The position numbers and the translations under genes were made by a program. From an uncultured Acetobacteraceae bacterium (GTDB lineage Bacteria; Pseudomonadota; Alphaproteobacteria; Acetobacterales; Acetobacteraceae), in assembly GCA_903918315.1 (NCBI GenBank), contig CAIXEA010000069.1, positions 1-39,381 on the forward strand: a DNA stretch of 39,381 nucleotides. Reading direction: 5' to 3'. The notes below the pieces were generated by a model that made no database searches, had not been told where the DNA came from, and saw nothing but the letters and a program-made list of their open reading frames with translations. How positions within the stretch are numbered: position 1 is the first letter of the stretch; every line of letters starts with the position of its first letter. Of this stretch, positions 1 to 39,381 are shown one piece after another.

Positions 1-35
1 CGACGGATCCCTTCGTGAATGCGTGCCCGGTCCAT
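1..35 (-). CDS. possible 5' end of an IS transposase (partial, cut by window edge)
   Basis: Reading leftwards, an ATG at 35 follows a G-rich stretch (GGGGG, 5-9 bases upstream). It opens a frame that starts M-D-R-A-R-I-H-E-G-I-R and runs off the window. This N-terminus resembles ISNCY/IS1202-type transposases as I remember them, which begin with a similar MDRA.IHEGIR pattern before a helix-turn-helix. Only 11 residues are visible, so the family is a guess. Support comes from position: it lies just inside a set of short tandem motifs of the kind found at IS ends, next to a truncated gene. Confidence 0.35.
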   Translation of the reverse strand, partial: MDRARIHEGIR

Positions 36-65
36 CTGTGCCCCCGTTCCTCACAGGGCAGATGA

Positions 66-134
66 CCGGACACGTCACGAGCTACAAACACCGGACACGT
101 CACGAGCTACAAACACCGGACAGATCACGAGCTA
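66..134. repeat. three tandem 19-bp motifs at 25-bp period, probable IS terminus
   Basis: On the minus strand the motif TAGCTCGTGANNTGTCCGG occurs three times, at 116-134, 91-109 and 66-84. The NN is TC in the first copy and CG in the other two. The last two copies sit in identical 25-bp units. Iterated short motifs next to a transposase start fit transposase-binding sites at an element end. The outermost copy supplies the TAG that stops the homospermidine synthase frame, so the element boundary is near 131-140. The element family is not established. Confidence 0.55.
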
Positions 135-1217
135 GCCACACAGCACGCCGAGCTCATCGATGCCGCGCGCGATCTCGTGCATCATCAGCCGCTTTTCGGC
201 CTGCATGCGCCAGTTCTTGCCGGCCAGCTCATGGAGCGACAGCACCGCGTCGTCGCAGGGGTGGTAGGCGTAGTGTACGGTCGGGCGGTAGCGGACCGTT
301 CCGCCCTCGGTGGTGGTGTAATAATCCGCGATCGAGATCGACTCGTTATGGGTGATCAGGAAGCCGTGGAATGGGCCTTCCAACGGGGTCCAGCTGCGCA
401 CTTTCGTTGCTGCGCCGCGCCGGTTGAGGTAAATCGCAGCGCCGCAGCCGAAATTGTGCTTGCTGCCGTCTGCCGGCAGTACCTTTTCATGCGTGCCCCA
501 GCCGAGTTCAGCGGGTTGGTTACCCTCCCCGACGAAGCCGTCGATTGACCAGGTATTGACGAATTCGCCTGGCTTCTTCGCGCGCTCGGCGACCTGTGTA
601 TCGCGCTCGGCGATGTGAATCACTTTGACGCCGAGATCGGACGCCAGAGCCGCCCAACCCGCGCGATCCTTCGGCGCGTCCGAGGCGGCACCGGTGTCGA
701 TGGCGATATTCAGCAGCGCCTGCTTGACGAAATGCGACACGAGGCCCGGATTGGCGCCATGAGTCATCACCGCCGTCGGGTCGCCCGCACCCGGGCGCAC
801 CAGCGCCAGGGCGCTTTCACGCAGCGCATAGTTGCTGCGCTCCGCCGCTGTCAAAGACGGATCGGTATAGCCACCGGCCCAGGGTTCCACGCAGGTATCA
901 AGGTACAGGGCCCCAATTTCGCGGCACAGCTTCACCAGAGCGACGGAGGACACATCCACCGACAGGTTCAGCAGGAAATCGCCATGCCGCAGCCGGTCAC
1001 CGAGCTCGGAACGATAGTTGCCTGGCGTGATGGGCAGGACGCGGTGGGCGACGCCAAAGTCGGTGGCGACGGCGGCCCCGGCACCGTCGGCGGCGATGAT
1101 CTGGATATTCTCGCGTGGCATATGGATGTGACGCAGGATCAGGGGAAGGACGCCCTGGCCGATGCTGCCGAAGCCAAGCATCACCAGGCGGCCGTTGAAG
1201 GTCGCATGAATGGTCAT
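132..1217 (-). CDS. hss: homospermidine synthase, C-terminally truncated
   Basis: The family makes homospermidine from two putrescines in an NAD-dependent reaction in the cytoplasm. The 361-residue product starts with a dinucleotide-binding fold (GFGSIG at about residues 15-20), then carries family-typical stretches such as LDTCVEPWAGGY, THGANPGLVSHFVKQAL and TVHYAYHPCDDAVLSLHEL. Family members are usually about 475-480 residues. This one stops right after DELGVL, where related proteins continue for roughly 110 more residues. The stop codon is the first three bases of an IS-like repeated motif, so an insertion has probably removed the C-terminus. The start ATG has AAGGAA upstream and lies 29 bp after the decarboxylase stop, so the two are likely co-transcribed. 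Activity of the shortened protein is doubtful. Confidence 0.85.
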   Translation of the reverse strand: MTIHATFNGRLVMLGFGSIGQGVLPLILRHIHMPRENIQIIAADGAGAAVATDFGVAHRVLPITPGNYRSELGDRLRHGDFLLNLSVDVSSVALVKLCREIGALYLDTCVEPWAGGYTDPSLTAAERSNYALRESALALVRPGAGDPTAVMTHGANPGLVSHFVKQALLNIAIDTGAASDAPKDRAGWAALASDLGVKVIHIAERDTQVAERAKKPGEFVNTWSIDGFVGEGNQPAELGWGTHEKVLPADGSKHNFGCGAAIYLNRRGAATKVRSWTPLEGPFHGFLITHNESISIADYYTTTEGGTVRYRPTVHYAYHPCDDAVLSLHELAGKNWRMQAEKRLMMHEIARGIDELGVLCG

Positions 1218-1246
1218 GATGGGATTCCTTAACGCGGGAGAAAGGC

Positions 1247-2491
1247 TCAGGCCGCCAAAGACAGCGGGATATCATCGCCCGGGGTGTCGGACACCTCGAC
1301 GATGCGGGCGCGGTCGAAACCGTTGAAGCCGGTGCGCAGGCAGGCGCCGTAAGCTCCGAGCTGGGAGATTTCGATCCAGTCCCCCTCGCCGATATCATCC
1401 GGCAGGAAGAACGGACCGCGCATCGCATCGGCGCTGTCGCAGGTCGGCCCGAAGAAGCTGAAGCCGCGCAGCATATCGGTAGGCTCCACGCCCGCCGGGC
1501 GCAGGCAGCGCACGGGATAGCGGAAGCCCAGCACGCCGGCATCGGCCAGGCTGCCGTAGACGCCGTCGTTGATATACAGCGCGTCGCCGCGACGGGCCTG
1601 CACCTGCACCACCACCGAGCCACCGGCCGCGACCAGCGCACGGCCGGGCTCAGCCCAGAGGCGGGCATTCGGCAGGTCCAGACGCTCAAACCCGTCCTCG
1701 ATCTCCGCCAGGATGGCGCCGAGCGCGGGGATTTCCATGTCCGGGTAGGACACCGGGAACCCGCCGCCGGCATCTACGATGTCGATCGCGACGCCGGCTT
1801 CGCGGATCACCGCGCCGGCAACCTCCATCGCGCGCCGCCAGGCCAAGGGCTCCAGGCATTGGGAGCCCACATGGAACGCGATCCCCAGTCGCGTCGCATG
1901 CGGCCGGGCGGCGCGCAGCAGACCGACGGCCTCGGTCATCTCAGCACCGAACTTGCCGGACAGATCGAGCACGGCTTCGCCCTTCGGCAAAGCCAGCCGC
2001 ACGATCAGTCCCAGTTCGCCGCCGACACCGGTCGCAGCCGTTTCGGTCAGGATCTTTTCCAGCTCTGCCGCGCTGTCGAGCACGAAATCGCGGACGTCAT
2101 GCCGGGCCCAGGCTTCGCGGATCGCGCCGCGCGCCTTGACCGGGTGCATGAAGTGGATTTCGGCGGACGCGAACATGGTCCGCACCAGCCCGACTTCCGC
2201 CGGGGAGGCGCAGTCGAAATGCCGCACCCCGCCATCCCACAGCGCCCGCAGCACCGCCGGATCGGGATTGCACTTCACCGCGTACAGCACATCGCCGGGG
2301 AAGGCGGCGACGAAGTCGCGCGCGGTTGCGGCCAGCGTCGCCGGGCGGATGCAATGCACCGGCTCTTCCGGGCGCAAATCGGCCACAAGGGCATCGACCG
2401 TCGGCAGCGGGGCAACGGGCAGATAAGCCGGCGCGGCGGCGCGGCGGCGGAGGGGAGACACGGCGGCACGAACGCGAGCAACAGCGGACAT
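1247..2491 (-). CDS. ornithine/lysine-type PLP decarboxylase (group IV, alanine-racemase fold)
   Basis: A fold-type III PLP decarboxylase that most likely makes putrescine from ornithine in the cytoplasm. From the ATG at 2491 (414 aa) the PLP lysine is in YAVKCNP (about K73). HVGS (207-210), GGGFP (about 242-246) and EPGR (about 281-284) are the phosphate- and PLP-binding motifs, and GPTCDSAD carries the active-site Cys (about C351). That Cys marks true decarboxylases of this family. A GTG at 2536 would add 15 residues, but the ATG at 2491 has GAGG nine bases upstream, so I prefer it. The gene is followed by hss and preceded by an agmatinase-family gene on the same strand, which fits putrescine supply. 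Ornithine versus lysine preference cannot be read with certainty. Confidence 0.88.
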   Translation of the reverse strand: MSAVARVRAAVSPLRRRAAAPAYLPVAPLPTVDALVADLRPEEPVHCIRPATLAATARDFVAAFPGDVLYAVKCNPDPAVLRALWDGGVRHFDCASPAEVGLVRTMFASAEIHFMHPVKARGAIREAWARHDVRDFVLDSAAELEKILTETAATGVGGELGLIVRLALPKGEAVLDLSGKFGAEMTEAVGLLRAARPHATRLGIAFHVGSQCLEPLAWRRAMEVAGAVIREAGVAIDIVDAGGGFPVSYPDMEIPALGAILAEIEDGFERLDLPNARLWAEPGRALVAAGGSVVVQVQARRGDALYINDGVYGSLADAGVLGFRYPVRCLRPAGVEPTDMLRGFSFFGPTCDSADAMRGPFFLPDDIGEGDWIEISQLGAYGACLRTGFNGFDRARIVEVSDTPGDDIPLSLAA

Positions 2492-2840
2492 CGCAACAAT
2501 CCTCGGAACAGCGAGCGCGCGCGCCAGTAACGGCACGCACGCGGGACGACGAGAGACAGAAGTGAAACCGGCAACGGAGGCTGAATGCTCTCCGGCGGGA
2601 ATCAGGCGATGCGCGTACTTCGCGATGCCACGATCATATCAGCACACATAGGCAGCTCCCTAACGACCCCGGCAGACAGACCGGACCGGACGAAAAGGAC
2701 GCTTACGTCGTTGCTGTGCCCTTTGCGGGGGCTCGCGGCACGTGCGGGCGTCGGCGAACCGCTTGCAGCCACGAGGGGCAGAAGCGGGAGGGCGTAAATA
2801 GAGGTTATGACCTGGCTGAGGATAACGCGATTACTGCATG
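2492..2840 (-). other. untranslated stretch between speB-like gene and decarboxylase gene
   Basis: About 350 bases without a convincing gene on either strand. It is the presumed 5' leader or promoter region of the decarboxylase. It is long for this compact region. Some alphaproteobacterial ornithine decarboxylase genes are known to carry structured leaders, but I could not recognise that element or a clear promoter here. Confidence 0.4.
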
Positions 2841-3731
2841 TCAGGCATGCATCATCGCAAGATATTCCCACACCACCGTCGCGGCGGCGAGCGCGGTGAT
2901 TTCGGCGACATCGTAAGCCGGAGCGACCTCCACCACGTCCATGCCCACGAAGTCGATGCCCCGCAGCCGGCGCAGGATCGCCTGCGCCTGCCAACTCGCC
3001 AGCCCGCCGATTTCCGGCGTGCCGGTGCCGGGGGCGAAGGCGGGATCGAGGGCGTCAATGTCAAAGCTTAGATAGGATGGCTCACCACCCGTCACGGCAT
3101 GAATACGATCCGCCACGGCGGCCGGACCCATCTCCTGCACGTCCTGCCCGGTCAGGATCGTGACGCCTTGCGCGATGGTCCAATCCCAGACCTCCCGCTG
3201 CACGGGGGAGCGAATGCCGATCTGAATGGTGCGTTGGGGGTCGATGAGGCCTTCGTTGATGGCGTGGTAGAAGACGGAGCCGTGGCTGTAATCCTGACCA
3301 AACCCGTCCGGCCAGGTATCGACATGGGCATCGAAATGCACCAGCGCCAGCTTGTGGCCAAGACGTTCGGTCAGCGTGCGCAGCAGCGGCAAGGTGATGC
3401 CATGCTCGCCGCCGAGGCAGATCAGATGGTTCAGCCCCTCCGCCTGTTCGGCGATACGCGTGAGGGAGCCGGGGATATCGCCGAGCGCGATCGCGAAGTC
3501 GCCGATATCGGCGAGATCGAGCGTCGCCGGATCGACCCAGAAATGGGGATGCGCCCCGTCCACGAGCATACGGCTGGCGCGGCGGATAGCGGCGGGGCCT
3601 TCGCGGGTGCCGGCGCGGTTGGTGGTGCCAATGTCCAGCGGCACGCCGGCAATGACGAAAGCGGCATCGCGATTGCGATGCAGGGTGCCGAAGAACCCCG
3701 GCGGGGTGGCGAAGGTTGGGATTCCGGCCAT
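2841..3731 (-). CDS. speB: agmatinase / ureohydrolase family protein
   Basis: Arginase-fold binuclear manganese hydrolase. In this context it probably hydrolyses agmatine to putrescine and urea in the cytoplasm. The 296-residue product contains GGEHG, DAHVDTW and SFDIDALDP, which hold the metal-binding His and Asp residues of the family, then a GTGTPE loop. The start at 3731 is chosen because AGGAG lies seven bases upstream and the protein then begins MAGIPTFATPPGF; an upstream in-frame extension has no homologous look. The decarboxylase and homospermidine synthase follow on the same strand, which supports a polyamine role. Ureohydrolases also act on other guanidino compounds (guanidinobutyrate, guanidinopropionate), so the substrate is inferred from neighbours. 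Confidence 0.85.
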   Translation of the reverse strand: MAGIPTFATPPGFFGTLHRNRDAAFVIAGVPLDIGTTNRAGTREGPAAIRRASRMLVDGAHPHFWVDPATLDLADIGDFAIALGDIPGSLTRIAEQAEGLNHLICLGGEHGITLPLLRTLTERLGHKLALVHFDAHVDTWPDGFGQDYSHGSVFYHAINEGLIDPQRTIQIGIRSPVQREVWDWTIAQGVTILTGQDVQEMGPAAVADRIHAVTGGEPSYLSFDIDALDPAFAPGTGTPEIGGLASWQAQAILRRLRGIDFVGMDVVEVAPAYDVAEITALAAATVVWEYLAMMHA

Positions 3732-3857
3732 GCGGCGCTCCTGCGGACGACGGACCGAGTTTACGATGGGGATGGGCCGCGGGCCAGCGCCCGGCTTGCC
3801 GGGGGCGCGGGGTTCCCAATACAATCAGGGCTTAACTCAAGAACTGGATCGTCCGCC

Positions 3858-4586
3858 ATGTCTCCCGACGTTAAATCCCAACTCGCGCCGCATGGCGTGC
3901 TCCGTGCCGCAATCAACATGGGCAACTTCCTGCTGGTCACCGGCAAGACGCCGGACGGTGATCCGGATGGCGTGTCCCCCGACATGGCGCGCGAGATCGC
4001 CCGCCGCTTGGGCGTGCCCGTCAAGTTCGTGCCCTATGCGAAGCCGAGCGTGCTGGCCGACGACGCCGGCACCGACACCTGGGATATCGGCAACATCGGC
4101 GCCGAACCGCAGCGGGCGCAGAAAATCGACTTCACCGCCGCCTATGCGGAGATCGAGGCGACGTATCTGGTCCCGGCCGGCTCCTCCATCCAGTCGATCG
4201 CCGACGTCGACAAGCCTGGCAACCGCATCGCGGTGTCCAAGGGCAGCGCTTACGAATTGTGGCTGGAACGCAACATCCATCAGGCCGAGCTGATCCGCGC
4301 CGATGGCGGCCCGGCCGCGTTCAATCTGTTCGTGTCGGAGAAGATGGACGCCCTCGCCAGCCTGCGTCCGGCGCTGTTGAGCGATGTGGAGAAGCTGCCC
4401 GGCTCCCGTATTCTGGACGGCCAGTTCGCCGCCGTGCAGCAGGCCATCGGCACTGGCAAGGCCAATGCCGAAGCGGCGGCCTGGCTGAAGGCTTTCGTGG
4501 AAGAGACCAAGGCCTCGGGCTTCGTGGCCAGCCTGATCGCCAAGCACGGCGTCGTCGGCCGTCTGACGGTCGCGCCCCCGGGCTGA
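3858..4586 (+). CDS. family-3 solute-binding-like protein lacking a signal peptide
   Basis: The 242-residue product has the layout of bacterial extracellular solute-binding protein family 3 (amino-acid ABC receptors). It shows GVSPDMAREIARRLG and VPVKFVPY near the start, WDIGNIGAEPQRAQKIDFTA in the middle, and a DGGPAAFNLF...ALASLRPAL second-lobe pattern. The odd feature is the N-terminus: it starts MSPDVKSQLAPHGVLRAAIN with no hydrophobic segment, and the in-frame sequence upstream is antisense to speB and offers none. It would therefore stay in the cytoplasm unless exported with a partner. No permease or ATPase gene is adjacent. The ATG at 3858 has only a weak ribosome site. It may be a ligand sensor or enzyme built on the binding fold. 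Confidence 0.75.
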   Translation: MSPDVKSQLAPHGVLRAAINMGNFLLVTGKTPDGDPDGVSPDMAREIARRLGVPVKFVPYAKPSVLADDAGTDTWDIGNIGAEPQRAQKIDFTAAYAEIEATYLVPAGSSIQSIADVDKPGNRIAVSKGSAYELWLERNIHQAELIRADGGPAAFNLFVSEKMDALASLRPALLSDVEKLPGSRILDGQFAAVQQAIGTGKANAEAAAWLKAFVEETKASGFVASLIAKHGVVGRLTVAPPG

Positions 4587-4672
4587 CGCCGTCTCGGCCG
4601 CCATTACGGTACCGTGGTGACATGGTGCCTGTTGGACGCGCCAAAAGATTGACAACCTCGAAAACGAAGCGG

Positions 4673-4701
4673 ACGCTCTCTGGGAAACCAGGGAGCGTTT
4701 T
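4673..4701 (+). terminator. intrinsic terminator with GAAA tetraloop
   Basis: An 11-bp stem (4673-4683 with 4688-4698, one G-U pair) closes a GAAA loop and runs directly into TTTT at 4698-4701. It lies 87 bases after the solute-binding-like gene and should end that transcript. Confidence 0.85.
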
Positions 4702-4825
4702 GCGTTGCCCATGCGCCATGGGCGTCGGGGAACGCTGATTCGTTCCGCCCTCCGCGCGCAGATCATCCCCGCGCACCGCCTGCCGAGACCGCCAAAGATA
4801 ACGATAAAATCAACGGAGTCCGACC

Positions 4826-6280
4826 ATGCAGCAGCGTATCCAATATTCTCCCGCCCTCGAACCGCTGGTTCAGTTCATCGAGGACACCCCGCCGACGGAA
4901 ATCCTTGATCGCACGTTGGAGAAACTGCGCGCGGGGGTGCCGATGACGACCATGCTCACCGCTTCGGCTTTGGCGGTAACCCGTTCATCGGATTTGCCCC
5001 CGGGTCACCATGGCGGGCCGCTGCATCCCGTCGCCGGGCTGCACGCCATCAACAAGCTGGCGCACCGGCTGGAAGGGGAGCAACGCTTCCTCCCGGTTCT
5101 GCAACATGTGGCCCTGTCCAACAAACACATCCATCACCCGGAGATGGGGCCCTATACGCTGCTGGATTTCAGCCCGCTCGATGCCGGCGGGGTCGAGGCG
5201 ACCAAGGCCGCCTTCCTGCACTCCTGCACCCGCGGCGAGTCAAACAAGGCAGACCATTTTTTCATGTGGCTCTGGCAGAACATCCCGGCGATCGAGGCAT
5301 TCGATCTGCTCATGAGCGTCGCCATCCCCAAGAACGTGCTGGACGACCACTACTTCATCTATCCCGCCTTCACCTGGCGCGCGCTGGAGGCCATTGGGCG
5401 GGAGCATACGGCCGTACTGATGCGCCCCGCCGTGCGCTATGTCGCACGCTTCCCCAAAGCGCCGCAGTCGCATGAGATCGAGCGGCTCATCGGTGAATAC
5501 GATCTATTGAACGTCGTCACGCGCCAGACCACCGACGACGACGAAACCGCCGCTATCGGCACACTCGGGGAGGCTATTCGCGCGACCGAGGATTTCAACA
5601 GCATTCCCGTGATGCTGGCCCAGGCGCTCGCCAACGGGTTGTCGCTGGATGGCACCGGGGAGGCCATGTCCATCGGCGCCGCCGGCCTGTTCATGCGGTC
5701 TTTGACCGGCAACCCGATGGATGTGCATCTGCACACCAGCGCCAATCTGCGCCGCTATCTGGTGCGCCTGGAAGGCTTCAGCCTGAAGAACAAGCTGCTC
5801 GCGCTGCTGTTCTGGCACACCGGGCCAGAGGTCAAATCCACCCAGCGCCGGATGGAACCCGCGCCGCAACCCGATCCGATGGCGGTCGCGGCTTTGCCCT
5901 GGCGGTCGCAGGACGACCTGCTGGCGGCCCTGTCGCAAAGCATCTACGACCAGCCGCCAACGGATTGGTCCAAGGTGACCAATCTCGGCCTGATGCGGGC
6001 CGTGCCGGAGGTGAAAATCACCCTCAATCTGGCGCAGCAATACGTGAACCTCGGCTATGATCCGGAGGTGCTGATGAAGCGCCTGAGCCAGATCGTCTGC
6101 CGCGACAACTTCACGGAAATGCACGCCTACAAGCACCATCAGGCGATCGTCGAGGAATATCACGCCACCCGCGCGCCCTGGCGCGGCCTGCACCTCATCG
6201 CCGGCTGCCAGGCGGCGGCGATCTCGCATGGCAAGAACATGGAGAACTACAACGGGTCGATGGACCTGCTGCACGACTGA
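4826..6280 (+). CDS. uncharacterised histidine-rich protein (484 aa)
   Basis: I do not recognise the family. The product is soluble-looking, with no signal peptide or membrane segment, and appears largely helical. It has an unusual density of histidines in motif-like positions: HHGGPLHPVAGLH (about 62-74), SNKHIHHPEMGPY, KADHFFMWLW, DDHYFIYPAFTWR, HLHTSANL, FWHTGPE and HAYKHHQAIVEEYH near the C-terminus. Spaced His together with Asp/Glu suggest metal binding, for example a helical di-metal oxygenase-like core, but this is inference. The start ATG follows CGGAG at about 4814-4818. The gene stands alone: a terminator lies upstream and a hairpin lies after the stop, so neighbours give no clue to function. 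Confidence 0.7.
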   Translation: MQQRIQYSPALEPLVQFIEDTPPTEILDRTLEKLRAGVPMTTMLTASALAVTRSSDLPPGHHGGPLHPVAGLHAINKLAHRLEGEQRFLPVLQHVALSNKHIHHPEMGPYTLLDFSPLDAGGVEATKAAFLHSCTRGESNKADHFFMWLWQNIPAIEAFDLLMSVAIPKNVLDDHYFIYPAFTWRALEAIGREHTAVLMRPAVRYVARFPKAPQSHEIERLIGEYDLLNVVTRQTTDDDETAAIGTLGEAIRATEDFNSIPVMLAQALANGLSLDGTGEAMSIGAAGLFMRSLTGNPMDVHLHTSANLRRYLVRLEGFSLKNKLLALLFWHTGPEVKSTQRRMEPAPQPDPMAVAALPWRSQDDLLAALSQSIYDQPPTDWSKVTNLGLMRAVPEVKITLNLAQQYVNLGYDPEVLMKRLSQIVCRDNFTEMHAYKHHQAIVEEYHATRAPWRGLHLIAGCQAAAISHGKNMENYNGSMDLLHD

Positions 6281-6297
6281 TTGTCGGGGAGCGCCCG

Positions 6298-6344
6298 TCG
6301 CTTCCCCCCGCCCCAAGCCCGAGGATGACGGGGGAGGGAAGCGA
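6298..6344. other. stem-loop after the His-rich gene
   Basis: Arms TCGCTTCCC (6298-6306) and GGGAAGCGA (6336-6344) are perfectly complementary, with further C-run/G-run pairing inside. There is no T tract, so it may be a processing or Rho-dependent end structure, or a copy of a dispersed palindromic repeat. Confidence 0.35.
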
Positions 6345-6485
6345 GGGGCATAAACGGAACGAAGGGGCGGTGTGGTCCCGAAGCGGACCCTCCCCTCCAT
6401 CGTCCGCCTCTTGCCCCCGTCCACCACCACGGGCAGAAGCCCGGCCTATGCACCCTGACCCGCATTCAGCCGGACCCGCCACCCC

Positions 6486-7472
6486 ATGAAGCAACTCCCC
6501 TATATCCTCGCCGCGGCGGGCGCGGTCCTGATGGTGGGGCTGCTGAGTTACTACGGCCTCGATAACATCACCGCCGCCGTTGGCCGTATCGGCTGGACGG
6601 AGTTCGGCGTCATCGTCGGCTGGCAATTCCTGCTGTTTATCATCCTGGGCCTTGCGTGGTACGCGATCACCCCTGGCGGCGGCGCGCGCCATGCCGGTGT
6701 GCTGGTCTGGGCGCGGATGGTGCGGGATGCGTCGGGCAACTGTCTGCCCTTCTCCCAGCTCGGCGGGTTCGTCTTTGGCAGCCGGGCCGCGACCTTGATG
6801 GGCATGAGCTGGGTCACCGCCACCGCCACCACCGTCGTAGACGTCACGGCGGAGTTCCTGGCGCAGATCGCCTTCGCCGGTATCGGCCTCGGTATCCTTC
6901 TGGCCCGCGCCCCCGACTCCGCCCTCGCCATCCCGGTCGAGATTGGGCTGGGTCTTGCCGTCATCGGCTGCGTTGCCTTCGTGTTGTTGCAGAACGGGGC
7001 CTCCAACGTCTTCGCCAAACTCGGCCGGGTCATCGCCAGCGGCCGGTTGGAGGATGCGAAGGACCGCGTCGCCGTCCTCCAGGCCGAACTCGGCCTGATC
7101 TATGGGCACACCGGTCGGCTGGCGCTCGGCTTCTCCGTCCATCTCGTCGGCTGGCTTGCCGCCGGGGCCGCCGGCTGGATTGCCTACCGCGCGCTCGGCG
7201 TGTCGATCGATTTCGACGACGTGCTGGCGATCGAGGCACTGTTGAGCGCGCTGGCCGCCGCCGCCTTTCTGGTGCCCGTCAATGCCGGTGTGCAGGAAGC
7301 GGGCTATGCCGGCCTCGGCGCCATTTTCGGCGTGCCCCCTGAACTATCCATCGGCGTCTCACTGGTCCGGCGCGCCCGTGACATCGCGGTGGGTGTGCCG
7401 ATCCTGCTGTTGTGGCAGGCTCTGGAGGTCAGGCGGCTGCGGGCCGCCGCGGCGAAACAAGCGGGGGAATAA
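6486..7472 (+). CDS. HpnL-like / lysylphosphatidylglycerol synthase-domain membrane protein
   Basis: A 328-residue integral membrane protein with about eight hydrophobic segments, beginning MKQLPYILAAAGAVLMVGLL. It matches the UPF0104/LPG-synthase transmembrane group. The stretches LPFSQLGGFVFGSRAATLMGMSW and VPVNAGVQEAGYAGLG recall the HpnL family, linked in other bacteria to hopanoid biosynthesis or transport in the inner membrane. It lacks the soluble aminoacyl-transferase domain of true MprF proteins. The next gene begins four bases after its stop, so the two are probably co-transcribed, although a functional link is not obvious. The HpnL assignment rests on remembered family patterns; membrane topology is clearer than function. 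No other hopanoid gene is in the window. Confidence 0.65.
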   Translation: MKQLPYILAAAGAVLMVGLLSYYGLDNITAAVGRIGWTEFGVIVGWQFLLFIILGLAWYAITPGGGARHAGVLVWARMVRDASGNCLPFSQLGGFVFGSRAATLMGMSWVTATATTVVDVTAEFLAQIAFAGIGLGILLARAPDSALAIPVEIGLGLAVIGCVAFVLLQNGASNVFAKLGRVIASGRLEDAKDRVAVLQAELGLIYGHTGRLALGFSVHLVGWLAAGAAGWIAYRALGVSIDFDDVLAIEALLSALAAAAFLVPVNAGVQEAGYAGLGAIFGVPPELSIGVSLVRRARDIAVGVPILLLWQALEVRRLRAAAAKQAGE

Positions 7473-7476
7473 GGCA

Positions 7477-8628
7477 TTGGAATCTCTGCACTGCACCATC
7501 ATGCGCGGCGGCACCAGCAAGGCCGTATTCCTGCGGGAGGAAGACCTGCCACCCCCCGGCCATGACCGCGACGCCATCATCCTGCGGGTCTTCGGCTCCC
7601 CCGACAAACGCCAGATCGATGGGCTCGGCGGCGCCGACCCGCTGACCAGCAAGCTGGCGATTATCGGCGCGCCGCGGGTGCTGAACACCGATGTGACCTA
7701 CACCTTCGGCCAGGTCGAGATCGATCGGCCGCATGTCGATTATCACAGCCTGTGCGGCAATATCTCCGCCGCCGTCGGGCAATATGCGATCGAGTCCGGG
7801 CTGGTGGAGGCCGTGGAACCCGTCACCACCGTTCGCGCCTATACCACCAACCTCAGGCGCATTCTGACCATTGAGGTCCCGGTGAAGAACGGCCGTCCGG
7901 TGCGGCTGGGCACTTATCGCGTGCCGGGCGTGCCGGGCACGGGCGCCCGCATCCTGCTGGATTTCGCCGATACTGCCGGCGGTGCCACGGGTTCGCTGCT
8001 ACCCACCGGCAATCCCGTTGATACCCTGGACGTCCCGGGGGTGGGGACGATCGAGGCGTCCTTGGTCGATATCGGCAATGCCCATGTCTTCATCCGCGCC
8101 CGCGATGTCGGCCTGAAGGGTACGGAATCCCCCGCGGACATCGACCGGGACCGCGATCTGCTGGATCGGCTGGAGCGTATTCGGGGAGCCGGCGCCTTCC
8201 GCATGGGCATGGCGACCTCCGGTGAGGCGGCCCGTAACGAGACGCCGGCGACGCCGATCCTGGGGATTGTGTCGCCACCGAATGATTATGTGGGGCATCT
8301 GGACGCAGTGCCTGTGGCGGCGGCGGATGTGGATCTCGTCTCCCGCGTGCTGTTCATGCAGATCACACACAAGACCTACGCCGGTACCTCCACCGCCTGC
8401 ACCGGCGTCGCGGCCCGCATTCCCGGGAGCATCGTGTATGAGATGTTGCGGGCGGACGCGCGCGATCGGATGGAGATCCGGATTGGCCATCCGGCCGGCG
8501 TGATCGACACGGAGTCCGAAGTCGTGCTGTCCGGCTCGGGCCGCAACCTCGGCGTCCGCCGGGCAACCTTGGGCCGCACCGCGCGCCGGATCCTGGATGG
8601 GACGGTGTATTTGGATGAAGTCGAGTAA
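7477..8628 (+). CDS. PrpF-family isomerase (2-methylaconitate isomerase / oxalomesaconate tautomerase type)
   Basis: PrpF-fold enzymes, relatives of diaminopimelate epimerase, move a double bond in aconitate-like acids. The protein (383 aa) opens with the signature CTIMRGGTSKAVFL. It has a first-domain Cys in YHSLCGNISAAVG and a second in GTSTACTGVAARIPGS. The best start is a TTG at 7477, with GGGGGA about nine bases upstream and just after the previous stop. An ATG at 7501 would cut into the conserved MRGGTSK motif. PrpF usually works with the AcnD dehydratase, but here the propionate genes 3-5 kb away are prpD and prpC. It may therefore serve another pathway such as oxalomesaconate metabolism. 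Its stop directly touches the stop of the convergent hydrolase gene. Confidence 0.82.
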   Translation: MESLHCTIMRGGTSKAVFLREEDLPPPGHDRDAIILRVFGSPDKRQIDGLGGADPLTSKLAIIGAPRVLNTDVTYTFGQVEIDRPHVDYHSLCGNISAAVGQYAIESGLVEAVEPVTTVRAYTTNLRRILTIEVPVKNGRPVRLGTYRVPGVPGTGARILLDFADTAGGATGSLLPTGNPVDTLDVPGVGTIEASLVDIGNAHVFIRARDVGLKGTESPADIDRDRDLLDRLERIRGAGAFRMGMATSGEAARNETPATPILGIVSPPNDYVGHLDAVPVAAADVDLVSRVLFMQITHKTYAGTSTACTGVAARIPGSIVYEMLRADARDRMEIRIGHPAGVIDTESEVVLSGSGRNLGVRRATLGRTARRILDGTVYLDEVE

Positions 8629-9801
8629 CTACCCGACCGTCTGGTAAACCGCGCCTTCAAACCGATCGAGCAGATCAAGAACGGTCTTGTCAGCGAAGGG
8701 CAGAACCTGGGTCATCAGCACCCCGGCGACCTGCTTCTTCGGGTCCAGCCAATAATAGGTGTTGTTGATCCCCGCCCAGGCCAGGCTGCCGGCGCTCCGG
8801 CGTCCGGGCACGTCCTGGGTGTTGATCAGGAAGCTCAGGCCCCACTTCTTGTCCATGCCCGGGAACAGCTCGCAATCGTTGGAAAGCGCCGGGTTGAAGG
8901 TGCGCATCGGCAGCACGTTCAACGCGCCCATATGGTTCTGACCCATCAGGGCCACCGTCTCGGGCCGCAGCACGCGCCGGCCGTTGAGCTGCCCGCCATG
9001 CATCAGCGCCTGCAGGAAGGTCAGGTAGTCGCCGGCGGTGGAGAACAAGCCGCCGCCCCCCGCGAAGAATTCCGGATCATCGGCCGGGGGGGGAACTTCG
9101 ATCGGTGTCAGCGACCCATCCGCCCCACGCCGATGAACGGTCGCCAGGCGGTTGGCCCATTCGGGGCGGAGCTTGAAACCGGTGTCGGGCATGCCCAGCG
9201 GCTCAAACAGGTGGCGGCGCATATAGGTGTCGAGGTCTTCCCCGCTGGCGACCTCCACCATGCGGCCGGCCATATCGATGTTGATGCCGTATTCCCAGCG
9301 CTCTCCGGGATCGAAGCCGAGTGGCGCGGTCAGGGCTGCCAGCTTGCCGGTCCGGCAGGCGGGCAGGCCGGTTTCCGCGGCAAAGCGGTTCATGTCTTCA
9401 TTCCAGGTGTCATACACAAACCCGGCCGTGTGGGTCAGCAGTTTCCTCAGCGTCACCGGGCTGCGGGCCGAGCGCATGATGGGATTGCCTTTGGAGTCGA
9501 AGCCCAGCAGCACCTGCGGATTGGCCAGGAATGGCAGGATCTCCCCAGCCGGCTGATCGAGGTCGAGTTTGCCCTGCTCCACCAACTGCATCGCGGCGGC
9601 GCCGGTGATGGCTTTGGTCATGGATGCGATGCGGAACACGGTATCGGTCGACATGCCCCCGTTGAATGCCAGGCTGCGGCGGCCGAAAGCGTCGTTATAG
9701 AACATCCCCGATGCGTCCGCCGCTGCGGCCACGACACCGGCCACCTTGGGGCCGCTGATGGCATCGGCCAGAACGTGGTCGATCAGTGCAGTGTTTCGCA
9801 T
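8629..9801 (-). CDS. serine hydrolase, class C beta-lactamase family
   Basis: A penicillin-binding/beta-lactamase-fold serine hydrolase of the esterase-like group, 390 residues. The nucleophile motif S-M-T-K is at residues 60-63 (FRIASMTKAITG), Y-G-I-N at 171-174, and LLTHTAGF is typical of EstB-like enzymes. There is no signal peptide at the N-terminus (MRNTALIDHVLADAISG), so a cytoplasmic esterase or amidase is more likely than a resistance enzyme. The start has GGAGG upstream. It is divergent from the dienelactone hydrolase-family gene, with about 110 bases between them, and ends flush against the PrpF gene. Substrate is unknown. Confidence 0.85.
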   Translation of the reverse strand: MRNTALIDHVLADAISGPKVAGVVAAAADASGMFYNDAFGRRSLAFNGGMSTDTVFRIASMTKAITGAAAMQLVEQGKLDLDQPAGEILPFLANPQVLLGFDSKGNPIMRSARSPVTLRKLLTHTAGFVYDTWNEDMNRFAAETGLPACRTGKLAALTAPLGFDPGERWEYGINIDMAGRMVEVASGEDLDTYMRRHLFEPLGMPDTGFKLRPEWANRLATVHRRGADGSLTPIEVPPPADDPEFFAGGGGLFSTAGDYLTFLQALMHGGQLNGRRVLRPETVALMGQNHMGALNVLPMRTFNPALSNDCELFPGMDKKWGLSFLINTQDVPGRRSAGSLAWAGINNTYYWLDPKKQVAGVLMTQVLPFADKTVLDLLDRFEGAVYQTVG

Positions 9802-9913
9802 CTCGGAATCCTCCGTCAGGGCGCTCGTGCCATGTGGCGCCGGTTCGGTTGCATATGCCAGCCGGTGGCGCGAGACTAGCCCGGTCCAAGATCAACACGC
9901 CAGGAGCGTCCGG

Positions 9914-10645
9914 ATGAACGAACAGCACGTCGTCGTTACCACCAAGCACGGCCGCATGCCCGCCTTTGCCGTTTGCCCGGATGGACCGGGTCCTTTCCCG
10001 CCGATCATTTTCTACATGGATGCGCCTGGTACGAGGGAGGAGCTGCGGAACCATGCACGGCGTATCGCCCGGCATGGCTATTTTTGTATACTCCCCGACA
10101 TGTACTACCGCCTTGGCACGGTGCATTTCGATATTCCGCGCCGCGATGATGCCATGTCCGCGGTCATCCGCGCGTCGATGAACAGCCTGACCAACGCGGG
10201 CGTGGTGGACGATACCGCGGCCATCATCGGCTGGCTGGACGCCAACGACAAGGTGAAGCCCGGCCCGGTCGGCTGCGTCGGCCATTGCATGAGCGGCCAG
10301 TACATCACCACCGTGTCGGCGAAGTTCCCGACCCGGATGATCGCCGCCGCATCGCTTTATGGTGTCGGCATCATCACGGACAAGCCGGATTCGCCGCATC
10401 TGTTGCTGAACGACATCAAGGGTGAGCTGTACTACGCCTTCGCCGAAACCGATCAATCGGTGCCCGCGCACATCCCCGGTGCCTTACAGGATGAACTGTC
10501 GAAGACCGAGGTGAAGCACACCCTGAAAGTGTTCCCGGGCACGCATCACGGCTACACCTTCGCCGAGCGCATGGTTTACCACCCGGTCGCTTCGGAGCAG
10601 ACCTGGGCGGATATGTTTGAAATGTGGGATCGCTGTTTGAAGTAA
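9914..10645 (+). CDS. dienelactone hydrolase family protein
   Basis: Cytoplasmic alpha/beta-hydrolase of 243 residues. The likely catalytic triad is Cys125 in VGCVGHCMSGQY, Asp180 in FAETDQSVP and His211/His212 in PGTHHGYTF, as in dienelactone hydrolases, which use Cys rather than Ser. The start at 9914 is set by AGGAG at 9902-9906; upstream in-frame sequence overlaps the divergent promoter region and does not look coding. No aromatic-ring degradation genes are nearby, so the real substrate is open. Members of this family also hydrolyse other esters and lactones. A strong hairpin follows the stop. Confidence 0.83.
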   Translation: MNEQHVVVTTKHGRMPAFAVCPDGPGPFPPIIFYMDAPGTREELRNHARRIARHGYFCILPDMYYRLGTVHFDIPRRDDAMSAVIRASMNSLTNAGVVDDTAAIIGWLDANDKVKPGPVGCVGHCMSGQYITTVSAKFPTRMIAAASLYGVGIITDKPDSPHLLLNDIKGELYYAFAETDQSVPAHIPGALQDELSKTEVKHTLKVFPGTHHGYTFAERMVYHPVASEQTWADMFEMWDRCLK

Positions 10646-10652
10646 CGACGTA

Positions 10653-10684
10653 CACGCCCCCACCGCCGTGACGGTGGGGGCGTG
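10653..10684. terminator. 13-bp hairpin between convergent genes
   Basis: CACGCCCCCACCG (10653-10665) pairs perfectly with CGGTGGGGGCGTG (10672-10684) around a six-base loop. It sits between the ends of the dienelactone hydrolase-family gene and prpC. It lacks a T run, but its position suggests a bidirectional end structure. Confidence 0.6.
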
Positions 10685-10692
10685 GCGGGTTG

Positions 10693-11850
10693 TCAGCCGC
10701 GCTTGTCCATCGGCACGAAGGCCCGGGGCTCCGGCCCGATATAGTTCGCGGTCGGGCGGATCAGCTTGTTGTCCACCCGCTGTTCCATCACATGCGCGCC
10801 CCAGCCAGAGGTGCGGGCGATCACGAATAGCGGCGTGAACATCGAAGTGGGAACGCCCAGCATGTGGTAGCTGATGGCGCTGAACCAATCGAGGTTCGCG
10901 AACATGTTCTTCGCGTCCGCCATCGTCGCTTCGATCCGGTCAGCGATCTGGAACATGCGCATATCGCCGGCAGCGGCCGACAGATCCCGCGCCACTTCCT
11001 TGATCACGGCATTGCGGGGATCGGCGATCGTATAGACCGCATGGCCGAATCCGATAACCACTTCACGGTTGGCGACGCGCTTGCGGATATCCGCTTCCGC
11101 CTCGTCCGCGGAGTCGTACCGCTTCATGATTTCAAACGCGACTTCGTTCGCACCGCCATGCTTCGGCCCGCGCAGCGCGCCGATGCCCGCTGTGATCGCC
11201 GAATGCATGTCCGCGCCCGTGCCCGCCACCACGCGGCAGGTAAAGGTCGAGGCATTGAACTCATGCTCGGCGTACAGGATCAGCGACGTATGCATCGCCC
11301 GCACGAAGGCGTCGGACGGCTTTTTGCCATGCAGCAGATGCAGGAAATGGCCACCGATCGAATCGTCGTCGGTTTCCACATCGATGCGCTTGCCGTTGTG
11401 GGCGTAGTGGAACCAATAGAGCAGCATGGACCCCAGCGAGGCCATCAGCCGATCGCAGATGTCGCGTGCACCGGCGACGTTCTGGTCGTCCTTCTCCGGT
11501 AGGGTGCAGCCGAGCACCGAAACGCCGGTGCGCATCACGTCCATCGGATGCGATGCGGCCGGTAACGCTTCCAGCGCCGCCTTCACGGCGATGGGCAGGC
11601 CACGCAGCGACTTCAGCTTCGCCTTGTAACCGGTCAGCTCTGCCTTGGTCGGAAGGGTGCCATGGACGAGCAGGAACGCGATCTCCTCGAATTCGCAGAT
11701 CGTGGCGATGTCGAGAATGTCGTAGCCCCGATAGTTCAGGTCGTTGCCAGAGCGGCCAACGGTACACAGGGCGGTGTTGCCGGCGGTGATGCCGGACAAG
11801 CCAACCCCGCGCTTGGCGCGGATCGGCGTGTTGGTGGCGGTTTCACTCAT
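10693..11850 (-). CDS. prpC: 2-methylcitrate synthase / citrate synthase
   Basis: Condenses propionyl-CoA with oxaloacetate to 2-methylcitrate, the first step of the 2-methylcitrate cycle, in the cytoplasm. The 385-residue protein is the short citrate-synthase type. It shows [14 protein letters not shown], an [14 protein letters not shown] region with the first catalytic His, GPKHGGANE with the second, and [13 protein letters not shown] with the third. Length and sequence fit PrpC rather than the longer hexameric GltA. The start has AAGGAGG upstream and lies 13 bases after the prpD stop, so the two form an operon in the order prpD-prpC. No methylisocitrate lyase (prpB) is in the window. Confidence 0.87.
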
Positions 11851-11863
11851 GGTTGTGTCCTCC

Positions 11864-13363
11864 TTAAACGATCCCGGGCTTGCCGACGGCCAGCGTGCCG
11901 GCGGGCAGCGCCACGTTCAACCGATGCAGTTCGCCGGCCGGCAGGCGGGCGAGGTCCTGCACCGTCTCCAGGAACCGGTTCGATTCACGGGTCGAGATGA
12001 TGCCGTCCGTCAAAATCTGGAACTTGCGGATGTAGTCGTCACGGCCGAACGGCCGGGCGCCCAGCGGATGCGCGTTGGCAACCGCCATCTCGTCTTCCAG
12101 CTTCGTGCCATCGCGCATGAAGATTTCCACACGGCCGCCGAACGACAGCTCGTTCGGGTCGGTCGCGCGGTAGCGGCGCGTCCATTCCGGATCTTCCTTG
12201 GTCTCGATCTTGTGCCACAGCTTGACGGTGTCGGCGCGGCCGGCCCGCTTGGGCGCGTAGCTCTCGACATGGTGCCAGACGCCATCCTGCAGGGCGACGG
12301 CGAAGATGTACATGATCGAGTGATCAAGCGTCTCCCGCGAAGCCTTGGGATCCATCTTTTGCGGATCGTTGGCGCCGGTGCCGATGACGTAGTGGGTGTG
12401 GTGGCTGGTGTGGATGACGATTTTCTCGATCGCGTCGAAGTCGGCGATCTTCTCGCGCATCCGGAACGCCAGATCGATCAGCGCCTGTGACTGGTACTCG
12501 GCGCTGTGTTCCTTGGTGTAGCTGTCCATGATGGCGCGCTTGGCTTCGCCCGGCGCCGGCAGCGGCACCTGATAATGCGCGTCCGGACCATTGAGGATCC
12601 AGGCGATGACGCTGTCCTCTCCTTCATAGATCGGGCTCGGGGCGCCTTCGCCGCGCATCACGCGATCCACGGCCTCGACCGCCAGCTTGCCGGCGTGCGC
12701 CGGGGCATAGGCTTTCCAGGAGCTGATCTCGCCCTTACGGGACTGGCGGGTGGTGACGCTGACATGCAGCGCCTGCTGCACTGCCTGATAAATCACGTCC
12801 TGCTTCAGACCGAGCAGCGTGCCGATACCGGCCGCCTGGGCGGGGCAAAGATGCGCGATATGGTCGATCTTGTGCTCATGCAGGCAGATGCCCTTCACGA
12901 GGTTGACGTGGATTTCGTACCCGGTGGCGATGCCGCGGATCAAATCTTTGCCCGACTTCTCCAACGTCTGCGCGACCGCCAGGATCGGCGGGATGTTATC
13001 GCCAGGGTGGGAGTAATCGGCGGCGAGAAACGTATCGTGCATGTCCAACTCGCGAACCGCCGTGCCGTTCGCCCAGGCCGCCCATTCCGGGCTGACCCGC
13101 TTGCCGGGGGCCACACCAAATACCGTCGCGCCGCCTTTGTTCGGACGGCCCAGCGCCATGTCGCGCGCCGACGTCACGGGGCGGCGGTTGATCGCGGCGA
13201 TCGCGACGGAGGCATTGTCGATGATGCGGTTGATGATCATCCCCGTCACGTCCCGCGGCACCGCGACCTTGTCGGCGGCCACACCGGCGATCTTCCAGGC
13301 GAACTGGTCTTCCCGGGCGAGGGCTGTTTTCGAGGGGTAGACCTTTATGTCGTGCGTGATCAT
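11864..13363 (-). CDS. prpD: 2-methylcitrate dehydratase
   Basis: MmgE/PrpD-family dehydratase (499 aa) that converts 2-methylcitrate to 2-methylaconitate or methylisocitrate, the step after PrpC. Recognisable stretches include [68 protein letters not shown] and the C-terminal [12 protein letters not shown]. The start at 13363 is preceded by GGAGA seven bases upstream; the frame stays open further upstream but that part has no family resemblance. prpC follows after 13 bases. A 6-bp inverted repeat about 75 bases upstream of the start is a candidate operator. This dehydratase does not need PrpF, which makes the separate PrpF-family gene at 7477 harder to place in the same cycle. Confidence 0.9.
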
Positions 13364-13434
13364 CCAATTCTCTCCAAACCATGACGAGACAAGCCGCTGG
13401 CTGGACGGATTGGCTACCGATGCCGCGCGGGTGA

Positions 13435-13449
13435 GCCTGTGAAACAGGC
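13435..13449. promoter_or_regulatory. inverted repeat upstream of prpD
   Basis: GCCTGT and ACAGGC are separated by GAA, about 72-86 bases upstream of the prpD start. Size and position fit a regulator operator, but the regulator is not known and a small RNA hairpin is equally possible. Confidence 0.25.
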
Positions 13450-13545
13450 CATGCGCTGCTTCGTAAGGTCGCACAGCCGCAACGGCAAGCCGTCAGTCGC
13501 GGTTTCCGGCAGGTTCGCCTGTTCTGGCGGTGCTGTCCAACAACA

Positions 13546-13579
13546 AACACCCCTGTGAGCGACGGCTCACAGGGGTGTT
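13546..13579 (-). terminator. 15-bp stem terminator after clpA
   Basis: Arms 13546-13560 and 13565-13579 are perfectly complementary (AACACCCCTGTGAGC and its reverse complement) around a four-base loop. On the minus strand the stem is followed by TGTTGTTGG after its own terminal TT, a weak T-rich tail. It lies 35 bases past the clpA stop. Confidence 0.8.
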
Positions 13580-13613
13580 CAATTTGGCGAGACAAAGGGG
13601 GTTCCGGCCGCGT

Positions 13614-15971
<2,358 letters not shown>

Positions 15972-16057
15972 ATCTCGCCGCTCCTACTCTCGTATGGCCC
16001 ATGATGGGGGCCGCCTGACCGTGGTGTCCAGAAGGGCTTTTGCCCCGGGCGCCGCGA

Positions 16058-16393
16058 TCACTCCTTCTCAATCGTGCACTGCAGAGGGTGCTGGTTTTGC
16101 CGCGCCAGGTCCATGACCTGTGTGACTTTTGTTTCAGCGACCTCATAGGTGAACACGCCGCAGACCCCGACTCCGCGGCGATGGACGTGCAGCATGATCT
16201 GGGTGGCCTCTTCCCGGTTCTTTTGGAAGAAGCGTTCCAGCACATGCACGACGAATTCCATCGGCGTGTAATCGTCGTTCAGCATCAGCACTTTATACAT
16301 TGCGGGCTTACGGGTCTTCGGCCGGGCCTTGACCACCACACCGGTGTTCGGTCCGTCCGTATTGCCGCCGCCGCTTCTGTCGTTGTCGCTCAT
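16058..16393 (-). CDS. clpS: ATP-dependent Clp protease adaptor ClpS
   Basis: Adaptor that binds N-degron substrates and hands them to ClpA. The 111-residue product has a flexible polar N-terminal tail followed by the conserved core: [21 protein letters not shown], then [35 protein letters not shown]. The hydrophobic pocket residues and the HVHRRG stretch are typical. The ATG at 16393 gives the usual alphaproteobacterial length; an in-frame upstream extension is low-complexity and rejected. It is directly upstream of clpA on the same strand. Confidence 0.95.
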
Positions 16394-16544
16394 CGTTCGT
16401 CCAAATCCATGCGCCGCGGCCCAGTTCGCACGCGCCCAAACCGAGGGGGCGGCGCTGCATGACCCGAAGCCTGAACCATATCGGAAGCTTGGCCCGAATT
16501 GAAAGGGGCCAGGGAACGCATGGCTGTCAGTTCCCCCGAACGAA

Positions 16545-16573
16545 AAAGGCCCGGGCAGCGTGCCCGGGCCTTT
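16545..16573. terminator. bidirectional intrinsic terminator
   Basis: A perfect 13-bp stem (16545-16557 with 16561-16573) has a three-base loop and is flanked by A runs on the left and T runs on the right. On the minus strand it ends in five Ts, so it should stop the phasin transcript before clpS. Confidence 0.85.
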
Positions 16574-16642
16574 CGTCAAACAGAAAACGCCTCTTCGGGG
16601 GAGGAACCGTGGCGCTTTCCGGACCTCGTGCGGCCTGAAAAA

Positions 16643-17281
16643 TCAGGCAGCCTTGCTGAAGCTCTCGACCGCGGTGGTGACGCGCGCGGTGATCGGGGCC
16701 AGCGCCTGCTCGGTGAGCTTGAGCGAGGCGTCGGTCAGGCGGCTGGACTCGCTCATGGACTTCTCCATGGCGGAACGGGCGAAGCTGGACTGCAGCTCGA
16801 AGGCGTCCTTGAGGGACTTCATGCCGGCCAGCGCCTTGAAGACCGACATGGTCTCATCGAACTGAGCCTGGGCGGTCGCGGCAACCTGCTTCGACAGGTC
16901 CTGCACGCCGGCGGTCCAGATCTGGCTGGATTTCACGAATGCATCGACGTTGCTCTGATTGAAGGCAACGAATTCTTCGGCGGTTTTCATAGCTTTCTCC
17001 ATACCTTGTTTGACTTGCTCGGTGGTGGTGTCGATCCCGGCGGTCGCCTTGGCGACGCCTTGCTTCAGGGTCGATACAGTCGCGTCGATGCCGGTCTTGG
17101 CAATGATCGCGGCAGGGGGAATAATTTCGGCCAACGGGGCGGCGGCTTCCAACGCCGGAGCGTCGATCGCCGGAGTCTCAGGCGGCAGCGTCGCAATCAC
17201 GGGGGCGGCACTGACGTCTGCCGCGGCTGGGGTCACGTCGATCGTGGCAACCGCTGCGATTGCCTTCGGCTTGGCGGCCAT
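16643..17281 (-). CDS. phasin family protein
   Basis: Phasins coat intracellular polyhydroxyalkanoate granules. The 212-residue protein has an Ala/Pro-rich N-terminal region (about 1-60). A helical, amphipathic phasin domain follows, with KTAEEFVAFNQSNVDAFVKS, WTAGVQDLSKQVAATAQAQ and MKSLKDAFELQSSFARSAM; the spacing and Ala/Gln-rich helices are characteristic. The start at 17281 has GGAGAG upstream and gives MAAKPKAIAAV. It is a single-gene unit with a strong terminator after it. A TGCTGCACTGCAA palindrome-like site about 75-90 bases upstream resembles binding sites of the PHA regulator PhaR. No PHA synthase is in the window. Confidence 0.9.
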   Translation of the reverse strand: MAAKPKAIAAVATIDVTPAAADVSAAPVIATLPPETPAIDAPALEAAAPLAEIIPPAAIIAKTGIDATVSTLKQGVAKATAGIDTTTEQVKQGMEKAMKTAEEFVAFNQSNVDAFVKSSQIWTAGVQDLSKQVAATAQAQFDETMSVFKALAGMKSLKDAFELQSSFARSAMEKSMSESSRLTDASLKLTEQALAPITARVTTAVESFSKAA

Positions 17282-17591
17282 GTCACACTCTCCGCAAGGG
17301 CAAACCGGGCGGAAACCGCGGTTAGCGGGGCGTTTGCCCGGTTGATCATTCTTATGCTGCACTGCAACACGAGCCCGATATAGGCGGCCGATCGGCCTGG
17401 ATCAAGAAAAAAATGGTGCGCCGCACAAAAAACCTCCCTCGGTGGGCAGAAGCAGCCCCGCCGACGCCCACAGAAATATGGCAGCATCGCGTGATAACCC
17501 CTTATTTTTCTACGTTTTCGGATATTTTCAGGCTGGACACCGCCCTGTTGCGACACTTACAGTCCGGCCGAACGCCGTCTGAGGGATCGAA
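17282..17591. other. divergent promoter region between phasin and dacF-like gene
   Basis: Some 310 bases without a gene. It must hold the promoters of both divergent genes. An AT-rich stretch at about 17500-17530 is the most promoter-like part on the plus side, but I see no clear -35/-10 pair. The PhaR-like site is listed separately. Confidence 0.5.
17355..17369. promoter_or_regulatory. candidate PhaR-type operator upstream of phasin
   Basis: TGCTGCACTGCAACA contains two TGCA cores in an imperfect inverted arrangement. PhaR repressors of PHA-producing bacteria are known to bind TGC-rich sites upstream of phasin genes, so position and motif agree. No phaR gene is in view. Confidence 0.35.
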
Positions 17592-18797
17592 ATGGCCACC
17601 GCCTCGCGTCAGCGACACATATTTGCATTATGCCTGTGTCTGGTGGCCGCCTGCGTGCTGTCCATCACCCCTGCCCGCGCCCAGATCGGGTCCGCCCGCT
17701 ACAGCTCCATCGTCGTCGACGCCAATACCGGCAAAGTGCTCGAGTCGGTGAATGCCGACGCCATGCGCTACCCCGCCAGCCTCACCAAACTCATGACTCT
17801 CTACATGACGTTCGAGGCCCTGCGCGATCGGCGGATCACGCTGGAGCAGAACGTCCCGGTCTCCGCCCATGCCGCAAGCGCATCGCCCACGAAACTCGGG
17901 CTGGTGCCAGGGACCCGCATTACCGTGGAGCAGGCGATCCTCGGCCTGGTCACCAAGTCCGCTAATGACGCCGCCGCGGCGCTGGGCGAAATGCTCGGCG
18001 GCTCGGAAGACCGGTTCGCCCAGATGATGACGCTGCGCGCCCGCGGCCTGGGCATGAGCCGGACGACCTTCATGAATGCCTCCGGCCTGCCGGATGCCGA
18101 ACAACTCACCACCGCCCGCGACCTCGCGGTGCTGGCGCGCCATCTGCTCAGCGATTTCCCCGGTTACTACCGCTATTTCTCGGCCCCGCATTTCGTCTGG
18201 CAGCGCCGGACGATCTATAATCACGACCATCTGCTGCGCACCTACCCCGGCGCGGACGGCATGAAGACGGGCTTCACCGACACGTCCGGCTATAATCTGG
18301 TCACCAGCGCGGTGCGTGGCGGCGTCCGCCTCGTCGGCGTCGTGCTCGGCGCCGCGTCAAATGGGGAACGCGACCAGCACATGATCAACCTGCTGGATCA
18401 AAGCTACGCCCAGCTGGATATTCCGAATGAGCGCGGGGTGATGCGCGTTGCGAACCACGCGATCATCAATGCCGCCCAGGCGGCCCCCTCGGACCGGGCA
18501 CCGGTCGAGGCGGCGCCACTGAACCGGGGCCGGGTCTCCAACATCGTCTGGGGCATCCAGGCGGGGACCTACCCGACCGAGAAATCCGCCCGCACCGCTG
18601 CCGCCAGCGCCCGCCGGCTGGCCGATGGGGGTGATATCCGTGTCGAACCAACAACGGTGAAGCATAAGCCGGCCTGGCGGGCGCAGGTCATGGGCCTGAC
18701 CCAGGCCGATGCACAGAGCGCCTGCACCGCGCTGATCCGGCACAAGACGCCTTGCATGGTGCTGCGGGTGGATCCCCGCCAGATCGCCAGCCGGTAG
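17592..18797 (+). CDS. D-alanyl-D-alanine carboxypeptidase (PBP5/DacF type) with SPOR-like tail
   Basis: Periplasmic, low-molecular-weight penicillin-binding protein that trims the terminal D-Ala of peptidoglycan stem peptides. The 401-residue precursor has a signal peptide ending ARA at about residue 30. The three active-site motifs are all present: SLTK (63-66), SAN (123-125) and KTG (225-227). After an Ala/Pro-rich linker (about 290-310), the C-terminal 80 residues (WGIQAGTYPTEKSARTAA...) look like a SPOR domain, which binds denuded glycan strands at the division site. The ATG has GAGGGA upstream. A near-consensus promoter for the next operon begins ten bases after the stop. Confidence 0.92.
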   Translation: MATASRQRHIFALCLCLVAACVLSITPARAQIGSARYSSIVVDANTGKVLESVNADAMRYPASLTKLMTLYMTFEALRDRRITLEQNVPVSAHAASASPTKLGLVPGTRITVEQAILGLVTKSANDAAAALGEMLGGSEDRFAQMMTLRARGLGMSRTTFMNASGLPDAEQLTTARDLAVLARHLLSDFPGYYRYFSAPHFVWQRRTIYNHDHLLRTYPGADGMKTGFTDTSGYNLVTSAVRGGVRLVGVVLGAASNGERDQHMINLLDQSYAQLDIPNERGVMRVANHAIINAAQAAPSDRAPVEAAPLNRGRVSNIVWGIQAGTYPTEKSARTAAASARRLADGGDIRVEPTTVKHKPAWRAQVMGLTQADAQSACTALIRHKTPCMVLRVDPRQIASR

Positions 18798-18807
18798 CGT
18801 TTCGAAC

Positions 18808-18836
18808 TTGCCTTGTCGGGCCGGTGGAAGTATAAT
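18808..18836 (+). promoter_or_regulatory. near-consensus sigma-70 promoter
   Basis: TTGCCT (18808-18813) and a perfect TATAAT (18831-18836) are separated by 17 bases, with no competing gene in the interval. It would start transcription about 45-50 bases before the first DUF2946-like gene and probably drives the TonB operon. Such a good -10 box is unusual for this GC-rich region. Confidence 0.6.
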
Positions 18837-18890
18837 CCCCGACAGACGGAACGTAAGTCCCACCACCGCCGGCCAATCAGATTATATGTC

Positions 18891-19232
18891 ATGCTGCTCG
18901 CTCTGGCATGCATGCTGGTGCGTGCAGTGCTGCCAATGCCGGCGGAGGCGCATGCCCGCGCGGGGCTGAGTCCGGAGCTGCGGCTGCTGGGCGCGGCGCT
19001 CTGCCACGACGGGGACGCCCCCGGTGATTCCGCGCCGAACCACGCGTTGGCGTGCGACCATTGTCCGGTTTGTTCCGTCGCGCCGCACATGCCCATTGGC
19101 CCGTTAGCCGCGATCATGCATCCCCCGCTGCCGGCCTCAACGCTGCTTATGCGGCCGATGGTGGGCAATAGCCTGGCCCCGCGGGCCCCGCCGGGGCAGG
19201 CCCACCCGCCCCGAGCACCGCCCATCCTCTGA
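18891..19232 (+). CDS. DUF2946-like small exported Cys-motif protein
   Basis: A 113-residue protein starting MLLALACMLVRAVLPMPAEA, a signal peptide or N-terminal anchor. It carries a CDHCPVC cluster at about residues 55-61 in the exported part, then a Pro-rich tail. A hydrophobic leader plus a central C-x-x-C type motif is the pattern of DUF2946 proteins, often found beside TonB receptors and copper genes. Metal binding by the Cys/His cluster is inferred. The frame stays open upstream to 18813, but the ATG at 18891 places the hydrophobic leader correctly. It is the first gene after a strong promoter. Confidence 0.6.
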   Translation: MLLALACMLVRAVLPMPAEAHARAGLSPELRLLGAALCHDGDAPGDSAPNHALACDHCPVCSVAPHMPIGPLAAIMHPPLPASTLLMRPMVGNSLAPRAPPGQAHPPRAPPIL

Positions 19233-19361
19233 ATCGTCGACATTCGCGCGGGCGGCTGCCGTCGTGTGGCCGCTCGTCTTGGTGATTCAGGACAGGCTTA
19301 CGCTGTGACGATGACCTCATTTGGTTTGCTGTGCCGAGGCGCGAGGGAGCGGCTCCGGGTA

Positions 19362-19754
19362 ATGACGGGATCGCGAGCCGGTGCCGGCCTGCGCCGATTC
19401 GTCGCGGCGGCCTGCATTCTCGGTTTCATGTTGCAGGCCCTGACGCCACCTGGGCATCAGCCTATGCAAACCTCCGCGATTGAGCGTTTGCTCGATCAAG
19501 CGGCGGTGCTTTGCACCGCGGATGGCGGGTCCACACATCCATTGCCATTGACCGGCGGGGATCCGGCCCCGGCGTCCGTGCCCTGTGTGATGTGCCAGAT
19601 CGCGGCCTTTGCCGCTGTTGTACCGCCCTCCGGGCCTACGCCATCCGCCCGAGTACCGGTCCCCGTAGAATATACCATCGGGCCGCGAGGGCCATGGCAT
19701 CTGCCGCGGCCATTCCTGACGGCATTTCCACGCGGCCCGCCGATAACTGTTTGA
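19362..19754 (+). CDS. second DUF2946-like small exported protein
   Basis: About 130 residues. A basic n-region (MTGSRAGAGLRRF) is followed by a hydrophobic core (VAAACILGFMLQAL), then a polar region and a CVMCQIAAFAAV motif, and a Pro/Arg-rich tail. The organisation repeats that of the preceding gene, so the two may be diverged paralogues. The start is uncertain: ATG at 19362 gives the best signal peptide, ATG at 19311 or GTG at 19266 would lengthen it, and none has a strong ribosome site. Its stop codon lies within the left arm of an RNA hairpin that reaches the ribosome site of the next gene. Confidence 0.55.
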   Translation: MTGSRAGAGLRRFVAAACILGFMLQALTPPGHQPMQTSAIERLLDQAAVLCTADGGSTHPLPLTGGDPAPASVPCVMCQIAAFAAVVPPSGPTPSARVPVPVEYTIGPRGPWHLPRPFLTAFPRGPPITV

Positions 19755-19824
19755 CCCCAATGGCTACCCGCGCGTCCGGCCCGCATGGGCGTGGCCGGAC
19801 GCGCGCAGTGCAAGTGTCAAACAG
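19747..19824 (+). promoter_or_regulatory. nested intercistronic hairpin overlapping a stop codon and a ribosome site
   Basis: An inner 13-bp stem (19769-19781 with 19793-19805) is enclosed by outer 9-bp arms CTGTTTGAC (19747-19755) and GTCAAACAG (19816-19824). The outer left arm contains the TGA stop of the preceding gene. The right arm covers the first bases of the AGGAG (19823-19827) that serves the YcnI-family gene. The structure could couple or limit translation; this is inference. Confidence 0.5.
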
Positions 19825-19833
19825 GAGTTCACT

Positions 19834-20364
19834 ATGTCTCACATACGCGCGCTCAGCGCCTCGGCCCTACTGGGCCTGTTGCCAGCCGTTTTCACGCCGG
19901 CCCAGGCGCATCCTCTGGCCTATCCCGATACCGGGGTCGCTGGCGACCATTTTCAGACGGCGCTTAACGTCTCTCACGGCTGCGATGGCTCACCGACAGT
20001 CGCCATCACCTTGAAGGTGCCGCCAAGCGTGATCCTGATCAAGCCGCAGTGGAAGGCGGGTTGGGCCCTCACGATCAAGAAAGGCAAGTTGGAAACCCCG
20101 CGCGCGGGGCTCCATGGCAAATCCATTACCGAGCGGGTGGAAGAGATCACCTGGCGGGGCGGGCCGCTGCCGAACGAGGCCTATGACACCTTTGGGCTGC
20201 AGCTGGTGCTGCCGGATACGCCTGGGGAGACGCTGTGGCTGCCGATCATCCAGGAATGTCAGAAAGGCGCGCACCGCTGGCTCGACATTCCTGGGCCTGG
20301 GCAAGCCTGGCGCGGCATGCACGCCCCGCCGCCCTTCGTGAAAATCGTCCCCAAGGCGCCCTGA
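19834..20364 (+). CDS. YcnI/DUF1775 domain protein, exported
   Basis: A 176-residue precursor with a signal peptide (MSHIRALSASALLGLLPAVF, cleavage likely after AQA near residue 25), which leaves His as the first mature residue. The core has the YcnI/DUF1775 pattern: FQTALNVSHGCDGSPTVAITLKVP, then KPQWKAGWALTIKKG and ITWRGGPLPNEAYDTFGLQL. Known YcnI binds Cu(II) through its N-terminal His in a monohistidine brace, so the mature His here is consistent with copper binding in the periplasm. AGGAG sits seven bases before the ATG, partly inside an RNA hairpin. The neighbouring TonB receptor suggests the protein handles metal during uptake. Confidence 0.8.
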   Translation: MSHIRALSASALLGLLPAVFTPAQAHPLAYPDTGVAGDHFQTALNVSHGCDGSPTVAITLKVPPSVILIKPQWKAGWALTIKKGKLETPRAGLHGKSITERVEEITWRGGPLPNEAYDTFGLQLVLPDTPGETLWLPIIQECQKGAHRWLDIPGPGQAWRGMHAPPPFVKIVPKAP

Positions 20365-20425
20365 GTCGCCTTTTACGTACCCCTTGCATACGCGCCCTCC
20401 CCGGATGGCGCGCAGGAGATCCCCT

Positions 20426-22729
20426 ATGTTCCGTTCCAATCTTCTTGGCGGCACCACGCTCGCCATGCTCACTCTTACCGCCGCCACGCATGCGGAGGAT
20501 GCCACACCGATTGCCTTGCCGCCGGTCAGTGTGACGGCGCCGACGGCGGCGGTCTTGTTTCCGCAGACCGTTACGTCGCCCCGGCTGCAAAATTCGTCGA
20601 TTCCATCGACGACCGAGAGCCTTACGGCGGCCCGCATCGAGGAGACAGTCAATATCCTCGACCCCGAAGATGCGGTGAAATACCTGCCCAGCATCTTCGT
20701 GCGTAAACGCAATTACGGCGATACGCAGCCGACTTTGGCGACACGCACCTGGGGCGTGAATTCAAGCGCGCGCAGCCTAGTCTTCGTCGACGACGTGCCG
20801 ATCTCGGCGTTGATCTCCAACAACAATACCACCGGGGCGCCGCGCTGGGGTATGGTCTCCCCGTCGCAAATCCAGGGCATCGACATGCTCTATGGGCCTT
20901 TCGCGGCGGAATATCCGGGCAATTCGATGGGCGGCGTGTTGCTGATCACCACCCGCATGCCGGAGCAATTCCAGGCCACGGCGTCGCAGACGCAGGCGCT
21001 GCAGACGTTCGATTACTACAAGACCCATAAAACCTTCCCGACCTCTCAGTCGGAGGCCACGGTGGGCGGCAAAGAGGGCAAGGTGTCATGGTTCCTGAGC
21101 GGCAGCGCCCAGGACAGCTATAGCCAGCCGCTGTCCTTTATCACCAACGGAACCGCGCCGGCGGGGACCACGGGCACCATCCCGGCCTTGAGCAAAGTGG
21201 GCGCGGTGGCGAATGTCGTCGGTGCCGGCGGCTTGCTGCACACCCGCATGTATAATGGCACGGGCAAGGTGGCGGTCGATCTGAACGACTGGCTGCGCGC
21301 CACCTATACGCTGGGGATCTGGGACGGCAACACCCAGTCCAGGCCGCAAACCTATCTGTCGGATGCGTCGGGCAACCCGACCTACGGTGGGGTCGCGGGC
21401 TTTGGCAGCAATACCTATTCGTGGCTGGAGACGCATATGATGAATGCGTTCTCCCTTAAGTCCGACACCAAGAGTAATTGGGATGGCGAGTTCGTCGTGA
21501 CCCGCTACGACTACCTGACGGATATCCAGAGAAGCTCCGCCGGTGCTCTGGCCACAGGGATCGGCGTGAAGACCAACGGGTTCATCGCTCGCCTCGATGG
21601 GACCAGCTGGACCACGCTGGATCTGAAGGGCATCTGGCGGCCAACCGGACCTTCCGGGGCACATGAGGTCAGCTTTGGCTTCCATCGCGACGAATACACG
21701 CTGAATAATCCCACTTATAACGCCCCGGACTGGCAGGCATCGCCGGAGAATGGCAACGGCACGATGGTCACTGATGGCCAGGGCAAGACCCAGACCTATG
21801 CTGTCTGGGCGCAGGAAGCCTGGAAATTCGCCCCCGGCTTTAAGCTCACCCTCGGTGGGCGGCTCGAGCAGTGGTCGGCCCGCGACGGCTTCGTGCTGGG
21901 CACGGCCAGCACCGGAACCGTGTTCTCCGGCGCGCAGCCGAAGCAGAATGCGACGACCTTTTCCCCCAAAGCGTCGCTGGCCTGGAAGTTCGCCCCGGAC
22001 TGGACCGCGACCGCGTCTTATGGCCAGGCGCACCGCTTTCCGACGGTGTCCGAGCTGTACCAGATTGTCGCCACCGGCAGCACCTTCACCATCCCCAATC
22101 CCAATCTGACGCCGGAGACGGTCAATACCGGCGAATTCGCGATTGAGCGCGAGACCGAGAATACCCGCGTGCGCCTGTCGATCTTCGAGGAAGACACCAC
22201 CAACGCGCTCGTACAGCAGACCAATCTGTTGAACGGGGCTTTTGCCTCGACCTGGCAAAATGTCGGGCACACCCGCAATCGCGGGGTGGAACTCGTCACT
22301 CAGGCCAAAATCCCCTGGGTGCCGGGCCTGGAAGTGTCCAACAGCGTGACGTTCGTGGATTCCCGGATTGTCTCCGACCCGACCTTCAAGGCCGCGACCG
22401 GGACGACGGCGACGGGGAAGCATGTGCCCTATGTGCCCGATTGGCGCGATACGGTGCAGGTGACCTACCGGCCGACCGAGGAACTCGCGATTTCGGCGGC
22501 GGCGCGGTACAACGGGAAGATGTATTCGACGCTGGACAACAGCGATTCAGTGTCCCACGTAATGGGCAGTTTCGATAAATTCTTCGTTGTCGATGCGCAT
22601 GTCCGCTATCAGCTGTCCAACTATCTGGTGGTCAACGCGGGTATCGATAATCTCTTCAACGAGAAGTATTTCGAATTCCACCCGTTCCCTGGCCGCACCT
22701 ATCTGGCCAATCTGAAGCTGCGGTTCTGA
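20426..22729 (+). CDS. TonB-dependent outer-membrane receptor
   Basis: A 767-residue outer-membrane gated channel. It has a signal peptide (MFRSNLLGGTTLAMLTLTAA...), a possible TonB box at PPVSVTAP, and a plug domain with AVKYLPSIFVRKRNYGD, DDVPISALI and YGPFAAEYPGNSMGGVLLITTR. The long beta-barrel ends in aromatic Phe (LKLRF), as barrel proteins do. The start is set by AGGAGA just before the ATG at 20426. I see no Cys in the mature protein, so the Cys/Met copper site of OprC is absent. The cargo is therefore unknown; copper is suggested only by neighbouring YcnI and DUF2946-like genes. exbB, exbD and tonB follow immediately. Confidence 0.93.
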   Translation: MFRSNLLGGTTLAMLTLTAATHAEDATPIALPPVSVTAPTAAVLFPQTVTSPRLQNSSIPSTTESLTAARIEETVNILDPEDAVKYLPSIFVRKRNYGDTQPTLATRTWGVNSSARSLVFVDDVPISALISNNNTTGAPRWGMVSPSQIQGIDMLYGPFAAEYPGNSMGGVLLITTRMPEQFQATASQTQALQTFDYYKTHKTFPTSQSEATVGGKEGKVSWFLSGSAQDSYSQPLSFITNGTAPAGTTGTIPALSKVGAVANVVGAGGLLHTRMYNGTGKVAVDLNDWLRATYTLGIWDGNTQSRPQTYLSDASGNPTYGGVAGFGSNTYSWLETHMMNAFSLKSDTKSNWDGEFVVTRYDYLTDIQRSSAGALATGIGVKTNGFIARLDGTSWTTLDLKGIWRPTGPSGAHEVSFGFHRDEYTLNNPTYNAPDWQASPENGNGTMVTDGQGKTQTYAVWAQEAWKFAPGFKLTLGGRLEQWSARDGFVLGTASTGTVFSGAQPKQNATTFSPKASLAWKFAPDWTATASYGQAHRFPTVSELYQIVATGSTFTIPNPNLTPETVNTGEFAIERETENTRVRLSIFEEDTTNALVQQTNLLNGAFASTWQNVGHTRNRGVELVTQAKIPWVPGLEVSNSVTFVDSRIVSDPTFKAATGTTATGKHVPYVPDWRDTVQVTYRPTEELAISAAARYNGKMYSTLDNSDSVSHVMGSFDKFFVVDAHVRYQLSNYLVVNAGIDNLFNEKYFEFHPFPGRTYLANLKLRF

Positions 22730-22746
22730 TCGTCCCCGCATGATCG

Positions 22747-22775
22747 GTCCCGGCCGCGCGGCCGGGACGGGTTTT
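22747..22775 (+). terminator. terminator-like palindrome between receptor and exbB
   Basis: A perfect 22-base palindrome (22747-22768; each arm starts GTCCCGGCCG) is followed by GG, G and TTTT up to 22775. It lies 18 bases after the receptor stop and about 20 before the exbB start. It may attenuate transcription so that the receptor is made in excess of ExbB-ExbD-TonB. Confidence 0.5.
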
Positions 22776-22796
22776 CATCTGGCAGGAAAGACCGGC

Positions 22797-23630
22797 ATGG
22801 AAATGACAAGACTCCCGGCGCGCCGTCCGGCGTCGGCCTTCGCGTGGATCGTGATGGCCCCCTGGATCGGGTGCGGGCCCGGCACCGCCCGGGCCGAGGC
22901 CCCGGCTGGCGCGATCGCCGCGGCACTGCTGCCGCCTGATCTGTCGCCCTGGTCGATGTTTCTCAACGCCGACATCGTGGTGAAGGGCGTCATGGTGGGG
23001 CTGGCTTTGGCATCGGTCATCACGTGGACGGTATGGCTGGCCAAAAGCATCGAGTTATTCGCCGCCCGGCGGCGGCTGCGGCGGCATCTGCTGGCTATCG
23101 GCGGCGCGCGGCGTCTGGCCGACGCGGCGCGGGATGTGGGGCGGGATGAACCGGGCGCCGGTTCGGCGCTGCTGCGCGCGGCGGCGGAGGAATGGCACCA
23201 ATCCTCCGACGCTCTGCATGATCGGGACGGGCTGAAAGAGCGCATCGCCTCTCGTCTCGACCGGATCGAGGCCGCGGCGGGGCGGCAGATGACCCGGGGC
23301 ACCGGGGTTCTGGCCACGATCGGGGCCACGGCCCCGTTCGTTGGGTTGTTCGGCACCGTTTGGGGCATCATGAACAGCTTCATCGGCATTTCGCAGTCGC
23401 ATACCACCAACCTCGCGGTGGTCGCGCCGGGCATCGCCGAGGCCTTGCTCGCCACCGCCTGTGGTCTGATCGCGGCGATCCCGGCGGTGGTGATCTATAA
23501 TCATTTCGCGCGGCAGGTCGCGGCTTTCAAAGCGCTGTTGGGGGATACTGCGGCGGCGGTGCTGCGGCTGGTGTCGCGCGATCTCAGCCGAGGTGAATCC
23601 GCTGACAGTTCCGGACCGGAGGCCGCGTAA
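22797..23630 (+). CDS. exbB: ExbB / TolQ-type proton channel protein
   Basis: Inner-membrane component of the motor that energises TonB. From the ATG at 22797 (277 aa) there is an N-terminal signal-like segment ending near ARAEA. A first transmembrane helix (VVKGVMVGLALASVITWTVW) follows, then a long cytoplasmic helical loop, and two more helices with GTGVLATIGATAPFVGLFGTVWGIMNSF and GIAEALLATACGLIAAIPAVV, the MotA/TolQ/ExbB core. The extended N-terminus is typical of ExbB rather than TolQ. The start is chosen for AGGAAAG upstream. exbD begins two bases after the stop. Confidence 0.92.
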   Translation: MEMTRLPARRPASAFAWIVMAPWIGCGPGTARAEAPAGAIAAALLPPDLSPWSMFLNADIVVKGVMVGLALASVITWTVWLAKSIELFAARRRLRRHLLAIGGARRLADAARDVGRDEPGAGSALLRAAAEEWHQSSDALHDRDGLKERIASRLDRIEAAAGRQMTRGTGVLATIGATAPFVGLFGTVWGIMNSFIGISQSHTTNLAVVAPGIAEALLATACGLIAAIPAVVIYNHFARQVAAFKALLGDTAAAVLRLVSRDLSRGESADSSGPEAA

Positions 23631-23632
23631 CC

Positions 23633-24058
23633 ATGGCCATGACACCGCGGCGGAGCAGCGAGGAGCTGGAGGAAACCCACGAGATCAACGTCACGCCGTT
23701 CATCGACGTGATGCTGGTCCTGCTGATCATCTTCATGGTGGCGGCACCGTTGGCCACGGTCGATGTCGCGGTCGATCTGCCGGCTTCTACCGCGCAAAGG
23801 CAGGCCCGGCCGGACCGGCCGATCTTTCTGATGATCAAGGCGGATCGGACTCTGGCGCTGGGGGATGCACTGGTGAGCGTGGAGGCGCTGCCGGGGGCGT
23901 TGGAGCTGGCCTCGGCGGGTGACAAGGATCAGCGCGTGTTTCTACGGGCGGACAAAACCGTGGATTACGACACGCTGATACAGGCGATGAATGTGCTGCG
24001 CGACGCTGGTTATCTCAAAATCGCCCTCGTCGGCCTTGATCGCGGCAGTGCGCCATGA
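23633..24058 (+). CDS. exbD: ExbD biopolymer transport protein
   Basis: Partner of ExbB in the proton-driven TonB motor. The 141-residue protein has a short cytoplasmic N-terminus and a single transmembrane helix, INVTPFIDVMLVLLIIFMV. The helix contains the essential Asp (about D25). A periplasmic domain ends with VDYDTLIQAMNVLRDAGYLKIALVG. The family signature NVTPFIDVMLVLL is complete. Its stop overlaps the tonB start by four bases (ATGA), so translation is coupled. Confidence 0.95.
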   Translation: MAMTPRRSSEELEETHEINVTPFIDVMLVLLIIFMVAAPLATVDVAVDLPASTAQRQARPDRPIFLMIKADRTLALGDALVSVEALPGALELASAGDKDQRVFLRADKTVDYDTLIQAMNVLRDAGYLKIALVGLDRGSAP

Positions 24059-24807
24059 GCAGTTCAGCATCCACCATCAGGGAGCCAGCGGTAGAGCGGA
24101 TCAGCCCGGCGCTTTGGGGGGGTTGTCTGGCTTTGATGCTGGGGCTGCATGCCGCGGTGGCCTGGCTGGCATTGCCGCGCGTGGTGCCGCATGCGGCTGA
24201 CAGTCCGGCGCCGCCGGCGGTGATGATCGACCTGACGCCCGAGGCCCCGGCGGAACCTGAGCCGCCGCCGCCGCAACCGCCGCCGCCGGAACCCGAGCCG
24301 CCCCCGCCCGAACCAGCCTCGCTGGATTTGCCGCCGCCAGAGCCACCGCCCACTCCGCCGCCGGTGCCGGCCGCAGCGGTGCCCTTGCCGATACCTCCGC
24401 CCCCGCCGCCCCGGCCGGTCGTCCGGCGGGAGGCGCCGCCGCGTGCCCCGGATCGCCCGACGGCCTCGGAGGCTGCGCCCGTGCCGGCCGCTGCTCCGGC
24501 GCCGGCACCGGCAAGCAATGCAGTGCCCGCCTGGCAGAGCGTGCTGATGGCGCGGCTACAGGCGGCAAAGCGCTACCCGAGCGCGGCACGGTTCGACCGC
24601 CAGCAGGGTGTCGCTTATGTGCGGGTGGCATTGAACCGCGACGGCGGCGTGTTATCGGCCGCGATTCAGCGGAGCTCCGGCTTTGCCGCGCTTGATGACG
24701 AGACGCTGGCGCTGGTGCAGCGTGTGTCCCCCATGCCGGCCCCGCCGCCTGAGCTTACGGGCGACCCCGTGGTGCTGGTGATACCCGTGCATTTTTCGCT
24801 GCGGTGA
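24055..24807 (+). CDS. tonB: TonB energy-transducing protein
   Basis: A 250-residue periplasm-spanning protein that transmits force from ExbBD to outer-membrane receptors. It has one N-terminal transmembrane helix (about 20-42, LWGGCLALMLGLHAAVAWLAL). A very Pro-rich spacer of PP, EPEPPPPEP type repeats covers about residues 60-125, and an Ala/Pro linker follows. The C-terminal TonB domain (about 158-250) includes LQAAKRYPSAARFDRQQGVAYVRV and the SSGFAALDDETLALVQR pattern. It overlaps exbD by four bases and is the last gene of the operon. A dedicated tonB beside one receptor suggests it serves that receptor. Confidence 0.93.
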   Translation: MSSSASTIREPAVERISPALWGGCLALMLGLHAAVAWLALPRVVPHAADSPAPPAVMIDLTPEAPAEPEPPPPQPPPPEPEPPPPEPASLDLPPPEPPPTPPPVPAAAVPLPIPPPPPPRPVVRREAPPRAPDRPTASEAAPVPAAAPAPAPASNAVPAWQSVLMARLQAAKRYPSAARFDRQQGVAYVRVALNRDGGVLSAAIQRSSGFAALDDETLALVQRVSPMPAPPPELTGDPVVLVIPVHFSLR

Positions 24808-24831
24808 TGCCGGCCGGTCGCGACTCAGCCT

Positions 24832-24867
24832 CGGCGTCTTTGCGCCTCAGCGCCCGTTGAGACGCCG
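24832..24867. terminator. hairpin between convergent tonB and rpiA
   Basis: CGGCGTCT (24832-24839) and AGACGCCG (24860-24867) form an 8-bp stem, with a smaller GCGC/GCGC pairing possible inside the loop. There is no good T tract. Its position between convergent genes suggests a transcript end. Confidence 0.4.
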
Positions 24868-24878
24868 CGGGTTTCCGC

Positions 24879-25571
24879 TCAGGTCCGGGTCAGGGTCATC
24901 ACGCCCTTGGCATCGGCCACCAGCGCCGTGTCGGCCAGCCCGATGAACAGGCCATTCTCCACCACACCCACCGTCTGAGACAGCGCCTTTTCCAGCCCCG
25001 CCGGATCGTCCAGCGGCGGGAAGGCGCAGTCCAGGATCAGGTTGCCGCCATCGGTCCGCACCGGCTGGTCGCTGTCCTTGCCCCAGCGCAGCACCGGCAC
25101 GCCGCCCAGCGCGGCGATCCGGGTGGCCGTCGTCTCCCACCCAAAGGGAATAACCTCGACCGGCACCGGGACCTTGCCACCGAGGCGCTCAACCAGCTTG
25201 GACGCATCGGCGATGATCACCAGCCGGCGGGACGTCGCGGCGACGATCTTCTCCCGCAGCAAGGCCCCGCCCAGACCCTTCACCAGATCAAGCGTTCCCG
25301 GCTGAATCTGATCGGCGCCATCGACGGTCAGATCGACCTGCTTCACGGTCGCGAAAGTCACCAGCCGGATGCCGCCGGCACGCGCCTGCTGCTCACTGCG
25401 GACGGAGGTCGGGATGGCCGTGATATCCAACCCCTCATCGCGCACCCGGCGGATCAGCGCGGCGATGAAATGCGCCGCGGTTGAGCCGGTGCCGAGGCCG
25501 ACCACCATCCCGTTTTCGACCAGGGAAGCGGCCGCTTCCGCCGCGGCCTGGCGTTGTTGGTCCTGATCCAT
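24879..25571 (-). CDS. rpiA: ribose-5-phosphate isomerase A
   Basis: Interconverts ribose-5-phosphate and ribulose-5-phosphate in the pentose phosphate pathway. The 230-residue protein has the substrate-binding GLGTGSTAAHF near residues 25-35, VDLTVDGADQI with the active-site Asp residues, KGLGGALLREKIVA with the catalytic region, and DGGNLILDC near the end. The ATG at 25571 overlaps the TGA stop of the upstream dipeptidase gene by one base, which fixes the start and indicates translational coupling. The long in-frame extension upstream is antisense-like and rejected. Confidence 0.95.
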   Translation of the reverse strand: MDQDQQRQAAAEAAASLVENGMVVGLGTGSTAAHFIAALIRRVRDEGLDITAIPTSVRSEQQARAGGIRLVTFATVKQVDLTVDGADQIQPGTLDLVKGLGGALLREKIVAATSRRLVIIADASKLVERLGGKVPVPVEVIPFGWETTATRIAALGGVPVLRWGKDSDQPVRTDGGNLILDCAFPPLDDPAGLEKALSQTVGVVENGLFIGLADTALVADAKGVMTLTRT

Positions 25572-26500
25572 CAGCCACGCGCCTTGTTGAAGACCCGCAG
25601 CCAATTGCCGGAGCAGACTTTCTCGACCTCTTCCGCCGTCATGCCGCGATCGCGCATGGCCGCGACGATCTCCTGATGGCGGGAGAAATCGGGCATTTCG
25701 GTCGCGGCCACCCCGGCCGGCATATCGGTACCGATCCCAACATGGTCGATGCCGACGGCGTCGATGGTGCGGAACAGCTGGCGGATCATGCCAGGCAGCT
25801 TCTCCCGCCACAGCACCGCGATCCAGGCGCCGATAACGCCATCGGTCTCCACCACCATCCGCGCGTAGTCCGGGCTGAGGTAGCGCAGATGATCGCCGTC
25901 GGGATGGCCCGGCTCTTTCAGATTGGCGTGGGTGCAGAGGATGGGTTTGCTGGTCGCGCCGACCACGCCTTTGACGGTGTCCTCTGAACAATGGGCGACA
26001 TCGACGATGATGCCGCATTGGTTCATGCGCCGGACGGCGGCGGCACCGAACGCGGTCAGGCCGCCATGCACCGGCGGTTCGGTCTGGATATCGCCGGTCT
26101 CGTTCACCAGATAATGGGTGAGCTGGATGCTGCGCACGCCGCGCGCGGCCATGGCGTCGAGACGATCCAGATTGCCTTCCAGGAAGTCGCAGCCCTCGAT
26201 CGCCAGGACCAAAGACGGGTCATCGATCCGGATATCGTCAGGCTCTCGCGCGATGCGCATGCCCGCGGCTTCGAAGCTACTCAGGTAGTTTTCCACCGCC
26301 GCCATGCATTCGCCGGGGTCGCCGTCGCGGAATTTCTCCAGGCGCTTGGTCTCGGGGTTGCGGCGGATCATGGGGATGTCGGCGATGGCCGCGACCACGG
26401 CGGCGCCGATGCCGTTGGGCGCCATGCTGGCGAGCACGGCGCGATCCACGTCGCCGGTGCGGCGCGGCCGCCCGGCATGGGTGTGCATGTCGATGATCAT
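25571..26500 (-). CDS. M19-family membrane dipeptidase-like protein
   Basis: A renal-dipeptidase family (M19) zinc hydrolase, 309 residues, without signal peptide (MIIDMHTHAGRPRRTGDVDR), so probably cytoplasmic. Metal-site motifs are visible: AIEGCDFLEGN with the bridging Glu, DVAHCSEDTV and LCTHANLKE with two His, and GIGTDMP near the C-terminus. The N-terminal motif reads H-T-H, where the family usually has H-x-D, so one ligand is altered. The ATG at 26500 begins the family-like sequence; upstream in-frame residues are not conserved-looking. It overlaps rpiA by one base. Substrates of bacterial M19 enzymes range from dipeptides to other amides, so the reaction is unassigned. Confidence 0.83.
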   Translation of the reverse strand: MIIDMHTHAGRPRRTGDVDRAVLASMAPNGIGAAVVAAIADIPMIRRNPETKRLEKFRDGDPGECMAAVENYLSSFEAAGMRIAREPDDIRIDDPSLVLAIEGCDFLEGNLDRLDAMAARGVRSIQLTHYLVNETGDIQTEPPVHGGLTAFGAAAVRRMNQCGIIVDVAHCSEDTVKGVVGATSKPILCTHANLKEPGHPDGDHLRYLSPDYARMVVETDGVIGAWIAVLWREKLPGMIRQLFRTIDAVGIDHVGIGTDMPAGVAATEMPDFSRHQEIVAAMRDRGMTAEEVEKVCSGNWLRVFNKARG

Positions 26501-26640
26501 GGCGCGCTGATTACCCTGGCGCGGGGCTGTTTGGCTATCGGGGGTAAGAGCAGTCTTGCACCAGCCCCCCTGGTTGCGCATGTTGCGAAAATCAGCCGGG
26601 AAATTCCGGGCATAGATCCTGGGCGGGTGGAGTACGAGTG

Positions 26641-27447
26641 ATGGACGGCGGAGCCGACGCGAGACGCATTACAATCCACGCGCCGGAGGATTATGTCGGC
26701 ATGCGCGCAGCTGGTCGCCTGGCCGCCGAGACCCTGGACATGATCTATGAACATGTCCGCCCGGGCGTCTCGACCGCGGCCCTCGACAAAATCTGCCACG
26801 ATTTCATCCTGGCGCATGGGGCCATCCCGGCGCCGCTGAACTATCGCGGCTTCCCGAAATCCATCTGCACCTCCATCAACCACGTCGTCTGTCACGGCAT
26901 TCCCGGTGATCGGAAGCTGGAGAACGGGGATGTGCTCAATATCGACGTGACCGTGATCCTGGACGGCTGGCACGGGGATTCCTCGCGGATGTACGCGGCG
27001 GGGCAGCCCTCCACCAAGGCGCGCAATCTGATCGAGGTCACCTATGAATCGCTGATGCGTGGCGTGCGGGCGGTGAAGCCGGGCAAGACGCTGGGCGATA
27101 TCGGCCATGCCATCCAGTCCTTCGTCGAAGGCCACCGCTTCAGCGTCGTCCGCGATTTCTGCGGCCACGGCATCGGCCGGCGCTTCCACGAAGCCCCGAA
27201 CGTGTTGCATTTCGGCCGCCCTGGCGAAGGCCCGGTTTTAAAAGCCGGCATGTTCTTCACCATCGAACCCATGGTGAATGCTGGCCGGCCGGAGGTGAAG
27301 GTGCTCGACGACGGCTGGACCGCCGTCACCCGCGACCGCAGCCTCTCCGCCCAGTTCGAGCATATGATCGGCGTCACCGACGACGGGTGCGAGATTTTCA
27401 CCCTCTCCCGCGCCGGAATGGACAAACCGCCGCTCGGCGTTAGCTAA
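26641..27447 (+). CDS. map: methionine aminopeptidase, type I
   Basis: Removes the initiator methionine from new proteins. The 268-residue product has the pita-bread fold with all five metal ligands: Asp in VLNIDVTV, Asp in WHGDSSRM, His in FCGHGIGRRFHE, Glu in FFTIEPMV and Glu in AQFEHMIG. The substrate His is in INHVVCHGIP. An adjoining GTG at 26638 is also possible, but the ATG at 26641 has better spacing from GGAG (26629-26632). It is divergent from the M19 gene, and radC follows 52 bases downstream, an arrangement common in bacteria. Confidence 0.95.
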   Translation: MDGGADARRITIHAPEDYVGMRAAGRLAAETLDMIYEHVRPGVSTAALDKICHDFILAHGAIPAPLNYRGFPKSICTSINHVVCHGIPGDRKLENGDVLNIDVTVILDGWHGDSSRMYAAGQPSTKARNLIEVTYESLMRGVRAVKPGKTLGDIGHAIQSFVEGHRFSVVRDFCGHGIGRRFHEAPNVLHFGRPGEGPVLKAGMFFTIEPMVNAGRPEVKVLDDGWTAVTRDRSLSAQFEHMIGVTDDGCEIFTLSRAGMDKPPLGVS

Positions 27448-27499
27448 ATCTTAACCCTTCGCCGCTAGAGTCCCCGCCAGACCACCATGGCGGGTGACG

Positions 27500-28258
27500 A
27501 TGGCGACGCGCGTGCGTGCGGCTGGATTGGCCGAGGCCCAGAGTTTGTTTGATCTGACCGAGGCCCTGCCCGGGCCGCGCCCCGGCGTCCATGGCGTGGA
27601 TGGCCATCGCGCCCGCATGCGCACCCGGCTGCTGACCGCCGGGCCGGACGCGCTGGCGGACCATGAAATGCTGGAAATGGTGCTGTTCCTGGCCCTCCCG
27701 CGCCGGGACACCAAGCCCATTGCCCGGCTGCTGCTGGACCGCTTCGGCAGTTTCGCCGCCACCATATCCGCCGGACCCGGTGAATTGCTGGGGGTCGATG
27801 GCGTGGGGGAGGCCGGGGCGGCAGCCTTGAAACTCGTCCAGGGCGCGGCCCTGCGCCTCCTGCGGGAGGAGTTGAAGGAGCAGCCGATCCTGAAGGATTG
27901 GGGGCGGCTGTTGGATTATCTGATCGGGACCTTGGCGCGGGAGCGGGTCGAGCAGGCGCGGGTGCTGTATCTGGACTCCAAGAACCGCCTGCTGGCCGAT
28001 GAGGTCCATGGCCGTGGCACCATCAACCACACACCGGTCTATCCGCGGGAGGTTGTGCGCCGGGCGCTGGAACTGAACGCCGCGGGCATTGTGCTGGTGC
28101 ACAACCATCCCAGCGGCGATCCAACCGCCTCCCGCGAGGACATGGCGATGACCCAGGCCGTGCAGAAGGCGGCATCGGCGTTGAGTATCACGTTGCTCGA
28201 CCACGTCATCATCGCCGGCACGAAATGGGTCAGCTTCAAGACGCAGGGGTGGTTGTAA
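27500..28258 (+). CDS. radC: RadC family (JAB/MPN domain) protein
   Basis: The 252-residue protein has an N-terminal helix-hairpin-helix-like region (about 35-110, including LLGVDGVGEAGAAALKLV). A C-terminal MPN/JAMM domain carries the metal motif HNHPSGDPTASREDM and an upstream Glu-rich strand. RadC was once linked to DNA repair, but its biochemical role is unsettled; the JAMM motif suggests a metal-dependent hydrolase of unknown substrate. A GTG at 27494 would add two residues. It is followed by an AT-rich region that belongs to the kdp promoter. Confidence 0.92.
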   Translation: MATRVRAAGLAEAQSLFDLTEALPGPRPGVHGVDGHRARMRTRLLTAGPDALADHEMLEMVLFLALPRRDTKPIARLLLDRFGSFAATISAGPGELLGVDGVGEAGAAALKLVQGAALRLLREELKEQPILKDWGRLLDYLIGTLARERVEQARVLYLDSKNRLLADEVHGRGTINHTPVYPREVVRRALELNAAGIVLVHNHPSGDPTASREDMAMTQAVQKAASALSITLLDHVIIAGTKWVSFKTQGWL

Positions 28259-28269
28259 AAACGCGCCTT

Positions 28270-28287
28270 TTTATATGCGGTTTATAT
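28270..28287. promoter_or_regulatory. candidate KdpE operator (tandem TTTATAT)
   Basis: TTTATAT occurs at 28270-28276 and 28281-28287, 11 bases apart, which is about one helical turn, as expected for an OmpR/PhoB-type dimer. The known E. coli KdpE site is also T-rich and begins TTTATA. A TTGACT at 28313-28318 could be the -35 box, although no good -10 follows. The site lies about 75-92 bases before the first kdp ORF. Confidence 0.5.
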
Positions 28288-28361
28288 TTCAGCCCTGCCT
28301 GAGCGACATGGTTTGACTACCGCTTCATCCCATATCTCTCCAGGCGAACTGGAGACCGCTC

Positions 28362-28445
28362 ATGCTCGACATCGTGTTCATCCTGACCGGGGCCCTCTGC
28401 TCCGGCATGTGCCTGCTCTACGCCGTTGCATGCGACCGGTTGTGA
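28362..28445 (+). CDS. 27-aa membrane peptide at head of kdp operon
   Basis: A short frame begins MLDIVFILTGALCSGM and ends YAVACDRL. It is a single hydrophobic helix with an acidic start and a charged DRL end, probably an inner-membrane peptide. GGAGA (28351-28355) sits six bases upstream of the ATG. Its stop TGA overlaps the GAGG that serves kdpF ten bases downstream, so the two are tightly linked. I recall similar short ORFs ending in a CDRL-type motif ahead of kdpF in other proteobacteria, generally unannotated. By analogy with KdpF it may stabilise the Kdp complex, but nothing here proves it. Confidence 0.6.
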   Translation: MLDIVFILTGALCSGMCLLYAVACDRL

Positions 28446-28455
28446 GGCAGCGGCG

Positions 28456-28545
28456 ATGACATTCGATCTGGCGCTCGGCGCGATCGTGACCGCCGGCCTA
28501 CTGATTTACCTCATTTACGCTCTGATCCGTCCGGAACGCTTCTGA
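28456..28545 (+). CDS. kdpF: K(+)-transporting ATPase subunit KdpF
   Basis: A 29-residue single-helix membrane subunit that stabilises the KdpFABC pump. The sequence begins [20 protein letters not shown] and ends YALIRPERF; a helix followed by an L-x-R-P-E-x-F tail is the KdpF hallmark. GAGG at 28444-28447 lies eight bases before the ATG. kdpA follows 28 bases after the stop. Confidence 0.9.
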
Positions 28546-28573
28546 CGGCGGGCCCACAGGGGATTCCCCACCC

Positions 28574-30295
28574 ATGACCATCAATGGCTGGCTACAGATC
28601 GCACTGTTCTGCGCTCTGCTCATAATGCTGACCAAACCGCTGGGTCTTTATATGACCCGCGTGTTCGAAGGAGCGCGTTCGCCGCTCTCGCCGGTACTGC
28701 GGCCGATCGAACGGGGCCTGTATCGGCTCAGCGGAGTCGACGAGACGCGGGAGCAGCATTGGCTGGCCTATGCCATCGCGATGCTGACCTTCAGCTTCGC
28801 CGGCTTCGCGTCTTTATACGCGCTGCAACGGCTGCAGGCGATGCTCCCGTTCAATCCGCAGGCGCTGGATGCGGTGCCGCCAGACCTGGCGTTCAACACC
28901 TCGGTCAGCTTCGTCACCAATACCAACTGGCAGTCCTACGTGCCGGAAACAACCATGAGCTACCTGGTCCAGATGGCCGGTTTGACGGTGCACAACTTCG
29001 TCAGCGCCGCGACCGGGGTCGCCCTGGCCCTTGCGCTGATCCGCGGCTTCTCCCGCCGATCGGCGGAGACCATTGGAAATTTCTGGGTCGATATGACCCG
29101 GTGCGTGCTCTATGTGCTGCTGCCGGTCTCGATCGTCATCGGCCTGGTGCTGGTCTGGCGGGGCGTGCCGCAGAACCTGAACGCCTATACCGACATCGTG
29201 ACGTTGGAGGGCGCCAAACAAACCATCGCCCAGGGGCCGGTTGCTTCGCAGGAAGTGATCAAGATGTTCGGCACCAACGGTGGCGGGTTCTTCAACGCCA
29301 ATTCGGCGCACCCGTTTGAGAACCCGACAGCTCTGACCAACCTGATCCAGATGCTGCTGATCTTCTCCATCGGCGCGGCGCTGACCAACGTGTTCGGCCG
29401 CATGGTTGGCAATCAGCGCCAGGGCTGGGCCATTTTCGCGGTGATGATGGTGCTGTTCCTGGCTGGCACACTGGTGGCGTACTGGGCCGAGGCCGCCGGC
29501 AACCCAGCCTTCGCCGCGCTGCATATCGATCCGCTCGGCGGCAATATGGAGGGCAAGGAGGTCCGGTTCGGCATCACCGCCTCGGCGCTTTTTACCACCA
29601 TCACCACTGACGCATCCTGCGGCGCCGTAAACGCCATGATCGACAGCCTGATGCCGCTGGCCGGCATGATCCCCATGGTCAACATCATGTTGGGGGAGAT
29701 CATCTTTGGCGGGGTCGGCTCGGGCCTGTACGGCATGCTGCTGTTCGTGATCGTCGCCATGTTCGTCGCCGGCCTGATGGTCGGGCGGACCCCGGAATAT
29801 CTGGGCAAAAAGCTGGAGGCGAAAGAGGTCAAGATGGCCATGCTGGGCATCCTGATCCTGCCACTCTCGATGCTGGGCTTTACCGCGCTGGCAGTGGTGA
29901 TACCGGCCGGAACCGATGCCATGGCGAATGCCGGGCCGCACGGTTTCAGTGAGGTGCTGTATGCCTATGTGTCGGCGACCGGCAACAACGGCAGCGCCTT
30001 CGCCGGCCTGTCAGCCAATACGCCCTTCTTGAATTCCACTCTGGGCCTGGCGATGGTCTTCGGCCGGTTCCTCGTGATCGTGCCAATGCTGGCGATCGCA
30101 GGCTCGCTGGCACGCAAGAAGATCGTGCCGACCTCCACTGGGACGTTTCCGACCGATGGCGGCCTTTTTGTGGGGTTGGTCGTAGGCGTGATCCTGATCA
30201 CCGGCGGCCTGACCTTCCTCCCCGCCATCGCCCTCGGCCCGGTGGTCGAGCATCTGGCGATGCAGGCGGGCACCCTCTTCAACACGGGTAACTGA
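28574..30295 (+). CDS. kdpA: K(+)-transporting ATPase potassium-binding subunit KdpA
   Basis: Channel-like subunit of the high-affinity Kdp potassium pump, in the inner membrane. At 573 residues it has the usual length, with about ten transmembrane helices. Four selectivity-loop regions are visible: [42 protein letters not shown] and [13 protein letters not shown]. The N-terminus [24 protein letters not shown] is typical. The ribosome site is modest. The stop is one base before the kdpB start, which supports coupled translation. Confidence 0.97.
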
Positions 30296-30296
30296 C

Positions 30297-32378
<2,082 letters not shown>

Positions 32379-32391
32379 GGAGCGCGCACCC

Positions 32392-33006
32392 ATGCTGCAT
32401 CACATCCGCCCCGCATGCACGATGATCGTCCTGATGACGATCGTGACCGGACTGGCCTATCCGCTGGCGATGACCGGCGCCGCGCAACTGCTGTTTCCGC
32501 GCCAGGCCAATGGCAGTCTGATCGTTCGGGATGGCAAGCCCATCGGTTCCACGCTCATTGGCCAGGCCTTTGCCGGAGAGGGGTATTTCCACACCCGCCC
32601 CTCGGCCACCACCGACACCGATCCGGCCGACGCCACCAAGACGATCGCCGCCCCCTACAATGCCGCCAACTCCGGCGGATCCAACCTCGGACCGACGTCA
32701 CAAGCCCTGATCGACCGCGTCAAGGCCGATGCCGCGGCCCTGGCGGCGGAGAACCCGGCGATGCCGGTGCCCGTTGACCTCGTGACAACTTCGGCCAGCG
32801 GGCTCGACCCTGATATCACCCCGGCCGCGGCGTTGTTTCAGGTGCCGCGTGTGGCCAAGGCCCGGGGATTGACCCAAGATCGTGTACGGCAGCTGGTTGC
32901 CGCTCACACGGAAGGCCGCCTCGCCGGTATCATCGGGGAGCCGCATGTTAACGTGCTGTTACTCAACGTGGATTTGGACGGGCTGGCGTTCCCTGTTGGA
33001 AAATAA
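32392..33006 (+). CDS. kdpC: K(+)-transporting ATPase subunit KdpC
   Basis: Single-span subunit of the Kdp pump, 204 residues. The N-terminal helix is [23 protein letters not shown]. Family motifs follow: [57 protein letters not shown] and the C-terminal [13 protein letters not shown]. The ATG at 32392 is chosen because AAGGAG is just upstream; an in-frame ATG further up overlaps kdpB and is not family-like. A 15-codon ORF and kdpD follow. Confidence 0.96.
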
Positions 33007-33025
33007 GCGGTTGGGGAGAACAGGA

Positions 33026-33073
33026 ATGACCCGACGCCGGCATGACGATAGCCACGATCGCTCTCTACCATGA
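33026..33073 (+). CDS. 15-codon leader ORF overlapping kdpD start
   Basis: ATG at 33026 encodes MTRRRHDDSHDRSLP and stops at 33071-33073. GGGGAG (33013-33018) is seven bases upstream, a better ribosome site than anything before kdpD, whose ATG at 33070 has none. The two overlap as ATGA, the usual sign of translational coupling. The peptide is highly charged (Arg, Asp, His) and shows no family. Its likely job is to load ribosomes for kdpD; a sensing role is speculation. Confidence 0.5.
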   Translation: MTRRRHDDSHDRSLP

Positions 33074-35757
33074 GCGACCGCCGCCCCTCCCCCGATGCCC
33101 TCCTGCGCCAGGCCGAACGCGCTCAGCGTGGTCGGCTGAAGCTTTTCCTGGGTGCCGCGCCGGGGGTCGGAAAGACCTATGAAATGCTCTCCGCCGCCCG
33201 CGCCAGAAAAGCGGAAAGCACGGATGTCGTCATTGGGATCGTCGAAACGCACGGACGTCCGGAAACCGAAGCAATGACACTGGGTTTCGAAACCGTCCCG
33301 CGGCGTGCCTTCGGCTACAAAGGCGTCCAGATGGAGGAGATGGACCTCGATGCCATTCTCGCCCGCCGCCCGGCTTTGGTCCTGGTCGACGAGCTGGCGC
33401 ACACCAACGTGCCAGGCAGCCGGCACCCCAAGCGATACCTTGATGTCGAGGAACTGCTGCTCGCCGGCATCGATGTCTACACCACGCTGAATATCCAGCA
33501 TGTCGAAAGCCTAAACGACGTCATCGCCCGCATCACCCGCATCCGGGTGCGGGAGACGGTGCCGGACTCCGTGATCGAAAAGGCCGACGAGATCGAACTG
33601 GTCGATCTGACGCCCGCGGACCTGATCCAACGATTGCGGGAAGGGAAGGTGTACGTCCCCAAGCAGGCCGAACGCGCGATCCGGCACTACTTTCAGCCGG
33701 GCAATCTGACCGCTCTGCGTGAGCTGGCGCTGCGACGCACCGCACAGCAGGTCGACGAGCAAATGGTCGACTATATGCGGACCCACGCTATTCCAGGCCC
33801 TTGGCCGGCGGGTGAGCGGCTGCTGGTGTGCGTCGAGGGTGGCCCCAAAGCCACGGCCACGGTGCGTCATGCCAAGCGGCTCGCGGATCAATTGCGCGCC
33901 CCATGGTCGGCCATCGCGGTCGAAACAGCCCGCGGCAGTGCCACGGATGAGCGTGACAGCGCCGCCGCGGCTTTGCGCCTCGCCCAGCAGCTGGGGGGCG
34001 AGCCGGTGCTGATCCCCGGCGCCGATGTCGCGGAAACCGTCATCGACTACGCGCGGGCCAACAACTTTACGACCATCGTACTGGGCAAAACCAGCCAGCC
34101 GATGTGGCGCCGGCTTTTTACGGAGTCGGTGACCGAGCGGGTGATCAGTAAGGCGGGCGGCATCGATATCCATGTCGTCGAAGCCGCGCCGGAGGGATCG
34201 GCGCCGGGCCGCTCGATGCTGCAAACCGGAGAAATCCAGCCGGCGCCTTCGCTGAAGCCTTACGCCATGGCGCTTTTGCCCGTGGTCGCGGCGATACCGG
34301 TTGCGATCGGGCTGCATCATTGGTTCGATGTCGCCAACGTCGCGCTGGTATTTTTGACCGCCATCCTGGTCAGCGCCGCGCGCCAGGGACTATGGCCGTC
34401 TTTGTTCGCCAGCCTTGTGGCCGTTCTGGCTTACAATTTTTTCTTCCTGCCGCCGATTTACACGTTCACGATCGCCGACCCGGAAAATGTGGTGGCGCTG
34501 TTCTTCTTCGCGATTGTGGCGGTGATTGCGAGCAATCTGGCGTCTAGGGTCCGCGGCCAGGCGGTGGCGGCGCGGCTGCGGGCGAAAACCACCGACGATC
34601 TGTATCAGTTCAGCCGCAAGCTCGCAGGTGCGGTGACGCTCGACGATCTGCTATGGGCGACGACGCACCAGGTGGCGTTGATGTTGCGAGTACGGGTGGT
34701 GGTGTTGCTGCCCGACGGCAGCAATCTTTCCGTCCGAGCCGGGTTCCCGCCGGAGGATGAGCTGGAAGAAGCCGATCTGGCGGCGGCCAAATGGTCCTGG
34801 GAACATAACCATGTGGCGGGCCGGGAGTCCGATACGCTGCCAGGTGCCCGATGGCTGTTTCAGCCCATACGCACGGGCCGCGGCAAGCTCGGCGTCGTGG
34901 GGGTGATCCGCGACGAGCCTGGGCCGTTACTGAGCCCGGATCAGCAACGTCTGTTGGATGCGCTGATGGATCAGGCGGCCTTGGCGATCGAGCGGGTGCA
35001 TCTGGCGCGCGATCTGGACCTCGCGCGGCTGCAGGCGGAGACGGATCGTCTGCGCAACGCGCTCCTGACCTCGATCTCCCACGATTTGCGGACGCCACTT
35101 GCATCAATCGTTGGTTCGGCCAGCAATCTGCGCTCGCTGGATATGACATTGGATGAGCCGACACGGCAGTCGCTGCTGACGACCATTCTGGAGGAGGCGG
35201 AGCGGCTGAACCGCTTCATTCATAACCTGCTGGACATGACACGGCTGGAATCCGGGGCGGTGCGCCCCCGTACCAGCCTGATCGTGCTGTCGGACGTTGT
35301 CGGCGCGGCTTTGCAGCGGGCGGCCGGGATTCTGGTGAACCATAAGATGGAGGTGGACCTCGCGGCCGGCTTGCCGATGCTGAGCCTGGATATGGTCTTG
35401 TTCGAGCAAGTGCTGTTCAACCTGCTGGACAATGCCGCCAAATACGCGCCGTTCGGGACAACGATCCGCTTGCATGCCTGGCGTGAGGATCACCAAGTAC
35501 GCCTGCAAGTGCTTGATGAAGGGGATGGCATTCCGCCGGAGGATCTGGAGCGCGTGTTCGACAAATTTTATCGTGCGAAAGGCGCCGATCGGCGGCGGGC
35601 CGGCACGGGACTCGGGCTGGCGATTTGCCGTGGGTTCGTGGAGGCGATGGGTGGCACGATTGTCGCCGGCAATCGCACGGATCGCGGTGGCGCGGTGATC
35701 ACCATCGCCTTTACGGTCCCCGACGGTGCGCCGCTGCCCGAGGATACTTTGACATGA
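33070..35757 (+). CDS. kdpD: sensor histidine kinase KdpD
   Basis: Potassium/turgor sensor that phosphorylates KdpE. The 895-residue protein has an N-terminal KdpD domain with Walker A GAAPGVGKT (28-36) and a VDELAHTNVPGSRHPKR stretch. A universal-stress-like domain (about 245-365, LLVCVEGGPKATATVRHAK) follows, then four transmembrane helices (about 395-495), a GAF-like region (about 515-640), the HisKA motif SISHDLRTPLAS with His671, and an ATPase domain with LLDNAAKYAP and RAGTGLGLAI. All parts are intact. The start has no Shine-Dalgarno and seems coupled to the short ORF before it. It overlaps kdpE by four bases. Confidence 0.96.
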   Translation: MSDRRPSPDALLRQAERAQRGRLKLFLGAAPGVGKTYEMLSAARARKAESTDVVIGIVETHGRPETEAMTLGFETVPRRAFGYKGVQMEEMDLDAILARRPALVLVDELAHTNVPGSRHPKRYLDVEELLLAGIDVYTTLNIQHVESLNDVIARITRIRVRETVPDSVIEKADEIELVDLTPADLIQRLREGKVYVPKQAERAIRHYFQPGNLTALRELALRRTAQQVDEQMVDYMRTHAIPGPWPAGERLLVCVEGGPKATATVRHAKRLADQLRAPWSAIAVETARGSATDERDSAAAALRLAQQLGGEPVLIPGADVAETVIDYARANNFTTIVLGKTSQPMWRRLFTESVTERVISKAGGIDIHVVEAAPEGSAPGRSMLQTGEIQPAPSLKPYAMALLPVVAAIPVAIGLHHWFDVANVALVFLTAILVSAARQGLWPSLFASLVAVLAYNFFFLPPIYTFTIADPENVVALFFFAIVAVIASNLASRVRGQAVAARLRAKTTDDLYQFSRKLAGAVTLDDLLWATTHQVALMLRVRVVVLLPDGSNLSVRAGFPPEDELEEADLAAAKWSWEHNHVAGRESDTLPGARWLFQPIRTGRGKLGVVGVIRDEPGPLLSPDQQRLLDALMDQAALAIERVHLARDLDLARLQAETDRLRNALLTSISHDLRTPLASIVGSASNLRSLDMTLDEPTRQSLLTTILEEAERLNRFIHNLLDMTRLESGAVRPRTSLIVLSDVVGAALQRAAGILVNHKMEVDLAAGLPMLSLDMVLFEQVLFNLLDNAAKYAPFGTTIRLHAWREDHQVRLQVLDEGDGIPPEDLERVFDKFYRAKGADRRRAGTGLGLAICRGFVEAMGGTIVAGNRTDRGGAVITIAFTVPDGAPLPEDTLT

Positions 35758-36458
35758 GCACAGGTGCCGGCCCCTTGCGTGTGCTGGTCGTCGATGACGA
35801 ACCGGCGATTCGCCGATTCCTGCGCGTGGGGCTCGCCGCCCAGGGCTATGTCGTGTCCGAAAGCGAGGAAGGCAGCAAGGCCATCGACACCGCGCGCCGA
35901 GGCGGAGCCGACATGATTCTGCTGGATTTGGGGCTTCCCGATATCGATGGGATCGAAGCCATTCGGCGCATCCGGGCCATCCCCAGCGCGGTGCCGATCA
36001 TCGTACTGACCAGCCGCGATGACGAGGCGGTGAAGGTGGAGGCGCTGGACCTCGGCGCCGACGATTTCGTCACCAAGCCGTTCGGAATCGACGAGCTTCT
36101 GGCCCGCATCCGTGCGGCACAGCGTCACCGGTTGCAGCAGCAGGGTGAGTCGCCCGTTTTCCGCTGCGGTGATCTGGGGATCGATTTGGTCCGCCGGGTC
36201 GTGACCGTGCGCGGGGCGGAGGTGAAGTTCTCCCCCAGGGAATACGAGGTCCTGCGGCTGATGGCCGCGCATGCGGGCAAGGTGCTGACTCATCGCTTCA
36301 TCCTGCAAGCCGTCTGGGGCGGGGAGACGGATGTGCAATATCTGCGGATCTATATCCGCGCGCTGCGCCAAAAGATCGAGCCCGACCCCGAGCGGCCAAC
36401 CCATATTCTGACCGAAACAGGCGTGGGCTACCGGCTCCGCGCCGCTGACCATAGTTGA
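35754..36458 (+). CDS. kdpE: response regulator KdpE
   Basis: OmpR-family transcription factor activated by KdpD, expected to switch on the kdp operon. The 234-residue protein has a receiver domain with VVDDEPAIRRFL, phospho-acceptor Asp58 in ILLDLGLPD, and DFVTKPFGIDELLAR. A C-terminal winged-helix domain has FSPREYEVLRLMAAHAGKVLTH and YLRIYIRALRQKIEPDPERP, ending GVGYRLR. The ATG at 35754 overlaps the kdpD stop as ATGA. A tandem TTTATAT upstream of the operon is a plausible target. An EIIA gene follows nine bases after the stop. Confidence 0.95.
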   Translation: MSTGAGPLRVLVVDDEPAIRRFLRVGLAAQGYVVSESEEGSKAIDTARRGGADMILLDLGLPDIDGIEAIRRIRAIPSAVPIIVLTSRDDEAVKVEALDLGADDFVTKPFGIDELLARIRAAQRHRLQQQGESPVFRCGDLGIDLVRRVVTVRGAEVKFSPREYEVLRLMAAHAGKVLTHRFILQAVWGGETDVQYLRIYIRALRQKIEPDPERPTHILTETGVGYRLRAADHS

Positions 36459-36467
36459 TCGAGACCA

Positions 36468-36917
36468 ATGACCATCGCCACCCTCTTCCCCGCCGACCGT
36501 ATCCTTGTTGGTTTGAAAATGAAGGATAAGGCGCAGCTGTTGCGCGATCTCGCCCAGCGCGCTGAGGCCGCTGGTGCGGGCATCCCGGCCAGCCAAATTC
36601 TGGCGGCGCTGGCGGCGCGCGAGGCGCTGGGTTCGACCGGTCTGGGACGCGGCTTCGCGTTACCGCATGCGCGGATGGAGGGGATTGCGGAACCCTTTGC
36701 CCTGTTCGCCCGGCTCGCACGGCCGATCGACTTCGCGGCGATTGATGGTCAGCCGGTTGATATCGTGGTGCTGCTGTTGACGCAGGCGCATTCGGATGCG
36801 GCGCATTTGACGGCTTTGTCCCTTGTCTCGCGCCGCCTGCGGGACAGGGACCTGCTGGCGCGTTTGCGCCGGGCCGAAGGGGCGGGGTCGATTGTCGGGA
36901 TGCTGACGGCCGATTGA
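36468..36917 (+). CDS. PTS EIIA-Ntr-like protein linked to kdp
   Basis: A PTS EIIA type-2 domain protein of 149 residues, the PtsN/EIIA-Ntr size. The phosphorylatable His67 is in GLGRGFALPHARMEG, preceded by KAQLLRDLAQRAEAAG and followed by DFAAIDGQPVDIVVLLLTQ, all standard for the family. It starts nine bases after kdpE on the same strand, so it is almost certainly part of the kdp transcript. In E. coli, dephosphorylated EIIA-Ntr binds KdpD and stimulates it, and also binds TrkA. A copy in the kdp operon is therefore likely a dedicated modulator. Whether a general ptsN exists elsewhere cannot be seen here. It ends two bases from a convergent gene. Confidence 0.88.
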   Translation: MTIATLFPADRILVGLKMKDKAQLLRDLAQRAEAAGAGIPASQILAALAAREALGSTGLGRGFALPHARMEGIAEPFALFARLARPIDFAAIDGQPVDIVVLLLTQAHSDAAHLTALSLVSRRLRDRDLLARLRRAEGAGSIVGMLTAD

Positions 36918-36919
36918 CT

Positions 36920-38137
36920 CTATTGGGGTGTTCCCGAACGCCCCTTCTCCGCCGCCAGCGTCGTGCGCCCCACGAGCATCAGCGCCAGATCGTCCTGCGG
37001 CGGCTGGAACAAGGCGCCGCGGGCGTCGCGGAAGTAGCGCTCCAGCGGTAAGGCGCGGGTCATGCTGAACCCGCCCGCCACCCGCAACGCCGTCTCGGTC
37101 ACCGCGCAGGCGGCGTTGGAGCACAGGTATTTCACCGCGCCCACCGCCGCGGCCATCTCCTCCGGCGGGATCTCCCCGGCGACGCAGGCCCGGGCGGTAT
37201 CGTGCAGCGCGGCCCGGGCGGCGCGCAACCGCACCTCCATCTCCCCGATCCACTGCTGGATATGGGGCTGGCTGCCGATGGGCTGGCCCAGGGCGGCAGG
37301 GACGCGGTTATTGGCATAATGCGTCGCGGTGTCGCAGGCGGCCTGACCGACACCGAGCGCCCCGGCCGCCAGCGGCAAGGCCCAGGCGCTGCCGCCTTGC
37401 GGGCGACGGGGGCCGCCGATGGCCAGCCGTTCAACGATGCGCGCATCGGGGACGAAAACCCGTTCATAAACGACATCATCATTGCCGCAGGCCCGCAATC
37501 CAAGGCCGCCCTTCCATGTCGGCTCCACCGACAGGCCGGGTGATCCCCCCTCCACCAGGGCGCTGACCAGCTCCCCTTGCGGGGCGGCATCGGACGGGGG
37601 CAGCACCACGGCGGTCGCCAGAAACCGCAGCACTGGCGCGCCGGTCACGAAGATCTTGCGCCCGGTCAGCAGCCAGCCGCCCGCGGCGCGTTCGGCGCGC
37701 ATGCTGGGAAGCCCGCCGCGGGAGATGCTGCCGAGTTCCGCCTCTGTCACGCAATTGTTGATGGTGCCGCCTGCGCGCGCCATGGTGGCGCAGATATCGG
37801 CCAGTACTGGTTCCGGATAGGCCCCGGCATCGACGACGCGACCGAGCAGGCTGAAATGCATGCCCGCCACCAGCGCGGTGGAGGCACAGCCGCGCGCCAG
37901 AATTTCCTGCGCCAGGACCATGTCGAACACATTGGCGCCCCCGCCGCCCAGGCGTTCCGGCAGGAACAGCCGCAGATAGCCGGATTGATGGAGCTCGGTA
38001 TGGTTCGCGTACGGAAATCCCGCGGTGCCGTCATCGGCGTCGGCACGGGCCGCGAAGCCGGCGGCCAGCGATCCCGCGAGGTCCATGACCTCCGTCTGGC
38101 GCGGCGTCGCCCGCCGCAGGCCTGGCATGTGGCTCAT
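36920..38137 (-). CDS. acyl-CoA dehydrogenase family flavoprotein
   Basis: A 405-residue acyl-CoA dehydrogenase-fold protein. It has an N-terminal helical domain (TELHQSGYLRLFLPERLGGGG), a middle beta domain with ERAAGGWLLTGRKIFVTGAP, and a C-terminal helical domain ending MTRALPLERYFRDARGALFQPPQDD. That last stretch resembles the FAD-contact region R-D-x-R. A clear catalytic Glu could not be assigned, so it may be a DszC/monooxygenase-like relative rather than a beta-oxidation enzyme. The ATG at 38137 overlaps the AI-2E transporter stop by four bases, so it is the second gene of a two-gene unit. No fatty-acid genes are nearby. Confidence 0.82.
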   Translation of the reverse strand: MSHMPGLRRATPRQTEVMDLAGSLAAGFAARADADDGTAGFPYANHTELHQSGYLRLFLPERLGGGGANVFDMVLAQEILARGCASTALVAGMHFSLLGRVVDAGAYPEPVLADICATMARAGGTINNCVTEAELGSISRGGLPSMRAERAAGGWLLTGRKIFVTGAPVLRFLATAVVLPPSDAAPQGELVSALVEGGSPGLSVEPTWKGGLGLRACGNDDVVYERVFVPDARIVERLAIGGPRRPQGGSAWALPLAAGALGVGQAACDTATHYANNRVPAALGQPIGSQPHIQQWIGEMEVRLRAARAALHDTARACVAGEIPPEEMAAAVGAVKYLCSNAACAVTETALRVAGGFSMTRALPLERYFRDARGALFQPPQDDLALMLVGRTTLAAEKGRSGTPQ

Positions 38138-39210
38138 CGTTGGTTGCTGCCGCTGGTCCATTCCCGCCATAGCAGGATCAGCGCCGCCATGATCGCCGGG
38201 CCGAGGAACAGGCCCAGCAATCCCCAGGTCGTCACGCCGCCGAGGATGCCGAACAGGACCCACAGGAACGGCAGCTTCGTCGCCCCGCCAATCAACACCG
38301 GCCGGATGAAGTGATCTGCTACGAAGGTCACGATCATACCGGTGGCGAAGACCGCGACCGCCGCCATGGTCGCATCCTGCCCGACAAGCAACAATGCCGC
38401 GACACCAAAGACGATCGGCGCGGCGAGGGGGATCATCGCGGCGACCGCGGTGACAGCCCCGAACAGGGTCGGGTGCGGCACGCCGGCAAAGGCGTAGACA
38501 ATGCCGAGTACCAATCCTTCGCCGATGCCGACGAGTACCAGGCCGTCCACGGTGCCGTGGATGGAGGCGATGATCTGGCGGCCAACCCGCTCCCCACTCG
38601 GGCCGAAGGCGCGGTGGCTGGCGCGTTGCAGTTGGATCGTCAGGGCGTCGCCGTCTTTGAACAGGAAGAACAAGGTCGTCAGGCTGAAGCCGAACAGCAA
38701 AGCCCGGTGCGCGACGTTGGCGCCGATCTGGCGGCTGGCACCGACGAGTTCGGTGCGATCGATACGGCGCAGCAGGGCGGTTGCCGCGTCCGGATCCGCC
38801 AGATTGTCGGTCCACCAGGCCGAAGCCTGCGCCCCTCCGATTGGCAGATGCGCCAGCCAGTCCGGGGCGGGGATCCCGGTATGGCGGGCATTCTCGACCC
38901 AGTCGAAGATGACATGCGACTCCCGCGCCGCCTGCAGCGCGGCCATCACCAGCGGCACGATGAAGGCGCCACCGATGACCAGGGTGAACAAAGCGGGCAG
39001 CAGCAGGTTGTGCTTGCCTGGCGGCAGGCGCCGGCTTGCGCGCGCGAACAGGGGCCAGAAGGCGATGGCGAGGATGCAGGCCCAGACCAAAGCGGGGATG
39101 AATTCCCTCAGGGTCCAGACCCCGAGTCCGGTCAAAAGCAGCGCCATCAACACCCGCGCGGTATTTTGCGCCGGGGACGCTGCGCTGGCTGGTTGCGGTG
39201 GCTTGGACAT
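38134..39210 (-). CDS. AI-2E family transporter (PerM/YdiK-like)
   Basis: A 358-residue inner-membrane protein with about eight transmembrane helices. Near the N-terminus, VLMALLLTGLGVWTLREFIPALVWACILAIAFWP is the usual paired first helices. A soluble helical region (about 100-150) follows, then LLFGFSLTTLFFLFKDGD and GLVLVGIGEGLVLGIVYAFAGVPHP, with the C-terminal FLWVLFGILGGVTTWGLLGLFLGPAI characteristic of the family. The start at 39210 has GAGGGAA upstream. Family members export AI-2 or exchange ions; the substrate here is unknown. Its stop overlaps the start of the acyl-CoA dehydrogenase-family gene. Confidence 0.88.
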   Translation of the reverse strand: MSKPPQPASAASPAQNTARVLMALLLTGLGVWTLREFIPALVWACILAIAFWPLFARASRRLPPGKHNLLLPALFTLVIGGAFIVPLVMAALQAARESHVIFDWVENARHTGIPAPDWLAHLPIGGAQASAWWTDNLADPDAATALLRRIDRTELVGASRQIGANVAHRALLFGFSLTTLFFLFKDGDALTIQLQRASHRAFGPSGERVGRQIIASIHGTVDGLVLVGIGEGLVLGIVYAFAGVPHPTLFGAVTAVAAMIPLAAPIVFGVAALLLVGQDATMAAVAVFATGMIVTFVADHFIRPVLIGGATKLPFLWVLFGILGGVTTWGLLGLFLGPAIMAALILLWREWTSGSNQR

Positions 39211-39356
39211 GCGTTTCCCTCGGTTTGGCGGATGGGCTTTATAGCCCATCTTATTCATCGCATGGCAGGGATTCGCGAACGGACATGGCGCAAACATATG
39301 GAATCGTTCAGTGATTGGTTGCTTACACCCACACCGAACGCCGGACATAATCCGCC

Positions 39357-39381
39357 ATGCCCGCCACCGATGAGGATACCC
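39357..39381 (+). CDS. possible start of a divergent gene (partial)
   Basis: An ATG at 39357 opens a plus-strand frame, M-P-A-T-D-E-D-T, that runs off the window. It lies about 150 bases from the divergent AI-2E gene, a normal promoter gap. No strong ribosome site is visible and eight residues cannot identify a family. Confidence 0.22.

Follow-up and report, generated by a model that had tools for sequence, protein, structure and literature searches.

The window (the whole 39,381-nt stretch of DNA analyzed here, from an uncultured Acetobacteraceae bacterium) carries what is probably a copper-starvation import operon, wherein a PcuB-type TonB-dependent receptor with its own motor is headed by tandem CruR-like arrest-peptide uORFs that would unmask Shine–Dalgarno (SD) sequences. 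This interpretation, in which we have moderate confidence, recasts what had been taken for a new importer accompanied by secreted copper proteins as an importer of a known type whose regulatory leader is unusual. Two features are new. The first is the occurrence of two CruR-like uORFs directly in tandem, for which one other case was seen. The second is a predicted helix that links the 3′ end of a uORF to the SD of the next gene.

Operon layout and receptor type

Seven ORFs located within positions 18808 to 24807 are arranged head-to-tail on the + strand and encode P1, P2, YcnI, a Cys-free TonB-dependent receptor, ExbB, ExbD, and TonB. The gene set originally predicted for this region is real, with Pfam support for all members except for the DUF2946 matches of P1 and P2, which fall below the cut-off. 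The features are as follows.

18808..18836, + strand: sigma-70-like promoter site TTGCCT-17-TATAAT (consensus match only)
18891..19232, + strand: P1, CruR-like (DUF2946-like) uORF, 113 aa from candidate start ATG 18891 (PF11162 18.8 bits, below cut-off; CPVC, RAPP)
19062-19073, + strand: P1 CPVC codons
19212-19223, + strand: P1 RAPP codons
19228..19240, + strand: possible SD-masking helix, 5′ arm at the end of P1 and its stop (predicted in shorter stretches only)
19279..19291, + strand: 3′ arm of the P1–P2 helix, overlapping AGGACAGG ahead of GTG 19305 (predicted pairing)
19305..19754, + strand: P2, second CruR-like uORF, beginning at GTG 19305 or further downstream (PF11162 18.2 bits, below cut-off)
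19584-19595, + strand: P2 CVMC codons
19731-19742, + strand: P2 RGPP codons
19747..19755, + strand: 5′ arm of the P2–YcnI SD-masking helix, made up of the final P2 codons with their UGA stop (predicted)
19816..19824, + strand: 3′ arm of the P2–YcnI helix, extending into the ycnI SD CAGGAG at 19822-19827 (predicted)
19834..20364, + strand: YcnI (DUF1775), predicted periplasmic Cu(II) binder (PF07987 121.7 bits)
20426..22729, + strand: PcuB-type TonB-dependent receptor (Pfam, synteny, model and fold)
22797..23630, + strand: ExbB (TIGR02797 341 bits, above cut-off)
23633..24058, + strand: ExbD (TIGR02803 190.9 bits, above cut-off)
24055..24807, + strand: TonB (TIGR01352 66.1 bits, above cut-off)

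The original prediction placed these genes behind one promoter. A promoter-like site is indeed present and agrees with the consensus at 10 of 12 positions, but it is a pattern match and no proof of a promoter. Two such sites occur in 18400-20500 when both strands are counted, where shuffled sequences yield a mean of 0.4. SD-like sequences upstream indicate that the receptor probably starts at ATG 20426 and ExbB probably at ATG 22797. No clear SD lies ahead of the candidate P1 start, ATG 18891. For P2, a possible start is GTG 19305, with positions 19266, 19311, 19326, and 19362 as alternatives.

The receptor barrel and plug score 165.2 and 46.3 bits in Pfam, MotA_ExbB 110.6 bits, ExbD 101.3 bits, and TonB_C 48.9 bits, and the ExbB and ExbD equivalog models and the TonB C-terminal model are all above cut-off. 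YcnI exceeds its Pfam cut-off of 25 bits almost fivefold, and His26, His48-Gly-Cys50, and Trp149 are present in 51 of 51 rows of its alignment. In DUF1775 proteins the copper ligands are an N-terminal His and a Trp, for which His26 and Trp149 are candidates. Sequence searches of the PDB returned PhuR alone for the receptor and nothing for YcnI.

The receptor contains no Cys, 13 His, and 13 Met, and scores 18.3 bits against the OprC model TIGR01778 (cut-off 472.45), so it is Cys-free and not of the OprC type, as had been predicted. In an alignment comprising 27 of the 33 sequences tried (L131, L142, and L146 were left out after stop-codon errors, and L144, L148, and L155 as a precaution), His434 is found in 26 of 27 sequences, His766 in all 27, and four more His in 21 to 25. 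The AlphaFold2 model of the receptor (mean pLDDT 74.9) matches generic TonB receptors. CrtA is not among the structure matches listed for this model, which excludes nothing.

Comparison with other loci points to the PcuB-type receptor of Bradyrhizobium pcuABCDE-like operons. The gene order at locus L135, DUF2946-receptor-PCuAC-YcnI-CopC/CopD, is the pcu order, and a search of the window's genome with the L135 receptor gave a single match, the operon receptor (50% identity, 9.7e-221); the L135 receptor served here as a stand-in for PcuB of USDA 110. Among 48 alphaproteobacterial loci, a CruR-like uORF precedes the same receptor type in 45, with CxxC in 43 and YcnI nearby in 34. The small ORFs are therefore conserved with the receptor, and import of copper or a copper chelate is still the best reading of sequence and synteny. 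The idea that the importer is undescribed is not supported, given this receptor type in pcu-type operons and the CruR-type uORFs already published in front of genes for TonB receptors and YcnI (PMC9426467 and the available part of PMC12992588).

As described in the accessible text on pcuABCDE of Bradyrhizobium japonicum (PMC8424229, PMC12617631), a uORF, a PcuB-type receptor, and YcnI (PcuD) share one operon, as they do here. Unlike pcuABCDE, the operon in the window lacks PCuAC and CopCD, has YcnI ahead of the receptor and its own ExbB-ExbD-TonB, and includes two uORFs. In this genome, PCuAC is encoded on contig C116, and CopC and CopD on contig C64. The pcu operons are reported to be induced by copper starvation, and a PcuB deletion to have no detectable phenotype (excerpts of PMC12617631).

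P1 and P2 as tandem CruR-like uORFs

P1 and P2 match the PF11162 (DUF2946) model along nearly all of its length, yet their scores (18.8 and 18.2 bits) are below the curated cut-off of 23.7, and so we term them CruR-like rather than DUF2946 proteins. CruR peptides were recognized by a CxxC and a C-terminal RAPP-type motif 45 residues apart, give or take one or two. The spacing is 46 residues in P1 (RAPP) and 45 in P2 (RGPP), and both carry CxxC rather than the CxxxC of CutF. No others among the 358 six-frame ORFs of at least 60 aa in the window combine CxxC with a C-terminal R[AG]PP at CruR spacing, and residue shuffling reproduced the motif pair in 7 of 200,000 trials for P1 and 1 of 200,000 for P2. 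CruR uORFs occupy first place in copper-related operons; P1 is first and P2 second here. An export signal likewise belongs to the CruR description, and the hydrophobic N-terminal stretches of P1 and P2 are candidates for one as judged by eye. The invariant positions among 46 aligned relatives are two Cys and the final Pro-Pro, with one further Cys conserved in more than 90%; P1 and P2 are themselves members of uORF alignment A2, and hence their own hits in the searches based on it are by construction.

By motif, P1 and P2 belong to the statistically defined RAPP/RGPP arrest-peptide class described in the available text of PMC12992588, some of whose members precede genes for TonB receptors and YcnI. 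That portion of the paper makes no mention of tandem uORFs. One of the nearest described systems is CruR-bfrG(crtA)-bp2921 of Bordetella pertussis (PMC9426467, PMC12914433), wherein a uORF whose CxxC is separated from RAPP by about 45 residues heads the operon of a TonB receptor whose family lacks conserved Cys. CrtA (BfrG) has no conserved Cys or Met and two conserved His, its ligand residues are Y130, W265, E337, Q356, H358, and R395, and a PepSY_TM gene follows it in more than 75% of loci. The Bordetella operon has one uORF, a 162-nt gap, a Rho model, and a PepSY_TM gene next, whereas the operon in the window has a second uORF, gaps that are shorter at P2, a YcnI gene, and, after the receptor, ExbB, ExbD, and TonB in place of a PepSY gene.

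Several other apparent tandems were set aside. The uORF pair in L101 is probably spurious, as its first ORF overlaps a longer frame, and a PCuAC gene sits between the two uORFs of G707. Three genomes of one genus (G954, G1055, and G1102) each hold two same-strand DUF2946 matches about 600 bp apart, which are not direct tandems because an ORF resembling PCuAC by eye intervenes. The other uORF in the window's genome, on contig C64, precedes the CopC, CopD, and SCO1 genes.

Predicted pairing of uORF ends with downstream SD sequences

The last P2 codons and stop are predicted to form nine perfect pairs with the region extending into the ycnI SD (19747-19755 with 19816-19824). The fold has z values of −3.2 to −4.4 depending on the stretch, with 0 of 200 shuffles as stable at −4.4, while the pair count is matched by 5.4% of shuffles. 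The corresponding P1–P2 helix would include 13 pairs, G-U pairs among them (19228-19240 with 19279-19291). It is predicted in shorter stretches only, being absent from the best fold of a longer stretch, and it would mask an SD if P2 starts at GTG 19305, with no such helix for ATG 19311 or 19362.

The same arrangement recurs at other uORF junctions. Of 95 motif ORFs, 16 were unscored, nearly all because no SD-preceded start was available. Scoring covered 81 junctions, of which 79 came from loci and two from the window. Among them are the same-contig locus pairs L102/L109 and L104/L110, whose gaps all exceed 110 nt, and an ORF on the minus strand (L124) that has the motif by chance. A helix is predicted at 62 of 64 short-gap junctions where 15.3 were expected, in contrast to 2 of 17 with gaps above 110 nt (2.1 expected). 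After redundancy was removed, the short-gap count was 33 of 35, versus 35 of 129 control junctions (Fisher p 2e-13). In 61 of 62 junctions, four or more of the helix pairs are no further than 21 nt from where RxPP begins. Short-gap junctions overall are not unusually stable (median z −0.62), and a swap test gave a moderate effect, with own pairings averaging −16.4 versus −13.0 kcal/mol and 10 of 32 surpassing 95% of swaps. For a second set, a broader motif (xAPP, xGPP, or xSPP) was accepted, and 11 of 30 loci were dropped (eight with no SD-bearing start and three with no motif). The helix was present in 13 of 13 short-gap junctions, which were not de-duplicated and include three of the window's class (3.0 expected), and in 2 of 6 with gaps above 110 nt (1.0 expected).

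The observed gene content, motif spacing, and synteny, along with the computed P2–YcnI helix and its recurrence, are consistent with the following model. When copper is scarce, ribosomes would stall on RAPP of P1 and RGPP of P2. A stalled ribosome would cover the final codons of the uORF, which would otherwise pair as the 5′ arm of the hairpin masking the next SD, and thereby free that SD. If the two uORFs act in series, a stall on P1 would permit P2 translation, provided that P2 starts at GTG 19305, and a stall on P2 would permit ycnI translation, after which the translated mRNA would escape polarity. The PcuB-type receptor would then import copper, probably chelated, driven by the operon's own ExbB-ExbD-TonB motor, and periplasmic Cu(II) would be picked up by YcnI. 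Copper binding to the nascent CxxC would end the stall, upon which the ribosome would leave at the stop, the SD would be masked again, and the operon would turn off. Copper as the signal, the direction of its effect, and the identity of the imported metal are inferred here from sequence. In SecM-secA, a stalled ribosome similarly opens a stem-loop hiding the next SD, though the signal is protein export rather than metal (accessible text of PMC10987492).

We more tentatively suggest, as a possibility just short of an even chance, that short-gap CruR-type DUF2946 uORFs as a class are copper-gated SD-unmasking switches in which the end of the uORF itself, its final codons and stop, acts as the anti-SD arm, and that the pair in the window is a two-step gate at which translation of the import genes requires two stalls. 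If true, this would explain why RAPP/RGPP lies two to three codons before the stop and why the stop of alphaproteobacterial uORFs is nearly always UGA, mostly within CCUGA. It would also reconcile two models within one uORF family (CruR via Rho, CutF via SD shielding), give a DNA-readable rule predicting copper-controlled genes in many proteobacteria, and reveal a two-step arrest-peptide gate. The available part of PMC12992588 does not mention SD sequences, ribosome-binding sites, or RNA secondary structure.

Alternative explanations

The strongest alternative, though an unlikely one, is that CruR operates as published. The sole effect of stalling would then be to protect the transcript from Rho, and copper would allow Rho to end transcription ahead of the transport genes; the SD helix would have no role, and the tandem would represent two Rho attenuators. 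The Rho dependence of Bordetella CruR in vivo and in vitro (available text of PMC9426467) and C-over-G windows in the 3′ half of each uORF agree with this scheme. However, windows of this kind are present in other parts of the operon as well (48 of 302), and a Rho-only model does not predict the excess of helices at short gaps. The Rho and SD-helix modes are not mutually exclusive, and a mixed leader with one uORF working through Rho and the other through the SD is conceivable, though we do not propose it.

We consider it improbable that the same SD helix follows the logic of CutF, in which copper would trigger the stall and switch the operon on. The precedent is CutF-CutO of Rhodobacter capsulatus, a DUF2946-like uORF whose stem-loop shields the cutO SD, as is predicted here for P2–YcnI and, only with GTG 19305, for P1–P2. 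CutF, unlike P1 and P2, carries CxxxC, and copper turns on its target, a multicopper oxidase (excerpts of PMC9973294). P1 and P2 have the CruR features (CxxC and RAPP/RGPP) instead, and a copper-activated uptake operon would be odd, particularly as pcu operons are reported to be starvation-induced.

Slightly less credible still is an importer of iron-siderophore, heme, or cobalamin with chance neighbors from copper families. The general siderophore, heme, and B12 receptor models do outscore the copper receptor model, with all far below cut-off, and the fold matches are generic. Nevertheless, the neighbors of the relatives are PCuAC, YcnI, and CopCD. Rfam gave no match, and thus no known cobalamin riboswitch is present, and no Fur box was found at three mismatches, a weak test because none is expected by chance.

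Least probable of all is the original view that P1 and P2 are exported copper-binding carriers acting with YcnI: their CxxC and N-terminal stretches, hydrophobic as judged by eye, and the chaperone role suggested in an early CutF paper (as told in the available text of PMC9426467) would fit, but no CruR or CutF protein was detected according to the accessible parts of PMC9426467 and PMC9973294, and the invariant positions among the relatives are two Cys and the final Pro-Pro. P1 and P2 are better explained as regulatory arrest-peptide uORFs.

CruR-like features of P1 and P2

The operon is best read as a copper-starvation importer under the control of two CruR-like switches in series. Its seven ORFs, whose positions as originally predicted were borne out, are all encoded on the forward strand in the order P1, P2, YcnI, a TonB-dependent receptor of the PcuB type, ExbB, ExbD and TonB, wherein P1 and P2 are small upstream ORFs (uORFs). 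They are flanked on one side by a D-Ala-D-Ala carboxypeptidase gene (17592–18797) and on the other by a convergent ribose-5-phosphate isomerase gene. ExbB, ExbD and TonB each score over a curated model cut-off. The receptor carries no Cys, in agreement with the original prediction, and is not of the OprC type as judged by model searches. The PCuAC gene of this genome is located elsewhere, outside the operon.

P1 and P2 match DUF2946 over almost the full length of the model, with scores below the curated cut-off. The pairing of a CxxC motif with a C-terminal R[AG]PP motif occurs in two of the 358 ORFs of the window, which are P1 (CPVC, 46 residues, RAPP-IL) and P2 (CVMC, 45 residues, RGPP-ITV). 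Residue shuffles reached this motif pair 7 times in 200,000 for P1 and once in 200,000 for P2, and its occurrence by chance is unlikely. In PMC9426467, the CruR class is described as DUF2946 uORFs with CxxC and a C-terminal RAPP 45 residues apart, wherein copper is reported to relieve ribosome arrest such that Rho terminates ahead of a TonB receptor gene; both TonB receptors and YcnI are on the synteny list of that paper. PMC12992588 reports an enrichment of RAPP and RGPP peptides ahead of genes for TonB receptors and YcnI, and an arrest of CruR in vitro in which the P and A sites hold the two Pro codons of the motif. The motifs and spacing of P1 and P2 fit both descriptions.

A second R[AG]PP is present within the last 40 residues of 32 of 96 uORFs (loci L035–L156), as in P1, and some uORFs finish in RAPP-x-TGPP. 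Such uORFs possibly carry a doubled arrest motif.

A predicted helix between uORF ends and Shine-Dalgarno regions

The 3′ end of P2 is predicted to pair with the Shine-Dalgarno (SD) region of YcnI, forming a 9-bp helix from two arms.

19747–19755, forward strand: last codons and stop of P2 (5′ arm, CUGUUUGAC)
19816–19824, forward strand: segment running into the SD sequence CAGGAG (3′ arm, GUCAAACAG)

This helix and those described below are folding predictions, not structures. The P2–YcnI fold has a predicted energy of −59.7 kcal/mol (z −4.4; other stretches gave z −4.0 and −3.2), and 5.4% of shuffles reached its pair count. For the P1–P2 junction, the corresponding value is 5% when GTG 19305 is taken as the P2 start; this helix is replaced by another predicted fold when the stretch is lengthened, and no such helix is predicted when P2 starts at ATG 19311 or 19362.

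Junctions between a uORF and its next gene were scored in 110 loci, with a start codon preceded by an SD sequence required, and a helix was called when the SD window formed at least four pairs with the end of the uORF. The helix is predicted at 62 of 64 junctions with a short gap (110 nt or less), compared with 15.3 expected from dinucleotide shuffles. After removal of redundancy, the proportion is 33/35 versus 35/129 for junctions between other genes of these loci (Fisher p 2e-13), and it is 24/25 outside Bradyrhizobium-type loci. A second set, collected with the Pfam DUF2946 model from 299 genomes of the phylum, has the helix at 13 of 13 short-gap junctions against 3.0 expected, and ten of these come from outside the class to which the window belongs. 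The architecture is constant and the paired letters vary by lineage, as with UUCCUGAC and GUCAGGAA, the arms in Bradyrhizobium. At 61 of 62 junctions, four or more pairs lie no further than 21 nt from the start of the RxPP codons, which is the estimated reach of a ribosome stalled there.

Long-gap junctions have no helix excess (2/17 in the first set, 2/6 in the second), and the short-gap junctions taken together show no unusual stability (median z −0.62). A swap test was moderate in outcome, with 10 of 32 own pairings beating 95% of swaps. The Bradyrhizobium helix barely varies, wherein one sequence is changed on both sides in two of seven pairs. The uORF stop in the first set is UGA in 80 of 81 cases (47/48 non-redundant; control 617/969) and CCUGA in 65 of 81 (34/48 non-redundant; control 84/969). 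This preference was not upheld in the second set, where UGA occurs in 12 of 19 and CC precedes the stop in 7 of 19.

SD masking is the likely mode of control for P2 and possibly for P1 as well; a Rho component, as reported for CruR, might also take part in controlling the operon. Papers on SecM (PMC10987492) and on CutF (PMC9973294 and PMC10502375) describe SD shielding; the authors of the CutF work also raised the question of whether further members act alike, and examined intergenic lengths (PMC9973294). For the CruR gene, PMC9426467 gives predicted stable stem-loops and an unstructured C-rich stretch that is important for control. Searches of full-text literature, with subscription papers and supplements outside their scope, found no statement of SD shielding for CruR, and its novelty holds only within the literature searched.

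Receptor relatives and their uORFs

Of 395 genomes from the order, 12 contain a relative of the receptor at E ≤ 1e-100, its own genome being one of them. Scanning the genomes of named species by pattern yielded 48 receptor loci. Most of these are from Bradyrhizobium; Gluconacetobacter diazotrophicus, Komagataeibacter saccharivorans and also MAGs of other phyla are represented among them. The synteny sample comprised 48 loci counted as alphaproteobacterial, including the window and after two duplicate contigs were dropped (one locus, L116, is titled Frankia). The small ORFs had been proposed for a check of conservation with the receptor, and a CruR-like uORF indeed directly precedes it in 45 of these 48 loci, with CxxC in 43. 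YcnI lies close by in 34 of them; the counts for ExbB and ExbD are 5 and 4. Of the three loci without the uORF, L107 is cut by a contig end, L100 carries an ORF that ends in RGPP and contains a single Cys, and in L106 no CruR-like uORF was found upstream of the receptor.

The order in locus L135 (DUF2946-receptor-PCuAC-DUF1775-CopC/CopD) fits pcuABCDE as retold in PMC8424229 and PMC12617631. The latter states that copper starvation induces pcu expression and that deleting PcuB gave no detectable phenotype.

Ten receptor loci from other phyla had no CruR-like uORF, YcnI, ExbB or ExbD nearby. Receptors of Gemmatimonadetes, Opitutae and Verrucomicrobia MAGs (L140, L142, L144–L149, L154, L155) are 43–47% identical, and neither a CruR-like uORF nor a YcnI match lies close to them; their regulation and substrate may differ.

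Tandem uORFs and cassette variants

A model of this kind of uORF has matches in 83 of 385 genomes of the class, among which only the window and genome G707 have two same-strand matches within 1 kb. G707 was rejected as a direct tandem because a PCuAC gene sits between its uORFs. At least 151 of 299 genomes of the family have a uORF match, and one other direct tandem, in G231, is among the matches listed (L157, 3891–4832); its TonB receptor is preceded by two DUF2946 ORFs (25.5 and 23.3 bits), and genes for FecCD and binding proteins lie further along. Operons in which a gene separates two uORFs recur, in L156, G707, G954, G1055 and G1102. Direct tandems look rare within the genomes and matches examined. 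In the second G231 uORF, the second of the two CxxC cysteines has been lost, and this uORF is perhaps a degenerate or altered sensor.

YcnI is present in 51 of the 299 family genomes, and an ORF with the motif pair lies on its strand in 45 of 50 YcnI loci retrieved. Genome G164 (L035) has the order uORF-CopCD-uORF-YcnI-receptor-ExbB-ExbD-TonB, and G463 (L099), of the same genus, has one P1-like uORF, receptor, ExbB, ExbD and TonB, without YcnI. ExbB follows the receptor in two Rhizobiales MAGs (L114, L115). The order uORF, different TonB receptor, YcnI is found in L040, L045 and L069, from the same family of bacteria, where this receptor is an unrelated-looking second type in the same copper context.

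The genome of the window has one further CruR-like uORF, just below the cut-off (23.3 bits), on another contig (C64; L085, 6566–10759). The genes behind it are an ORF that has no credible family assignment, CopC, CopD with cytochrome c domains, and SCO1, likely making up a copper and oxidase-assembly operon. Five Bradyrhizobium loci (L123, L128, L130, L131, L133) carry an extra uORF, some 2.8 kb ahead of the one that belongs to the receptor, and in L131 this extra uORF is followed by an ORF of unknown family, by CopC and by CopD.
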